Positions 1 through 64,000 of a DNA stretch of 64,000 nucleotides are shown in pieces. The position numbers were made by a program, and so were the translations under genes. Each line of letters starts with the position of its first letter. Positions within the stretch are counted from its first letter, which is position 1. Source of the stretch: Streptomyces sp. SCUT-3 (GTDB taxonomy: Bacteria > Actinomycetota > Actinomycetes > Streptomycetales > Streptomycetaceae); contig NZ_CP046907.1 in assembly GCF_014083985.1 (NCBI RefSeq), forward strand, positions 5,280,501 to 5,344,500, read 5' to 3'. The notes under the pieces were generated by a model. That model did not search any database. It was not told the DNA's origin and saw nothing but the letters and a program-made list of their open reading frames with translations.

Positions 1-2
1 CG

Positions 3-707
3 GCCGCCCTGCACGACGTCCTGGACGGGCGGCCGGTGACCGTGTGGCCCCGGGGCGTACCGGTCGACCGCGACGACCCCGGGGCCGCGCCGTGGGAGGA
101 GGCGGCCCGCCTGCTGGCCCGCCTGCACCGCACCCCCGTCGACGCGCTGCCCGGACCCCTGCCGCCGATGCGCGGCCCGGACAAGGTGGCCCGGGCCCTG
201 CACCGGATGCGCGCGGCCGTGCCACCGACGCCGGCCTCCCGGGCAGTGCTGGCGGCCCACGCCCTGCTGCCCGCCTGGGCCCGCGCACAGGCCGCGCCGC
301 CCCCGGCGGAGTTCCTGTGCCACGGAGACCTGCACCTCGGACAGCTCGTCAGGCACCCCCGGCCCGGGGGCCGGTGGCTGCTCATCGACGTCGACGACCT
401 GGGGACAGGGGACCCGGCCTGGGACCTGGCCCGCCCGGCCTCCTGGTACGCCACCGGTCTGCTTGCGCCCGAGGAGTGGGGGCGCTTCCTGCACGCCTAC
501 CGCCTCGCGGGCGGGCCTGCCGTCCCCGCGGACGGCGACCCGTGGCCGCGCCTGGACGCCCCGGCCCGCGCCCTGACGGTGCAGTCGGCGGCACTGGCGC
601 TCGCCCGGGCCGCCGACCTCGGCCGGGACCCGGACGAGGTCGAGCAGTGCCTGGTGGACGCCTGCGCCCGGATGGGAACCGCCGCGGCCCCTCCCGATGT
701 CCTCTAG
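3..707 (+). CDS. Phosphotransferase (APH/choline-kinase fold), 5' end missing
   Basis: C-terminal part of a small-molecule kinase of the aminoglycoside phosphotransferase superfamily. The reading frame is open to the left edge, so the true start lies outside the window; a GTG at 36 is only an internal candidate. The catalytic-loop (Brenner-type) motif HGDLHLGQL is followed by the metal-binding LLIDVDDLGTGDPAWDLA, which is the family signature, and then a helical C-terminal lobe. The substrate cannot be read from sequence; most chromosomal actinomycete members are not resistance enzymes. It is followed after 39 bases by a small zinc-ribbon gene on the same strand. The family is clear, the substrate unknown. 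Confidence 0.85.
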   Translation, partial: AALHDVLDGRPVTVWPRGVPVDRDDPGAAPWEEAARLLARLHRTPVDALPGPLPPMRGPDKVARALHRMRAAVPPTPASRAVLAAHALLPAWARAQAAPPPAEFLCHGDLHLGQLVRHPRPGGRWLLIDVDDLGTGDPAWDLARPASWYATGLLAPEEWGRFLHAYRLAGGPAVPADGDPWPRLDAPARALTVQSAALALARAADLGRDPDEVEQCLVDACARMGTAAAPPDVL

Positions 708-746
708 GGTGACGCCAGCAGGCGACAGAAGGAGTTGAGCACAGCG

Positions 747-1028
747 ATGCAGTGCCCCAAGTGCCATGCGCCGATGCACACCTACAACCGGAGCGGCGTG
801 CAGATCGAGCAGTGCAACGGCTGCCGGGGGATCTTCCTCGACTACGGCGAGCTGGAGGCGCTGACCCGCCTCGAGTCGCAGTGGACGGGCCAGGCCCCGC
901 CGCCGGCCCCGCAGGCGTACCCGGCCGGCCACGCCGCTCCGCCGCCGCCCGCCTGGGGCGCCCAGCACCACGGCCACCACGGTCACCACGGCCACCGCAG
1001 CTTCGGCCGGATGCTCTTCTCCTCCTGA
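747..1028 (+). CDS. Small zinc-ribbon (zf-TFIIB family) protein
   Basis: A 93-residue protein. It opens with MQCPKCHAPM and has a second cysteine pair, CNGCRGIFLD, giving the CxxC...CxxC zinc ribbon of the TFIIB-type family (PF13453) in the first 45 residues. A proline/alanine linker follows, then a histidine-rich tail (HHGHHGHHGH), which may bind extra metal. I chose ATG 747 because MQCPKC is the usual beginning of this family and AGAAGGAG lies upstream at 727-734; a TTG at 735 is in frame but sits directly against the ribosome site. Function unknown. A bidirectional hairpin separates it from the converging tRNA cluster. Confidence 0.8.
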   Translation: MQCPKCHAPMHTYNRSGVQIEQCNGCRGIFLDYGELEALTRLESQWTGQAPPPAPQAYPAGHAAPPPPAWGAQHHGHHGHHGHRSFGRMLFSS

Positions 1029-1120
1029 ACATCCCGGAACCGGCCCCCGCCCCGACCCGGACCCACCGTGTCGGGCCGGGCCCGGCACGGTCCCGGCCCC
1101 GGACACTGCGACAGCACGAG

Positions 1121-1151
1121 AAAGCCCCCGGCCGGATCGGCCGGGGGCTTT
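1121..1151. terminator. Bidirectional hairpin terminator
   Basis: A perfect 13-bp inverted repeat AAAGCCCCCGGCC / GGCCGGGGGCTTT with a 5-base loop. It lies between the zinc-ribbon gene (+) and the converging tRNA cluster (-). The stem ends only three bases beyond the encoded CCA of the last tRNA-Val, so it fits as terminator of the tRNA transcript. Confidence 0.75.
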
Positions 1152-1154
1152 CGG

Positions 1155-1229
1155 TGGTGGACGATACTGGGATTGAACCAGTGACCTCTTCCGTGTCAGG
1201 GAAGCGCTCTCCCGCTGAGCTAATCGTCC
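1155..1229 (-). tRNA. tRNA-Val(GAC), copy 1, CCA encoded
   Basis: On the minus strand it folds as a cloverleaf: acceptor GGACGAT/ATCGTCC, D arm TAGCTCAGCGGGAGAGC, anticodon stem CTTCC/GGAAG with loop CTGACAC (anticodon GAC), T arm with GGTTCAATCCC, discriminator A at 1158. Bases 1157-1155 read CCA on the tRNA strand, so the 3' end is encoded, unlike the other two copies. It is the promoter-distal member of a five-tRNA cluster. Confidence 0.95.
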
Positions 1230-1257
1230 GGGAAGGCAGGGCCCGTGAGGACCCGAG

Positions 1258-1329
1258 TGCGCGATACTGGGATTGAACCAGTGACCTCTTCCGTGTCAGG
1301 GAAGCGCTCTCCCGCTGAGCTAATCGCGC
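1258..1329 (-). tRNA. tRNA-Val(GAC), copy 2, variant acceptor stem
   Basis: Same body and GAC anticodon as copies 1 and 3, but the acceptor stem is GCGCGAT/ATCGCGC instead of GGACGAT/ATCGTCC: base pairs 2:71 and 3:70 have both changed with pairing preserved. Discriminator A; no CCA is encoded (CTC follows). Confidence 0.95.
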
Positions 1330-1333
1330 CGAG

Positions 1334-1405
1334 TGGACGATACTGGGATTGAACCAGTGACCTCTTCCGTGTCAGGGAAGCGCTCTCCCGCTGAGCTAAT
1401 CGTCC
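1334..1405 (-). tRNA. tRNA-Val(GAC), copy 3
   Basis: Cloverleaf identical in body to copy 1 (acceptor GGACGAT/ATCGTCC, anticodon loop CTGACAC, anticodon GAC). No encoded CCA. Separated by only four bases from copy 2, so it must be processed from a shared precursor. Confidence 0.95.
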
Positions 1406-1430
1406 GTGGAAGCCCCGAGGGACTTCGCAG

Positions 1431-1501
1431 AGGTGGAGACGGGATTTGAACCCGTGTAGACGGCTTTGCAGGCCGTTGCCTCGCCTCTCGGCCACTCCAC
1501 C
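1431..1501 (-). tRNA. tRNA-Cys(GCA)
   Basis: Minus-strand cloverleaf with acceptor GGTGGAG/CTCCACC, anticodon stem ACGGC/GCCGT around loop CTGCAAA (anticodon GCA), T loop GGTTCAAATCCC and discriminator U, the base expected for tRNA-Cys. 71 bases; CCA not encoded. Second in the cluster after tRNA-Gly. Confidence 0.95.
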
Positions 1502-1525
1502 ACCGGAGGCCGGGAGCCTCCTTCG

Positions 1526-1598
1526 AGCGGACGACGGGATTCGAACCCGCGACCCTCACCTTGGCAAGGTGATGCTCTACCAACTGAGCCACGTCCGC
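1526..1598 (-). tRNA. tRNA-Gly(GCC)
   Basis: Minus-strand cloverleaf: acceptor GCGGACG/CGTCCGC, anticodon stem TCACC/GGTGA around loop TTGCCAA (anticodon GCC), T arm GGGTTCGAATCCC, discriminator U. 73 bases; CCA not encoded. First gene of the Gly-Cys-Val-Val-Val transcript; its promoter should lie in 1600-1700. Confidence 0.95.
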
Positions 1599-1731
1599 GT
1601 GTGTCACTCTCCGGGTCACTTCCGTGCCCCGGCGACGTGTTGAACTCTAGCGGATTCTCGGGCCAGCTCAAATTCCGTTTCCGCAGGGTGCCGGGCGGAC
1701 GCCGCCCGAAGTGCCCGTCCGGCGCCGGTCC

Positions 1732-1737
1732 TACACT
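1732..1737 (+). promoter_or_regulatory. -10 box TACACT, leaderless pabB-like gene
   Basis: TACACT ends six bases before the GTG start at 1744 and no ribosome site precedes that codon. The geometry places the transcription start at the start codon, i.e. a leaderless mRNA, which is common in streptomycetes. Inferred from spacing only. Confidence 0.5.
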
Positions 1738-1743
1738 CACCAC

Positions 1744-2805
1744 GTGTCCCACCTCGCCCCCCTCGCCCGCTTCGGCGGCCGCGTCGCCACCGACCTGCGG
1801 GACGTCACCGACGACCCCGCCGCACTGGAGTCCACCGGCTTCTGGGCGGTCGTCGCCGACTTCGAAGGACGCCTGGTCTGCGCCCGCTTCGGGGACGTGC
1901 GGCCGGCGCCCGTCCCCCCGCCCGGCCGCTGGCGCGGACCCGCCCCGCACGAGTGGATCTCCTCCCTGGACCGCGCCGCCTACACGGCCGGGGTCCGCCG
2001 CGTCCGCGAGCACATAGCGGCCGGCGAGGTCTACCAGGCCAACCTGTGCAGGGTGCTGTCCGCGCCCCTGCCGGACCCGGACGCGGCCGACGTCGACGCG
2101 CTCGCCGCCCACCTGGCCGCCGGCAACCCCGCGCCCCACGCGGGCACGGTCCGCCTGCCCGCGCACGGGGTGGAGATCGCCACCGCCTCGCCCGAGCTGT
2201 ACCTGCGCCGCGCCGGCCGCACCGTCACCTCCGGCCCCATCAAGGGCACCGGCCGCACCGCGGCCGACCTGCTGGAGAAGGACCACGCCGAGAACGTGAT
2301 GATCGTGGACCTGGTCCGCAACGACCTCGGCCGGGTCTGCGAGACCGGCTCGGTCACCGTCCCGGGACTGTGCACGGTCGAGCAGCACCCGGGACTGGTC
2401 CACCTGGTCTCCACCGTGCGCGGCCGGCTGCGCGAGGACGCCGGCTGGCCCGAACTGCTCGCCGCCACCTTCCCGCCCGGCTCGGTCACCGGAGCCCCCA
2501 AGGCCAGTGCCCTGCGCATCATCTCCGCCCTGGAGAACGGCCCGCGCGGGCCCTACTGCGGGGGCGTCGGCTGGGTGGACGCCGACCGCGGCACCGGCGA
2601 GATCGCGGTGGGCATCCGCACCTTCTGGGTCGACCGCGCCGCCCCCGGCGGCCCGCAGCTGCGCTTCGGCACCGGCGCCGGCATCACCTGGGGGTCGGAC
2701 CCGCAGCGCGAGTGGGAGGAGACCGAGCTGAAGGCGTCCCGGCTGCTGCGGGTAGCGTCTGGGGCACACCAACCGACAGACCTGGCAGAAGGGACCCCTC
2801 GGTGA
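1744..2805 (+). CDS. pabB: Chorismate-binding enzyme, aminodeoxychorismate synthase component I-like
   Basis: A 353-residue member of the anthranilate synthase I / PabB / isochorismate synthase family. The C-terminal chorismate-binding domain is complete: GPIKGT near residue 164 (its lysine is the PabB-type active-site residue), EKDHAENVMIVDLVRNDLGR around 180-200, and GSVTGAPKAS near 247. It probably amidates chorismate to 4-amino-4-deoxychorismate for folate, because the next gene (start codon overlapping this stop as GTGA) is a PabC-type lyase. No PabA glutaminase is adjacent. I prefer GTG 1744 over the upstream GTG 1711 because of the leaderless -10 box. Anthranilate synthase is the alternative, made less likely by the pabC partner. 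Confidence 0.85.
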   Translation: MSHLAPLARFGGRVATDLRDVTDDPAALESTGFWAVVADFEGRLVCARFGDVRPAPVPPPGRWRGPAPHEWISSLDRAAYTAGVRRVREHIAAGEVYQANLCRVLSAPLPDPDAADVDALAAHLAAGNPAPHAGTVRLPAHGVEIATASPELYLRRAGRTVTSGPIKGTGRTAADLLEKDHAENVMIVDLVRNDLGRVCETGSVTVPGLCTVEQHPGLVHLVSTVRGRLREDAGWPELLAATFPPGSVTGAPKASALRIISALENGPRGPYCGGVGWVDADRGTGEIAVGIRTFWVDRAAPGGPQLRFGTGAGITWGSDPQREWEETELKASRLLRVASGAHQPTDLAEGTPR

Positions 2806-3623
2806 GGATCTGGATCGACGGCGGCCTGCGTGACGCCGGCAGCGCCACCGTCTCCGTGTTCGACCACGGGCTGACGGTCGGCGACGGAGTCTTCGAGACG
2901 GTCAAGGTCGTGGAGGGGGCCGCCTTCGCGCTCACCCGCCACCTCGACCGCCTGGCCCGCTCCGCGAGCGGCCTCGGCCTTCCCGAGCCCGACCTCGACG
3001 AGGTGCGCCGGGCCTGCGCCGCCGTCGTGGAGGACAACCCGCTGCCGCTGGGCAGGCTGCGCATCACCTGCACCGGCGGGGTCTCCCCGCTGGGTTCCGA
3101 CCGGGGCGACGCCGCCCCCACCCTGGTCGTCGCACTCGGCGAGGCCGCCCCGCGCCCGGCCACCACCGCCGTGGTGACCGCCCCGTGGGCCCGCAACGAG
3201 AAGAGCGCGGTCACCGGCCTGAAGACCACCTCCTACGCGGAGAACGTGGTCGCCCTGGCCCACGCCCGCCGGGCGGGGGCGAGCGAGGCGCTGTTCGGCA
3301 ACACCGCCGGGCGGCTGTGCGAGGGCACCGGCTCCAACGTCTTCGTCGTCCTGGACGGCCGGCTGCTCACCCCGCCGCTCGCCTCCGGGTGCCTGGCCGG
3401 CATCACCCGCGAACTGGTCCTGGAGTGGACCGGCGCCCAGGAGGCCGACCTGCCGCTGGAGGTGCTCCAGCAGGCCGAGGAGGTCTTCCTCACCTCCACC
3501 CTGCGCGACGTGCAGGCCGTCCGCCTCGTCGACGGCCGGGAACTGCCGGGCGCCCCCGGCCCGGTCACGGCCAAGGCGATGCGGGTCTTCGACGAGCGCA
3601 GCGGCGCCGACCTCGACCCGTGA
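2802..3623 (+). CDS. pabC: Aminotransferase class IV, 4-amino-4-deoxychorismate lyase-like
   Basis: A 273-residue fold-type IV PLP enzyme. The start MRIWIDGG and DHGLTVGDGVFETVKV are typical of PabC/IlvE/DAAT. The PLP lysine is K141 in LKTTSYAEN, and EGTGSNVFVV plus LASGCLAGITRE form the phosphate-binding cup. It would split aminodeoxychorismate into p-aminobenzoate and pyruvate. The GTG overlaps the TGA of the chorismate-binding gene and GAAGGGA lies upstream, so the two should be translationally coupled. A branched-chain or D-amino-acid aminotransferase role cannot be excluded from sequence, but the gene pair favours PabC. Confidence 0.85.
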   Translation: MRIWIDGGLRDAGSATVSVFDHGLTVGDGVFETVKVVEGAAFALTRHLDRLARSASGLGLPEPDLDEVRRACAAVVEDNPLPLGRLRITCTGGVSPLGSDRGDAAPTLVVALGEAAPRPATTAVVTAPWARNEKSAVTGLKTTSYAENVVALAHARRAGASEALFGNTAGRLCEGTGSNVFVVLDGRLLTPPLASGCLAGITRELVLEWTGAQEADLPLEVLQQAEEVFLTSTLRDVQAVRLVDGRELPGAPGPVTAKAMRVFDERSGADLDP

Positions 3624-3695
3624 CGGACCGCGCCCGTCCGCCCGGCGGGACCGCGTGACGCCGGAAACCGCGTGACGCCGGCCCGTGAAGAGGGG

Positions 3696-3701
3696 TAGAA
3701 C
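3696..3701 (+). promoter_or_regulatory. -10 box TAGAAC, leaderless GNAT gene
   Basis: TAGAAC ends six bases before ATG 3708 with no purine-rich ribosome site between, again the leaderless arrangement. Inferred. Confidence 0.4.
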
Positions 3702-3707
3702 GCGGGC

Positions 3708-4547
3708 ATGACCACCACACTGCGGCCCTCGGGGCCCGAGGAACGCCTTCCCGGCGGCGGGCGCTCCCGCCGCTTCGAGATCATGGTCAACGGCCGTCCG
3801 GCGGGGGCCGTCGCCGTCTCCGCCGAACCGCAGGCGGGAGGCCTCACGGGCCTCCTGTCCGGCCTGCACGTCGACGCCCCCGACCGCCGTCGCGGCCGCG
3901 GCACGGTCGCGGTGCTGGCCGCGGAGGAGGTGCTGCGCGACTGGGGCTGCGTCCGCGTCGAGGCGTCGGTGCCCGCGGGAGCCGGCGCCGCGCTCGGCAC
4001 GGCGGCCGCCCTCGGCTACACGGAGGGCGCCCGCAACATGATCAAGGCGCTCCCCGCCGAGCCGCCGGCCCTCCCCCCGGGGAGCCGGGCCCGCCCGCTC
4101 GGCGCGGCCGACTACCCGGCCTGGTCGGCCCACGCGCGGGCCGGCTACGCCGACAGCCTCGTCGGGGCGGGCGTGCCCCGGGCCGAGGCGGAGGCCAAGG
4201 CGGTGCGCGACCACGCCGTGCTCCTGCCCGACGGCCCGGACACCGCGGACACCGCGCTGCTCCTCCTCTCCCACGACGGCACCGACGTCGGACACCTGTG
4301 GGTCCGCCTGCGCAACGCCGCCCTGCCCCACGAACCGGCGTGGGTGTACGACGTGGAGGTGGCCGAGGAGCACCGCGGCCGGGGCCACGGCCGCACCCTG
4401 ATGCTGCTCGCCGAGCGGGTCTGCGCCGAGGCCGGGGAGCGGGAGCTGAAGCTCAACGTCTTCGCCACCAACACCCCGGCGGTGCGGCTGTACGAGTCGC
4501 TCGGCTACGCGGTGACCGCGCACCACTTCTCCAAACGGCTGCTCTGA
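3708..4547 (+). CDS. GNAT family N-acetyltransferase, two-domain
   Basis: 279 residues with two acetyltransferase-like halves. Residues 20-130 contain GLHVDAPDRRRGRG, a weak acetyl-CoA loop. Residues 140-279 form a clearer GNAT domain: VYDVEVAEEHRGRGHGRTLM carries the R/Q-x-x-G-x-G/A pyrophosphate-binding loop, followed by NVFATNTPAVRLYESLGY. Only the second half looks catalytically complete; the first is probably degenerate. Substrate unknown. The gene stands alone, converging on the DsbA-like gene. Confidence 0.85.
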   Translation: MTTTLRPSGPEERLPGGGRSRRFEIMVNGRPAGAVAVSAEPQAGGLTGLLSGLHVDAPDRRRGRGTVAVLAAEEVLRDWGCVRVEASVPAGAGAALGTAAALGYTEGARNMIKALPAEPPALPPGSRARPLGAADYPAWSAHARAGYADSLVGAGVPRAEAEAKAVRDHAVLLPDGPDTADTALLLLSHDGTDVGHLWVRLRNAALPHEPAWVYDVEVAEEHRGRGHGRTLMLLAERVCAEAGERELKLNVFATNTPAVRLYESLGYAVTAHHFSKRLL

Positions 4548-4553
4548 CCCCGC

Positions 4554-4577
4554 GGGCCGCCGGGCCGCCGGGCCGCC
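4554..4577. repeat. 3 x 8-bp direct repeat GGGCCGCC
   Basis: Three contiguous perfect GGGCCGCC units in the convergent space after the GNAT gene. Short and probably replication-slippage prone; no function evident. Confidence 0.7.
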
Positions 4578-4597
4578 GGGAGCGGGGGCGGCCCCGC

Positions 4598-4622
4598 CGG
4601 GCGCGGGGACGGGCCCCGCCCG
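4598..4622. terminator. Imperfect GC-rich hairpin between convergent genes
   Basis: CGGGC..GGGG pairs with CCCCGCCCG with a two-base bulge, between the GNAT (+) and DsbA-like (-) stop codons. Position suits a shared terminator, but no U-tract is present and the fold is only moderate. Confidence 0.35.
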
Positions 4623-4623
4623 G

Positions 4624-5142
4624 TCAGGCCCCCGGCCCCCGGCCGAGCAGGCCGTCGACGGCCTGCTCGATCCGCTCGCGCAGGCCCTCCTGGCTCTTGC
4701 TGCCGTCGAGGACCTGCCCGCCGACCACGTACGTCGGAGTCCCCGCGATGCGCATCGCCTTCCCCTCCGCCTGGTCGGTGTCGACCACCAGGATGTGCCG
4801 GCCGTCGATCAGCGAGGTCTCCAGTTCCCCGGCGTCCAGGCCGAGGTCGCGGGCGGTCTCTACCAGCACATCCTCCCCGCGCGAGGCCAGCTCCTCCACC
4901 CGGGCCAGCAGGGCCTCCACGTAAGGCCAGGCGCGCCCCTGCACGGCGGCCTCCTCGGCCGCCTGCGCCGCGGCGAAGGCGTACTTGTGCTTCTCCAGCG
5001 GGAAGTGCCTCAGCTGGATCTCCAGGGCGCCGCCGTAGCGGGCGCGAAGGGCGTGCAGGTCCTCCAGTGCGCTGCGGCAGTCGGGGCACTGCAGGTCGCA
5101 CCAGATCTCGAGGAGTACGGGACGGGGATTGGCTTCACTCAT
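4624..5142 (-). CDS. DsbA family thioredoxin-fold oxidoreductase
   Basis: 172 residues. The start MSEANPRPVLLEIWCDLQCPDC has a CPDC redox motif at the head of a thioredoxin fold; a helical insertion (residues 50-110) and the cis-proline segment AGTPTYVVGG near 135 complete the DsbA/FrnE-like pattern. No signal peptide is seen, so it is probably cytoplasmic or linked to thiol stress. I chose ATG 5142 because GGGAGA lies nine bases upstream; the frame is open further upstream but those codons are unlike the family. It is divergent from a small membrane protein gene. Confidence 0.85.
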   Translation of the reverse strand: MSEANPRPVLLEIWCDLQCPDCRSALEDLHALRARYGGALEIQLRHFPLEKHKYAFAAAQAAEEAAVQGRAWPYVEALLARVEELASRGEDVLVETARDLGLDAGELETSLIDGRHILVVDTDQAEGKAMRIAGTPTYVVGGQVLDGSKSQEGLRERIEQAVDGLLGRGPGA

Positions 5143-5338
5143 GGAAGGAAGTCTCCCAGCCGGCGGCGTGCCCTTCGCCCCCCGGGAACGCTTCGCCCGT
5201 TCCTGGTCCATTCCCGGTCCGCCGTGGCGTCGGCGCCCGCCCGCGGGGCAGGATGGAGGAAGGCACTGTCCACGGGGGTCGGGAGGTCCGGGTGTCCGCG
5301 AGTCGCGCAGCCGCCGGCTGCGGAGAAGGGGGTCCGCC

Positions 5339-5821
5339 GTGCTGACCTCGACCGTGTGCGTCGCCCTGTCCGCGGCGGGCCTGGTGGTGGCCCTGCTCAC
5401 CGCGTGGCGGAGGCGTTTCTCCGCGGCGGCGCGGATCGCCGCAGTGGCCCTGCTCCCGGTGGGCCTCTACCTGACCGGGCTGGTCTCGGTGGCGAGCCGG
5501 ATCGTCTCGGCCCTCGGCCGCTGGGCCGCGGACCTGGTCCTGGACCCGGGCGTGTGGGCGGGCTTCGCGGTGCTGGCGGTCTCGGTGCTCCTGTACACGG
5601 CGGGCCGCGTCGGACGGCGGCGCACCGCACGGCGCACCGCGGGCGAACGGGGCGCGGGCGCGGTGACGGCCGCCCCCGGCGCCTCCGCGCAGGCGCTGGG
5701 CCGCGGCGCGAGCCCCGCGGCCGAATCCGCGCCGAAACCGGGGCGCAAGGCGCCGAAGGACGATGATCCTCTCGCCGGGTTCGAGGAGATCGAGGAGATC
5801 CTGCGGCGCAGGGGAATCTGA
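5339..5821 (+). CDS. Small integral membrane protein, unknown
   Basis: 160 residues. Three hydrophobic stretches (about residues 5-25, 30-55 and 65-90) are followed by an Arg/Ala/Pro-rich cytoplasmic tail ending in an acidic motif, DDDPLAGFEEIEEILRRRGI. GTG 5339 is preceded by GGAGAAGGGGG, a good ribosome site. I do not recognise a family. The charged C-terminal helix looks like a protein-contact element. It is expressed divergently from the DsbA-like gene and has no operon partner. Confidence 0.7.
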   Translation: MLTSTVCVALSAAGLVVALLTAWRRRFSAAARIAAVALLPVGLYLTGLVSVASRIVSALGRWAADLVLDPGVWAGFAVLAVSVLLYTAGRVGRRRTARRTAGERGAGAVTAAPGASAQALGRGASPAAESAPKPGRKAPKDDDPLAGFEEIEEILRRRGI

Positions 5822-6016
5822 GCCGGACGACCGGCGGCCCCGGGCGGGCGGTGCCGGCCCGCCGTGCGGGCCGGTCGCCCCGGGGGGAGGCCGGCCGTTT
5901 CACCGGGTGATCACGGCTGGGCCATGATGCGGCGCGGAAGGGCACCGCCCGCCGCCCGCAGCGGCGCACCCGGGCCCTCCGCACCGCACATCCCATGACA
6001 CCGAAGGCCGAGTTCA

Positions 6017-6136
6017 ATGAACGACGAGCCGCGCGGGTGCCTCTTCGCGCTCTCCCAACCGCCCCTGATGCTGTTCCTCGGCGTGATCAGCAGCCTGCTG
6101 TTCTGCGGAGCGGCCTACGACATGCTCCTGCTGTGA
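6017..6136 (+). CDS. Very small membrane protein (39 aa), unknown
   Basis: A short open frame beginning MNDEPRGCLFALSQPP, followed by one continuous hydrophobic segment (LMLFLGVISSLLFCGAAYD, about residues 17-35), predicting a single-pass membrane peptide. GAAGG lies nine bases before the ATG. It sits between a membrane protein gene and the converging CGNR gene and fills what would otherwise be an empty interval. Supported by start signal and hydropathy only. Confidence 0.5.
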   Translation: MNDEPRGCLFALSQPPLMLFLGVISSLLFCGAAYDMLLL

Positions 6137-6161
6137 TGCCCACTGCCGCGACCGGGCCGGT

Positions 6162-6743
6162 TCAGGCCCCCGGGCCCGCGGGGGAGGGGACCGCCGCGCT
6201 CCGCCTGCGGGCCCGGTAGGCCGCCACGTGGAGACGGTTGCCGCAGGTGCGGCTGGAGCAGTAGCGGCGCGAGCGGTTGCGGGACAGGTCGACGAAGATC
6301 CGCCGGCAGTCCGGGGCCTCGCACCGGCGCAGCCGCTCCCGCTCCCCGGCGACGACCAGGAAGGCCACGGCCATGCCGCAGTCCGCCCCCAGGTGGTCGG
6401 CGAGGGAGGCCCCCGGGGCGAAGTAGTGCACGTGCCAGTCGTAGCCGTCGTGGTCGGTGATCCGGGGGGTGGTGCCCGCCGCGGCCACCATGGTGTTGAG
6501 CAGCCGGGCCGCCTCCCGGTCGGAGTCGGCCCGGAGCACCTCGGCGAACCGCTCGCGCAGCCCGCGCACCGCCTTCAGGTCGGTCTCGTCCAGCACTCCG
6601 ACGTCGCTGATCCGGTTGTTCCGCACGAACTCCCTCAGCGCGCCGACGTCGGTGAGCAGGTCGCCTCCGCCGGACTCGGGTGCGGTGTTGAGCAGGTCCA
6701 CCACGCAGTCGAGGGCGCACCGGGTGTCGTGGCTGATCAGCAC
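6162..6743 (-). CDS. CGNR zinc-finger domain protein (ABATE family), probable regulator
   Basis: 193 residues. The N-terminal 140 residues match the stress-induced ABATE-type domain found with CGNR fingers (DTRCALDCVVDLLNT start, WHVHYF core). The C-terminal zinc finger has C-x4-C (CEAPDC), YCSSRTCGNR with the diagnostic CGNR, and a basic helix RLHVAAYRARRR. CGNR proteins are predicted DNA-binding transcriptional regulators of unknown ligand. Its stop is 25 bases from the tiny membrane ORF; upstream lies ssgB on the same strand, with a 243-base gap. Confidence 0.88.
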   Translation of the reverse strand: MLISHDTRCALDCVVDLLNTAPESGGGDLLTDVGALREFVRNNRISDVGVLDETDLKAVRGLRERFAEVLRADSDREAARLLNTMVAAAGTTPRITDHDGYDWHVHYFAPGASLADHLGADCGMAVAFLVVAGERERLRRCEAPDCRRIFVDLSRNRSRRYCSSRTCGNRLHVAAYRARRRSAAVPSPAGPGA

Positions 6744-6986
6744 GGGCGGCTCCCTGGCCGTTCGGGCAACGTCGACCCGCGACTCTATCCGTTGTCCGCG
6801 TCCGTTGTCCGCCGTGCGCCGACACCCGCGCGATCCTGCCCCCGGCCGTGCCGGAACCGCCGCCGTGCCCGCACGGCGGCGGTTCCCCGGCGACTGCCGG
6901 TGTGGCCCGACTCGAGCCGTACCCCCGAGTAGGACGGCAACGAGCGGTGGTCCGTGGCCGGCGGCGGCGAGACCGCCGGGGGACCG

Positions 6987-7400
6987 TCAGCTCTCGGCGA
7001 GGATGTGGGAGAGCTCGGTGTCCAGGTCGAAGTGGCGGTGCTCGGTACCGGGGGGAACGGCGGCGTCGGTCCTCTTCAGGAACGATTCCAGGGCTCGGGC
7101 GGGGGCTTCCAGGAGTGCTTCGCCCTCCGGGGAGCTCAGGGCGATGCAGACCACCCCCTGGCCGTGGCTGCGCGACGGCCAGACGCGGACGTCGCCCGTG
7201 CCGGTGGGGCGGTGCAGCCCCTCGGCCAGGAGGTCGCGGGCGAAGACCCACTCGACCGTCTCCTCGGCACCGGTGTGGAAGGTGGCGTGCACGGCATAGG
7301 GATCGGCCGTGTCGTACCGCAGGCCCGCGGGCACGGGCAGTGACGACTCGCTCGACACAACGAGGCGCAGGTGCAGCTCACAGCTGACCGTGGTGTTCAT
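6987..7400 (-). CDS. ssgB: Sporulation-specific cell division activator SsgB
   Basis: 137 residues. The sequence (start MNTTVSCELHLRLVVSSESS, end DTELSHILAES) is, from memory, almost identical to Streptomyces SsgB, the most conserved SsgA-like protein. SsgB localises early to future septum sites in aerial hyphae and, with SsgA, recruits FtsZ for sporulation division. ATG 7400 gives exactly the family length; GAAAGG lies 11 bases upstream. The gene is a strong marker of a sporulating streptomycete. It has its own upstream region, divergent from the TIGR02611 gene, as expected for developmental control. Confidence 0.97.
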   Translation of the reverse strand: MNTTVSCELHLRLVVSSESSLPVPAGLRYDTADPYAVHATFHTGAEETVEWVFARDLLAEGLHRPTGTGDVRVWPSRSHGQGVVCIALSSPEGEALLEAPARALESFLKRTDAAVPPGTEHRHFDLDTELSHILAES

Positions 7401-7577
7401 AAGCGCCAGGGCCTTTCGCTCAGTGTGCGCTCGGGGATTCGCACGTCGGCGAAATCGACATGCCACCTGCGGGGACGTTGTAAACCCCTCTGAGACGATT
7501 GCCGGGCTTCGGGTACCTCGTCCGGCCCAGTACTCCTTTGGGACGCAACCGCCGTTCCGGTGATGGCGCCCCTCCGG

Positions 7578-7583
7578 TAGGTT
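7578..7583 (+). promoter_or_regulatory. -10 box TAGGTT, leaderless TIGR02611 gene
   Basis: TAGGTT ends six bases before ATG 7590, without a ribosome site. It lies in the divergent region shared with ssgB. Confidence 0.5.
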
Positions 7584-7589
7584 TGGGGC

Positions 7590-8039
7590 ATGACTGCGGA
7601 GAGTGATCGGCGGGTGGTGCCTGTGGGAGAAACCGAGACGGGGAGGCCCGAGGAGGTCGAGGGGGTGGCGAAGATCGAGAAGGTCCACGGCTCGCGCGCG
7701 CCACTGATCGTCCGCCGGTATCCGGCGCTGCACATGACCTGGCAGATCGGCGTCTTCCTGGTGGGGGTCGCCATCATCGTCGCCGGCCTGGCCATGCTGG
7801 TGCTGCCGGGGCCGGGCTGGGTGGCGATCTTCCTCGGGCTGGCCGTACTGGGCACCGAGTTCGTCTGGGCGCAGCGGGTGCTGCGCTGGACGAAGAAGCA
7901 GGCCCAGAAGGCGGCGGGCAAGGCCCTGGACCCCCGGGTGCGGCGGCGCAACACGATCGTCCTGATCGTGGGACTGGTGCTGATCGCCGCGGGCGTGGGC
8001 ATCTACGTCCAGCAGATGGGCCTGCGTATGCCCTGGTAG
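7590..8039 (+). CDS. TIGR02611 family membrane protein (PGPGW motif)
   Basis: 149 residues. A hydrophilic N-terminus of about 45 residues is followed by two adjacent membrane segments around residues 50-90, containing LPGPGW (the PGPGW signature), an amphipathic basic stretch WTKKQAQKAAGKALDPRVRRR, and a third membrane helix at 125-142. This actinobacterial family has no assigned function. The -10 box immediately before the ATG suggests a leaderless transcript. It is adjacent to and divergent from ssgB. Confidence 0.85.
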   Translation: MTAESDRRVVPVGETETGRPEEVEGVAKIEKVHGSRAPLIVRRYPALHMTWQIGVFLVGVAIIVAGLAMLVLPGPGWVAIFLGLAVLGTEFVWAQRVLRWTKKQAQKAAGKALDPRVRRRNTIVLIVGLVLIAAGVGIYVQQMGLRMPW

Positions 8040-8087
8040 GGCCGTGCGGAGCAGGCCCGCGGGTGCGGTAGTGTTGTCCCCGCACCC

Positions 8088-8159
8088 GGGCGATTAGCTC
8101 AGTGGGAGAGCGCTTCGTTCACACCGAAGAGGTCACTGGTTCGAACCCAGTATCGCCCA
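8088..8159 (+). tRNA. tRNA-Val(CAC), copy A
   Basis: Cloverleaf with acceptor GGGCGAT/ATCGCCC, D arm TAGCTCAGTGGGAGAGC, anticodon stem CTTCG/CGAAG around loop TTCACAC (anticodon CAC), T arm GGTTCGAACCC, discriminator A; CCA not encoded. TAGTGT at 8069-8074 is a possible -10. Identical over all 72 bases to the copy at 11528. Confidence 0.96.
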
Positions 8160-8167
8160 CCCGGACC

Positions 8168-8203
8168 GAGGGGCCCGGAAGCCGCAAGGCTTCCGGGCCC
8201 CTC
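8168..8203. terminator. Terminator of tRNA-Val copy A
   Basis: A perfect 16-bp stem, GAGGGGCCCGGAAGCC / GGCTTCCGGGCCCCTC, closed by the stable tetraloop GCAA. It follows the tRNA by eight bases and also faces the stop of the converging membrane protein gene, so it may serve both. Confidence 0.85.
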
Positions 8204-8271
8204 GTCGTCGTGCCGGGCCCGTCGCCCCCGCACTGCCGGGACGCCGCCGCGGTGCCCCGGCACGGCGAGGG

Positions 8272-11200
8272 TCAGCGCATCCGGCCCAGGGCGGCCCGCA
8301 CCCGGCGCGCGTCGCGCAGCCGCTGCTCGTACCGTGATCCCAGGGCCAGGAGCAGGAGGCCGACCAGGGCGGGGACCACCCAGCGCGGCAGGGCGTCCAC
8401 CACCTGCACGACGTACGGGGCCAGCTCGTGCAGCACGTCCAGCGCCAGCACCGCACCGCCCAGCAGCAGCGGGGCCTGGAGCCGGTGGCGCGCGCCGACC
8501 AGCGTCACCACGAGGGCGGCGGCGCCGAGCAGCAGCGGGCGCAGCCAGTGCGCGTCGCCCCAGGCGGCGGCCAGGCTCGGCAGCAGGGTCACCGACAGGC
8601 CGGGCCCGTACGACGTCCACGAGGAGGCCGTGGCGTCCCTGCGCCGCCGCAGCGCGCCGACCAGCAGGGCGGGCACGGTCACCGGCAGGGTGTACGCCTC
8701 CGGGGCCTCCACGTCCCAGGCCGCCAGGCGCACCCAGCTCGCCGCCACCAGCAGGGCGGTCGCGGCCCAGGCCGCCCGCCGCCGGTCCTCGCGCAGGGCT
8801 ACGCCGCCCGCCACCACGCCGGCCAGCGCCAGGACCGTGGCCAGGGCCGTGGCGTCGCCCGCGGCCAGGGCCACCGCGAGCGCGGCCACCGCACCGGCCG
8901 CGCACTCCACGGCGGGCCCCGCCGGCTGCGCACGCAGGCGGAGTGCGAGGAACTCGCCCGCCGCGGCCACCGCGAGGACGGCGAACGCCGCCTGGTGGGC
9001 GGCCGCCCCGAGGCCCAGCGGCACCGCCCAGGCCAGCCCGGCGGCGCAGAGCACCGCGGCCGGGGCACCGACCGTGCGGGGGGCCGTGCGGGGCGCCGTG
9101 CGGGGGGAGAGCAGCGCCGTCCCGGCGAACACGGCGAGCAGCAGGCCCAGGGCCAGGTGGGTCATCGGCCGCTCGGCCAGGGACCAGGCCGCGGCCGTGA
9201 CGGCGAGCACCGCCCCCGAGGCCGACGCGGCCCGGGCCGGGCCGGTCGCCTCCAGGACCGCGGCCGCGGACAGCGCCACGGCCGCGAGCGCCACCAGCAG
9301 CACCACGGCCACGGCGTACGGGAGGTCGAGCGCCACCGGCAGCACCCCGGCGGCCCCGGCGGCGAAGCCGACGGCGCCGCAGCCGGCGGCGGTACGGGCC
9401 GCAGCGGCACGGGGAACCCGGGTGCGCAGGTCCGCGGCGCGGGCGCCGGGCGGCGGGGCGGAACCCTCCCCGGCGGCGGCCGGGCCAGGCCCCGCGGCCT
9501 CCGCTGGCAGGAACCGGCGTGCCGCGGCGAGGACCGCGGCGGTCACCGCCAGCACCACCGGCACCGACACGGACCAGCCCCGGGCCTCGACCCATGCGGC
9601 GCCCGAGGAGGTGAAGGCCCGCGCCGCGCCGCGCGGAGCGCCGCTCCACGGGTCCCCGGCCCAGGAGAGCGGCCCCAGCAGGGCGGCGGCCGTCAGCGGC
9701 AGCACCAGCAGCACGCACAGGGCGTGCACCGCGGCCGCGGCCGACCCCAGGCCCCCGCGGACCGGCCGGGGCAGCCCCGCGCGGGCGGCGGGCAGTGCGA
9801 CGGCGGCGAGGAGGGCGACCGCCCACCCCAGGACGGCGGTCACGTCCAGGCCCGGGGGCGTCAGACGGGCGGTGAAGCCGCCGCACGCCACGAGCACGGC
9901 CAGCCCCGCCGTGCCGGAGAGCAGCCGCGCGGCCACGGCGGAGGCGCCTGCCCCCGGTGCGCCCGCCGGCAGGCCCGCGGCCTTCCACCGCCCGGGGGCA
10001 CCGGCTGTCCCGGAGGCCCGGGGCGCACCGGGAACGCCGGACGCACCGGGAACGCCGGACGGGCCCGGGAGGCCGGGCACTCCCGGCGCGCCGGTCCGGC
10101 CGGACGGAGCGGAGGGGCCGGAGGGCGCCTGCCAGGGGGCCGGCCGGACGCCCGCACCGGGCGCCGGGGGCTCCGGGGCGCGCTGCGGCCGCAGCACGAG
10201 GCGCCACGCGGCGCCGAGCGCGACCGCCGCCCCCGCGAGGAGCAGACCGCCGCCTCGGGCGCTCCCGGCGAGCGTCCCGGCGGACGCCACCACGGCCGCG
10301 GCGGTGAGCAGCGCGGGCCCGCCGGAGACCACCGCCGTGACCGCCGCGGTGGTGCGCACCGCCCTGCCGCCGGAGCGGAAGGCCAGGACGGTGTCCGCGG
10401 CGGCCGTGCCGAGGAGGGCCGCGGCCCAGCCGGCGGCGTCCGCCCCGGCGGCCAGGGCCCACAACGGCAGCGGGAGCTGCGCCAGGCACACGGCGACCGG
10501 TGCGGGCAGCCGCAGCCCGCGCCGGGCCCGGGGCCCCGCGGCCGGGGCCGCCGTTCCGCCCGCGCTCTTCCCCGTCTCCTTGCCCCCGGTCCCGGTCCCG
10601 GTCCCGGTCGCGGCCGGGGCGAGGCGCGAGGTGAGGGCGCCGTACCCGGCCCACCCGGCGGAGAGGACCGCCGCGGCGCCGGCCGCGTACCCCGTGCCCG
10701 GCAGGTGCGGCAGGGCGACCGCGTGCAGTGCGTAGGCGTCCAGGAACAGCAGCACCAGGGCCAGGCAGGCGACGACCTCGGCCGTCGCGGCCAGGCCCCG
10801 GCGCAGCAGCAGCACCGGGGTGCCCAGGGCGACCAGGGTGACGGCCGAGAGGACCGCGGCCCGGCCGGCTATGCCCATGCTGCCCCAGCTGACGACGGTG
10901 AAGACCACCGCGGCCACCGCCAGCAGCACCCCGCCCAGGGCGAGCAGCAGGTTCTGCACGGTGGGCGCCGAGGTCTCGCGCTGAGTCCGCGCCGGACCCG
11001 CCCACCGCGCGGGGCCGACCGCGGCAGGACCGGCAGCGGGGACGGGGGCAGCGGTGCCGGGGGCGGCCGGCGGGCCGGGCGTCCGCAGGGCGGCGAGCAA
11101 CTGCGCGCGCCGTGTCAGCAGGCGGGTTCGCTCGGCGTCCATGCGGGCCAACGCGGTGTCGACGTGCCACAGTTCGGCGGCCTCCGGGCCGGCGAGCCGC

Positions 11201-11298
11201 AGCGCGCACGCAGGGCAGGCGGCCGGGCTGCCGGCGGGCGGGAGGGGCGCGCCGCACCCGGGGCAGCGGGACGGGGACGGCGGCGGGACGGTGCTCAT
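8272..11298 (-). CDS. Large polytopic membrane protein, SCO7613-like, with N-terminal zinc ribbon
   Basis: 1008 residues. The N-terminus has CPGCGAPLPPAGSPAACPAC, a zinc ribbon, then a helical segment with ALARMDAERTRLLTRRAQLL, then more than 20 alanine/leucine-rich membrane spans. A non-membrane insertion contains Gly-X-Y collagen-like repeats (minus strand across about 9990-10110). It resembles the streptomycete proteins annotated as SCO7613 C-terminal domain-containing membrane proteins, whose function is unknown. ATG 11298 is chosen because it begins just before the ribbon; the frame runs further upstream but that part is arginine/proline-rich noise. It is bracketed by identical tRNA-Val genes on the other strand. 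Confidence 0.82.
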   Translation of the reverse strand: MSTVPPPSPSRCPGCGAPLPPAGSPAACPACALRLAGPEAAELWHVDTALARMDAERTRLLTRRAQLLAALRTPGPPAAPGTAAPVPAAGPAAVGPARWAGPARTQRETSAPTVQNLLLALGGVLLAVAAVVFTVVSWGSMGIAGRAAVLSAVTLVALGTPVLLLRRGLAATAEVVACLALVLLFLDAYALHAVALPHLPGTGYAAGAAAVLSAGWAGYGALTSRLAPAATGTGTGTGGKETGKSAGGTAAPAAGPRARRGLRLPAPVAVCLAQLPLPLWALAAGADAAGWAAALLGTAAADTVLAFRSGGRAVRTTAAVTAVVSGGPALLTAAAVVASAGTLAGSARGGGLLLAGAAVALGAAWRLVLRPQRAPEPPAPGAGVRPAPWQAPSGPSAPSGRTGAPGVPGLPGPSGVPGASGVPGAPRASGTAGAPGRWKAAGLPAGAPGAGASAVAARLLSGTAGLAVLVACGGFTARLTPPGLDVTAVLGWAVALLAAVALPAARAGLPRPVRGGLGSAAAAVHALCVLLVLPLTAAALLGPLSWAGDPWSGAPRGAARAFTSSGAAWVEARGWSVSVPVVLAVTAAVLAAARRFLPAEAAGPGPAAAGEGSAPPPGARAADLRTRVPRAAAARTAAGCGAVGFAAGAAGVLPVALDLPYAVAVVLLVALAAVALSAAAVLEATGPARAASASGAVLAVTAAAWSLAERPMTHLALGLLLAVFAGTALLSPRTAPRTAPRTVGAPAAVLCAAGLAWAVPLGLGAAAHQAAFAVLAVAAAGEFLALRLRAQPAGPAVECAAGAVAALAVALAAGDATALATVLALAGVVAGGVALREDRRRAAWAATALLVAASWVRLAAWDVEAPEAYTLPVTVPALLVGALRRRRDATASSWTSYGPGLSVTLLPSLAAAWGDAHWLRPLLLGAAALVVTLVGARHRLQAPLLLGGAVLALDVLHELAPYVVQVVDALPRWVVPALVGLLLLALGSRYEQRLRDARRVRAALGRMR
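10024..10059. repeat. 2 x 18-bp perfect tandem repeat inside membrane protein gene
   Basis: CGCACCGGGAACGCCGGA occurs twice in a row. It encodes part of the Gly-X-Y collagen-like insertion of the membrane protein on the minus strand, suggesting that the insertion grew by tandem duplication. Confidence 0.75.
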
Positions 11299-11455
11299 AC
11301 CGGCCGAGTGTCCTCCCCGGGCGGGGGCGCCGCATGACGCGGGGTACTCAGGGTCTTCTGAGTACCCCGTCCCGGCGCGGAGCGCCCCCGCCGGGACGCA
11401 CCGGCCGGGACGCACCGGCGGGGCCGGGGGGCGGACGTGCCGCGGGCGGCGCCGT

Positions 11456-11485
11456 TTGAACACCGCGCCGTGATCCCTGTATTGT
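11456..11485 (+). promoter_or_regulatory. Promoter of tRNA-Val copy B
   Basis: -35 TTGAAC at 11456-11461 and -10 TATTGT at 11480-11485 with 18-base spacing, the best vegetative promoter match in the window. A short inverted repeat (GTGCCG...CGGCAC) lies in the leader before the tRNA at 11528. Confidence 0.65.
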
Positions 11486-11527
11486 TCACGTCGTGCCGGG
11501 GGAGACCCCGGACGGCACGAACCGCAG

Positions 11528-11599
11528 GGGCGATTAGCTCAGTGGGAGAGCGCTTCGTTCACACCGAAGAGGTCACTGGTTCGAACCCAGTATCGCCCA
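11528..11599 (+). tRNA. tRNA-Val(CAC), copy B
   Basis: Sequence identical to the gene at 8088-8159 (acceptor GGGCGAT, anticodon CAC, no encoded CCA). The flanks differ completely between the copies: different promoter, leader and terminator, so the duplication covers only the tRNA body. Confidence 0.96.
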
Positions 11600-11607
11600 C
11601 GCCCCGA

Positions 11608-11645
11608 AGGAAGCCCCGGACGCCACCGAGTGTCCGGGGCTTCCT
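11608..11645. terminator. Terminator of tRNA-Val copy B
   Basis: Perfect 14-bp stem AGGAAGCCCCGGAC / GTCCGGGGCTTCCT with a 10-base loop, nine bases after the tRNA. Confidence 0.8.
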
Positions 11646-11798
11646 CGTCTTCCTGCACGTCCCCGGCACCCGGTCCGCTCCCGGTCGCCTTCGTGCCCGG
11701 CCCGGCTGACGGCGGCTCAGGAGTTGGCAGGCCAGGGTGCCGGCCCGCATCCCCGGTGCTCCCGCTCCGTCGCTTCGCCGCGGGTCGGCCCGGATCGG

Positions 11799-11804
11799 TA
11801 CGAT
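11799..11804 (+). promoter_or_regulatory. -10 box TACGAT upstream of thrS
   Basis: TACGAT lies about 50 bases before the thrS start, giving a short leader with no tRNA-sensing structure that I can see. Actinobacterial T-boxes are known mainly for ileS. Confidence 0.4.
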
Positions 11805-11856
11805 TGCCGTTGCGCAGCATCCGCTGTCGCGCGTGCTTCCAGTCAGGAGAGATCCG

Positions 11857-13839
11857 GTGTCAGACGTCCGTGTGGTCATCAAACGCGATTCCGCCGAGCG
11901 GGAAGAGCGCGTGGTGACGACGGGCACCACCGCAGCCGACCTCTTCGAGGGGGACCGCAGCGTCGTCGCCGCCCGGATCGCCGGGCAGCTGGTGGACCTG
12001 GCCCGCCCGGTCGCCGACGGCGACGAGGTGGAGCCGGTCGCCGTCGACAGCGAGGACGGCCTGAACATCCTGCGGCACTCCACCGCGCACGTCATGGCGC
12101 AGGCGGTGCAGGAACTGTTCCCGGAGGCCAAGCTCGGCATCGGCCCGCCCATCAAGGACGGTTTCTACTACGACTTCGACGTCAAGGAGCCGTTCCACCC
12201 GGACGACCTCAAGCGCATCGAGAAGAAGATGCAGGAGATCGTCAAGCGCGGGCAGCGGTTCTCCCGCCGCGCGGTCACCGACGAGGCCGCCCGCGAGGAG
12301 CTGGCCGACGAGCCGTACAAGCTGGAGCTGATCGGGCTCAAGGGCTCGGCGGCCGAGGCCGCCGAGGGCGCGTCCGCCGAGGTCGGCGCCGGCGAGCTGA
12401 CCATCTACGACAACCTCGACGCGAAGACCGGCGAGCTGTGCTGGAAGGACCTGTGCCGCGGTCCGCACCTGCCGACCACCCGCCTGGTCCCGGCGTTCAA
12501 GCTGATGCGCTCGGCCGCCGCCTACTGGCGCGGCAGCGAGAAGAACCCGCAGCTGCAGCGCATCTACGGCACCGCCTGGCCGTCCAAGGACGAGCTCAAG
12601 GCGTACCTGGACTTCCTCGTCGAGGCCGAGAAGCGCGACCACCGCAAGCTCGGCGCCGAGCTCGACCTGTTCTCCTTCCCCGACGAGCTGGGCCCCGGCC
12701 TCGCGGTCTTCCACCCCAAGGGCGGCGTGATCCGCAAGGTCATGGAGGACTACTCCCGCCGCCGGCACGAGGTCTCCGGCTACGAGTTCGTGAACACCCC
12801 GCACCTCTCGAAGGAGCGCCTCTTCGAGATCTCCGGGCACCTGCCGCACTACGCGGAGGGCATGTTCCCGCCCATCCAGTTCGACGAGCAGAACTACCGC
12901 CTCAAGGCGATGAACTGCCCGATGCACAACCTGATCTTCAAGTCCCGGGGCCGCTCCTACCGCGAGCTGCCGCTGCGCCTGTTCGAGTTCGGGACCGTGT
13001 ACCGGTACGAGAAGTCGGGCGTCGTGCACGGCCTGACCCGCTCGCGCGGCTTCACCCAGGACGACTCGCACATCTACTGCACCAAGGAGCAGATGCCCGA
13101 GGAGCTGGACACGCTCCTGACCTTCGTCCTCGACCTGCTGCGCGACTACGGCCTGACCGAGTTCGAGCTGGAGCTGTCCACCCGCGACGACTCCGACAAG
13201 TTCATCGGCTCGGACGAGGAGTGGGAGGAGGCCACCGAGGCGCTCCGGCAGGCCGCCGAGAAGCAGAACCTGCCGCTGGTCCCGGACCCGGGCGGCGCCG
13301 CCTACTACGGGCCGAAGATCTCGGTCCAGGCCAAGGACGCCATCGGCCGGTCCTGGCAGATGTCGACCGTCCAGGTCGACTTCAACCAGCCCAAGCGGTT
13401 CGGCCTGGAGTACACCGCCGCCGACGGCTCCCGGCAGCAGCCCGTCATGATCCACCGGGCGCTGTTCGGCTCCATCGAGCGCTTCTTCGGCGTGCTGCTC
13501 GAGCACTACGCCGGTGCCTTCCCCGCGTGGCTGGCGCCGGTCCAGGCCCTCGGCATCCCGATCGGCGACGCCCACGTGCCGTACCTGCAGGAGTTCGCCG
13601 AGAAGGCCCGTGCCGCCGGGCTCCGGGTCGAGGTCGACGCCTCCTCCGACCGCATGCAGAAGAAGATCCGCAACGCCCAGAAGCAGAAGGTGCCCTTCAT
13701 GGTCATCGCGGGCGACGAGGACATGGCGAACGGCGCCGTCTCCTTCCGCTACCGCGACGGCTCGCAGAAGAACGGCGTGCCCGTCGACGAGGCGGTCGCC
13801 GAGATCGTCAAGGCCGTGCAGGACCGCGTGCAGGTCTGA
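11857..13839 (+). CDS. thrS: Threonyl-tRNA synthetase
   Basis: 660 residues, the normal length. Order: N-terminal TGS domain (residues 1-60); second additional/editing domain with HSTAHV near residue 74 and [10 protein letters not shown], whose histidines and cysteine clear mis-charged serine; class II catalytic core with [11 protein letters not shown] and [16 protein letters not shown] (motif 2 region) and the motif 3 region [15 protein letters not shown]-terminal anticodon-binding domain. GTG 11857 is six bases after AGGAGA and gives the usual start MSDVRV. The upstream in-frame extension lacks a ribosome site. Cytoplasmic, essential. A strong hairpin follows. Confidence 0.97.
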
Positions 13840-13867
13840 CGCGCGGCCCGCGCGCGGAACGCGGGGG

Positions 13868-13904
13868 AGGGCCCCGGGGCGGAGGCGATCCGCCCCGGGG
13901 CCCT
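13868..13904. terminator. thrS terminator
   Basis: 16-bp stem AGGGCCCCGGGGCGGA / TCCGCCCCGGGGCCCT with a 5-base loop, 28 bases after the thrS stop. Confidence 0.75.
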
Positions 13905-13972
13905 CCCGCGTCCCGGGGCCGTCCCCGCCCCCGGCCGTCGCCCCGGCGGCACGCGACGGGGCCCGCGGGTCC

Positions 13973-13978
13973 TATGCT
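13973..13978 (+). promoter_or_regulatory. -10 box TATGCT, leaderless HIT gene
   Basis: TATGCT ends seven bases before ATG 13986, with no ribosome site; a leaderless start is the simplest reading. Confidence 0.5.
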
Positions 13979-13985
13979 GCACAGC

Positions 13986-14552
13986 ATGACCAGTGAGCCG
14001 GAACTGCAGATCGGTGTCGGGACGGCGGACGCCTTCCAGCGACTGTGGACGCCCCACCGCATGGCCTACATCCAGGGGGAGAACAAGCCGACCGGTCCGG
14101 GCGCGCAGGACGGCTGCCCGTTCTGCACGATCCCGGGGAAGTCCGACGAGGACGGCCTGGTCGTCGCCCGCGGCACCCACGTGTACGCGGTGCTCAACCT
14201 GTACCCGTACAACGGCGGGCACCTGATGGTGGTGCCGTACCGGCACGTGGCGGACTACACCGACCTGGACCACGACGAGACGGTGGAGCTGGGCGAGCTC
14301 ACCAAGAGCGCGATGACCGCCCTGCGCACCGCCTCCGGGGCGCAGGGCTTCAACATCGGGATGAACCAGGGATCCGTCGCCGGCGCCGGGATCGCCGCCC
14401 ACCTGCACCAGCACGTGGTGCCGCGCTGGGGCGGGGACACCAACTTCATGCCGGTCGTCGGCCACACCAAGGTGCTGCCGCAGCTGCTCGGCGACACCCG
14501 CAGGATGCTCGCCGACGCCTGGCCGGCCCCCGCCGCGGGCAGCGGCGAGTAG
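13986..14552 (+). CDS. HIT family hydrolase (AP4A phosphorylase/hydrolase-like)
   Basis: 188 residues. The histidine triad H139-L-H141-Q-H143 (HLHQHVV) is the catalytic nucleotide-transfer motif. Upstream, CPFCTIPGKSDEDGLVV and NLYPYNGGHLMVVPYRHVAD are the conserved FHIT-branch segments. Such proteins cleave dinucleoside polyphosphates or nucleotidyl conjugates; the exact substrate is not determined by sequence. Placement directly after thrS is conserved in streptomycetes as I recall, which is suggestive because synthetases make AP4A, but it is not proof. An in-frame ATG at 13974 lies within the -10 box, so 13986 is preferred. Confidence 0.92.
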   Translation: MTSEPELQIGVGTADAFQRLWTPHRMAYIQGENKPTGPGAQDGCPFCTIPGKSDEDGLVVARGTHVYAVLNLYPYNGGHLMVVPYRHVADYTDLDHDETVELGELTKSAMTALRTASGAQGFNIGMNQGSVAGAGIAAHLHQHVVPRWGGDTNFMPVVGHTKVLPQLLGDTRRMLADAWPAPAAGSGE

Positions 14553-14636
14553 CGGCACGCGGCGACGGCCCTGCCCGCCGCCGCGTGCCGGCCGCCGCGT
14601 GCCGCCGCACCCCGCCCCGGCGGCCGGCGGTCGCGG

Positions 14637-16277
14637 TCAGAGGCCGTAGTCGTCCGTCTTGCCGGGCTTGGCGTCCGGCGCCCCGCCGAGGGCGAACTTG
14701 TCGGTGTTCACCCCGTGCTCGTGCAGCACCTCGACGGTGGCCGCGTGCACCGCGCGCAGCACGGGGGTGACGGCGCGCAGGGCGTCGTCGGCCATGAAGC
14801 GGTGGTTCCAGGGGGTCTCGGTCCACGCGTGGCGCAGGCCGAACGGCTCCGGCAGCGCCAGCTTGCCGCCGATCTCGTCGAGGATGTGCGGGAACCAGGT
14901 GAACGGGGCCCGCACCGACAGCCGGACGACCTCGTCCATGTCCACCAGCGGCAGCTGGACGGTCCGCTTCTCCCAGGGCTTGAACGCCTTGTCCACCGAC
15001 TTTGTCTTGGCGGAGGGCCCTCCGGTGAGCTTCCCGGAGACCGGGCCGAGGGAGTAGGCGCTGATCTCCACGCGCAGGGTGTTGTACAGCACCGAGATGT
15101 TGACCAGCAGGTTGTTGACCAGCTTCCCGTCGTACAGGACGAACTGCACGCCCAGGTAGTGCCGCGGGCCGTTGTCGAAGTGCTGCTCGTTGCAGATCCG
15201 CTGCACCTCGAAGGGCTTGACCGAGTAGGCCTCGGTCTCCGAGCCGGTGGGCCGCTCGATCTTGTCGGCGCCCTCGCCCACGGGCACCACCACCCAGTGC
15301 CGGACGTCCGGCTTGGGGAAGCCGCCGGTGTGCAGCGGTCCGCGGTCCAGCTGCGTCAGCCGGTCCTGGATCGCGCGCGCCACGTCCCAGCTGCGGAAGG
15401 GGTCGATGCTCCCGGTGCCGGGGCGCGGCTCCAGGGTCTCGGCCATCTGCCACACGCCCCAGCGCGGGCCCATGCCGAGGATCCCCTTGCGGCCGGCGTA
15501 GAAGAGCACGTTGCTGTTCTGCTCGGCGCCGAGCCGGACGTACTCCTTGCGCAGCTGCTCGGCCTTGTGGTCGTTCGGCTTGGAGGGAACGGCCTCGGGC
15601 ACGGTGGCCGCGCCCGAACCGGCCAGCACGCCGCTCCAGCGCTCCCGCAGCACCCTGGCGGTTCGCTCGCAGATCTGCTTCGCCAGCAGCCAGCCGGCGA
15701 CCGGGGCCACCAGGACGAGGCGGAAGTACAGCGACCAGAAGCCGGTGAACGGCGGGACCAGCAGGAACAGGGCGGCGAACATCGCCACCACGAAGAGCAC
15801 GACCCCGCCCACCGCGCCCGCGCCCGGCCCGGTGCGCTTGGCAGCGAGGATCCTGCGCAGCTGGAAGGCGCCCAGCCACACCAGGGTGCCCGGCAGGAAG
15901 AGCACCGCGCACGCCAGCATGACCGCGGTCAGCCGGGAGTCGCGCTCGCGGCGGATCCGGGAGGCCGCCATGCAGTGGTCGACGACGGCCTTCGGGTCGA
16001 TGCCGAACGCCTGGACCATCTCCGGCCGCCCGGGGGCGAGGAGCCGCTTCTGGACGGCGCGGGAGAACGCCTCGCCGAGGTTGGGGACGAGGAGGCTGTA
16101 GCGGGCTCCGGAGAACTTGGCGTCGGGGTTGGCGGCCGTCAGCTCGTCGACCGGGGAGTCCCGGTAGGCGGCCGAGGCCAGCGCCTGGGTGGGCGCGGTC
16201 CCGCCCGCGCCGCCCGCCACCGGGACTTCCGCCCCGGGACTGAAGTCGAACATCGTCGCGGACAAGGCCGCCCCCAT
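14637..16277 (-). CDS. Conserved membrane protein of unknown function
   Basis: About 546 residues. The N-terminal 100 residues are soluble; two to three membrane segments follow (LTAVMLACAVLFLPGTLVW, GGVVLFVVAMFAALFLLVPP, YFRLVLVAPVAGWLLA, roughly residues 120-210); then a long soluble C-terminal domain of about 320 residues with LFYAGRKGILGMGPRWG, RHYLGVQFVLYDG and TWFPHILDEIGG. I do not recognise a catalytic motif. ATG 16277 is preceded by GTGAGGA; GTG 16289 is an alternative. It lies upstream of nothing on its strand and is separated from the EF-G paralogue by 284 bases in which I see no gene. Confidence 0.75.
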   Translation of the reverse strand: MGAALSATMFDFSPGAEVPVAGGAGGTAPTQALASAAYRDSPVDELTAANPDAKFSGARYSLLVPNLGEAFSRAVQKRLLAPGRPEMVQAFGIDPKAVVDHCMAASRIRRERDSRLTAVMLACAVLFLPGTLVWLGAFQLRRILAAKRTGPGAGAVGGVVLFVVAMFAALFLLVPPFTGFWSLYFRLVLVAPVAGWLLAKQICERTARVLRERWSGVLAGSGAATVPEAVPSKPNDHKAEQLRKEYVRLGAEQNSNVLFYAGRKGILGMGPRWGVWQMAETLEPRPGTGSIDPFRSWDVARAIQDRLTQLDRGPLHTGGFPKPDVRHWVVVPVGEGADKIERPTGSETEAYSVKPFEVQRICNEQHFDNGPRHYLGVQFVLYDGKLVNNLLVNISVLYNTLRVEISAYSLGPVSGKLTGGPSAKTKSVDKAFKPWEKRTVQLPLVDMDEVVRLSVRAPFTWFPHILDEIGGKLALPEPFGLRHAWTETPWNHRFMADDALRAVTPVLRAVHAATVEVLHEHGVNTDKFALGGAPDAKPGKTDDYGL

Positions 16278-16561
16278 CTTCCTCACCAACGCCCGGCCCG
16301 GTGTCCCGGAGCCGGCCCCTCGGACCCTGCGTCAACTCCTGTGCGCGCCGAACCGGTTCGCCGGAGCGCACACCTGCGCACAGCATTCCCGGCAGGCCCC
16401 GGCGGCACACCCGCGAACGCTGCGCGACCAGCCTAGTCACGGACCGGGGGCCGCCGGGCGGAGTCGAGGGGGCGCACGGCATCACGCGGCGTGCGCCCGG
16501 CCCGTCACCGCTCCCTCACCGCTCCCTCGCCGTTCCGTCCCCGCCCGGCGGCCCCCGGCCC

Positions 16562-18760
16562 TCACTCCGCGGACTCCGCCGCCGTCACCTTCGCCGCCAG
16601 CTGCGGCGGCATCGGCTCGTGGCGCGCGTAGGCCCGGTCGAAGCTGCCGCTCCCGTGCGAGAGGGAGCGCAGGTCGACGGCGTACCGGTCGATCTCGACG
16701 CCGGGGACCTCGGCCTGCACGCAGGTGCGGCCGCCCTGGACGGGCTCGGTGCCCAGCACCCGCCCGCGGCGGCCGGACAGGTCGCTCATCACCGGCCCCA
16801 CGTACTCGTCGGGGACCACGACCCGCACCCGGTCCACCGGCTCCAGCAGCAGGATCCGGCTGCCGGCGGCCGCCTCCCGCAGGGCCAGGGCACCCGCGGT
16901 CTGGAAGGCGGCGTCGGAGGAGTCCACCGAGTGGGCCTTGCCGTCGACGAGGGTCACCCTGATGTCGACCACGGGGTGGCCGGTCGCCACGCCCCTGGCC
17001 ATCTGGGCCCGCACGCCCTTCTCCACGGAGGGGATGAACTGCCGGGGCACGGCGCCGCCGACGACCCGGTCCACGAACTCGAAGCCGGCGCCGGTGGGCA
17101 GGGGCTCCACCTCGATCTCGCAGATCGCGAACTGCCCGTGCCCGCCGGACTGCTTGACGTGCCGGCCGCGGCCGGACGCCCGCGTCGCGAAGGTCTCCCG
17201 CAGCGGCACCCGGTGCGGCACGGCGTCCACGGCCACCCCGTAGCGGGTGCGCAGCCGCTCCAGCAGCACGTCCGCGTGCGCCTCGCCCATGCACCACAGC
17301 ACGATCTGGCCGGTGTCCGGGCTGCGCTCCAGGCGCATCGTCGGGTCCTCGGCGACCAGTCTGGCGAGCCCCTGGGAGAGCCGGTCCTCGTCGGCCCTGC
17401 CGTGGGCGCGGACGGCGACCGGCAGCAGCGGCTCCGGCATCGGCCACGGCTCGATCAGCAGCGGGTCGTCGGCCGCCGAGACGGTGTCGCCGGTCTCCGC
17501 GCAGGTCAGCCTGGCCACGGTGGCCAGGTCCCCGGCGACGCACTTGGCCACGGTGTGCTGCTGCCTGCCGAAGGGGACGGACAGCGTGCCGATCCGCATG
17601 TCCTCGTCGTGGTCGACGTGGCCGCGCTCGGCCAGGCCGTGGCCGGAGACGTGCACGGTCTCGTCCGGGCGCAGGGTCCCGGAGAACACCCGCACCAGGC
17701 TGACCCGGCCGACGTAGGGGTCGGAGGAGGTCCGCACCACCTCGGCGGCCAGCGGCCCTTCGGGGTCGCAGGCCAGGGGCGCGTGCGGTTCGCCGCGCAC
17801 GGTGGTGACGGCGGGCGACGGCCGCTCGGGCGGGCCGGGGAAGCCCCGGGTCACCAGTTCCAGCAGCTCCACGGTCCCCAGGCCGTGCCGGGACCCGTCG
17901 GCGGCCGGCGCCGCGGCCAGCACCGGGTGGAAGTCGCCGCGGGCGACGGCCCGCTCCAGGTCCTCGAGCAGCATCTTCGGGTCGAGTTCCTCACCGGAGA
18001 GGTAGCGGTCCATGAGGGTCTCGTCCTCGCTGCCGGCGATGATCCCCTCGATGAGCGCCGCGCGGGCCTGCTCCAGAGCGGGCGCCAGGCCCGGATCGGG
18101 ATCGCCCGCGGCCCGCTCCCCGGAGGAGTAGTCGTACGCCCGCCGGTCCAGCAGGGCGGCCAGCCCGGTCACCGGCCGGTGGCCGTCCGCGGCCGGGGCG
18201 CCGTGCAGCGGCAGGTGGAGGGGGAGCAGGGTGTCGGGGCGGTCGCCGCCGAGGACGTCGCGGCAGCTCTCCACGGTCTCGTCGAAACCGGCCCGCTCCG
18301 ACTCCAAATGGGTGACCACGACGGCCCGCGGCATGGTCACGGCCGCGCACTCCTCCCACAGCGTCCGGGTGGCGTCGTCCACGCCGTCCGCGGCCGAGAC
18401 GACGAACAGCGCCGCGTCCGCGGCCCGCAGCCCGGCCCTCAGTTCCCCGACGAAGTCGGCGTACCCGGGGGTGTCCAGCAGGTTGACCTTGACGCCGTCC
18501 CAGGCGACGGGGACCAGCGACAGCTGCACCGAGCGGTGCCGCCGCTGCTCGGTCTCGTCGTAGTCCGAGACGGTGGTGCCCTCCTCGACCCGCCCGGCCC
18601 GGTTGACCGCGCCCGCGGTCAGGGCCAGGGCCTCGACCAGCGTCGTCTTGCCCGTGCCGCTCGGGCCGACCAGCGCGACGTTGCGCACGGTGTCGGGCCG
18701 GTCGGCCACCGGTACCCTGCCGGCGGCTCCGGGACGGTTCTCACTCCTGTTGTCGGCCAT
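16562..18760 (-). CDS. Elongation factor G-like protein (EF-G2 / FusA2-type)
   Basis: 732 residues with the five-domain EF-G architecture. The G domain has a P-loop G32-PSGTGKTT, DTPGYADF (G3, residues 96-103) and THLE at 150-153 where EF-G has NKxD (G4). The switch I RGITI is replaced by RHRSV. EF-G domains II-V follow, including VRVVVPDEYVGPVMSDL and GRRGRVLG near the C-terminus. ATG 18760 is seven bases after GGAGG. The housekeeping fusA normally lies in the str operon, so this is the paralogue of unproven role (mycobacterial FusA2 type). It is divergent from pgsA. Confidence 0.92.
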   Translation of the reverse strand: MADNRSENRPGAAGRVPVADRPDTVRNVALVGPSGTGKTTLVEALALTAGAVNRAGRVEEGTTVSDYDETEQRRHRSVQLSLVPVAWDGVKVNLLDTPGYADFVGELRAGLRAADAALFVVSAADGVDDATRTLWEECAAVTMPRAVVVTHLESERAGFDETVESCRDVLGGDRPDTLLPLHLPLHGAPAADGHRPVTGLAALLDRRAYDYSSGERAAGDPDPGLAPALEQARAALIEGIIAGSEDETLMDRYLSGEELDPKMLLEDLERAVARGDFHPVLAAAPAADGSRHGLGTVELLELVTRGFPGPPERPSPAVTTVRGEPHAPLACDPEGPLAAEVVRTSSDPYVGRVSLVRVFSGTLRPDETVHVSGHGLAERGHVDHDEDMRIGTLSVPFGRQQHTVAKCVAGDLATVARLTCAETGDTVSAADDPLLIEPWPMPEPLLPVAVRAHGRADEDRLSQGLARLVAEDPTMRLERSPDTGQIVLWCMGEAHADVLLERLRTRYGVAVDAVPHRVPLRETFATRASGRGRHVKQSGGHGQFAICEIEVEPLPTGAGFEFVDRVVGGAVPRQFIPSVEKGVRAQMARGVATGHPVVDIRVTLVDGKAHSVDSSDAAFQTAGALALREAAAGSRILLLEPVDRVRVVVPDEYVGPVMSDLSGRRGRVLGTEPVQGGRTCVQAEVPGVEIDRYAVDLRSLSHGSGSFDRAYARHEPMPPQLAAKVTAAESAE

Positions 18761-19089
18761 GTGCGCGCCTCCGCATCACCGCGTCGGGGCCTGCCCCGCT
18801 GCGAACGGGCGTCCTACGGTGCCGCACAGGCGGCCGGCGCCCGCGGTTGTCCTTCGAGCTTTCCACGCGGGTGCGCCCGCGTCCACGGAGAGCCGTTCCG
18901 CACCCGCTGCGGGCGGACGTGCCGGTACCCGCCGCCGACGCCTTCCCGCTTCACCCGCACGGCGGTGGCTACGATGGCCCAGGCTCCCGACGGGAAGCCG
19001 GCCCGTGCGGACGGCCCGGCCCGGACCCGGCGGGGGCCGCGCCGGTGGCCGACGTGGCCGCACGGCCCCTGTCGACCTCCGGGAAGGCC
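18761..19089. other. Divergent intergenic region, EF-G2 / pgsA
   Basis: 329 bases between the two divergent start codons. It holds a TACGAT -10 box at 18970-18975 reading toward pgsA and an in-frame GTG at 19045 that would extend PgsA by 15 residues. I see no RNA gene or other ORF with a credible start here. Confidence 0.5.
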
Positions 19090-19758
19090 ATGCTCAACAA
19101 GTACGCGCGTGCATTCTTCACGCGTGTCCTCACGCCGTTCGCCGCCCTGCTGCTGCGGATGGGGGTCAGTCCCGATGCGGTCACCCTCGTCGGCACCGCC
19201 GGGGTGATGGCGGGCGCGCTGGTCTTCTTCCCCTCCGGGGAGTTCTTCTGGGGCACGATCGTCATCACCCTCTTCGTCTTCTCCGACCTGGTCGACGGGA
19301 ACATGGCGCGGCAGTCGGGCCGCTCCAGCCGCTGGGGCGCCTTCCTCGACTCCACCCTGGACCGTGCGGCCGACGCGGCGGTCTTCGCGGGCATCGCCCT
19401 GTGGTACGCCGGCCGCGGCGACGACCTGCTCCTGGTCGGCCTGGCGATCTTCTGCCTGGCGAGCGGCCAGGTGGTCTCCTACACCAAGGCACGGGGCGAG
19501 AGCCTGGGCATGCCGGTGAACGTCTCCGGCCTGGTGGAACGGGCCGAGCGGCTGGTGATCACCCTGGTCGCGGCGGGCCTGTCCGGCCTGCACGCCTTCG
19601 GCGTCCCCCACGTGCAGGTGCTGCTCCCGGCCGCCCTGTGGATCGTCGCCGTCGGCAGCGCGGTGACCCTCGGGCAGCGGGTGGTCACGGTGCGCCGGGA
19701 GGCCGCGGAGGCCGACGCCGCCGGCCCCGGCCCCGGCAGCCCGGAGGGCGCCCGGTGA
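19090..19758 (+). CDS. pgsA: Phosphatidylinositol phosphate synthase (CDP-alcohol phosphotransferase)
   Basis: 222 residues, multi-pass membrane enzyme. The CDP-alcohol signature is complete: D66-x2-D69-G-x2-A-R-x8-G-x3-D87-x3-D91. It transfers phosphatidyl from CDP-diacylglycerol to inositol phosphate, the first step of phosphatidylinositol and PIM synthesis in actinobacteria. The downstream genes (acyltransferase, then PimA), joined by GTGA and TTGA overlaps, make the assignment to PI rather than PG synthesis secure. Start taken at MLNKYARAFF; GTG 19045 is possible and GGGAAGG precedes the ATG closely. Confidence 0.92.
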   Translation: MLNKYARAFFTRVLTPFAALLLRMGVSPDAVTLVGTAGVMAGALVFFPSGEFFWGTIVITLFVFSDLVDGNMARQSGRSSRWGAFLDSTLDRAADAAVFAGIALWYAGRGDDLLLVGLAIFCLASGQVVSYTKARGESLGMPVNVSGLVERAERLVITLVAAGLSGLHAFGVPHVQVLLPAALWIVAVGSAVTLGQRVVTVRREAAEADAAGPGPGSPEGAR

Positions 19759-20690
19759 CCGCCCTGAGGGAACGCGCCGTCGACGGCCTGTACGGGCTGG
19801 GCTGGTCCGCCGTCCGCCGCCTGCCCGAGGCGGCCGCCGTCCGCCTGGGGCGCACGGTCGCCGACGCCGCGTGGCGCCGGCGGGGCGCGGGAGTGCTGCG
19901 GCTGGAGGCCAACCTGGCCCGGGTGGTGCCCGACGCCGGCCCCGAGGAGCTGGCGCGGCTCTCCCGCGCCGGGATGCGCTCCTACCTGCGCTACTGGATG
20001 GAGTCCTTCCGCCTGCCGGCCTGGAGTCCCGAGCGGATCCGCGACGGCGTGGAGGTCGAGGACGTCGACCTGCTCCACGCCGCGGCGGCCGAGGGGCGGG
20101 GCGTGATACTGGTCCTGCCGCACATGGCCAACTGGGACCTTGCCGGGGCCTGGCTCAGCACCGCGGGGGGCCACCCCTTCACCACCGTCGCCGAACGGCT
20201 CAGGCCGGAGTCGCTCTACGACCGGTTCGTCGCCTACCGCGAGGGACTGGGCATGGAGGTCCTCCCGCACACCGGGGGCGCGGCGTTCGGCACCCTGGCG
20301 CGGCGGCTGCGCGCGGGCCGGGTCGTCTGCCTGGTCGCCGACCGCGACCTGTCGGCCTCCGGCGTCGAGGTCTCCTTCTTCGGCGAGGCCGCGCGGATGC
20401 CCGCCGGGCCCGCGATGCTGGCGCAGCAGACCGGGGCGGCCCTGCTCCCGGCGACGCTGTGGTACGACGGGTCGCCGGTCATGCGGGGCCGGGTCCACCC
20501 GCGGATCGAGGTCCCGGCGGACGGCACCCGCGCGGAGCGGACCGCGGTGATGACCCAGGCGGTGGCGGACGCCTTCGCGAAGGGCATCGCCGAGCACCCC
20601 GAGGACTGGCACATGCTCCAGCGCCTGTGGAGCGCGGACCTGCAGGGGAACGGACGCCGGCCCGCCGGCGGAGGGACGGGGGAGAGTTGA
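19755..20690 (+). CDS. Phosphatidylinositol mannoside acyltransferase (PatA-like)
   Basis: 311 residues, LPLAT / lipid A lauroyltransferase-like family. The catalytic H-x4-D is HMANWD (residues about 119-124), followed by ERLRPESLYDRFVAYRE and DRDLSASGVEVSFFGEAARM, both family blocks. In actinobacteria this protein acylates the mannose of PIM1/PIM2 at the inner membrane face. GTG overlaps the pgsA stop; the TTG start of the mannosyltransferase overlaps its own stop, so the three genes are one translationally coupled operon. Confidence 0.92.
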   Translation: MTALRERAVDGLYGLGWSAVRRLPEAAAVRLGRTVADAAWRRRGAGVLRLEANLARVVPDAGPEELARLSRAGMRSYLRYWMESFRLPAWSPERIRDGVEVEDVDLLHAAAAEGRGVILVLPHMANWDLAGAWLSTAGGHPFTTVAERLRPESLYDRFVAYREGLGMEVLPHTGGAAFGTLARRLRAGRVVCLVADRDLSASGVEVSFFGEAARMPAGPAMLAQQTGAALLPATLWYDGSPVMRGRVHPRIEVPADGTRAERTAVMTQAVADAFAKGIAEHPEDWHMLQRLWSADLQGNGRRPAGGGTGES

Positions 20691-21841
20691 GGATCGGGAT
20701 CGTCTGCCCGTACTCGTGGGACGTGCCCGGAGGGGTGCAGTTCCACATCAGGGACCTCGCCGAGCACCTGATCGGCCTCGGTCACGAGGTGTCCGTCCTG
20801 GCGCCCGCCGACGACGACACCCCGCTGCCGGAGTACGTGGTCAGCGCGGGCCGCGCGGTCCCGGTGCCCTACAACGGCTCGGTGGCCCGGCTGAACTTCG
20901 GCTTCCTGTCCGCCGCCCGGGTGCGCCGCTGGCTGCACGACGGCTCCTTCGACGTGCTGCACATCCACGAGCCGGCCGCGCCGAGCCTGGCGCTGCTCGC
21001 CTGCTGGGCCGCCTCGGGCCCGATCGTCGGCACCTTCCACACCTCCAACCCGCGCTCGCGGGCGATGATCGCGGCCTACCCGATCCTCCAGCCCGCGCTG
21101 GAGAAGATCAGCGCCCGGATCGCGGTCAGCGAGTACGCCCGGCGCACCCTGGTCGAGCACCTGGGCGGCGACGCCGTGGTCATCCCCAACGGCGTGGACG
21201 TCGGCTTCTTCTCGCGGGCGGAGCCCGAACCGGCCTGGCAGGGCGGGACGATCGGCTTCATCGGCCGGATCGACGAGCCCCGCAAGGGGCTGCCCGCACT
21301 GATGCGGGCCTTCCCGCGGATCCTCGAGGCGCACCCCGGTACCCGGCTGCTGGTGGCCGGCCGCGGCGACCAGGAGGAGGCCGCGGCCGGCCTGCCGCCG
21401 GAGGTCCGCGGGCAGGTGGAGTTCCTCGGCATGGTCAGCGACGAGGACAAGGCGCGCCTGCTGCGCAGCGTCGACCTGTACGTGGCACCCAACACCGGCG
21501 GGGAGAGCTTCGGGATCATCCTGGTCGAGGCGATGTCGGCCGGCGCCCCGGTGCTCGCCGCCGACCTGGACGCCTTCCGGCAGGTGCTGGACCGGGGCAG
21601 GGCGGGGGAGCTGTTCCCGGTCGGGGACGCCGACGCGCTGGCGGACTCGGCGGTCCGCCTGCTCGGCGACCCCGCGGCCCTGGCCCGGCTGCGCGAGGCG
21701 GGCAGCCGGCACGTGCGCCGCTTCGACTGGGGCACGGTCGGCGCGGACATCCTGGCGGTCTACGAGACGGTCACCGCGGGCGCGGCCTCCGTCGCGACGG
21801 ACGAGCCCTCCGGCTTCCTGGCCCGCTTCGGCCGCGGCTAG
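20687..21841 (+). CDS. pimA: Phosphatidyl-myo-inositol mannosyltransferase (GT4)
   Basis: 384 residues, GT-B fold glycosyltransferase family 4. N-terminal half: MRIGIVCPYSWDVPGGVQFH (GGVQ glycine-rich acceptor side) and HIHEPAAPSLALLA. C-terminal half: nucleotide-sugar site GFIGRIDEPRKGLPALMRAF and the E-x7-E motif in ESFGIILVEAMSAG. PimA adds mannose from GDP-mannose to phosphatidylinositol. Start is the TTG at 20687 giving the canonical MRI; it overlaps the acyltransferase stop, with GGGGGAG just upstream. Last gene of the PIM operon. Confidence 0.93.
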   Translation: MRIGIVCPYSWDVPGGVQFHIRDLAEHLIGLGHEVSVLAPADDDTPLPEYVVSAGRAVPVPYNGSVARLNFGFLSAARVRRWLHDGSFDVLHIHEPAAPSLALLACWAASGPIVGTFHTSNPRSRAMIAAYPILQPALEKISARIAVSEYARRTLVEHLGGDAVVIPNGVDVGFFSRAEPEPAWQGGTIGFIGRIDEPRKGLPALMRAFPRILEAHPGTRLLVAGRGDQEEAAAGLPPEVRGQVEFLGMVSDEDKARLLRSVDLYVAPNTGGESFGIILVEAMSAGAPVLAADLDAFRQVLDRGRAGELFPVGDADALADSAVRLLGDPAALARLREAGSRHVRRFDWGTVGADILAVYETVTAGAASVATDEPSGFLARFGRG

Positions 21842-22023
21842 GGAGGCGGCCGGAGGGCCGTCCCCGGCCGGGGACGGCCGCCGAACCGAGCCGCCCCGCG
21901 CCGAACCGAGCCGCCCCGCGGCGCCCCGCCTCCGCACGCCCGCGCCGCGCCGCGGCCGTGCGGGGGCGTCCCGGAGTGGCGGGTGTCACCCGCGTCCGCC
22001 ACCGGAGGGACGCCGCGCGCCGG

Positions 22024-22029
22024 TAGCCT
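22024..22029 (+). promoter_or_regulatory. -10 box TAGCCT, leaderless 184-aa gene
   Basis: TAGCCT ends eight bases before GTG 22038, with no ribosome site between. Confidence 0.45.
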
Positions 22030-22037
22030 GACCCGTC

Positions 22038-22592
22038 GTGACCGAGACCTTGATCTGGATCGCCGTGGCGCTGGCCGCCGTCGGGGTCTACCTCAGCTGG
22101 ACCGCGGGCCGCCTGGACCGGCTGCACGCCCGCATCGACGCCGCCCGCGCGGCGCTGGACGCCCAGCTGCTGCGCCGGGCCTCGGTGGCGCAGGAACTGG
22201 CCACCTCCGGCGTGCTCGACCCGGCGTCGTCCATCGTGCTCTACGAGGCCGCGCACGCGGCCCGCAAGGCCGAGGACGACCAGCGCGAGGTGGCCGAGAG
22301 CGAGCTGAGCCAGGCGCTGCGCGCGGTCTTCGCCGACAGCTCCCAGCTGGAGGCGGTGCGCGAGGCGCCCGGGGGCCCCGCGGCCCTCGGCGAGCTGACC
22401 TCGGCGGTGCGCCGGGTGCCGATGGCCCGCCGCTTCCACAACGACGCGGTGCGGGCCGCCCGCGCGGTGCGCGCCCACCGGGTGGTGCGCTGGTTCCGGC
22501 TGGCCGGGCACGCCCCGTTCCCGATGGCCTTCGAGATGGACGACGAGGTCCCGGACGCGCTCGGCGCCGACGCGCAGTTCGACGCCGGGTGA
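22038..22592 (+). CDS. Membrane-anchored helical protein, unknown
   Basis: 184 residues. One N-terminal membrane helix (LIWIAVALAAVGVYLSWTA, residues 5-23) is followed by long charged helices (DRLHARIDAARAALDAQLLRR, EAAHAARKAEDDQREVAESE) that look like a coiled coil or LemA-like helical bundle, ending with an acidic tail. No catalytic motif. Located between the PIM operon and pdxS with its own -10 box; streptomycete genomes keep a hypothetical gene here as I recall. Function not assigned. Confidence 0.7.
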   Translation: MTETLIWIAVALAAVGVYLSWTAGRLDRLHARIDAARAALDAQLLRRASVAQELATSGVLDPASSIVLYEAAHAARKAEDDQREVAESELSQALRAVFADSSQLEAVREAPGGPAALGELTSAVRRVPMARRFHNDAVRAARAVRAHRVVRWFRLAGHAPFPMAFEMDDEVPDALGADAQFDAG

Positions 22593-22646
22593 ACCACCTG
22601 CTACGCAACGGCGAACCCGCCGTTCCGACTCTTCCGGGACGGCGTG

Positions 22647-22674
22647 TTCGAACCTGAGTTCACGGGCCTACGAT
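22647..22674 (+). promoter_or_regulatory. Probable pdxS promoter
   Basis: TTCGAA (22647-22652) and TACGAT (22669-22674) are spaced by 16 bases, about 35 bases before the pdxS ribosome site GTGAGG. Confidence 0.45.
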
Positions 22675-22714
22675 GGGCCCATCGCACTTATTCATCCCCA
22701 AGTGAGGTCATACC

Positions 22715-23629
22715 GTGTCCAGCTCGTCCCCCACCCCCTCCCAGAGCCCCGAGACCGGCACGGCGCGTGTCAAGCGCGGCATGGCCGAGCAGCTCAAGGG
22801 CGGCGTGATCATGGACGTCGTCACCCCCGAGCAGGCGAAGATCGCCGAGGACGCCGGCGCCGTGGCCGTCATGGCGCTGGAGCGGGTGCCCGCCGACATC
22901 CGCAAGGACGGCGGCGTGGCCCGCATGTCCGACCCGGACATGATCGAGGGCATCATCGACGCGGTCAGCATCCCGGTCATGGCCAAGTCCCGCATCGGCC
23001 ACTTCGTCGAGGCGCAGGTCCTCCAGGCGCTCGGCGTCGACTACATCGACGAGTCCGAGGTCCTCACCCCGGCCGACGAGGTCAACCACAGCGACAAGTG
23101 GGCCTTCACCACCCCCTTCGTCTGCGGTGCGACCAACCTGGGCGAGGCCCTGCGCCGCATCGCCGAGGGCGCCGCGATGATCCGCTCCAAGGGGGAGGCG
23201 GGCACCGGCAACGTCGTCGAGGCCGTCCGCCACATGCGCCAGATCCGCGCCGACATCCGCCGCCTGTCCACCCTGGACGAGACCGAGCTGTTCGTCGCCG
23301 CGAAGAACCTCCAGGCCCCGTACGAGCTGGTCAAGGAGGTCGCCACGCTCGGCAAGCTCCCGGTGGTGCTCTTCAGCGCCGGCGGCGTGGCCACCCCGGC
23401 CGACGCCGCGCTGATGATGCAGCTGGGCGCCGAGGGCGTGTTCGTCGGCTCCGGCATCTTCAAGTCCGGCGACCCGGCCAAGCGCGCCGCCGCCGTCGTG
23501 AAGGCCACCACCTTCTACGACGACCCCGACGTGATCGCCAAGGTCTCCCGCGGCCTGGGCGAGGCCATGGTCGGCATCAACTGCGACACCCTCCCCGAGA
23601 CCGAGCGCTACGCCAACCGCGGCTGGTAG
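22715..23629 (+). CDS. pdxS: Pyridoxal 5'-phosphate synthase, synthase subunit
   Basis: 304 residues, (beta/alpha)8 barrel. Conserved blocks: [14 protein letters not shown] (active-site Asp), [11 protein letters not shown]-type segment [15 protein letters not shown] with the lysine that binds ribose 5-phosphate, [16 protein letters not shown] (phosphate loop), and [10 protein letters not shown] at the end. With PdxT it condenses ribose 5-phosphate, glyceraldehyde 3-phosphate and ammonia to PLP. GTG 22715 follows GTGAGG. The N-terminal Ser/Pro-rich 15 residues are a normal actinobacterial extension. A hairpin separates it from pdxT. Confidence 0.97.
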
Positions 23630-23639
23630 TCCCGGCCGT

Positions 23640-23683
23640 GCGGACGGCGGCCCGCCCGGCCCGACCGGGCGGCCGCCGTCCGC
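23640..23683. terminator. Hairpin between pdxS and pdxT
   Basis: A 19-bp stem (one bulged C in the left arm) with a 5-base loop just after the pdxS stop. It may attenuate read-through so that the synthase exceeds the glutaminase. Confidence 0.6.
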
Positions 23684-23747
23684 CCCCGCCCCGCCGACGG
23701 AGCCCGGCCCCCGCGGCCGCGGCAGCACACCGCAGAAGAGGTACCCC

Positions 23748-24359
23748 GTGCCCAGCACACCCGTGATCGGCGTGCTCGCCCTCCAGGGCGACGTGCGCGA
23801 GCACGCCACAGCCCTCGCCGAGGCGGACGCGCTGGCCCGCCCGGTCCGCCGTCCCGAGGAGCTCGACGAGCTCGACGGCCTGGTGATCCCCGGCGGCGAG
23901 TCCACCACCATGTCCAAGCTCGCCGTGGCCTTCGGCCTGCTCGGGCCGCTGCGCGAGAAGGTCCGCGAGGGCCTGCCGGTCTACGGCTCCTGCGCCGGGA
24001 TGATCATGCTCGCGGACAAGATCCTGGACGGCCGCGACGACCAGGAGACCGTCGGCGGCATCGACATGACCGTGCGCCGCAACGCCTTCGGGCGGCAGAA
24101 CGACTCCTTCGAGGCGATGCTCGACGTCGAGGGCGTCGAGGGCGGCCCGGTCCAGGGCGTCTTCATCCGCGCACCCTGGGTGGAGTCGGTCGGCGCGCAG
24201 GTGCGGGTGCTGGCCACCGTGCCCTCCGGCCCGGCCGCCGGGCACATCGTCGCGGTCTGCCAGGACAACCGCCTGGCGACCTCCTTCCACCCGGAGCTGA
24301 CCGGCGACCACCGGGTGCACGCGATGTTCACGGACATGGTGCGGTCCGCAGCGCGTTAA
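23748..24359 (+). CDS. pdxT: Pyridoxal 5'-phosphate synthase, glutaminase subunit
   Basis: 203 residues, class I glutamine amidotransferase fold. Nucleophile cysteine in [10 protein letters not shown], oxyanion strand [10 protein letters not shown], and the His/Glu pair in SFHPELTGD. It releases ammonia from glutamine and channels it to PdxS. GTG 23748 with AAGAGG about nine bases upstream. Same strand as pdxS with a hairpin-containing gap of 118 bases. Confidence 0.97.
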
Positions 24360-24407
24360 GATCTCCCCCTGTCCGAATTCCTGGTCGTCGTCGAATGGAG
24401 CAAGGCT

Positions 24408-25160
24408 GTGTCCGGCCACTCTAAGTGGGCTACCACAAAGCACAAGAAGGCCGTGATCGATGCCAAGCGCGGCAAGCTCTTCGCCAAGCTGATCAAGAAC
24501 ATCGAGGTCGCCGCGCGCACCGGTGGTGCCGACCCCGACGGCAACCCGACCCTCTTCGACGCGATCCAGAAGGCCAAGAAGAGCTCCGTCCCCAACGACA
24601 ACATCAACCGCGCGGTCAAGCGCGGCGCGGGCCTGGAGGCCGGCGGCGTCGAGTACCAGACCATCATGTACGAGGGCTACGGCCCCAACGGCGTGGCGGT
24701 CCTCATCGAGTGCCTCACCGACAACCGCAACCGCGCCGCCTCCGAGGTGCGCGTGGCCATGACCCGCAACGGCGGCTCCATGGCCGACCCCGGCTCGGTG
24801 TCGTACCTGTTCAACCGCAAGGGCGTGGTGATCGTCCCCAAGGACGGGCTGACCGAGGACGACGTGCTCGGCGCGGTCCTGGAGGCCGGCGCGGAGGAGG
24901 TCAACGACCTCGGCGAGTCCTTCGAGGTGCTCAGCGAGGCCACCGACCTGGTCGCGGTGCGCACCGCGCTGCAGGAGGCCGGCATCGACTACGACTCGGC
25001 CGACGCCAACTTCGTTCCCACCATGCAGGTGGAGCTGGACGAGGAGGGCGCGCGCAAGATCTTCAAGCTGATCGACGCCCTCGAGGACAGCGACGACGTG
25101 CAGAACGTCTTCGCCAACTTCGACGTCTCCGACGAGGTCATGGAGAAGGTCGAGGCCTGA
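24408..25160 (+). CDS. YebC/PmpR (TACO1) family regulatory protein
   Basis: 250 residues. Starts [20 protein letters not shown], the hallmark of the family, with [23 protein letters not shown]-type [11 protein letters not shown] and [14 protein letters not shown]. Three-domain structure. Members were called transcription regulators, but more recent work links the family to translation of difficult peptide stretches. Directly upstream of ruvC in many bacteria, as here (205-base gap with a hairpin). GTG start 24408. Confidence 0.95.
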
Positions 25161-25218
25161 CGCACCCGCCGTGCCCGCCGCGCCCGTGCGCGCGGCGGTC
25201 GCCGGACGGAGGTTGGAT

Positions 25219-25258
25219 CGGCCGCGGGCCGGCGGGGCACACCGCTGGCCCGCGGCCG
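25219..25258. terminator. Hairpin between YebC-type gene and ruvC
   Basis: 12-bp perfect stem CGGCCGCGGGCC / GGCCCGCGGCCG with a 16-base partly paired loop. Confidence 0.6.
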
Positions 25259-25365
25259 TTGTCGGTGCGGGCCGGTACGCTGCGGCAGCAGTGTTCGAGG
25301 GTTCGGGGAAACGGTGTCCGCGCAGGCGGCGGGTGCCGTCGGCGAGGCGAGGAAGGCGGCGGCCC

Positions 25366-25914
25366 GTGCGGGTTCTCGGCGTGGACCCGGGACTGACCCG
25401 GTGCGGCATCGGAGTGGTGGACGGCGCCCCCGGCCGCCCGTTGAGAATGGTCGCGGTCGGCGTCGTGCGCACCCCCGCCGATGAGACGGTCGACCGCCGG
25501 CTGGTCCGCATCGAGGAGGGCATCGAGGCGTGGCTGGACGAGCACCGCCCCGAGGCCGTCGCGGTGGAGCGGGTCTTCGCCCAGCACAACGTCCGCACCG
25601 TCATGGGCACCGCCCAGGCCAGCGCGGTGGCCATGCTGTGCGCCGCCCGCCGCGGCCTGCCCGTCGCCCTGCACACCCCCAGCGAGGTCAAGGCCGCCGT
25701 CACCGGCAGCGGCCGGGCCGACAAGGCGCAGGTCGGGGCCATGGTCACCCGGATCCTGAGACTGGACGCGCCACCGAAGCCGGCCGACGCCGCGGACGCC
25801 CTCGCCCTGGCCGTGTGCCACATCTGGCGCGGCGCGGGCAACGGCCGGCTCGCCGCGGCCGTCGCGGCCCACGGCCGCACCGCCCCCCGCCTGCCCCCCG
25901 GCACCCGAAGGTAG
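25366..25914 (+). CDS. ruvC: Holliday junction resolvase RuvC
   Basis: 182 residues, RNase H fold. Catalytic acidic residues: D in [13 protein letters not shown] in [11 protein letters not shown], and the D pair in [15 protein letters not shown]. It cuts Holliday junctions symmetrically at the end of recombination. GTG 25366 gives the canonical MRVLGVDPG start and is nine bases after GAGGAAGG; the open frame upstream is not used. First of the ruvCAB operon. Confidence 0.97.
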
Positions 25915-26015
25915 GGTCCACGGCGGGGCCCTCCCGGACCTGCCCGGCCCTCCGCCGGGGCCGGTGCCCCTCCCGCCGCACCACGACCACGAGCACCACG
26001 AGGAAAGAGCTGCAG

Positions 26016-26639
26016 ATGATCGCCTTCGTCAGCGGCCGGGTCGCCGCACTGGGCCCGGACACCGCGGTGGTCCAGGTCGGCGGCGTCGGGATGGCCGTGC
26101 ACTGCGCCCCCCGCACCCTGGCCAGCCTGCGGGTCGGACAGGACGCCACGCTGTCCACCTCCCTCGTGGTCCGCGAGGACTCCCTCACCCTCTACGGCTT
26201 CGCCGACGACGACGAGCGCCAGGTCTTCGAGGTCCTGCAGACCGCGAGCGGCGTCGGCCCCCGCCTCGCCCAGGCGATGCTCGCCGTGCACGCGCCCGAC
26301 GACCTGCGCCGCGCCTTCGCCACCGAGGACGAGAAGGCGCTGACCGCCGTCCCCGGGATCGGCAAGAAGGGTGCCCAGCGGCTCCTCCTCGAACTCAAGG
26401 ACCGCATCGGCGCGCCCGTGGGCGCCGCGGCCCCGGCAGGGGGAGCCCCGCGGGCCGCCTCCTGGCGCGACCAGCTGCACGCCGCGCTGGTCGGCCTCGG
26501 CTACGCGGCCCGCGAGGCCGACGAGGCGGTGGCCGCGGTCGAGCCGCAGGCCGAGGCGGTCGCCGCGGAGACCGGCGCCCCGCCCCAGGTCGGGTCCCTG
26601 CTGCGCGCCGCCCTGCAGACCCTCAACCGCGCCCGCTGA
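26016..26639 (+). CDS. ruvA: Holliday junction DNA helicase RuvA
   Basis: 207 residues. N-terminal OB domain ([13 protein letters not shown]), tandem helix-hairpin-helix motifs ([15 protein letters not shown] and [18 protein letters not shown]), a flexible Ala/Pro linker, and the C-terminal RuvB-binding domain. RuvA tetramers clamp the junction for RuvB. ATG 26016 follows GAGGAAAG. About 100 bases after ruvC, 85 before ruvB. Confidence 0.97.
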
Positions 26640-26724
26640 CCCGCGGCGGCCGCCGCCCCCGAGATCCCGCCCCGAGATCCCGCCCCGAGATCCCGCCCCC
26701 GATACCGCTAAGGACCGAACCCCC

Positions 26725-27792
<1,068 letters not shown>

Positions 27793-27971
27793 AGGCGGGG
27801 TGCGGGCGGCGCGTGACCTCGCGCGGGAAGGAACCGTGGTGCCATGCTTGGCGTTGTTCCAGCGGTGGAGCCTCCCTTAGACTCCGCCGATGCCTCCCGA
27901 CGGGAGGACACCCCCACAATCCGCACCCATGAGGCTGCCGGCGGCGGCCGCGTTAAGGACTTCCTGAGACC

Positions 27972-28430
27972 GTGGACATCGTCACTCTCCTCCCCTTCGC
28001 CCTCCTGATCGGCGTCATGTTCCTGATGACGCGCTCGGCCAGGAACAAGCAGCGCCAGGCCATGCAGATGCGCGACCAGATGCAGCCCGGCACGGGCGTG
28101 CGCACCATCGGCGGCATGTACGCCCTGGTGGAGGAGGTCAACGACGACACGGTCGTCCTGGAGATCGCCCCCGGCGTGCACGCCGTCTACGCGAAGAACG
28201 CCATCGGCGCCGTCCTGGACGAGGACGAGTACCGGCGCATCGTGCACGGCGAGCCCGCCGTGGCCAAGGACGGCGACCTCCCGCCGGTGCTGCCCGACGC
28301 CGACGAGCGCGCCGGCGAGGACCGCGTCGGGCTGACCAAGGGCGAGCCCGCCGACAGGCCTGCCGACAAGGGCGCCGACGAGGACGGAACGACGGAGAAC
28401 GGCCCCGGGGACGGCCCCGCCGCCAAGTAG
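27972..28430 (+). CDS. yajC: Preprotein translocase subunit YajC
   Basis: 152 residues. One N-terminal membrane helix (LLPFALLIGVMFLMTRSARNK) followed by the conserved GTGVRTIGGMYALVEEV block, then a long acidic low-complexity C-terminus. YajC associates with SecDF; the next two genes are secD and secF, confirming the role. GTG 27972 gives MDIVTLLPF. The extended acidic tail is typical of streptomycetes. Confidence 0.93.
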   Translation: MDIVTLLPFALLIGVMFLMTRSARNKQRQAMQMRDQMQPGTGVRTIGGMYALVEEVNDDTVVLEIAPGVHAVYAKNAIGAVLDEDEYRRIVHGEPAVAKDGDLPPVLPDADERAGEDRVGLTKGEPADRPADKGADEDGTTENGPGDGPAAK

Positions 28431-28562
28431 CCCCGCGCTCTCGGGAGGGTGCCTGGACAGGGCCCGCCCGGGCCCGTACATCCTCATGACATCGCGTGAC
28501 CGCTGCCGCGGCGCCGGCCCCGGCCGGCGGGCGGGGCGGTCATTACAGGGAGAGACGAGAAG

Positions 28563-30398
28563 GTGGCAGCACCCAAGAAGGGTAGGCCGCAGGGGAGGCC
28601 GGGGCGTGCCCTGGCACTGATCCTGGTGGCGATGGTGGCGATGGTGGCGACCATGTTCCTCACCGGTCACACCACGCCCCGCCTGGGCATCGACCTCGCA
28701 GGCGGCACCAGCATCACGCTGACGGCCAAGAGCGACCAGGCATCGGCGATCAACCCGACCAACATGAACACCGCGGTCGGGATCATCGAGCGGCGCGTCA
28801 ACGGCCTGGGCGTCTCCGAGGCCGAGGTGCAGACGCAGGGCGACCGCAACATCATCGCCAACATCCCCAAGGGCACGGACGAGAAGCAGGCGGTCGACCA
28901 GGTCGGCACCACCGCCCTGCTGTACTTCCGCCCCGTCCTGACGATGGTCCAGGCCGCGCCCGCGGCCTCGCCCTCCCCGTCCGGCAACGCCTCCGGGTCG
29001 GGCACCGCCTCCCCGGAGCCGAAGGGCACCGCCTCCCCGGAGCCGAAGGACAGCGGCAAGCCCAAGGGGGCCGACGAGTCCGTCGCCGCCGAGCCCTCGG
29101 CCGGGGCAACCACCCAGGGCCGGGCCGTCTCGGACGCGCTCAGGGCCGACGCGCCGAAGTCACCGGAGGCCTCCGCCTCCGCGAAGCCGCCGGAGGCGTC
29201 CGGGGCCGCGAAGGCGTCCGAGTCGGCCGCGCCGGCCGGCTCCGAGCCGCCCGCCGCGCCCTCGGCCCCCGCCTCCCCGGGCGGTCTGGACACCGCGGTC
29301 CCGGCGGACCTGCAGAAGAAGCTCGAGGCGCTGGACTGCACCGACCCCAAGTCGGTGGACGCGGCGACCAAGGGCGTCAAGCCGGGCGAGAAGATGGTCG
29401 CCTGCGACGAGGACGGCCTGTACAAGTACGCGCTGGGCCCGGCCGCCGTCCAGGGCAGGGACGTGGACAAGGCCTCCGCCGTCCTGGACACCCAGAGCGG
29501 TGCCGGGTGGATGGTCACCATGGACTTCAACTCCGCGGGCACCGAGAAGTTCGCCGAGGTCACCGGCAAGCTCGCCCAGCAGGCCCCGCCGAACAACCAG
29601 TTCGCCATCGTCCTGGACAACGAGGTGGTCTCCGCACCCTCGGTCTCCAGCACCATCGGCGGCGGCCAGGCGCAGATCACCGGCAACTTCGACCAGAAGA
29701 GCGCCGAGGAGCTGGCCAACGTCCTGTCCTTCGGCGCGCTCCCGCTGTCGTTCTCCGTCGACGAGGTCACCTCGGTCTCCCCGCAGCTCGGCGGCGAGCA
29801 GCTCGAGGGCGGCCTGATCGCCGGCGCCATCGGCTTCGTGCTGGTGGTCGTCTACATGCTGGTCTACTACCGGGGCCTGGCGTTCATCTCGATCATCAGC
29901 CTCTTCGTCTCGGCGATCCTGACCTACGCCATCATGTGCCTGCTCGGCCCGGCCATCGGCTTCGCGCTCAACCTCCCCGCGGTCTGCGGCGCCATCGTCG
30001 CGGTGGGCATCACGGCCGACTCCTTCATCGTCTTCTTCGAGCGGATCCGCGACGAGGTCCGCGAGGGCCGCTCGCTGCAGCCGGCCGTGGCCCGTGCCTG
30101 GCCGCGCGCCCGCCGCACCATCCTGGTCTCGGACTTCGTCTCCTTCCTGGCCGCCGCGGTGCTGTTCGCCGTCTCGGTGGGCAAGGTGCAGGGCTTCGCC
30201 TTCACCCTCGGCCTGACCACGCTGCTCGACGTCGTCGTGGTCTACCTGTTCACCAGGCCGCTGATGACGATCCTGGCCAAGAACAGGTTCTTCTCCTCCG
30301 GCCACCCCTGGTCCGGGCTCGACCCCAAGCGACTGGGGGCCACCGTCCCCCTCCGCGGTCGCCGCCGCCCCGTCCGCACCGCCGTCAAGGAGGCCTGA
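28563..30398 (+). CDS. secD: Protein translocase subunit SecD
   Basis: 611 residues, RND-type. First membrane helix at about 15-38, DLAGGTSITL, large extracytoplasmic domain, and five C-terminal helices (EGGLIAGAIGFVLVVVYMLVYY onward) with AVGITADSFIVFFERIRDEV. SecDF uses the proton gradient to pull proteins out of SecYEG. Between about residues 135 and 245 sits a Pro/Ser/Ala/Glu-rich insert (SPEPKGTASPEPKDSGKPKG) that makes the protein longer than the enterobacterial core in that region. GTG 28563 after AGGGAGAGACGAGAAG. The stop overlaps the secF start. Confidence 0.96.
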   Translation: MAAPKKGRPQGRPGRALALILVAMVAMVATMFLTGHTTPRLGIDLAGGTSITLTAKSDQASAINPTNMNTAVGIIERRVNGLGVSEAEVQTQGDRNIIANIPKGTDEKQAVDQVGTTALLYFRPVLTMVQAAPAASPSPSGNASGSGTASPEPKGTASPEPKDSGKPKGADESVAAEPSAGATTQGRAVSDALRADAPKSPEASASAKPPEASGAAKASESAAPAGSEPPAAPSAPASPGGLDTAVPADLQKKLEALDCTDPKSVDAATKGVKPGEKMVACDEDGLYKYALGPAAVQGRDVDKASAVLDTQSGAGWMVTMDFNSAGTEKFAEVTGKLAQQAPPNNQFAIVLDNEVVSAPSVSSTIGGGQAQITGNFDQKSAEELANVLSFGALPLSFSVDEVTSVSPQLGGEQLEGGLIAGAIGFVLVVVYMLVYYRGLAFISIISLFVSAILTYAIMCLLGPAIGFALNLPAVCGAIVAVGITADSFIVFFERIRDEVREGRSLQPAVARAWPRARRTILVSDFVSFLAAAVLFAVSVGKVQGFAFTLGLTTLLDVVVVYLFTRPLMTILAKNRFFSSGHPWSGLDPKRLGATVPLRGRRRPVRTAVKEA

Positions 30399-31483
30399 TG
30401 TCGCGTCTGGGAAACATGGGCGCACGGCTGTACCGCGGCGAGGTCTCCTTCGACTTCGTCGGCAAGCGCAAGATCTTCTACGGCATCGCGGTACTGATCA
30501 CCGTGCTGGCGGCGGTCGGCCTGTTCAAGCCCGGCCTGCACTACGGCATCGAGTTCTCCGGCGGCGGCGTCTTCACCACGCCCGCCACGAGCATCTCCGC
30601 CTCCGAGGGCAAGACGCTCACGGAGAAGGCCCTCCAGGGCGAGCACGAGGTGATCGTCCAGAAGCTGGGCACCGGCGGCCTGCGCATCCAGGTCAGCGAC
30701 GTGGACGCGGGCAATGCCGAGGAGATCAAGAACAAGGTCGCCGACGGCGTGGACATCGCCCCCGACAAGGTCGACCCGCAGGTCGTCGGGGCCAGCTGGG
30801 GCGAGCAGATCTCCCAGAAGGCCCTGACGGGCCTGGGGATCTTCATGGTCCTGGTCGTGGTCTACCTGGCGATCGCCTTCGAGTGGCGCATGGCGGTCGC
30901 GGCCCTCGCGGCCCTCGTCCACGACCTCACCATCACGATCGGGGTCTACGCCCTCGTCGGCTTCGAGGTCACCCCGGGCACCGTCATCGGCCTGCTCACC
31001 ATCCTCGGCTACTCCCTCTACGACACCGTCGTGGTCTTCGACGGACTGAAGGAGACCACCCGCGGCATCACCAAGCAGGCCCGCTGGACCTACAGCGAGG
31101 CGGCCAACCACAGCCTCAACCAGACCCTGGTGCGCTCCATCAACACCACGGTCGTGGCCCTGCTGCCGGTCGGCGCCCTGCTGTTCATCGGCGGCGGCCT
31201 GCTCGGCGCCGGCATGCTCAACGACATCGCCCTGTCCCTGTTCGTCGGCCTCGCCGCGGGCGCCTACTCCTCGATCTTCCTGGCCACCCCGATGGTCGCG
31301 GACCTCAAGGAGCGCACCCCCGAGATGCGGGCGCTGGCCAAGCGGGTCGCCGCCCGCCGGGCCGCCGAGGCCAGGGGCGAGAATGTCGCCGGGCCGCGTG
31401 ACGCGGCAGAGGACGACCAGCCGGCCGGCGCCGCCGCCGGCGACCACGGCGACCGCGACCGGGCATCCGGCAAGCGGCGCTGA
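30398..31483 (+). CDS. secF: Protein translocase subunit SecF
   Basis: 361 residues, six membrane helices. N-terminal FVGKRKIFYGIAVLITVLAA and GIEFSGGGVF match the SecF signature GxxFxGG; later helices carry VHDLTITIGVYALVGFEV and GYSLYDTVVVFDGLKE. ATG 30398 overlaps the secD stop as TGATG, so the pair is translationally coupled and stoichiometric. The hydrophilic C-terminal tail is acidic. Confidence 0.96.
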   Translation: MSRLGNMGARLYRGEVSFDFVGKRKIFYGIAVLITVLAAVGLFKPGLHYGIEFSGGGVFTTPATSISASEGKTLTEKALQGEHEVIVQKLGTGGLRIQVSDVDAGNAEEIKNKVADGVDIAPDKVDPQVVGASWGEQISQKALTGLGIFMVLVVVYLAIAFEWRMAVAALAALVHDLTITIGVYALVGFEVTPGTVIGLLTILGYSLYDTVVVFDGLKETTRGITKQARWTYSEAANHSLNQTLVRSINTTVVALLPVGALLFIGGGLLGAGMLNDIALSLFVGLAAGAYSSIFLATPMVADLKERTPEMRALAKRVAARRAAEARGENVAGPRDAAEDDQPAGAAAGDHGDRDRASGKRR

Positions 31484-31508
31484 CCACCACCGTCAGGAGA
31501 AACACCCC

Positions 31509-32069
31509 ATGAGCACCCTGGACGCCACCGCGGACGAGCTGCGCTCCCTGCTGCTCGGCTGCATCCGGGACGTCCCCGACCACCCGAAGCCGGGCGTCAC
31601 GTTCAAGGACATCACCCCGCTGCTCGCCGACCCGCGGGCCTTCGGTGCGATGACCGACGCCCTCGCCCTGCTGTGCGCGCGGCACGGCGCGGACAAGGTC
31701 GTGGGCCTGGAGGCCCGCGGCTTCATCCTCGCCGCGCCCGTCGCGGTCAAGGCGCAGATCGGCTTCGTCCCCGTCCGCAAGGCGGGGAAGCTGCCCGGGG
31801 CCACCCTGGCCCAGGCGTACGACCTGGAGTACGGCAGCGCCGAGATCGAGGTGCTCAAGGACGCCTTCGCCCCCGGTGAGCGGGTCCTGGTCATCGACGA
31901 CGTCCTGGCCACCGGCGGCACCGCCGAGGCGTCGCTGCAGCTGATCCGCCGCGGCGGCGCCGAGGTCGCGGGCCTGGCGGTCCTGATGGAGCTGGGCTTC
32001 CTGGGCGGCCGCGCCCGCCTGGAGCCCTCCCTGGCCGGGGCCCCGCTGGAGGCGCTGGTCACCGTCTGA
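31509..32069 (+). CDS. apt: Adenine phosphoribosyltransferase
   Basis: 186 residues. PRPP-binding motif VLVIDDVLATGGTAEA, N-terminal FKDITPLLADPRAF and GLEARGFILAAPVA are the APT signatures. It converts adenine and PRPP to AMP. The ATG is 26 bases after secF, and a perfect hairpin follows. apt next to relA is conserved in streptomycetes; both proteins act in purine nucleotide metabolism, but relA has its own -10 box here. Confidence 0.96.
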   Translation: MSTLDATADELRSLLLGCIRDVPDHPKPGVTFKDITPLLADPRAFGAMTDALALLCARHGADKVVGLEARGFILAAPVAVKAQIGFVPVRKAGKLPGATLAQAYDLEYGSAEIEVLKDAFAPGERVLVIDDVLATGGTAEASLQLIRRGGAEVAGLAVLMELGFLGGRARLEPSLAGAPLEALVTV

Positions 32070-32098
32070 CCACCGCCGCGCCGGACGGCGCGCACGGA

Positions 32099-32129
32099 CG
32101 GGCCCCGCGGCCGGCAGCCGCGGGGCCCG
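32099..32129. terminator. apt terminator
   Basis: 13-bp perfect stem CGGGCCCCGCGGC / GCCGCGGGGCCCG with 5-base loop, 30 bases after the apt stop. Confidence 0.7.
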
Positions 32130-32184
32130 CCGCGTTCCGGGATCCGGGGACGGGCGGGACGCGCAGCGCGCGGCCGCGGGTGGC

Positions 32185-32190
32185 TACGAT
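32185..32190 (+). promoter_or_regulatory. -10 box TACGAT of relA
   Basis: TACGAT lies 30 bases before the relA TTG start and just beyond the apt terminator, so relA can be transcribed separately. Confidence 0.5.
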
Positions 32191-32219
32191 GGATGTCCGG
32201 AACCGCTTGAGGAGTGCCC

Positions 32220-34769
32220 TTGCCCGAAGAGGTCCAGCCGCTCACCGCCGCGAACCGGGAGGACCGCACGCCGGCGGCCGCCGCCCCGGCGACCGGTTCC
32301 CCCGATCCCGCGCGCCGTCCGGGCGCGTCCGTCGCCGGGGCCTCCGCCTCCGGGACGTCCGGGACGAAGGCCGCGGCCGGATCCTCCGCGGGCACCGCGC
32401 GGCCCCGCGGGCCGGAGGACCCGGAGGCCCGCGCCCCCGCCCCCCCGGCCCGCACCCCCGCCCCCGCGGCACCCACCGCCCCCCGGCCCGCCTCCTCCAA
32501 CCGGGTCCGCGCCCGCCTCGCCCGCCTGGGCGTCCAGCGCTCCAGCCCCTACAACCCGGTCCTGGAACCGCTGCTGCGCATCGTCCGCAGCAACGACCCC
32601 AAGGCCGACCTGCGGCAGATCGAGCGCGCCTACCAGGTGGCCGAGCGCTGGCACCGCGGGCAGAAGCGCAAGAGCGGCGACCCCTACATCACCCACCCGC
32701 TGGCGGTCACCACCATCCTCGCCGAGCTGGGCATGGACCCGGCGACCCTGATGGCCGGCCTGCTGCACGACACGGTCGAGGACACCGAGTACGGCCTGGA
32801 GGCGCTGCGCCGCGACTTCGGCGACTCCGTCGCCCTGCTGGTGGACGGCGTCACCAAGCTGGACAAGGTCAAGTTCGGGGAGGCCGCGCAGGCCGAGACG
32901 GTGCGCAAGATGGTCGTGGCCATGGCCAAGGACCCGCGCGTGCTGGTCATCAAGCTGGCCGACCGGCTGCACAACATGCGCACCATGCGCTACCTCAAGC
33001 GGGAGAAGCAGGAGAAGAAGGCCCGCGAGACGCTGGAGATCTACGCCCCCCTGGCGCACCGGCTGGGCATGAACACCATCAAGTGGGAGCTGGAGGACCT
33101 CGCCTTCGCGATCCTCTACCCCAAGATGTACGACGAGATCGTCCGGCTGGTCGCCGAGCGCGCGCCCAAGCGCGACGAGTACCTCGCGGTGGTCACCGAC
33201 CAGGTGCAGCAGGACCTGCGCGCCGCCCGCATCAAGGCCACCGTCACCGGCCGCCCCAAGCACTACTACAGCGTCTACCAGAAGATGATCGTGCGGGGCC
33301 GCGACTTCGCCGAGATCTACGACCTGGTGGGCATCCGGGTCCTCGTCGACACCGTCCGCGACTGCTACGCGGCGCTGGGCACCATCCACGCACGGTGGAA
33401 CCCGGTGCCGGGGCGGTTCAAGGACTACATCGCGATGCCCAAGTTCAACATGTACCAGTCGCTGCACACCACGGTCATCGGGCCCAGCGGCAAGCCGGTC
33501 GAGCTGCAGATCCGCACCTTCGACATGCACCGCCGCGCCGAGTACGGCATCGCGGCGCACTGGAAGTACAAGCAGGAGGCCGTCGCCGGAGCCTCCAAGG
33601 TGCGCACCGACACCCCCGCCCGCCCCCGCAAGGGCGACACGGTCAACGACATGGCCTGGCTGCGCCAGCTGCTGGACTGGCAGAAGGAGACCGAGGACCC
33701 GGGGGAGTTCCTGGAGTCCCTGCGCTTCGACCTCTCCCGCCACGAGGTCTTCGTCTTCACCCCCAAGGGCGACGTGATCGCGCTGCCAGCCGGGTCCACC
33801 CCGGTGGACTTCGCCTTCGCCGTGCACACCGAGGTCGGCTACCGCACCATCGGCGCGCGGGTCAACGGCCGCCTGGTGCCGCTGGAGAGCACCCTGGACA
33901 ACGGCGACCTGGTGGAGGTGTTCACCTCCAAGGCAGACAACGCCGGGCCCTCCCGCGACTGGCTGAGCTTCGTGAAGTCCCCGCGGGCGCGCAACAAGAT
34001 CCGCGCCTGGTTCTCCAAGGAGCGCCGCGAGGAGGCCATCGAGCAGGGCAAGGACGCCATCGCCCGCGCGATGCGCAAGCAGAACCTGCCGATCCAGCGG
34101 GTGCTCACCGGGGACTCCCTGGTCACCCTGGCGCACGAGATGCGCTACCCGGACATCTCCGCCCTCTACGCGGCCATCGGCGAGGGGCACGTCACGGCGG
34201 CCTCCGTCGTGCAGAAGCTGGTGCAGGCGCTCGGCGGCGAGGAGGGCGCCACCGAGGACATCGCGGAGATCACCACCCCGTCCCGCAGCCGCGTCAAGCG
34301 CCGCTCCGGCTCCGACCCCGGCGTGGTCGTCAAGGGCGTCGACGACGTGTGGGTCAAGCTCGCCCGCTGCTGCACCCCCGTACCCGGCGACCCGATCATC
34401 GGGTTCGTCACCCGCGGCAACGGGGTGTCGGTGCACCGGGCGGACTGCGTCAACGTCGAGTCGCTGTCCCAGCAGCCCGAGCGGATCATCGAGGTCGAGT
34501 GGGCCCCCACCCAGTCCTCGGTCTTCCTGGTCGCCATCCAGGTCGAGGCGCTGGACCGCTCCCGGCTGCTCTCCGACGTCACCCGGGTGCTGTCCGACCA
34601 GCACGTCAACATCCTCTCGGCCGCCGTGCAGACCTCCCGCGACCGGGTCGCCACCTCGCGGTTCACCTTCGAGATGGGCGATCCCAAGCACCTGGGGCAC
34701 GTGCTCAGGGCGGTGCGCGGGGTCGAGGGCGTCTACGACGTCTACCGCGTCACCTCGGGCCGCCAGTAG
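32220..34769 (+). CDS. relA: Bifunctional (p)ppGpp synthetase/hydrolase RelA/SpoT
   Basis: 849 residues. An Ala/Pro-rich N-terminal extension of about 100 residues precedes the HD hydrolase domain (H183-D184 in HDTVEDT), the synthetase domain with R399-F-K-D402 (the RxKD form typical of bifunctional enzymes, not the ExDD of RelA-only), TGS domain ([17 protein letters not shown]), the CC zinc-finger segment [14 protein letters not shown], and a C-terminal ACT domain. It makes and degrades the stringent alarmone on the ribosome. TTG 32220 is five bases after GAGGAG and gives the [11 protein letters not shown] start resembling known Streptomyces RelA; GTG 32214 overlaps the ribosome site. Confidence 0.96.
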
Positions 34770-34806
34770 CGCCGACGGCCCGGGGCGGCGGAAGCCCGGG
34801 GCGGAC

Positions 34807-34849
34807 GCGCCGCGGCCCCGGGACCTCCTCGGTCCCGGGGCCGCGGCGC
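34807..34849. terminator. Bidirectional terminator, relA / DUF349 gene
   Basis: A 19-bp perfect stem with 5-base loop TCCTC between the convergent stops of relA and the DUF349 gene. Confidence 0.85.
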
Positions 34850-34866
34850 GCACCGTACGGCCGGCG

Positions 34867-36099
34867 TCAGCCGCCGAACTCCTGGAGGCCCTTGAGCGCC
34901 TGCTCCAGCAGCTCCCGGCGCCCGTCCAGCTCGCGCTGGAGCTTGTCCGCCTTGGCGGTGTTCCCCGCCGCGCGGGCCTGCTCCACCTGCTTCTCCAGCT
35001 TCTCGACCGCGGCCTGCAGCTGCCCGGCCAGGCCGGTCGCCCGGGCCCGCACCTCCGGGTTGGTGCGCCGCCACTCGGCCTCCTCGGCCTCCTGCAGCGC
35101 CCGCTCGACCGCGTGCATCCGGCCCTCGACCTTCGGCCGGGCGTCGCGCGGCACGTGGCCGACGGCCTCCCAGCGCTCGTTGACCGAGCGGAAGGCCGCC
35201 CGCGCCGCCTTCAGGTCGGTGATCGGCAGGAGCGCCTCGGCCTCGGCGGCCAGCTCCTCCTTCACCCGCAGGTTCTCGGCCTGCTCGGCGTCACGCTCGG
35301 CGAAGACCGCGGACCGGGCCTGGAAGAAGACGTCCTGGGCACCGCGGAAGCGGTTCCACAGGTCCTCCTCGGCCTCGCGCTGCGCGCGCCCGGCGGCCTT
35401 CCAGTCGGCCATCAGCTCGCGGTAGCGGGCCGCGGTGGGCCCCCAGTCGGTCGAGCCGGACAGGGCCTCGGCCTCGGCGACCAGCGCCTCCTTGCGGCGC
35501 CGGGCCTCCTCGCGCTGGGAGTCCAGCGACGCGAAGTGCGCCTTGCGCCGCTTGGAGAAGACCGAGCGGGCGTGCGAGAAGCGGTGCCACAGCTCGTCGT
35601 CGGTCTTGCGGTCCAGGCGGGGCAGGCCCTTCCAGATGTCGACCAGGGCGCGCAGCCGGTCCCCGGCCACCCGCCACTGCTCGCTCTCCGCCAGCTCCTC
35701 GGCCTCGGCGACCAGGGACTCCTTGGCCTGGCGGGCCTCGTCGGCCGCCTTGGCGCGGGCGGCCCGGCGCTCGTCGCGCCGCTTCTCGATGTCGACGACC
35801 AGGTCGTCCAGGCGCTTGGACAGGGACGCCAGGTCGCCCACGGCGTGGCCCTCGTCCACCGCCGCCCGCAGGTGCTCGACGGCGGCCATCGCGTCCTTGG
35901 CGGACAGGTCGGTGGTGCGGACCCGCCGTTCGAGGAGGCCGATCTCGACGGCCAGCCCGTCGTACTTGCGCTCGAAGTAGGCCAGTGCCTCATCGGGAGA
36001 GCCGGCCTGCCACGAACCGACCACCCGCTCGCCGCCGTCGGCCGTACGCACGTACACGGTCCCCGTCTCGTCGACGCGGCCCCACGGATCGCTGCTCAC
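34867..36099 (-). CDS. DUF349 domain protein
   Basis: 410 residues, almost entirely helical. An N-terminal 60-residue module (DPWGRVDETGTVYVRTADGG) precedes three DUF349 repeats recognised by W-x-A-x-(6)-D/E-x-LW-x-RF (for example YRELMADWKAAGRAQREAEE with DLWNRFRGAQDVFF), each about 75 residues; the C-terminus is a coiled coil with a leucine/lysine heptad. GTG 36099 follows GAGGAGG. DUF349 proteins are of unknown biochemical role. The gene shares its terminator with relA and stands alone behind the cyclophilin gene. Confidence 0.9.
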   Translation of the reverse strand: MSSDPWGRVDETGTVYVRTADGGERVVGSWQAGSPDEALAYFERKYDGLAVEIGLLERRVRTTDLSAKDAMAAVEHLRAAVDEGHAVGDLASLSKRLDDLVVDIEKRRDERRAARAKAADEARQAKESLVAEAEELAESEQWRVAGDRLRALVDIWKGLPRLDRKTDDELWHRFSHARSVFSKRRKAHFASLDSQREEARRRKEALVAEAEALSGSTDWGPTAARYRELMADWKAAGRAQREAEEDLWNRFRGAQDVFFQARSAVFAERDAEQAENLRVKEELAAEAEALLPITDLKAARAAFRSVNERWEAVGHVPRDARPKVEGRMHAVERALQEAEEAEWRRTNPEVRARATGLAGQLQAAVEKLEKQVEQARAAGNTAKADKLQRELDGRRELLEQALKGLQEFGG

Positions 36100-36363
36100 A
36101 GCGCCTCCTCAACGTGATGCCGCCCGGCGCGGGCCCGCGGCATCGTCCACAGTTTCCTCCGGCCGGAACAGGATCCGGCCCGGCGCAGGCACCCTACACA
36201 ACGCAAACATAGGCGAACGGCGGCCCGGCCGCCGGTGTCCGGCACGGCCCGGCGGCCCCGCCGCGGGGTCCGGACACGCCGACGGCACCGCGCGGCGCGC
36301 CCCTGGGCGCCCCGCGCGGCCCGCGGTCCCGTCCTCCCGCCGGCGGTCTCCCCGCCGGACCGG

Positions 36364-37221
36364 TCAGGCCTTCTTCACGGTCGCTTCGTCGATCACGACC
36401 GTGGCGACCGGGGCGCCGTCGCCGCCGCCGCCCTGCACGCCCGCGTCGGCGATCTTCTTCAGGACCTTCATCCCGTCCTCCGAGACCGTCCCGAAGGGGG
36501 TGTAGCTCGGCGGGAGCTCGGTCTCCCGGTAGACGAGGAAGAACTGGCTGCCGCCGCTGTCCTTCTGGCCGGTGTTGGCCATGGCGACGGTGCCGGCCGG
36601 GTACTTCACGGTCCCGGTGCCGCCGGGCTTGCCCAGGGCGTCCAGGTTCTCGTCGGGGATGTTGTAGCCGGGGCCGCCGGATCCGGAGCCGGTGGGGTCG
36701 CCGCACTGCAGCACGTAGATGCCCGAGGTGGTCAGGCGGTGGCACTTCGTGTGGTCGAAGTACTTCTCGCCGGCCAGGAAGGCGAAGGAGTTCACGGTGT
36801 GCGGGGCCTTCTCCGCGTCCATCGTGAACGAGATGTCGCCGCAGGTCGTGCGCAGCTCCATCGTGTACTTCGCGGAGGCGTCGACGTCGAGGGCCGGCTC
36901 CTTCTTCCAGGTCTTCGTCGCCGCCTTGCCCTTCGCGGGCTTCCCGCACGGGTCCTGCTCGAGCCGGGCCGAGGGGCTCGCGCTCGCCTCCGCGCTCGCC
37001 TCCGCGCTCGCCTCCGCGGACGCGTCAGTGAGGGTCTTCTCCTCCTCGGTCAGGCCGACCGACGCCCACGCGGCGCCGCCGGCGACCAGGACCACGGCGA
37101 GGCCGGCGGCGACGGCGGCGTTGCGCTTGCGCGCCTTCTTCTGCTGCTCGGCCCGCCGCTGCTGCTGGCGCTCGTACTTCTCGCGGGCCAGCTGCCGCCG
37201 CCGCTCGTCCTTGGTGACCAC
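36364..37221 (-). CDS. Membrane-anchored peptidyl-prolyl isomerase (cyclophilin)
   Basis: 285 residues. A very basic N-terminal cytoplasmic segment (RRQLAREKYERQQQRRAEQQ), one membrane helix (AVAAGLAVVLVAGGAAWASVG, about residues 35-55), an ASAE repeat linker, and an extracytoplasmic cyclophilin domain (FDHTKCHRLTTSGIYVLQCGD, SGGSQFFLVY, YTPFGTV). The catalytic Arg of FHR is present as CHR. It probably folds exported proteins at the membrane surface. GTG 37221 is seven bases after AGGAG. Divergent from the metallo-beta-lactamase gene. Confidence 0.9.
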   Translation of the reverse strand: MVTKDERRRQLAREKYERQQQRRAEQQKKARKRNAAVAAGLAVVLVAGGAAWASVGLTEEEKTLTDASAEASAEASAEASASPSARLEQDPCGKPAKGKAATKTWKKEPALDVDASAKYTMELRTTCGDISFTMDAEKAPHTVNSFAFLAGEKYFDHTKCHRLTTSGIYVLQCGDPTGSGSGGPGYNIPDENLDALGKPGGTGTVKYPAGTVAMANTGQKDSGGSQFFLVYRETELPPSYTPFGTVSEDGMKVLKKIADAGVQGGGGDGAPVATVVIDEATVKKA

Positions 37222-37350
37222 CGGTCGTCTCCTGTTGTCCTCGAACGCGGTTCCGTTCGGCGCAGATCCTCGCGCCCCGCACGACCGCTCGTCCAGTACC
37301 CCCGCCGCGAAACGACGGATACGGGTTCGCGATCGCACATGCCCCGCCGG

Positions 37351-37356
37351 TAGGCT
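37351..37356 (+). promoter_or_regulatory. -10 box TAGGCT of the MBL-hisS-aspS operon
   Basis: TAGGCT lies about 45 bases before GTG 37401, with AAGGACG as ribosome site. Confidence 0.45.
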
Positions 37357-37400
37357 TCTGGTCTGCCGAAACCACCCGCGGACTTCAGTTAAGGACGAAC

Positions 37401-38111
37401 GTGCTCATTGCCGGGTTCCCCGCCGGGGCCTGGGGGACCAACTGTTACCTGGTCGCCCCCGCCGCCGGTGAGGAGTGCGTGATCATCGACCCGGGCCACG
37501 AAGCGGCCCCCGGAGTCGAGGAGACCATCGCCAGGCATCGGCTCAAGCCCGTTGCCGTCGTCCTCACCCACGGCCACCTCGACCACGTGGCCTCGGTGGT
37601 TCCGGTGTGCGGGGCGCACGACGTGCCCGCCTGGATCCACCCCGAGGACCGCTACATGATGAGCGACCCGGCGAAGGCCCTGGGGCGCTCGATCGGGCAG
37701 CAGCTGCTGGGCGACCTGACGATCGGCGAGCCGGACGACGTCAAGGAGCTGTCCGACGGCGCCGTCCTCGACCTGGCGGGACTGCAGTTCTCCGTGGCCC
37801 ACGCGCCCGGCCATACCAGGGGGTCGGTGACCTTCCGGACGCCGGAGACCGCCGAGGTGCCCTCGGTGCTGTTCTCGGGCGACCTGCTCTTCGCCGGCTC
37901 CGTCGGACGCACGGACCTGCCCGGCGGCTCCCACGCCGAGCTCCTGCAGTCGCTGGCGCGCGTGTGCCTGCCCCTGGAGGACTCGACCGTGGTGCTGTCC
38001 GGCCACGGCCCCCAGACCACCATCGGCCGGGAACGCGCCACCAACCCCTTCCTGCAGCAGGTGGCGCAGGCCCCCGGAGCCCCCACCGGGGCTCCGCGAC
38101 GAGGATTGTGA
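37401..38111 (+). CDS. Metallo-beta-lactamase fold hydrolase (glyoxalase II-like)
   Basis: 236 residues. The metal motif THGHLDH (HxHxDH) is followed by the further ligands in [11 protein letters not shown] and [16 protein letters not shown], and by [10 protein letters not shown], so a dinuclear site is complete. Close to hydroxyacylglutathione hydrolase-like proteins; streptomycetes use mycothiol, so a thioester of that thiol is a plausible substrate but is not shown. The hisS start follows by 13 bases, forming an operon with hisS and aspS, an arrangement conserved in actinomycetes. Confidence 0.9.
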
Positions 38112-38124
38112 CGAACCCACTCCC

Positions 38125-39384
38125 GTGAGCACCTTCTCCGCCCCCAAGGGCACGTACGACCTGATCCCGCCGGAGTCCGAGACGTTCCTGGCCGTGCGCG
38201 AGGCGATCGCCGCCCCGCTGCGCCGCGCCGGGTACGGCTACATCGAGACCCCCGGCTTCGAGCACACCGAGCTGTTCGCGCGCGGTGTCGGCGAGTCCAC
38301 CGACATCGTGACCAAGGAGATGTACACCCTCACCACCAAGGGCGGCACCGAGCTGGCGCTGCGCCCCGAGGGCACCGCCTCCGTGCTGCGCGCGGCCCTG
38401 CAGCGCAACCTGCACCGCGGCGCCCTGCCGGTGAAGCTGTGGTACTCCGGCTCCTACTACCGCTACGAGCGCCCCCAGGCCGGCCGCTACCGGCACTTCT
38501 CGCAGGTCGGCGCCGAGGCGCTGGGCGCGGAGGACCCGGCGCTGGACGCCGAGCTGATCATCCTGGCGGTCGACGCCTACCGCTCGCTGGGCCTGCGCGA
38601 CTTCCGGCTGCTGCTGAACTCCCTGGGCGACCGGGAGTGCCGGCCCGTCTACCGCGCCGTCCTCCAGGACTTCCTGCGCGGCCTCGACCTCGACGAGGAG
38701 ACCCGCCGCCGCATCGACATCAACCCGCTGCGGGTGCTGGACGACAAGCGGGAGGAGGTGCAGAAGCAGCTGGACGGCGCGCCGATGATGCGCGACCACC
38801 TGTGCGACGCCTGCCGGGAGTACCACGAGCAGGTGCGCTCCCTGCTGACCGCCGCCGGGGTGGAGTTCACCGACGACCCCAAGCTGGTGCGCGGCCTGGA
38901 CTACTACACCCGCACCACCTTCGAGTTCGTCCACGACGGCCTGGGCTCGCAGTCCGCGGTCGGCGGCGGCGGGCGCTACGACGGCCTGTCCGAGATGATC
39001 GGCGGCCCCGCGCTGCCGTCCGTCGGCTGGGCCCTGGGGGTGGACCGCACCGTCCTGGCGCTGAAGGCCGAGGGCGTGGAGATCGAGGTCCCCGCCCGCA
39101 CCGAGGTGTTCGCCGTGCCGCTGGGCGAGGAGGCCCGCCGTGCGCTGTTCTCGGTGGTCACCGAGCTGCGCCGGGCCGGCGTCGCCGCCGACTTCGCCTT
39201 CGGCGGCAAGGGCATGAAGAACGCGATGAAGTCCGCCAACCGCTCCGGCGCCCGCTACGCGGTCGTCGCCGGCGAGCGCGACCTGGCCGAGGGCCAGGTC
39301 CAGCTCAAGGACCTCGACAGCGGCGACCAGAACCCGGTCGCCCTGGAGTCGGTCGTCACCACGATCAAGGAGAAGCTGCAGTGA
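38125..39384 (+). CDS. hisS: Histidyl-tRNA synthetase
   Basis: 419 residues, class II. N-terminal [12 protein letters not shown], motif 2 [19 protein letters not shown], the histidine-specific [15 protein letters not shown], and motif 3 [15 protein letters not shown]. The C-terminal anticodon domain ends with [18 protein letters not shown] 38125. Its TGA overlaps the aspS GTG as GTGA, coupling the two synthetases. Confidence 0.97.
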
Positions 39385-41177
39385 TCCGCACCCATGACGC
39401 CGGCACGCTCAGGGCCGAGCACGCCGGCAGCACCGTGACTCTGGCCGGGTGGGTCGCCCGGCGCCGGGACCACGGCGGGGTGGCGTTCATCGATCTGCGC
39501 GACGCCTCCGGCACGGTCCAGGTCGTGGTCCGCGACCTGGAGTCGGTGCACGGCCTGCGCGCCGAGTACTGCGTGAAGGTCACCGGCGAGGTCCGGGTGC
39601 GCCCGGAGGGCAACGAGAACCCGGAGATCCCCACCGGCGCGGTCGAGGTCGTCGTCCAGGACCTGGAGGTCCTCTCCGAGGCGGCCCCGCTGCCCTTCCC
39701 GGTCGCCGAGTACGAGCCCGGCTCGGTCAACGAGGAGGTGCGGCTGAAGTACCGCTACCTCGACCTGCGCCGCGAGGGTCCGGCGAAGGCGCTGCGCCTG
39801 CGCTCGAAGGTGAACCACATCATCCGCCAGGTGATGGAGGAGAACGGCTTCCTCGACATCGAGACGCCCAACCTGACCCGCTCCACCCCCGAGGGCGCCC
39901 GCGACTTCCTGGTGCCGGTGCGCCTGCAGCCCGGCCACTGGTACGCCCTGCCGCAGTCCCCGCAGCTGTTCAAGCAGCTGCTGATGGTCGCCGGCATGGA
40001 GCGCTACTACCAGATCGCCCGCTGCTTCCGCGACGAGGACTTCCGCGCGGACCGCCAGCCGGAGTTCACCCAGCTCGACGTCGAGATGTCCTTCGCCGAC
40101 CAGGAGGACGTCATCGCGCTCGGCGAGAAGGTCGTCTCCCGGATCTGGAAGGAGGTCCACGGCGTCGAGCTGCCCAGCCCGCTGCCGCGGATGACCTACG
40201 CCGACGCCATGGCCCGCTACGGCTCGGACAAGCCGGACCTGCGCTTCGGCCAGGAACTGGTCGACCTGACCTCCTACTTCGAGGGCACCTCCTTCCGGGT
40301 CTTCCAGGCCGAGCACGTCGGCGCGGTCGTCATGCCCGGCGGCGCCTCGCAGACCCGCCGCGAGCTGGACGCCTGGCAGGACTGGGCCAAGGCCCGCGGC
40401 GCGAAGGGCCTGGCCTACGTCCTGGTCGACGCCGAGACCGGCGAGCTGCGCGGCCCGGTCGCCAAGAACCTCTCCGCCGAGCACCTGGCCGGCCTGGCCG
40501 AGGCCACCGACGCGGCCAGGGGCGACGCGATCTTCTTCGCGGCCGGCCGGCGCACCGCCTCCCTGGAGCTGCTGGGCGCGGCCCGCCTGGAGATCGGCCG
40601 CCGCTGCTCGCTGATCGACGAGAGCGCCTGGAAGTTCCTGTGGGTCGTGGACTTCCCCATGTTCGAGCCGGTCGAGGACGAGAGCGGCGTGCAGACCGGG
40701 TGGACGGCCATCCACCACCCGTTCACCGCGCCCACCGCCGAGTGCCTGGACACCTTCGACAAGGACCCGGCCTCCGCCCTGTCCAACGCCTACGACCTGG
40801 TGCTCAACGGGTCCGAGATCGGCGGCGGCTCGATCCGTATCCACCGCCGGGACGTCCAGCAGCGGGCGTTCGAGGCGATCGGCCTGTCCGAGGACGAGGC
40901 GCAGTCGCAGTTCGGCTTCCTGCTGGAGGCCTTCAACTACGGCCCGCCGCCGCACGGCGGCATCGCCCTCGGCCTGGACCGCCTGGTGGCCCTGCTGGGC
41001 GGGCTGGAGTCCATCCGCGACGTCATCGCCTTCCCGAAGACCTCCACCGGCGGCGACCCGCTGACCGGCGCACCGACGCCGATCACCCCGGCGCAGCGCC
41101 GGGAGGCCGGCGTCGACGCCCGTCCCAAGGCCGAGGCGAAGGAAGCCGCCCGCAAGGCGGAGGGCGAGAAGGCCTGA
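39381..41177 (+). CDS. aspS: Aspartyl-tRNA synthetase (probably non-discriminating)
   Basis: 598 residues. N-terminal OB anticodon domain ([20 protein letters not shown]), motif 2 [20 protein letters not shown], the bacterial GAD insertion, and motif 3 [15 protein letters not shown]. Streptomycetes generally lack AsnRS and use Asp-tRNA(Asn) with GatCAB, so a non-discriminating enzyme is expected from established knowledge. GTG overlaps the hisS stop. A lysine/alanine-rich tail ends the protein. Confidence 0.97.
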
Positions 41178-41225
41178 GGCCCGACCCGCCCGCGGCAACC
41201 CCTCACACGGCCGCCCCGCACGAGA

Positions 41226-41263
41226 CCGCCCCCGCCGCCCGGACACCCGGGCGGCGGGGGCGG
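41226..41263. terminator. Bidirectional terminator, aspS / alcohol dehydrogenase
   Basis: Perfect 17-bp stem CCGCCCCCGCCGCCCGG / CCGGGCGGCGGGGGCGG with loop ACAC, between convergent stops. Confidence 0.85.
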
Positions 41264-41285
41264 CCGCGTTCGCCCCGGGGCCTGT

Positions 41286-42467
41286 TCAGGGCCGGAACAG
41301 CACCTTCACCGTGCCGCCCTCCTTCTTCTGGAACTTCTCGTAGGCCGTGGGCGCCTCGGACAGCGGGACCCGGTGGGTGGCGAAGTCGTCCACGCCCAGC
41401 GGGTCCTCGTCCACCAGCAGGGGCATGATCTCCGGCACCCACCGCTTGACGTTCGCCTGGCCCATGCGCAGCTGGACCTGCTTGTCGAACAGGGTCAGCA
41501 TCGGCATCGGGTCCGCCATGCCGCCGTAGACGCCGCTCAGCGAGATCGTGCCGCCGCGCCGCACCGCGGCCACCGCCAGGTTCATCGCCGCCATCCGGTC
41601 CACCCCGGCCGTCGCCATGACCTTCTCCGCCACGGCCTTGGGCAGCAGCCCGGCCATCTGCTGGACGATCTTCACGGCCGTGCTGCCGTGCGCCTCCATG
41701 CCGACCGCGTCGACCACCGCGTCCGCCCCGCGTCCGCCGGTCGCCCCGCGCAGCGCCTCCGCCGGGTCGTCCACCGCCGACAGGTCGACCGTCTCGATCC
41801 CGCGGGCACGGGCACGGGCCAGCCGCTCCGGCACCAGGTCCACCCCGATCACCTTCTCCACGCCCCGGTGGCGGGCGATCCGGCAGGCCATGTCGCCGAT
41901 CGGCCCCAGGCCGAGCACCACGAGGCTGCCGCCGGGCGGGACGGCCGCGTACTCCACGGCCTGCCAGGCGGTGGGCAGCACGTCGGAGAGGTAGACGAAC
42001 CGGTCGTCCGGGGGCCCCTCGGGGACCTTGATCGGGCCGAACCGGGCCTGCGGCACCCGCAGGTACTCGGCCTGCGCGCCGGGCACCCGCCCGTACAGCT
42101 TGCTGTAGCCGAAGATCGCCGCGCCCGTGCCGTGGTCGCGCACCTGGGTGATCTCGCACTGGGTGTACAGGCCCTGGCCGCACATGAAGCAGTCGCCGCA
42201 GGAGATCTGGAACGGGATCACCACCCGGTCGCCGGGCTTGAGCCCCGTCACCTCCGGGCCCACCTCCTCCACGATCCCCATGGGCTCGTGGCCGAGCACG
42301 TCCCCCTCGGTCATGAACGGGGCCAGGACCTCGTACAGGTGGAGGTCGGAGCCGCACAGGCCGGAGGAGGTGATCCGCACCACCGCGTCCGTGGGCTCCT
42401 TGACCGCCGGGTCGGGGACCTCCTCCACGCGCACGTCGCGCCTGCCGTGCCACACCACTGCCTTCAT
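41286..42467 (-). CDS. Zinc-dependent alcohol dehydrogenase family protein
   Basis: 393 residues, MDR superfamily, close to the glutathione-independent formaldehyde dehydrogenase branch. Catalytic zinc residues lie in GLCGSDLH and [12 protein letters not shown]; a structural zinc cluster is [18 protein letters not shown](P) fold [17 protein letters not shown] with [11 protein letters not shown]. Substrate unknown. A 274-base region without genes separates it from the divergent VKOR gene. No operon partners. Confidence 0.9.
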
Positions 42468-42741
42468 GGGACTTGCACCTTTCGGGTACGGGGTCTGCCG
42501 ACGACGGGTCGGCTACCCGGGGCGTTCCTCCCGAATCGCACGGTTGCGCCGCCGATGTCGCCGCGGCCCGTCCGCCGGACGTCCCGGGACCTTGGTCCCC
42601 TCCTGCGCCGGGAGAGTCCCGCGGTGTTCCGTGCGCCTCCCGGTGCGGCACGCGCCCGGTGCACAATGAAAAGCGCCCGGCACTCCTTGCACCGTGCGGT
42701 CGTTGGGCAGGGCGGCAATCCTCCGACGACGGAATGGCGAC

Positions 42742-43407
42742 ATGACGACTACGACACTCGAGCACGACGGAACCGGCGGGACGGCCGACGGGTCCGCGGA
42801 CCGGCGGCCCTCCGGCCCCGACGGCACCGTCCGGGCCACGCGGCCGTTCGCCTGGCTGCTCGTGATCGCCGGCGCACTCGGCCTGCTGGCCTCGTGGGTG
42901 ATCACCGAGGACAAGGTCAAGCTCCTCCAGGACCCGGACTTCAAGCCCGGGTGCAGCCTGAACCCGATCATCTCCTGCGGCAACATCATGCAGAGCGACC
43001 AGGCGTCGGTGTTCGGCTTCCCGAACCCGATGATCGGACTGGTCGCCTTCGGCGTGGTGGTGGCGATCGGCGTCGGGGCGCTCGCCGGGGCCGCCTACCG
43101 CCCCTGGTACTGGCTGGGCCTGCAGGCCGGCACGGTCTTCGGCGTCGCCTTCGTGACCTGGCTGCAGTACCAGTCGCTGTACGTCATCGGCTCCCTGTGC
43201 CTGTGGTGCTCCCTGGCCTGGGCCGCCACCATCCTGCTCTTCTGGTACACCCTGGTGCACAACCTCCGGCACGGCGTGATCCCCGCGCCCGAGGGCCTGC
43301 GGGGCGCCGTGCTGGAGTTCCACTGGGCGGTTCCGGTCGTGTGGTACGGGGTGATCGTCATGCTGATCCTCACCCGGTGGTGGAGCTACTGGAGCACGCT
43401 CGTCTGA
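42742..43407 (+). CDS. Vitamin K epoxide reductase (VKOR) family membrane protein
   Basis: 221 residues with five hydrophobic spans. The VKOR core has a loop cysteine pair (CSLNPIISC) and the membrane-embedded CxxC in [11 protein letters not shown]. Bacterial VKORs pass electrons from DsbA-like proteins to menaquinone and so drive extracytoplasmic disulfide formation. ATG 42742 starts [10 protein letters not shown] after GGAATGGCG; frames further upstream are not convincing. No dedicated DsbA is fused or adjacent; the DsbA-like protein at 4624 lacks a signal peptide. Confidence 0.9.
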
Positions 43408-43411
43408 GCTG

Positions 43412-43417
43412 TAGGCT
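43412..43417 (+). promoter_or_regulatory. -10 box TAGGCT, leaderless rarA
   Basis: TAGGCT ends seven bases before GTG 43425 and starts five bases after the VKOR stop; no ribosome site lies between. Confidence 0.55.
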
Positions 43418-43424
43418 TCCCCGG

Positions 43425-44774
43425 GTGGAGCCCGACCTGTTCACCGCCGCCGCAGAGGACCGCCGGGAGAGGGACCCCGGACGCAGCCCGCTGGCCGTCC
43501 GCATGCGTCCGCGCACCCTCGACGAGGTGGCCGGGCAGAAGCACCTGCTGGGGCCGGGGTCCCCGCTGCGGCGGCTGGTGGGCGAGGCCTCCGGCGGCCC
43601 GGCCGGCCCCTCCTCGGTCTTCCTGTGGGGCCCGCCGGGCACCGGCAAGACCACCCTGGCCCACGTGGTCAGCCGCGCCACCGACAGCCGCTTCGTGGAG
43701 CTGTCGGCGATCACCGCGGGCGTCAAGGAGGTCCGCGCGGTCATCGAGGGCGCCCGCCGCGAGTCGGGCGCCTACAACCGCGAGACGGTCCTGTTCCTCG
43801 ACGAGATCCACCGCTTCTCCAAGGCGCAGCAGGACTCGCTGCTGCCGGCGGTGGAGAACCGCTGGGTCACCCTGATCGCCGCGACCACCGAGAACCCCTA
43901 CTTCTCGGTGATCTCACCGCTGCTCTCGCGCTCCCTGCTGCTCACCCTCGAGCCGCTCACCGACGAGGACCTGCGGGGCCTGCTGCGGCGGGCGCTCACC
44001 GACGAGCGGGGCCTGGGCGGGGCGGTGACGCTGCCCGAGGACGCCGAGGCGCACCTGCTGCGGATGGCCGGGGGCGACGCCCGCCGGGCGCTGACCGCCC
44101 TGGAGGCCGGCGCGGGCGCCGCGACGGCCAAGGGCGAGACCGTGATCACCCTGGAGACCCTGGAGACCGCGGTCGACCGCGCCGCGGTGAAGTACGACCG
44201 CTCCGGCGACCAGCACTACGACGTGGCCAGCGCGCTGATCAAGTCGATCCGCGGCTCGGACGCCGACGCGGCCCTGCACTACCTGGCGCGGATGGTCGAG
44301 GCGGGGGAGGACCCCAGGTTCGTCGCCCGCCGGCTGATGATCTCGGCGAGCGAGGACATAGGCCTGGCCGACCCGACCGCGCTGCAGACGGCGGTCGCCG
44401 CCGCCCAGGCGGTGGCGCTGGTGGGCATGCCCGAGGCGCGCATCATCCTGTCCCAGGCGGTCATCGCCCTCGCCCTGGCACCCAAGTCCAACGCCGCCTA
44501 CCTGGCGATCGACGCGGCCCTGGCCGACGTGCGCGCCGGCCGCGCCGGCCCCGTCCCGCCGCACCTGCGGGACGGCCACTACCCCGGGGCCGGGAAGCTC
44601 GGCCACGGCAAGGGCTATGTCTACCCGCACGACCTGCCCGGCGGCGTCGCGGCCCAGCAGTACGCGCCCGACGAGGTGCACGGCCGGCGCTACTACGAGC
44701 CCACCCGCCACGGCGCCGAGGCCCGCTACGCGGACGTGCTGGACCGGGTGCGCGAGCGCCTGTCCGGGACGTGA
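43425..44774 (+). CDS. rarA: Replication-associated recombination protein RarA (MgsA)
   Basis: 449 residues, AAA+ ATPase of the clamp-loader group. N-terminal [18 protein letters not shown], Walker [10 protein letters not shown], Walker [15 protein letters not shown], sensor [18 protein letters not shown], and the C-terminal MgsA tetramer domain ([39 protein letters not shown]). Acts at stalled replication forks. GTG 43425 gives [16 protein letters not shown]. Appears leaderless. Confidence 0.95.
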
Positions 44775-44809
44775 CCGGCCCCGATTCACGCCGGGCGTCC
44801 CGGGCGCGG

Positions 44810-45034
44810 TAGGCTGTCCCCGAGTTCGTGTGCGCCCGGCTGCTGACGGCATCCGGGCGGGTTCGGCCCCGCTGGACGCGGCTGACCACGAGCTGATCGG
44901 ACCTCCGTCGATCGCGACCGCCCGAGGCGGCCGCCGATTCGCTGTTGCCCGTGAAGCGACTGGTGTTCCCGGGGCGGGACGCGCGACCTCCGCAGTGAGA
45001 AAACCGCATCCAAACCCGTATGGAGGACCGGAAC
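44810..45034 (+). promoter_or_regulatory. rpsD promoter and long structured leader
   Basis: -10 TAGGCT at 44810-44815 (weak -35 TTCACG at 44785-44790) gives a leader of about 210 bases before the rpsD start. It contains inverted repeats CGCCCGG/CCGGGCG (44833-44859) and CCGCC/GGCGG (44918-44930) and ends with TGGAGG. S4 is an autogenous translational repressor in other bacteria, so the leader may be its target; that is inference. Confidence 0.45.
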
Positions 45035-45649
45035 GTGCCTAACCAGTCGCGTCCCAAGGTCAAGAAGTCGCGTGCCCTCGGCATCGCTCTGACCCCCAAG
45101 GCCGTCAAGTACTTCGAGGCCCGCCCCTACCCGCCGGGCGAGCACGGCCGCGGCCGCAAGCAGAACAGCGACTACAAGACCCGTCTGCTCGAGAAGCAGC
45201 GCCTGCGCGCCCAGTACGACATCAGCGAGACGCAGATGCGCCGCGCCTACGACCGCGCCCGCAAGGCCGAGGGCAAGACCGGCGAGGCCCTGGTCGTCGA
45301 GCTCGAGCGCCGCCTGGACGCCCTGGTCCTGCGTGCCGGCTTCGCCCGCACCATCTACCAGGCCCGCCAGATGGTCGTGCACGGCCACATCGAGGTCAAC
45401 GGCACCAAGGTCGACAAGCCGTCCTTCCGCGTCCGCCCGGACGACGTCGTGATGGTCCGCGAGCGCAGCCGCAACAAGACCCCGTTCCAGGTCGCCCGTG
45501 AGGGCGGCTGGGCCGGCGAGGGCGAGACCCCGCGCTACCTGCAGGTCAACCTGCAGGCGCTGGCGTTCCGCCTCGACCGCGACCCGAACCGCCGCGAGAT
45601 CCCGGTGATCTGCGACGAGCAGCTCGTCGTCGAGTACTACGCCCGCTGA
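45035..45649 (+). CDS. rpsD: 30S ribosomal protein S4
   Basis: 204 residues. Typical actinobacterial S4 beginning [16 protein letters not shown], with [20 protein letters not shown] and the RNA-binding S4 domain [20 protein letters not shown], ending [10 protein letters not shown]. This is the zinc-independent (Cys-minus) form: no N-terminal CxxC is present. Primary 16S rRNA binder that nucleates 30S assembly. GTG 45035 is eight bases after TGGAGG. Monocistronic, with its own leader and terminator, not in the alpha operon. Confidence 0.98.
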
Positions 45650-45682
45650 CCCCGGGCGGCGTACCGCCGCATGCAGCAAGGC

Positions 45683-45717
45683 CACGGCCCCGGTCGCCCC
45701 GCGCGACCGGGGCCGTG
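45683..45717. terminator. rpsD terminator
   Basis: 14-bp perfect stem CACGGCCCCGGTCG / CGACCGGGGCCGTG with 7-base loop, 33 bases after the stop. Confidence 0.8.
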
Positions 45718-45830
45718 CGCCGTTCCGCCGCCCGGCGCCCCGGCGCCCGGGAAACGCTGTACGGGCCGGGGCCCGCGGCGCGATAGGGTCGGGTACCTGT
45801 CCCGAAGACGCCAGTAGAGGAGCGCGCAAC

Positions 45831-46265
45831 GTGTCCGGTGCAGAGGTGGCAGGCATCATCGTGGCCGTCTTCTGGGCCGTCCTGGTGTCCTTCCTGGCCG
45901 TGGTGCTGGCCAGACTCGCCCAGACCCTGAGGGCCACCACCCGCCTGGTGGCCGGGGTGACCGACCGGGCCGTCCCGCTGCTCACCGAGGCCACGGCGAC
46001 CGTGCGCGCGGCCGGCGCCCAGCTGGACCGGGTCGACGCGATCACCTCCGACGTGCAGGAGGTCGCGGCCAACGCGTCCGCGCTGTCCTCCACCGTCGCC
46101 TCCACCTTCGGCGGCCCGCTGGTCAAGGTCGCCGCCTTCGGTTACGGAGTGCGCCGGGCGGTCAGTCTCCAGAGCAGGGAAGGCGGCAGCCGCACCGTCA
46201 TCGCCGGCAAGTCGCTGCCCCGCTCCCGCCGCACCCCCCGCAGGTACACCCGGACGAAGGACTGA
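45831..46265 (+). CDS. DUF948 domain membrane-anchored protein
   Basis: 144 residues. One N-terminal membrane helix (VAGIIVAVFWAVLVSFLAVVLARL) followed by a long amphipathic helix (TLRATTRLVAGVTDRAVPLL and further heptads) as in general-stress DUF948 proteins, ending in a basic tail (KSLPRSRRTPRRYTRTKD). Function unknown. GTG 45831 after GAGGAGCGC; -10 TAGGGT near 45785. First of a tight group with the DUF6167 gene and alaS. Confidence 0.85.
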   Translation: MSGAEVAGIIVAVFWAVLVSFLAVVLARLAQTLRATTRLVAGVTDRAVPLLTEATATVRAAGAQLDRVDAITSDVQEVAANASALSSTVASTFGGPLVKVAAFGYGVRRAVSLQSREGGSRTVIAGKSLPRSRRTPRRYTRTKD

Positions 46266-46272
46266 TCGATCG

Positions 46273-46557
46273 ATGTTCCGCCGCGCCTTCTGGTTCTCCG
46301 CAGGCATCGGCGTCGGCGTGTGGGGCACCAACAAGGCCCACCGCGCACTGCGCAGGCTCCAACCGGAAAGCCTCGCCGCGACCGCGGCCGACAAGGCGCT
46401 CGAAGCGGGCGTCCGGCTCCGGCGGTTCGCGGAAGACGTCCGCCTCGGCATGGCCGAGCGCGAGGACGAACTCAACAACGCCCTGGGCCTCGCGCCGGGC
46501 AAACCCGAACTCCCGGCGCCCGGCCGGGAACCGATGTACGACCGGAGGAACCACTGA
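46273..46557 (+). CDS. DUF6167 family small protein
   Basis: 94 residues. Starts [20 protein letters not shown], a short membrane or amphipathic N-terminus, then charged helix. It is the actinobacterial DUF6167 family, always seen near alaS; no function known. The stop overlaps the alaS ATG as TGATG, so alaS translation is probably coupled to it. Confidence 0.85.
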
Positions 46558-49226
46558 TGGAGTCGGCTGAGATCCGCCGCCGCTGGCTGCGCTTCTTCGA
46601 GGAGCGCGGGCACACCGTCGTGCCGTCGGCGTCGCTGGTCGCCGACGACCCGACGCTGCTCCTGGTGAACGCGGGCATGGTCCCGTTCAAGCCCTACTTC
46701 CTCGGTGAGGTCAAGCCGCCCTTCGCCCGCGCGACCAGCGTGCAGAAGTGCGTGCGCACCCCCGACATCGAAGAGGTCGGCAAGACCACCCGCCACGGCA
46801 CCTTCTTCCAGATGTGCGGCAACTTCTCCTTCGGCGACTACTTCAAGGAAGGGGCCATCAAGTACGCCTGGGAGCTGCTCACCACACCGGTGGCCGACGG
46901 CGGTTACGGACTGGAGCCGGAGAAGCTGTGGATCACCGTCTACGAGGAGGACGACGAGGCCGAGCGCATCTGGCGCGACGTCGTCGGCGTCCCCGCCGAG
47001 CGGATCCAGCGCCTGGGCATGGGCCCGAACTTCTGGTCCATGGGCGTCCCCGGCCCATGCGGCCCCTGCTCCGAGATCAACTACGACCGGGGCCCGGAGT
47101 TCGGCGCCGAGGGCGGCCCGGCCGTCAACGACGAGCGCTACGTGGAGATCTGGAACCTGGTCTTCATGCAGTCGATCCGCGGCGAGGGCACCGGCAAGGA
47201 CGACTTCCCCATCCTCGGCGACCTGCCCGCCAAGAACATCGACACCGGCCTCGGCCTCGAGCGCCTGGCGATGATCCTGCAGGGCGTGCACAACATGTAC
47301 GAGACCGACACCCTGCGCGTGCTCATCGACCGCGCCGGCGAGCTCACCGGCGTGCGCTACGGGGCGGACGCGGACACCGACGTCTCCCTGCGCGTGGTCG
47401 CCGACCACATCCGCACCTCGCTGATGCTCATCGGCGACGGCGTCACCCCCGGCAACGAGGGCCGCGGCTACGTGCTGCGCCGCATCATGCGCCGCGCCGT
47501 CCGCAACATGCGCCTCCTCGGCGCCACCGGCCCGGTCGTCGGCGAGCTGTTCGACGTCGCGATCGCCACCATGGGGCAGCAGTACCCGGAGCTGATCGAG
47601 GACCGCAAGCGGATCGAGTCCGTCGCCCTGGGCGAGGAGGCGGCCTTCCTCAAGACCCTCAAGACCGGCACCGGGATCCTGGACACCGCGGTCGCCGACA
47701 CCAAGGCCGCCGGCGGCGCGGTCCTCTCCGGCGACAAGGCGTTCCTGCTCCACGACACCTGGGGCTTCCCGATCGACCTCACCCTCGAGATGGCGGCCGA
47801 GCAGGGCCTGTCCGTCGACGAGGAGGGCTTCCGCCGCCTGATGAAGGAGCAGCGGGACCGCGCCAAGGCCGACGCCCGCGCCAAGAAGACCGGCCACGCC
47901 GACCTGTCGGCCTACCGCGAGGTCGCCGACACAGCCGGCGCCACCGTCTTCACCGGCTACACCGACAACTCCGGCGAGGCCACCGTCGTCGGCCTGCTGG
48001 TCGACGGCGTCCCGGCGCCGGCCGCCCACGAGGGCGACGACGTCGAGGTCGTCCTGGACCGCACCCCGTTCTACGCCGAGGGCGGCGGCCAGCTCGCCGA
48101 CCACGGCCGCATCCGGCTGGAGTCCGGCGCCGTGGTGCGCGTCGACGACGTGCAGCAGCCGGTGCCCGGCGTCAACGTGCACAAGGGGAAGGTCGTCGTC
48201 GGCGAGGTCGTCGTCGGCGCCGGGGCCTTCGCCGAGATCGACCTCGAGCGCCGCCGCTCGGTCTCGCGCGCCCACTCCGCCACCCACCTGACCCACCAGG
48301 CGCTGCGCGACGCGCTCGGCCCGACCGCCGCCCAGGCCGGTTCGGAGAACGCCCCCGGCCGCTTCCGCTTCGACTTCGGCTCCCCGGCGGCCGTGCCGGG
48401 CTCGGTCCTCACCGACGTCGAGCAGAAGATCAACGAGATCCTCGCCCGCGAGCTCGACGTCACCGCCGAGGTCATGACGATGGACCAGGCCCGCAAGCAG
48501 GGCGCCATCGCCATGTTCGGCGAGAAGTACGGCGACAGCGTCCGCGTGGTCACCATCGGCGACTACTCCAAGGAGCTGTGCGGCGGCACCCACGTGCACA
48601 ACACAGCCCAGCTCGGCCTGGTCAAGCTGCTGGGCGAGTCCTCCATCGGCGCCGGCGTGCGCCGCGTGGAGGCGCTGGTGGGCGTCGACGCCTACAAGTT
48701 CCTCGCCCGCGAGCACACGGTCGTCTCCCAGCTGACCGAGCTGGTCAAGGGCCGCCCCGAGGAGCTGCCGGAGAAGATCTCCGGGATGCTCGGCAAGCTC
48801 AAGGAGGCGGAGAAGGAGATCGAGCGCTTCCGCGCCGAGAAGGTCCTCGCCGCCGCCGCCGGGCTCGCCGCCGGCGCCGAGGACGTCAAGGGCGTGGCCC
48901 TGGCGGTCGGGCAGGTGCCGGACGGCACCGGCGCCGACGACCTGCGCAGGCTCGTCCTGGACGTCCGCAACCGCATCGGCGGCGGGCGCCCCTCGGTGGT
49001 CGCCCTGTTCACCGTGGCGGGCGACCGACCGCTGACCGTCATCGCCACCAACGACGCCGCCCGGGAGCGCGGCCTGAAGGCCGGCGACCTGGTCCGCGCG
49101 GCCGCCAAGGCCCTCGGCGGCGGTGGCGGCGGCAAGCCGGACGTCGCCCAGGGCGGCGGCAGCAACCCGGCCGCGGTCGGCGAGGCCGTCGAGACGGTGC
49201 GCCGCCTGGTCGCCGAGACGGCCTGA
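46557..49226 (+). CDS. alaS: Alanyl-tRNA synthetase
   Basis: 889 residues. Class II core with [21 protein letters not shown]-type segment (motif 2 region, residues about 78-100) and [12 protein letters not shown] (motif 3); editing domain with [12 protein letters not shown] (HxxxH) and [13 protein letters not shown], which clears Ser/Gly; C-terminal coiled coil and the DHHA1 domain [15 protein letters not shown]. Full length. The start overlaps the DUF6167 stop. A glycine-rich [15 protein letters not shown] segment is the normal C-Ala sequence. Confidence 0.98.
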
Positions 49227-49247
49227 GGCCCGGGGAGAGCAGCGATC

Positions 49248-49706
49248 ATGCGACGAGGACGGCGGATCGCCGTCGATGTCGGGGACGCCCGCATCGGGGT
49301 CGCCACGTGCGACCCCGACGGGCTCCTGGCCACGCCCGTGGAGACCGTTCCTGCGGGGAAGAAGGCGAGGGGGCGGATCGCCGCCGTCGTCGCCGAGTAC
49401 GAGGCGGTCGAGGTTGTCGTGGGCCTGCCCCGCTCCCTGAACGGGCGCGAGGGGCCGGCCGCGGCCAAGGCCCGCGAGTTCGCGGGCCGGCTGGCCGCGC
49501 TGATCGACCCGGTCCCGGTGCGCCTGGTCGACGAGCGGATGACCACGGTCACCGCCACCCAGGGCCTGCGCGCCTCCGGCGTGTCGGCCCGGAAGGGCCG
49601 CGCGGTCGTCGACCAGGCGGCGGCCGTGGTCATCCTGGAGAGTGCCCTGGAGACCGAGAAGAGGACCGGCAATCCCCCCGGTGAGCTGGTCGATCCCGCC
49701 GTGTGA
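49248..49706 (+). CDS. ruvX: Putative pre-16S rRNA nuclease / Holliday junction resolvase-like RuvX (YqgF)
   Basis: 152 residues, RNase H-like fold. Conserved AVDVGDARIGVATCD (first catalytic Asp), VVGLPRSLNGREGPAA, VRLVDERMTTVTA and DQAAAVVILE (last Asp). The E. coli homologue matures 16S rRNA 5' ends; a junction-resolvase activity has been proposed in some bacteria. ATG 49248 is 21 bases after alaS, with GGGGAGAG as ribosome site. The alaS-ruvX-mltG-aroE order is conserved in actinobacteria. Confidence 0.95.
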   Translation: MRRGRRIAVDVGDARIGVATCDPDGLLATPVETVPAGKKARGRIAAVVAEYEAVEVVVGLPRSLNGREGPAAAKAREFAGRLAALIDPVPVRLVDERMTTVTATQGLRASGVSARKGRAVVDQAAAVVILESALETEKRTGNPPGELVDPAV

Positions 49707-49943
49707 GGGTTTTGTGGGAGGTGTGTGTCCGACCCTCCCACCCCGCCCGCCCGGCCTGCCCGCGCTGCCGGGTCGCGGTACGGTAACGTCTGCGACCACG
49801 GCGGCGCGACAGCACGCCGGTTCGAACGCCCCGATCGGGGCGCGGAGCCCGGAGCGGGCGATTCGAACAAGTAAAGGGGCGAGGTGCCCCGGACGGCCGA
49901 CCCCCCCGAGCGTTGGTCGTGCCCTTCGCCGAACAGGGGACCG

Positions 49944-51797
49944 ATGACCGACCTTGGCCGGGGATCCGGTTCACAGCCGTGGCACCCCGAAGACCCCCTC
50001 TACGGAGACGGGGGCGGCTGGGGCCAGCAGGCGCACTCCGGAACGTACGACCCCTACGCCGGCGGGGCGCAGCAGCAGTACCCGGACCAGTACTCCCAGC
50101 AGCAGTACGGCGGGCAGCAGCCGCAGCACTCGCAGGAGCAGTACCAGCAGCACTCGCAGGGCCAGTACCAGCAGGGCCAGTACCCGCAGGACCCCTACGG
50201 CGGGCAGCAGTACCAGGACCCGCAGCAGCACCCGGACCCGTACTCCCAACAGCCGCAGCAGCCGCAGCCCCCCCAGCAGCCGCAGCAGTGGGACACCTCC
50301 GCCGGGCAGTACGGCCACCAGCAGCCGCAGGACCCCTACGGGCAGCAGCCCGAGCCGTACCACGGCCAGGGCAGCTACGAGGACCCGGCGGCCCGCGGCG
50401 CGCAGGGCGGGCACCACGGCGACGCCCCCCACCCGGGCCACGGGCAGGGCGGGCAGTACCAGGACCACCCGCAGCAGGGCTCCCCGCAGTACCGGCAGGA
50501 CGACGGGCAGGAGCCCGCCCCCGCCCCCGCCTCCCAGGAACCCGGCGGCCTGCCGGCGGAGGACGAGCCGGAGGAGGAGACCCACGCCTTCTTCGCCGAC
50601 GACCCCGACGAGGACCGCCCGCGCGGCCGCGGCGAGGACCGCAGGGGGAGGAGCAGGAGCAGGAGCAGGGGCAGGGGCAAGGACACCGAGCGCCGCGGCG
50701 GCGCCAAGCGCCGCAGCGGCATGGCCTGCCTGGTCGTGGTCGCCGTCCTCGGCGGCGGCATCGGCGTGGTGGGCTACGTCGCCAAGCAGTACTGGGACAG
50801 CAACTACGCCGCCGCGCCCGACTACGAGGGCGAGGGCAAGGGCGAGATCCAGATCGAGATCCCGTCCGGCGCCGGCAGCGACAGGATCGCGCAGATCCTC
50901 AAGGACGCCGGGGTGGTCAAGAGCACCGGCGCCTACATCAACGTGGCCTACGCCAACTCGAAGAAGGCCGAGGGGATCCAGGCGGGCTTCTTCGTCCTCC
51001 GCAAGCAGATGTCCGCGAAGGCGGCGTTCGACATGCTCACCGACCCGGCCAGCCAGAACGTCCTGATCGTCCCCGAGGGCTGGCGCAACGCCCAGGTCTA
51101 CGAGGCCGTCGACAAGAAGCTCGAGGTCAAGGCGGGCACCACGGCCGAGGTCGCCGAGGAGAAGGTCGACAAACTGGGCCTGCCGGACTGGGCGAGCGAC
51201 GACCCGGGCCTGAAGGACCCGCTGGAGGGCTTCCTCTTCCCCTCCCGCTACAGCATCGGCGACAAGAGCACCCCGGAGAGCGTGCTCAAGCAGATGGTCG
51301 CCGAGGCCAACAAGCAGTACGAGCGCCTCGACCTGGCCGACAGCGCGGAGAAGGTCGGCCTGGACTCGCCGTACGAACTGCTGACGGTCGCCAGCCTGGT
51401 CCAGGCGGAGGGCATGACGCACGACGACTTCCGCAAGATGGCCCGGGTCGTCTACAACCGGCTGGAGCCGGGGCAGACACAGACCAACGGCAAGCTGGAG
51501 TTCGACTCCACCTACAACTACCTCAAGGGTCAGAGCGAACTGCACCTGCCGCTGAGCGAGATGCGCCGGCTCGACCACCCGTACAACACGTACTTCGTCA
51601 CCGGGCTCCCGCCGGGGCCGATCGACAACCCCGGTGCCGAGGCCGTCGAGGCGGCCATCTCTCCTGCCGAGGGGGACTGGTACTACTTCATCTCGCTGGA
51701 CGGCAAGGAGACGATCTTCAGCGAGACCTACGAGGAGCACCAGAGGCTCGCCGACGAGTTCAAGCGGCAGCAGGACGAGAAGAGCGCACAGCAGTGA
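49944..51797 (+). CDS. mltG: Endolytic transglycosylase MltG
   Basis: 617 residues. The first 250 are an unusual Gln/Tyr/Pro-rich cytoplasmic region (QQYPDQYSQQQYGGQQPQ-like repeats), followed by a basic Arg-Ser stretch and one membrane helix at about 259-281. The extracytoplasmic YceG domain follows, with the catalytic glutamate E489 in ASLVQAEG, then YNRLEPGQ, FDSTYNYL and YNTYFVTGLPPGPIDNPG. MltG cuts nascent peptidoglycan strands and ends their elongation. ATG 49944 follows GGGGACCG. The stop overlaps aroE. Confidence 0.93.
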   Translation: MTDLGRGSGSQPWHPEDPLYGDGGGWGQQAHSGTYDPYAGGAQQQYPDQYSQQQYGGQQPQHSQEQYQQHSQGQYQQGQYPQDPYGGQQYQDPQQHPDPYSQQPQQPQPPQQPQQWDTSAGQYGHQQPQDPYGQQPEPYHGQGSYEDPAARGAQGGHHGDAPHPGHGQGGQYQDHPQQGSPQYRQDDGQEPAPAPASQEPGGLPAEDEPEEETHAFFADDPDEDRPRGRGEDRRGRSRSRSRGRGKDTERRGGAKRRSGMACLVVVAVLGGGIGVVGYVAKQYWDSNYAAAPDYEGEGKGEIQIEIPSGAGSDRIAQILKDAGVVKSTGAYINVAYANSKKAEGIQAGFFVLRKQMSAKAAFDMLTDPASQNVLIVPEGWRNAQVYEAVDKKLEVKAGTTAEVAEEKVDKLGLPDWASDDPGLKDPLEGFLFPSRYSIGDKSTPESVLKQMVAEANKQYERLDLADSAEKVGLDSPYELLTVASLVQAEGMTHDDFRKMARVVYNRLEPGQTQTNGKLEFDSTYNYLKGQSELHLPLSEMRRLDHPYNTYFVTGLPPGPIDNPGAEAVEAAISPAEGDWYYFISLDGKETIFSETYEEHQRLADEFKRQQDEKSAQQ

Positions 51798-52648
51798 ACA
51801 CGCACCACTCCCGGGGCCGCCGGCGCGCGGCGGTCCTGGGGTCGCCCGTCGAGCACTCCCTGTCCCCGGTGCTGCACCGGGCCGCCTACGCCGAACTCGG
51901 CCTGGACGGCTGGGAGTACGGCCGCCGCGAGACCGACGAGGCCGCGCTGCCGGGCCGGTTGGAGGAGTGCGAGGCGCAGGGCGACTGGGCCGGGCTGTCG
52001 TTGACCATGCCGCTCAAGCGGGCGGTCATCCCCCTGCTGGACGAGGTCGGCGAGGTCGCCGCCTCCGTCGAGGCGGTCAACACCGTGGTCTTCACCGAGG
52101 ACGGCCGCAGGGTCGGCGACAACACCGACGTCCCCGGGATGGTCGCCGCGCTGCGCGAACGCGGCGTGGAACGGGTGGACTCCGCGGCGGTCCTGGGAGC
52201 CGGGGCCACCGCCTCCTCCGCGCTGGCCGCGCTGGCCCGCGTCTGCGACGGCGAGGTCACCGCCTACGTGCGCGGCGCGGCGCGGGCCGGGGAGATGCGC
52301 GAGTGGGGCCGCCGGCTCGGCGTCGCCGTGCGCACCGCCGACTGGGCGGACGCGGCGCGGGCGTTCGCCGCCCCGCTGGTGATCGCCACCACCCCGGCGG
52401 GCAGCACCGACGCCCTGGCCGGCGCCGTCCCCGAGGCCCCCGGCGTGCTCTTCGACGTCCTGTACGACCCGTGGCCCACCGCCCTGGCCGCCGCCTGGGC
52501 CGCCCGCGGCGGCCGGGTGGTCGGCGGGCTGGACCTGCTGGTCCACCAGGCGGTCCTGCAGGTCGAGCTGATGACCGGCTGCGAGAAGGCCCCGCTGGCC
52601 GCGATGCGCGCCGCCGGCGAGGCCGCCCTGGCCGCCCGGCGCCCCTGA
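51794..52648 (+). CDS. aroE: Shikimate dehydrogenase
   Basis: 284 residues. N-terminal shikimate-binding VLGSPVEHSLSPVLHRAAY, catalytic Lys in LSLTMPLKRAV, NTVVF and GDNTDVPG (catalytic Asp), and the NADP fold AVLGAGATASSAL. Reduces 3-dehydroshikimate with NADPH. GTG 51794 overlaps the mltG stop, an odd but common actinobacterial coupling. Followed by a 206-base gap before aroC. Confidence 0.95.
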   Translation: MNTHHSRGRRRAAVLGSPVEHSLSPVLHRAAYAELGLDGWEYGRRETDEAALPGRLEECEAQGDWAGLSLTMPLKRAVIPLLDEVGEVAASVEAVNTVVFTEDGRRVGDNTDVPGMVAALRERGVERVDSAAVLGAGATASSALAALARVCDGEVTAYVRGAARAGEMREWGRRLGVAVRTADWADAARAFAAPLVIATTPAGSTDALAGAVPEAPGVLFDVLYDPWPTALAAAWAARGGRVVGGLDLLVHQAVLQVELMTGCEKAPLAAMRAAGEAALAARRP

Positions 52649-52854
52649 GACGGCGCCCCGTCCCGGGGCGGTCCGCTTCCCGTGCCCGCCGCTCCCCGGA
52701 GCGTGCGGCCCGGGGGAGTGACGGGCGGCGTCCGCAGCGTGGACCGTGCCCGTGCGGTCCCGCGGTTCGTGGGAGGATCGAGGGGCGGCCGGTCCTGCCC
52801 TGTGGTCCGCGCCGCGGGAGAACTTCGCACGGGCGCCGGACTTGAGGAGCATCG

Positions 52855-54035
52855 TTGAGCAGGTTGCGCTGGCTGACCGCGGGGGAGTCGCACGGCCCCG
52901 CACTCGTGGCGACGCTGGAGGGCCTCCCGGCCGGCGTTCCGATCACCACGGACATGGTGGCGGACGAGCTGGCGCGGCGGCGGCTGGGCTACGGCCGCGG
53001 GGCGCGGATGAAGTTCGAGCGCGACGAGGTGACCTTCCTCGGCGGCGTGCGCCACGGCCTGACCCTCGGCTCCCCGGTGGCCGTGATGGTGGGCAACACC
53101 GAGTGGCCCAAGTGGGAGCAGGTCATGGCGGCCGACCCGGTCGACCCCGAGGTCCTGGCCGGCCTGGCCCGCAACGCGCCCCTGACCCGTCCCCGCCCGG
53201 GCCACGCGGACCTGGCGGGAATGCAGAAGTACGGCTTCGACGAGGCCCGTCCGATCCTGGAGCGCGCCTCGGCCCGGGAGACCGCGGCCCGGGTGGCGCT
53301 GGGCGCCGTGGCCCGCTCCTACCTGAAGGAGACCGCCGGGATCGAGATCGTCAGCCACGTCGTGGAGCTGGGCGCGGCGAAGGCCCCGGCCGGGGTGCTG
53401 CCGCGGCCGGGCGACGTGGAGCGGCTGGACGCCGACCCGGTGCGGTGCCTGGACGAGGACGCGAGCCGGGCGATGGTCGCCGAGATCGACCAGGCCCACA
53501 AGGACGGCGACACCCTCGGCGGCGTCGTGGAGGTGCTCGCCTACGGGGTGCCGGTCGGGCTGGGCAGCCACGTGCACTGGGACCGCCGCCTGGACGCGCG
53601 CCTGGCCGCGGCCCTGATGGGCATCCAGGCCATCAAGGGCGTGGAGCTGGGCGACGGCTTCGACCTGGCCCGGGTGCCCGGATCGCAGGCGCACGACGAG
53701 ATCGAGACCGCCGACGGGGGCATCCGGCGCCGCTCGGGCCGCTCAGGCGGCACCGAGGGCGGGCTGTCCACCGGCGAGCTGCTGCGGGTGCGCGCCGCCA
53801 TGAAGCCGATCGCGACCGTGCCGAGGGCCCTGGCCACGGTTGACGTGGCCACGGGCGAGGCCGCGCAGGCCCACCACCAGCGCTCGGACGTGTGCGCGGT
53901 GCCCGCCGCGGGCATCGTGGCCGAGGCCATGGTGGCCCTGGTGCTCGCCGACGCGGTGGCGGAGAAGTTCGGCGGCGACTCGGTGGCCGAGACCCGCCGC
54001 AACGTGACCGGCTACCTCGACAACCTGGCGATCCG

Positions 54036-54039
<4 letters not shown>
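52855..54039 (+). CDS. aroC: Chorismate synthase
   Basis: 394 residues. TTG start after GAGGAGCATCG gives [19 protein letters not shown]. Signatures: [37 protein letters not shown] and [14 protein letters not shown] (FMN-site region). It needs reduced FMN and removes phosphate from EPSP to yield chorismate, the substrate of the pabB-like enzyme at 1744. First gene of aroC-aroK-aroB-aroQ, all with overlapping codons. Confidence 0.97.
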
Positions 54040-56118
<2,079 letters not shown>

Positions 56119-56312
56119 CGGGCGGGCGGGGCGCGGCCGTCCGGCATCGGGCCGCCGCCCCGCCCCCGCTCCTGCCGCCGACCGGTGCTGACCGGCGGGT
56201 TCGGCCGCGTCCGGTTCACACAACTGTCGCTGGGAACGGTACCGTTCGGTGTCGCCCGGCCAGTTCGGCCGGGCGCTCGGCGACATCGCCCGGACAGGAC
56301 GGAGTGGGGCAG

Positions 56313-57163
56313 ATGCAGCACGCTGCGGGGATGCCGTTGCCACATCCTCCAGGCGCCCCCCGGGGCGGCGCGGGCGGCTGGGGCCCTCCCGCCGCCGGAG
56401 GCGGTGCGCCGCCGTCCGGGCCGTCCGGCTTCCCCGGCCCCGCCGTCCCCCCGGTCCCGCCCGCGCCGCCGTCCGCGGCCCCGCCCGCGCCGCCCCGGGC
56501 GGCCGCCGGGGTCACGGGGCCTTCCCGCTGCAGCAGCCCGCACCGGTGCCCCCGCCCGCCCCCGCCGGCCCTCCCGGGCCCGGCGGGCCGGCGCACGGCG
56601 CCCCCGCCCCGGTGGCGGTGCTGCTGATAGGGGCGGCCGGAGCGGGCAAGACCACCATCGCCCGCCACTGGGCCGACCACCGGCCGGCCCCCACCGCGCA
56701 CATCAGCCTCGACGACGTCCGCGAGTGGGTGCGGTCCGGCTTCGCCGACCCGCAGTCCGGCTGGAACGAGCACAGCGAGGCCCAGTACCGGCTGGCCCGC
56801 CGCACCTGCGGCTTCGCCGCCCGCAACTTCCTGGCCAACGGCATCTCCTGCATCATCGACGACGCGGTCTTCCCCGACCGCCCGGCGGTGGGCCTGGGCG
56901 GCTGGAAGCGGCACGTGGGGCCGGGACTGCTGCCCGTGGTGCTGCTGCCGGGCCTGGAGGTCGTCCTGGCCCGCAACGCCGAGCGCACCGGCAACCGCAG
57001 GCTCTCCGACGAGGAGGTGGCCCGCATCCACGGCCGGATGGCCGGCTGGTACAGCTCAGGGCTGCCGATCATCGACAACTCGCAGCTGGACGTGGTGGCC
57101 GCGGCCGAGGCGCTGGACCGGGTCGTGGCCCGGGCCCTCGCGGGCCCGCCCGCGGCCGGCTGA
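56313..57163 (+). CDS. P-loop ATP-binding (AAA/kinase-like) protein with apparent frameshift
   Basis: The expected start ATG 56313 (MQHAAGMPLPHPPGAPRGG, after GGAGTGGGG) reads a Pro/Ala/Gly-rich region that runs out of frame; the conserved part (HGAFPLQQPAPVPPP, Walker A LLIGAAGAGKTT, HISLDDVREWVRSGF, SDEEVARIHGRMAGWYSSGL) is in the frame one base earlier and ends at 57163. The crossing point is GGGG at 56508-56511: one more G would join both halves. Either a sequence indel or a real mutation; alternatively translation starts inside, for example GTG 56249 or GTG 56546 in the second frame. The kinase-like core is intact. Function unknown; conserved in streptomycetes beside aroQ as I recall. 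Confidence 0.7.
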
Positions 57164-57230
57164 CCGGTCCCCGGCCCGTCCCGGACGACCGGGCGGGTGC
57201 GCTCGGGGCGCCGATGTGCCGCCGCGCGCC

Positions 57231-57236
57231 TAGCCT
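57231..57236 (+). promoter_or_regulatory. -10 box TAGCCT, leaderless M24 gene
   Basis: TAGCCT ends six bases before ATG 57243, no ribosome site between. Confidence 0.5.
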
Positions 57237-57242
57237 CGATAC

Positions 57243-58355
57243 ATGTCCGATGCCCACGCGGCCCGCCGGGCGCGGCTGCGCGACCGTTTCCTCGCGACCG
57301 GAAGCGGGGCGGCCCTCGTCTCCCGGCCCGCGAACATCCGCTACCTGACCGGCTGCACACCGCCCGGCGCGGTGCTGCTGGTGGGCCGCGAGCCCGACCA
57401 GGACCACCTGGTGGCGGCCCGCAGGCCCGGCCGGGACCCCGCCGAGGGCCAGCCGCCGGACGGCGTGCGGATCACCGTGCTGCCCTCACCCGAGACCGAC
57501 GCGGTGGTGACCGCCGCCGCGCTGGCCGCGGGCATGTGCGACGCCCCGGTGGCGGTCGAGGAGCACCACCTGACCGTCGCCCGCCACCGCGCCGCGGCCT
57601 CGGCCGCGCCCGGGCTGCGCCTCGCCGACCTCGGCTGCGCCGTCGAGCAGCTGCGGCTGGTCAAGGACGAGGAGGAGATCAACTTCCTGCGGATCGCTGC
57701 CGAGATCACCGACCAGGCGCTCGGGGAACTGCTGGAGTCCATCCTGGTCGGCCGCACCGAGCGGCATCTGGCACTGGAGCTGGAGCGGCGGCTGATCGAC
57801 CACGGCGCGGACGGGCCCGCCTTCCCCACCCGCGTGGGGACCGGCCCGCACTCCGGGCTCGCCGCCCACCCGCCCACCGACCGCAGGGTGGAGGAGGGCG
57901 ACCTGCTCACCGTCGCCCTGGGCGCGGCCTACCGCGGCTACCGCTGCGAGATCGCCCGCACGTTCGTCATCGGCACCGCCCCGGCGGACTGGCAGATCGA
58001 GCTCTACGAGCAGGTCTTCGCCGCCCAGCGGGCCGGACGGGAGGCCCTGGCGCCGGGCGTGCCCTGCCGCGAGGTGCACCGGGCGGCCCGCGAGGTCCTG
58101 GAACGAGCGGGGCACCAGGGGGCCCCCGGCCCCCTGCTCGGCCACGGCGTGGGCCTGGAAATCGGCGAGGACCCGCAGTTGTCCTCCGGCGCCATGGGTA
58201 AACTGGACGCTTGTGTGCCGGTCACCGTCGAGCCGGGGGTCCACCTCCCGGGCCGGGGCGGGGTCCGGATCGATGACACACTCGTCGTCCGCCCCCCGGC
58301 GGAGGGCGGGCCGGAGCTACTCACCATCACGACCAAGGAGCTGCTCGCCCTCTAG
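57243..58355 (+). CDS. M24 family metallopeptidase-like protein (Xaa-Pro peptidase family), altered metal ligands
   Basis: 370 residues. N-terminal creatinase-type domain ([22 protein letters not shown]) and C-terminal pita-bread domain. In place of the usual D...D-H-E-E set the sequence shows A225 (VALGAAY), E236 (RCEIART), H301 ([11 protein letters not shown]), E330 (VEPGV) and D344 (RIDDTLVV). The first aspartate is lost and two others swapped, so peptidase activity is doubtful. Located just upstream of efp, as in other actinobacteria, where the neighbour is normally annotated as aminopeptidase P. Confidence 0.88.
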
Positions 58356-58402
58356 CGGGTGTTCCTACAGTCCCTACGCAGCGTCCAGGAGATTCCCCGA
58401 CC

Positions 58403-58969
58403 GTGGCGACCACGAACGACCTCAAGAACGGCATGGTGCTCAAGCTCGAAGGTGGCCAGCTCTGGTCCGTCGTCGAGTTCCAGCACGTCAAGCCCGGCAA
58501 GGGCGGTGCCTTCGTGCGCACCAAGCTCAAGAACGTGCTCTCCGGCAAGGTGGTCGACAAGACCTTCAACGCAGGCACCAAGGTCGAGACGGCCACCGTG
58601 GACAAGCGCGGTATGCAGTTCTCGTACAAGGACGGTTCGGACTTCGTGTTCATGGACACGCAGACCTACGACCAGATGCCCATCAGCCCCGAGGTCGTCG
58701 GCGACGCCGCCAACTACCTCCTCGAGGGCCAGGACGCCACCGTGGCGATCTACGAGGGCGCCCCGCTGTTCATCGAGCTCCCCGCCTCCGTCGAGCTGGT
58801 GATCGAGTACACCGAGCCGGGCGTGCAGGGCGACCGCTCCACCGGCGGCTCCAAGCCGGCCCGCCTGGAGACCGGCTACGAGATCGGTGTCCCCCTCTTC
58901 ATCACCACCGGTGAGAAGATCAAGGTCGACACCCGCTCGGGTGAGTACCTCGGCCGGGTGAACAGCTAA
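58403..58969 (+). CDS. efp: Elongation factor P
   Basis: 188 residues, three-domain EF-P starting [20 protein letters not shown]. The domain I loop tip is KPGK33GGAF, where lysine 33 contacts the P-site tRNA; no modification genes are in view and actinobacterial EF-P is believed to act unmodified. The end [19 protein letters not shown] is standard. It rescues ribosomes stalled on polyproline, relevant here because several window proteins are proline-rich. GTG 58403; nusB begins three bases after its stop. Confidence 0.97.
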
Positions 58970-58971
58970 CC

Positions 58972-59397
58972 GTGGCAGCCCGCAACAAGGCTCGTAAGCG
59001 CGCCTTCCAGATCCTGTTCGAGGCGGACCAGCGCGGCAGCGAGCCGAAGACGGTCCTCGCCGACTGGATCCGGCTCGCCCGGACCGACACCCGCCAGCCG
59101 CCGGTCACCGAGTACACGATGCAGCTGGTCGAGGGCTACGCCGACCACGCGGCCCGCATCGACGAGCTGCTCGCCACCTACGCGGTGGGCTGGACGCTGG
59201 ACCGCATGCCGGTCGTCGACCGCAACGTCCTGCGGCTGTCCGCCTACGAGCTGATCTGGGAGGACGGTGTCCCGGACGCGGTCGTCCTGGACGAGGCCGT
59301 CGAGCTGGCCAAGGAGTTCTCCACCGACGACTCCCCGGCCTTCGTCAACGGCCTGCTCGGCCGTCTGAAGGAGCTCAAGCCGACGCTGCGCCGCTAG
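58972..59397 (+). CDS. nusB: Transcription antitermination factor NusB
   Basis: 141 residues, all-helical. N-terminal ARNKARKRAFQILFEADQRG, central DRMPVVDRNVLRLSAYEL and C-terminal VLDEAVELAKEFSTDDSPAFVNGLLGRL are the family blocks. With NusE it binds boxA RNA in rRNA operons. GTG 58972, three bases after efp, so the two are cotranscribed. A strong hairpin follows, where Streptomyces coelicolor has bldD next. Confidence 0.96.
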   Translation: MAARNKARKRAFQILFEADQRGSEPKTVLADWIRLARTDTRQPPVTEYTMQLVEGYADHAARIDELLATYAVGWTLDRMPVVDRNVLRLSAYELIWEDGVPDAVVLDEAVELAKEFSTDDSPAFVNGLLGRLKELKPTLRR

Positions 59398-59417
59398 GCG
59401 CGCACCGCACCGACCGG

Positions 59418-59461
59418 CAGGGCCGCCACGAGGACCGCACGTCGTCCTCGCGGCGGCCCTG
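59418..59461. terminator. efp-nusB terminator
   Basis: 18-bp stem with one mismatch (CAGGGCCGCCACGAGGAC / GTCCTCGCGGCGGCCCTG) and 8-base loop, 20 bases after the nusB stop. Confidence 0.75.
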
Positions 59462-59546
59462 GTGCGTTTCCGTCCCGTCGCCTAGATTCGCGCGCAGGCC
59501 CGGCGCCGAAGGGGACGGCGGCACGAGGAGCGACCCGGGAGGGACC

Positions 59547-60995
59547 GTGAGCGACGACGAGATCCTGCGCAGCCTCCACGCCCTGCGCGAGGGCGACCTG
59601 CCCGTGCACGGCGGCCGCACCATGGCCTACGTCTACGACGCGGGCCTGGACGGGGTCGACGAGCTCGCCGCGCGCGCCCACGCCGCGTACGCCGGCGTCA
59701 ACGGCCTGGACATGACCGCCTTCCCCAGCGTCGTGAAACTGGAGAACGAGGTGGTCGGCCGCGCCGCCGCCCTCCTGGGCGGGAACGCGGCCACCGCGGG
59801 CACGTTCACCAGCGGCGGCACCGAGAGCTGCCTGCTGGCCGTGCTGACCGCCCGCAACCACGCCCGCCGCACGCGGGGCGTGCACCGCCCCGAGCTGGTC
59901 CTGCCCGTGACCGCGCACGCCGCCTTCCACAAGGCCGCCGACCTGTTCGGCCTCGAGGCGGTCACCGTCGGCGTCGACCCGGACACCTTCCGGGTGCGCC
60001 CCGAGGACGTGGCCGCCGCGATCACCGACCGCACCGTCCTGGTCGTGTGCTCCGCCCCCTCGTACGCCCACGGCGTGGTCGACCCGGTCGCCGGGGTCGC
60101 CGCGGCCGCGGCCGCCCGCGGCGTGCTGTGCCACGTCGACGCCTGCATCGGCGGCTGGTACCTCGGCCACCTGCGCCTCGCCCGGAACGCGCCGCCCGTG
60201 CCGGAGTTCGACCTGTCCGTGCCCGGCGTCACCTCCTTGTCGGTCGACCTCCACAAGTACGGCTACACCCCCAAGGGCGCCTCCGTCCTGCTGCTGCGCG
60301 ACGCCGAACTGCGCCGCCACGGCTGGTTCGCCCACCGCTCCTGGCCCGGCTACCCGGTCGTCAACCCCACCCTCCAGGGCACCCGGTCCGCAGGGCCCAT
60401 GGCCGCCGCGTGGGCGGTGCTGCGCCGCATCGGCACCGACGGCTACACCGAGCTGTCGGCCCGGGTGCACGCCGCCACCCGGCGGCTGGCCGACGGCGCC
60501 GGCGCGGTCGACGGCCTGCGCGTGCTCGCCGACCCGGACGCCTCCCTGGTCGCGGTCGCCTCCGACGACCCGGCCGTGGACCCGTTCGTCGTCGCCGACG
60601 AGATGCGCCTGCGCGGCTGGTACCTGCAGCCGCAGCCCGCCTTCGCCGGCTCCCCGGCCAGCCTGCACATGACGGTCACCGCGGCGGTCACCGGCCGCAT
60701 CGACCGGCTGCTGGCCGAACTGGCGGACGCGGTGCGCCGCGCCCGCGCCGCGGGACCGCCCGCCGTCGACCCCGCCCTGATCGAGGCCGCGGCCGGGCTC
60801 GACCCCGACGCACTCGGCCCCGAGGAGGCCGCCCTCGCCCTGCGGCTGGCCGGGGTGGGCGAGGACGGCGGGCTGCCGGAGCGCTCCGCGCCCGTCCTCG
60901 CCGTCCTGCAGGCCCTCCCGCCGCGCCTGGCCGAACGCCTCCTCCCCGAGGTCGTCGGCCGCATGTACCGCCCCGGCGTCCCCGGCCGCCCCTGA
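59547..60995 (+). CDS. PLP-dependent group II decarboxylase / aminotransferase-fold enzyme
   Basis: 482 residues, fold type I. TFTSGGTESCLLAVLTARNH (phosphate-binding), CSAPSYAHGVVDPVAG, HVDACIGGWY (ring-stacking Asp), and the Schiff-base lysine in SVDLHKYGYTPKGA are all present; they resemble glutamate/tyrosine decarboxylases and sphingosine-1-phosphate lyase. Substrate unknown. An extra C-terminal helical domain (residues 400-482) is rich in Leu/Ala. GTG 59547 after CCGGGAGGGACC. The stop codon lies in the first unit of the tandem repeat downstream. Confidence 0.88.
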   Translation: MSDDEILRSLHALREGDLPVHGGRTMAYVYDAGLDGVDELAARAHAAYAGVNGLDMTAFPSVVKLENEVVGRAAALLGGNAATAGTFTSGGTESCLLAVLTARNHARRTRGVHRPELVLPVTAHAAFHKAADLFGLEAVTVGVDPDTFRVRPEDVAAAITDRTVLVVCSAPSYAHGVVDPVAGVAAAAAARGVLCHVDACIGGWYLGHLRLARNAPPVPEFDLSVPGVTSLSVDLHKYGYTPKGASVLLLRDAELRRHGWFAHRSWPGYPVVNPTLQGTRSAGPMAAAWAVLRRIGTDGYTELSARVHAATRRLADGAGAVDGLRVLADPDASLVAVASDDPAVDPFVVADEMRLRGWYLQPQPAFAGSPASLHMTVTAAVTGRIDRLLAELADAVRRARAAGPPAVDPALIEAAAGLDPDALGPEEAALALRLAGVGEDGGLPERSAPVLAVLQALPPRLAERLLPEVVGRMYRPGVPGRP

Positions 60996-61105
60996 CCGGC
61001 CCCGACCGGCCCCTGACCGGCCCCGACCGGCCCCTGACCGGCCCCGACCGGCCCCTGACCGGCCCCTGACCGGCCCCTGACCGGCCCCTGACCGGCCCCG
61101 ACAGG
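60989..61105. repeat. 11-unit CCCC(T)GACCGG tandem repeat array
   Basis: Eleven head-to-tail units: seven 11-mers CCCCTGACCGG and four 10-mers CCCCGACCGG, alternating at first (a 21-bp higher unit), then four 11-mers in a row, then one diverged 10-mer (CCCCGACAGG). The first unit contains the TGA stop of the decarboxylase gene. It fills the space before the converging D-amino-acid enzyme gene. Confidence 0.92.
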
Positions 61106-61142
61106 CCCTGGCAGTCCCGACCCGCCCCGGCCGCCGGAGGAG

Positions 61143-62231
61143 TCAGGTGTTGGCGCCGCGGGCGGCGACCGGCCAGCGGTCGACCACCTCGCCGCCGCGC
61201 ACCGCCACCAGCTCGTCGACGAGGTTGACGGTCGAGCAGACGTGGACGGGGACGACGGCGACCCTGCTGCCGGGCCGCGGCGCCCGCGCCCCCGCGGGGA
61301 TCCGGACGGTGGCGTGGTGCTCCGACAGCGCGGAGACCACCGCCCCGGGGAATCCCGGGAGGTGCCCGTGCCCGTCCACCCAGGGAGAGGTGTCCGCGCC
61401 GAGCACCTTGCTGCCCGCGTCCAGCACGAAGCGGTCCGGCCCGGGGACGCTGACGACGGTCGCCGCGACGGCCAGCGCCACGTCCTCGGACCGGCAGGAG
61501 CCGAGCGCCAGCTGGGCGGCGTCGTTGAACACGTAGACGCCCGGCCGCAGCTCGTCCACCGTCCCCGGCCGCCACGCCCCGGCCGTGGGGGTCGACCCGC
61601 CGCTGACCACGAGGGGGCCGAAGCCGGCCGCGCGCAGCGCCCCGGCGGCCTCGCCCAGCGCCCGCTCCTCGTCCCTGGCGGCCCGCTCACGGGCCTGCGG
61701 GGCGTGCCCGTAGCCGTGCCCGGGGAAGGTGAACACCCCCTCCACCGCCAGCCCCGCCTGCGCCGCGGCCCGCGCCACCGCCACGGCGCCGTCGGGGCGC
61801 ACCCCGGTGCGGTGGTGCCCGCTGTCGATCTCGACCGAGACGCCCACCGGCCGCGTACTGCCGCGGACGGCGGCGCCCAGCTGCGCGGCGCCCTCCGCCG
61901 AGTCGACGCCGACCCGCAGCGCGACGCTCCCGGCCAGCCGCCGCAGCCGCCGCCCCTTGTCCCCGTCGACCCACAGCGGGTAGGCGACGAACAGGTCGTC
62001 CACGCCCGCGGCGGCGAATACCTCCGCCTCCCCGACCGTGGCCACGGTCAGGCCCCGCGCCCCCGCCCGCAGCTGGAGCTCGGCGATCCGCGGGCACTTG
62101 TGGGTCTTGGCGTGCGGGCGCAGGGCGAACCCGCCGTCGCGGGCGGCCCGCGCCGCCCGCTCCACGTTGCGCTCCAGGACGTCGACGTCCACCACGACCG
62201 ACGGCGTGGCCACCGTATCCGGCATCTGCAC
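61143..62231 (-). CDS. D-serine dehydratase / D-threonine aldolase-like PLP enzyme (alanine racemase fold)
   Basis: 362 residues, fold type III. The N-terminal TPSVVVDVDVLERNV and PLP lysine in RPHAKTHKCPRIAE are typical; the C-terminal D-serine dehydratase-like domain (PF14031) includes HVCSTVNLVDEL, the His/Cys metal site. Related enzymes deaminate D-serine or cleave D-threonine. GTG 62231 is five bases after GAGGAG; ATG 62225 is an alternative. It converges on the PLP decarboxylase gene across the repeat array. Confidence 0.88.
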   Translation of the reverse strand: MQMPDTVATPSVVVDVDVLERNVERAARAARDGGFALRPHAKTHKCPRIAELQLRAGARGLTVATVGEAEVFAAAGVDDLFVAYPLWVDGDKGRRLRRLAGSVALRVGVDSAEGAAQLGAAVRGSTRPVGVSVEIDSGHHRTGVRPDGAVAVARAAAQAGLAVEGVFTFPGHGYGHAPQARERAARDEERALGEAAGALRAAGFGPLVVSGGSTPTAGAWRPGTVDELRPGVYVFNDAAQLALGSCRSEDVALAVAATVVSVPGPDRFVLDAGSKVLGADTSPWVDGHGHLPGFPGAVVSALSEHHATVRIPAGARAPRPGSRVAVVPVHVCSTVNLVDELVAVRGGEVVDRWPVAARGANT

Positions 62232-62413
62232 GGCTGCTCCTCAACTAACGTCCCGGAAAAGAACCGACCCCGCCATCGTCCCAGCCCCCACCGCCCGCGG
62301 GCCCGGAGGCGGGGGGAGCGGGGGTCCGGGAGGGCGGGCCCCGGGCCCGGGACGCCGCCAGGACCGCACACAACCGTCACCGACCGCACAACTCGTCGGG
62401 GCGGAGGGTGGAT

Positions 62414-62419
62414 TAGGGT
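62414..62419 (+). promoter_or_regulatory. -10 box TAGGGT upstream of the kinase gene
   Basis: TAGGGT about 95 bases before GTG 62515, in the divergent 283-base region with the D-amino-acid enzyme gene. No other gene is seen in that interval. Confidence 0.4.
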
Positions 62420-62514
62420 GGGCAGCCGCAGTTCCGGCGCTCCGCGGCCCTGCGCCCGGCGGAGGGCGCGGCGCGGCTGCTGAGACGGTCCGGACGGAAC
62501 AGGGGTGTGGGCAC

Positions 62515-63591
62515 GTGCTGCTGGCGGGGCGGTACCGGCTGGAAAGGCTGCTGGGCCGCGGGGGCATGGGCGAGGTCTGGCGTGCCGTGGACGTCATCCT
62601 CGACCGCCCGGTGGCGGTCAAGCTCCTGCTGGACCCGGGGCACGGCAGCGGTGCGGCCGAGCGGTTCCGCACGGAGGCCCGCACGGCCGCCCGCCTGAAC
62701 CACCCGCAGGTGGTGAGCGTGTACGACTTCGGCTGCGACGGGGACCGCTTCTACCTGGTCATGGAACTGGTCACCGGGCGCAGCCTGGCCGAGGAGCTCG
62801 CCGTGGGCGGGCCGCTGAGCCCGCGCCGCGCCGCCGCCGTCGGGGCCCAGGCGGCGGAGGGCCTGGCCGTCGCGCACGAACGGGGAGTCGTCCACCAGGA
62901 CGTCAAACCGGAGAACCTGCTGCTGACCACCGACGGCACGGTCAAGATCAGCGACTTCGGCATCGCCCGCCTCACCGACGGCGCCGCCGCCGCGCGCACC
63001 GGCGACGAGGCCCTCGTCGGGACGACGCCCTACCTGGCACCCGAACGCGTCCTGGGGGAGCAGGCGGGCCCCGCGAGCGACGTCTACGCCCTCGGGTGCG
63101 TCCTGTACACCCTGCTGACGGGCCGCATCCCCTTCCGGGCGGACAACCCGGCGGGGATGCTCTACCAGCACGTCAACACCGAACCGGTCCACCCCCGGAC
63201 GCTGCGGCCCGCCCTGCCGGAGCCGTTCGGCACCTACGTGCTCGACCTGATGGCCAAGGACCCCGCCCGGCGCCCCACCGCGCGCCGGGCCGCGACGTGG
63301 CTCGGCAGCCCGGCCTGGTACGGGGCGGCCGTGCCGGAACCGGCCCCCGGGGGAGCCGCGCCGCTCCCCGCCCTGCCGCGCGGCCCCGGGCGCAGGAGGA
63401 AGCGGGACGCGCTGAAGGAGCTCCTGCTGCGCGGCCCCGGGGCCCTGACGGACGCGGCGGCGGCAGCGGCCGGCGCGGCCGCGGACGCCCTCGTCCATGC
63501 CCCGCCCGCCGGGCCCGCCGCCGACGGCAGGACGACGGGAGGCGGGCGCGGCGGACGCGCCGCGCCCGGGGGCGGGGGAGCGGGCGGCTGA
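62515..63591 (+). CDS. Serine/threonine protein kinase, soluble, non-RD
   Basis: 358 residues. Kinase domain 7-270: glycine loop [14 protein letters not shown]36, catalytic loop H127-Q-D129-VKPEN, D147-[12 protein letters not shown] (activation/APE region) and [15 protein letters not shown]. The catalytic loop is HQD instead of HRD. The tail after 270 is Pro/Ala-rich and has no membrane helix or PASTA domain, so it is a soluble PknB-type relative. GTG 62515 is the first standard start after the -10 box. A high-GC3 frame continues after the stop, discussed separately. Confidence 0.9.
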
Positions 63592-63625
63592 CGCCGCCGG
63601 GCCCGTCAGGGCCCGCGCCGGCCGC

Positions 63626-63685
63626 TACCGCGCCGTCCGGCACCGCGCCGTCCGGCACCGCGTCGGCCGCCACCGCGTCGCCCGG
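63626..63685. repeat. 4 x 15-bp imperfect tandem repeat
   Basis: Units TACCGCGCCGTCCGG, CACCGCGCCGTCCGG, CACCGCGTCGGCCGC and CACCGCGTCGCCCGG follow head to tail between the kinase stop and the Ada-type gene. The unit is a multiple of three and would encode TAPSG-like repeats in the +1 frame. Confidence 0.8.
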
Positions 63686-63766
63686 CCCCCGTCCAGCCTC
63701 CGGGACCGCCACGGCTGTGTCCGAAAACCGCCGGTACACGGCCGGGGCCGGGCGGACCATGGAGGG

Positions 63767-64000
63767 GTGACCGACACCTTCCAGGCCCGCTACCAGGCGA
63801 TCAGCAGCCGCGACGCACGCTTCGACGGCCGTTTCTACACGGCGGTCGCCACCACCGGGATCTACTGCCGGCCCAGCTGCCCGGCGCGCACGCCCAAACC
63901 GGAGAACGTCTCGTTCTTCACCTCCGCCGCCGCCGCGCAGGCTGCCGGGTACCGGGCCTGCAAGCGCTGCCGTCCGGAGGCGAGCCCGGGGTCGCCCGAC
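63767..64000 (+). CDS. Ada/AlkA-type methyl-DNA repair protein, 3' end missing
   Basis: First 78 residues of an Ada-type protein. The zinc site is complete: C34, C38 ([10 protein letters not shown]), C65, C68 (ACKRC). In Ada the first cysteine accepts methyl from phosphotriesters. The rest may be an AraC-type regulator or, as common in streptomycetes, an AlkA glycosylase (the latter is annotated as DNA-3-methyladenine glycosylase 2); the window ends before that can be seen. GTG 63767 directly follows GGAGGG. Confidence 0.85.

Follow-up and report, generated by a model that had tools for sequence, protein, structure and literature searches.

Where does the protein of a small P-loop gene of Streptomyces sp. 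SCUT-3 begin, given that its conserved N-terminus and its kinase-like core are read in different frames? Either one base is missing from the assembly, or the gene has been broken, or the two frames are joined by some other route. We followed this question in a window of 64,000 nt (5,280,501-5,344,500 of the 6.08-Mb single-contig genome), and positions below are those of the window. By our own reading of the translations, the genes upstream are presumably aroC, aroK, aroB and aroQ, and those downstream are what we take to be an M24 peptidase gene, efp and nusB; the peptidase was the one neighbour checked against Pfam. The features on which the argument rests are as follows.

56301-56304, + strand: GGAG, Shine-Dalgarno-like, 8 nt upstream of ATG 56313
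56313-56627, + strand: frame of the MQHAAG start (ATG 56313), with the conserved N-terminus and a proline-rich linker, then out of frame to TGA 56625-56627
56432-56504, + strand: imperfect 24-nt repeat, C-rich and of low complexity, within the linker
56493-56526, + strand: 95% set for the point of frame change, one base short; best point 56514 by composition, 56516-56521 favoured by the motif
56508-56511, + strand: GGGG run named in the initial annotation, seen in the sequence
56516-56519, + strand: second GGGG run; junction ..GVTG (first frame) / AFPLQQP (core frame)
56522-57163, + strand: core frame with the remainder of the linker (FPLQQPAPV...) and the P-loop kinase-like domain; stop TGA 57161-57163
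56612-56620, + strand: core-frame GTG codons 56612 and 56618 at the first beta strand (limits from the predicted model), putative internal starts
56630-56653, + strand: Walker A motif GAAGAGKT

The frame break and its position

The start at ATG 56313 and the P-loop core lie in different frames, and the DNA between them is one base short. From the ATG, the first frame reads MQHAAGMPLPHPPGAP..., then becomes Pro/Ala/Gly-rich and stays open as far as TGA 56625-56627; the core frame is open from after a stop at 56189. The frame break that had been claimed for this gene, with one more base needed to pass from the first frame to the core frame, is therefore borne out by the sequence. The same is true of the core, which had been described as uninterrupted in the second frame: it runs open to its stop at 57161-57163 and is under strong purifying selection. 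The start, the ribosome site and the linker of the window resemble those of intact relatives, in one frame up to a conserved island in the linker and in the other frame beyond it, and in many relatives the MQH start likewise has a similar GGAG box in front of it.

When the family was searched with the core, 290 of its 297 genomes gave a match, in a few cases a weak one, i.e., the gene is near-universal there. For the comparison of loci, 80 of at least 555 encoding a relative were taken from the named-genome scan; with 60 further loci added, the set came to 170 loci (160 distinct), drawn from the best-scoring ones and not at random. A start counted as recognised if it belonged to the MQH/MQQ/MQY type or closely resembled that type, which held for 140 of the 160 distinct loci; 11 others were cut by contig ends and nine had no recognised start. 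Start and core share one frame in 135 of these 140 loci from a best-scoring sample. The five exceptions are the window, Streptomyces altiplanensis (L073), S. sparsogenes (L078), S. violaceusniger (L084) and L228 (from G230). Outside the 140, six of the nine start-less loci are in frame by eye (L025, L034, L038, L099, L118, L255), and the remaining three (L102, L230, L238) carry no frame call.

This comparison with orthologues, which the initial annotation had proposed, identifies the MQH-type N-terminus as the ancestral start, as had been assumed there. Orthologues that begin in the second frame and lack an MQH-type start, the pattern which had been named as speaking against a frameshift, were not found; 135 of the 140 assessable loci carry the in-frame start. 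Intact orthologues in Streptantibioticus, Wenjunlia, Actinacidiphila, Streptomyces and Kitasatospora resemble the window in start type, linker motif and core (79-93% identical in an alignment of 30 sequences), but they form one continuous frame, whereas the window is one base short.

Among relatives, the linker between start and core varies in length from 33 to 186 codons. Most of it is of low complexity; an island of the form T-G-H-[F/V/I/L] is kept in nearly all orthologues. The island pattern matched in 153 of the 160 loci, with H third in 140 and T first in 153/153, the latter figure being partly built in since the pattern demanded T or R first or H third. The pattern did not catch AGHF in L206, the motif is absent from L038 and L234, and two incomplete loci (L076, L104) had no island match. 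In the out-of-frame locus L228, TGHV lies in the frame of its start.

We trained an amino-acid composition model of the linker on 108 in-frame orthologous linkers. Allowing a single frame switch in the linker of the window raised the score by 27.7 nats relative to a reading without one. In the 108 in-frame linkers, which had also trained the model, this gain was at most 6.0 nats, and in the four other out-of-frame loci it ranged from 19.1 to 57.9 nats. Over the whole region, the composition score of the window was -54.1 in the core frame and -11.1 in the first frame, and it rose to +16.8 once the switch was allowed. The frame switch in the window thus exceeds chance. Its best point in the model was 56514 (95% set, 56493-56526), and composition alone cannot separate 56508-56511 from a point just 3' of 56514-56516.

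The island allows a finer placement. There, the window reads ...AAAGVTG in the first frame and AFPLQQPAPV in the core frame, and one of its nearest relatives (L010, identical in sequence to L090, Streptantibioticus ferralitis) reads ...PAATTGHFPLPPAGPV. From this comparison, the loss falls most naturally right after the Thr codon 56514-56516, which favours a base lost at the second GGGG run or the following CC, about 56516-56521. The run at 56508-56511, to which the break had been attributed, lies inside the 95% set; the motif points a few bases downstream, and the named run is probably that far upstream of the true position. Codon usage was discarded as a locator: the optimum was 56322-56340 with synonymous codons only and 56334 or 56457-56469 with full codon frequencies. 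These optima disagree with both motif and composition, and the two frames hardly differ in codon score within the linker tract.

Breaks in other loci and elsewhere in the assembly

The four other linker breaks lie, as judged by eye, at four different points of the linker. In L084 the break coincides with a C/G run that shortly precedes the island, in L073 it lies farther upstream than that, in L078 it falls in a repeat-rich part of the linker, and in L228 it is at a C run just downstream of the island. Breaks in the core were absent from all 160 loci when searched by split matches, a procedure that recovered 151 of 160 spiked deletions, and breaks in aroQ were absent from the 83 loci of the same set in which it was assessed. 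Of the 160 loci, 94 contain an almost complete M24 peptidase gene, many loci being too short to hold it, and in two of the 94 this gene is broken. These are L073, with several small private gaps at about 3530-3590, and L084, with a single one-base gap at about 3556, each relative to intact close relatives; both are also broken in the linker. The peptidase gaps therefore suggest that these two records are indel-prone assemblies. The contrast between linker (5/140) and core (0/160) gives a one-sided hypergeometric p near 0.02 by hand arithmetic, a value that takes no account of relatedness, of the two ways in which breaks were judged or of the presence of the same genomes in both counts. Such linker-biased breaks fit errors in G/C runs and tolerated real breaks about equally well.

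We also scanned 464 kb of the genome against syntenic stretches of two relatives, G015 and G134. A first scan for other breaks yielded mostly antisense and fused reading frames, and stricter rules were used later. The reading frames of G015 covered 155,445 nt and gave one candidate; those of G134 covered 107,232 nt and gave none. The candidate, at concatenated position 262261, recurs between G015 and G134 and was assigned to G015. Two candidates that arose when the genome's own reading frames were compared with G015 and with G134, one in each case, proved to be over-extended frames whose first part corresponds to an adjacent gene, read in a different frame or on the other strand, and one near 18751-19196, seen with two relatives, was attributed to the start of an overlapping gene on the opposite strand at about 19042. 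No shift unique to the window genome was therefore left in 155,445 nt of coding matches, at a sensitivity of 87 of 149 spiked single-base deletions; since the split-match scans did not flag the known linker break, this holds for conserved coding sequence only. Given these clean matches, the assembly is not grossly indel-ridden.

In a comparison with five syntenic relatives, no matches were found between 6743 and 11857. This stretch includes two tRNA-Val(CAC) genes (8088-8161 and 11528-11600), which share an identical 73-nt stretch on the same strand, 3,440 bases apart. The DNA between them has about 80% G+C and contains a single long reading frame on the minus strand (8275-11463, 1063 aa). It might have arisen as an insertion bounded by the tRNA genes, or it might represent a local gene that evolves fast.

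The kinase-like core

Searches against Pfam placed core residues 7-146 in AAA_33 (PF13671) with 40.2 bits (cut-off 27). Weaker matches were CPT (25.2 bits, cut-off 22) and Zeta_toxin (24.0 bits, cut-off 22.3), the latter over residues 3-46 only, and NCBIfam gave only a sub-cut-off match to GvpN. The Walker A consensus GxxGxGK[ST] is present as GAAGAGKT, with G11, G14, G16, K17 and T18 unchanged throughout an alignment of 30 sequences. A sequence search of solved structures with the core found Atu3015 (1zp6; 6.4e-6).

The predicted model of the core has a mean pLDDT of 81. It aligned with the putative gluconate kinase 2bdt (Z 16.8, 157 residues, 2.8 A), the APS kinase 7yq0 (Z 16.5, 161 residues, 3.2 A), Atu3015 (Z 16.3, 163 residues, 3.5 A) and the chloramphenicol phosphotransferase 1qhs (Z 15.1, 165 residues, 3.6 A). 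The predicted fold thus resembles these small P-loop kinases with Z of 15-17 over about 155-166 residues, but identity is only 11-20%. Because several families tie in Z, we name no substrate. We infer from sequence and model that the core is a small-molecule or nucleotide kinase, i.e., an ordinary small P-loop kinase. A literature search on SCO1493, which we take to be the S. coelicolor locus tag of the gene, found nothing, and a search on the operon showed nothing relevant by title among the papers listed.

The core is 93% identical to its nearest relatives. Its dN/dS is 0.06-0.11 between the window and six relatives, and 0.03-0.14 among those six. Signs of a pseudogene, such as relaxed constraint or further lesions, were not found in the core, which would look alike after a very recent lesion. 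The strong constraint therefore implies that the gene is intact in the organism, that its loss is recent, or that the core is still made.

Origin of the lost base

The comparison suggests an ordinary Streptomycetaceae protein, which would consist of a short conserved MQH... start, a disordered linker and a small P-loop kinase-like domain. The linker would be composed of Pro, Ala, Gly, His and Gln, vary in length and hold the island as its single conserved element. In the window one base is lacking in or just before this island, which puts start and domain out of frame on paper. We regard such a sporadic one-base loss in the disordered linker as the explanation with a probability of about 0.9. 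As to its cause, the odds lean slightly towards a base omitted in the reads or the assembly in a tract rich in G/C runs. If so, the gene would be intact in the cell, and the missing base presumably present in the organism.

Several results favour omission. Start and core share one frame in nearly all assessable loci, the gene has no wear elsewhere, the four other breaks lie elsewhere in the linker, and the records of L073 and L084 look indel-prone. Omissions in C/G runs are also documented for long-read Streptomyces assemblies (PMC4487206, PMC6923854). According to the accessible text of these reports, 2934 bases, mostly C or G omitted in runs of at least three, were restored in the long-read 7.9-Mb chromosome of S. 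leeuwenhoekii (PMC4487206), and in three other Streptomyces short-read-corrected and long-read-only versions differed at 70, 295 and 335 places, the vast majority being single-base insertions in homopolymers (PMC6923854). By our estimate, 70-335 differences per genome would easily yield one event in a stretch like the one scanned. The window resembles these cases, as far as they are described there, in that a single base is lost in a coding tract rich in G/C runs and a frame break results (PMC4487206, PMC6923854). It is unlike them in having no second unique break in the scanned region. Against omission, the assembly looks clean, with no unique shift in the coding matches, and the placement that best fits the motif would also allow a lost base outside any homopolymer. 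The collection contains one genome of the window's genus, so the comparison was with other genera.

A genuine, recent and private one-base deletion in the linker is possible, at clearly less than even odds. The full-length product would then be lost, with low-level core made from GTG 56546, 56612 or 56618, or the gene would be a fresh pseudogene. This is consistent with a scanned region free of genome-unique shifts, with core-frame GTG codons being present and with the range of linker lengths, which implies that the linker is dispensable in detail; the excess of breaks in the linker over the core fits it as well as it fits G/C-run errors. It has to contend with a core that lacks relaxed constraint, with a gene found almost throughout the family, and with internal GTGs that have no good ribosome site upstream. 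A further variant, in which the break is real and tolerated, appears improbable: the core would also be translated alone from GTG 56612/56618, just before TGA 56625, with the linker as an optional N-terminal module, and the breaks would arise time and again as a natural way of separating the two.

Programmed -1 frameshifting, or transcriptional slippage at the G run, would yield a short linker peptide together with the full-length kinase, and we consider it very improbable. The direction is right, and pairing at GGG 56517-56519 could survive a step back by one base, but the preceding codon (ACG to CAC) would pair poorly after such a step. A strict X XXY YYZ heptamer is absent within 56490-56530; the four that occur (56382, 56448, 56574, 56577) fall outside the 95% set and are of the kind that C/G-rich sequence yields. 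A run of four G is short for transcriptional slippage. The position is not conserved either, as by eye the four other broken loci all have their break elsewhere and 135 of the 140 are unbroken. In the accessible part of the GeneTack report, sets of programmed frameshifts rest on a conserved position and on sequence motifs near the shift (PMC3711429). The window is like the GeneTack genes described there in that two overlapping frames give one apparent protein, and unlike them in that neither a conserved shift position nor a motif was found (PMC3711429). With neither at the junction, programmed frameshifting was rejected. Of the three causes offered in the initial annotation, a sequencing indel and a true disruption both stand, and a programmed slip is disfavoured since the break is unconserved and lacks a strict heptamer. 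That there is no frameshift at all, the true start being GTG 56249, 56546, 56612 or 56618 in the core frame and the MQH reading incidental, is hardly credible: no stop interrupts the core frame after 56189, and GTG 56249 is a start that a gene caller might pick, but the MQH-type start is conserved family-wide in the frame of the core, and upstream of the island the core frame is Arg-rich, unlike orthologous linkers (Arg 1.3% of residues).

The finding is ordinary, and its use lies mostly in a caution. In a genome of more than 70% G+C, a disordered Pro/Ala/Gly-rich linker hides a lost base well, because codon statistics are blind there and the split-match scans missed the break; a linker composition model built from orthologues detected it clearly. 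An annotation should mark the gene as probably intact but mis-sequenced, and not list it as a new protein starting at GTG 56249.

Two tandem repeats were noted elsewhere in the window. An array of about six 21-nt units at 60980-61133 extends across the 3' end of the gene at 59547-60995. At 1257-1405, tRNA-Val(GAC) is tandemly duplicated as a 76-nt unit (97% alike), adjoining a third tRNA-Val(GAC), a tRNA-Cys and a tRNA-Gly.
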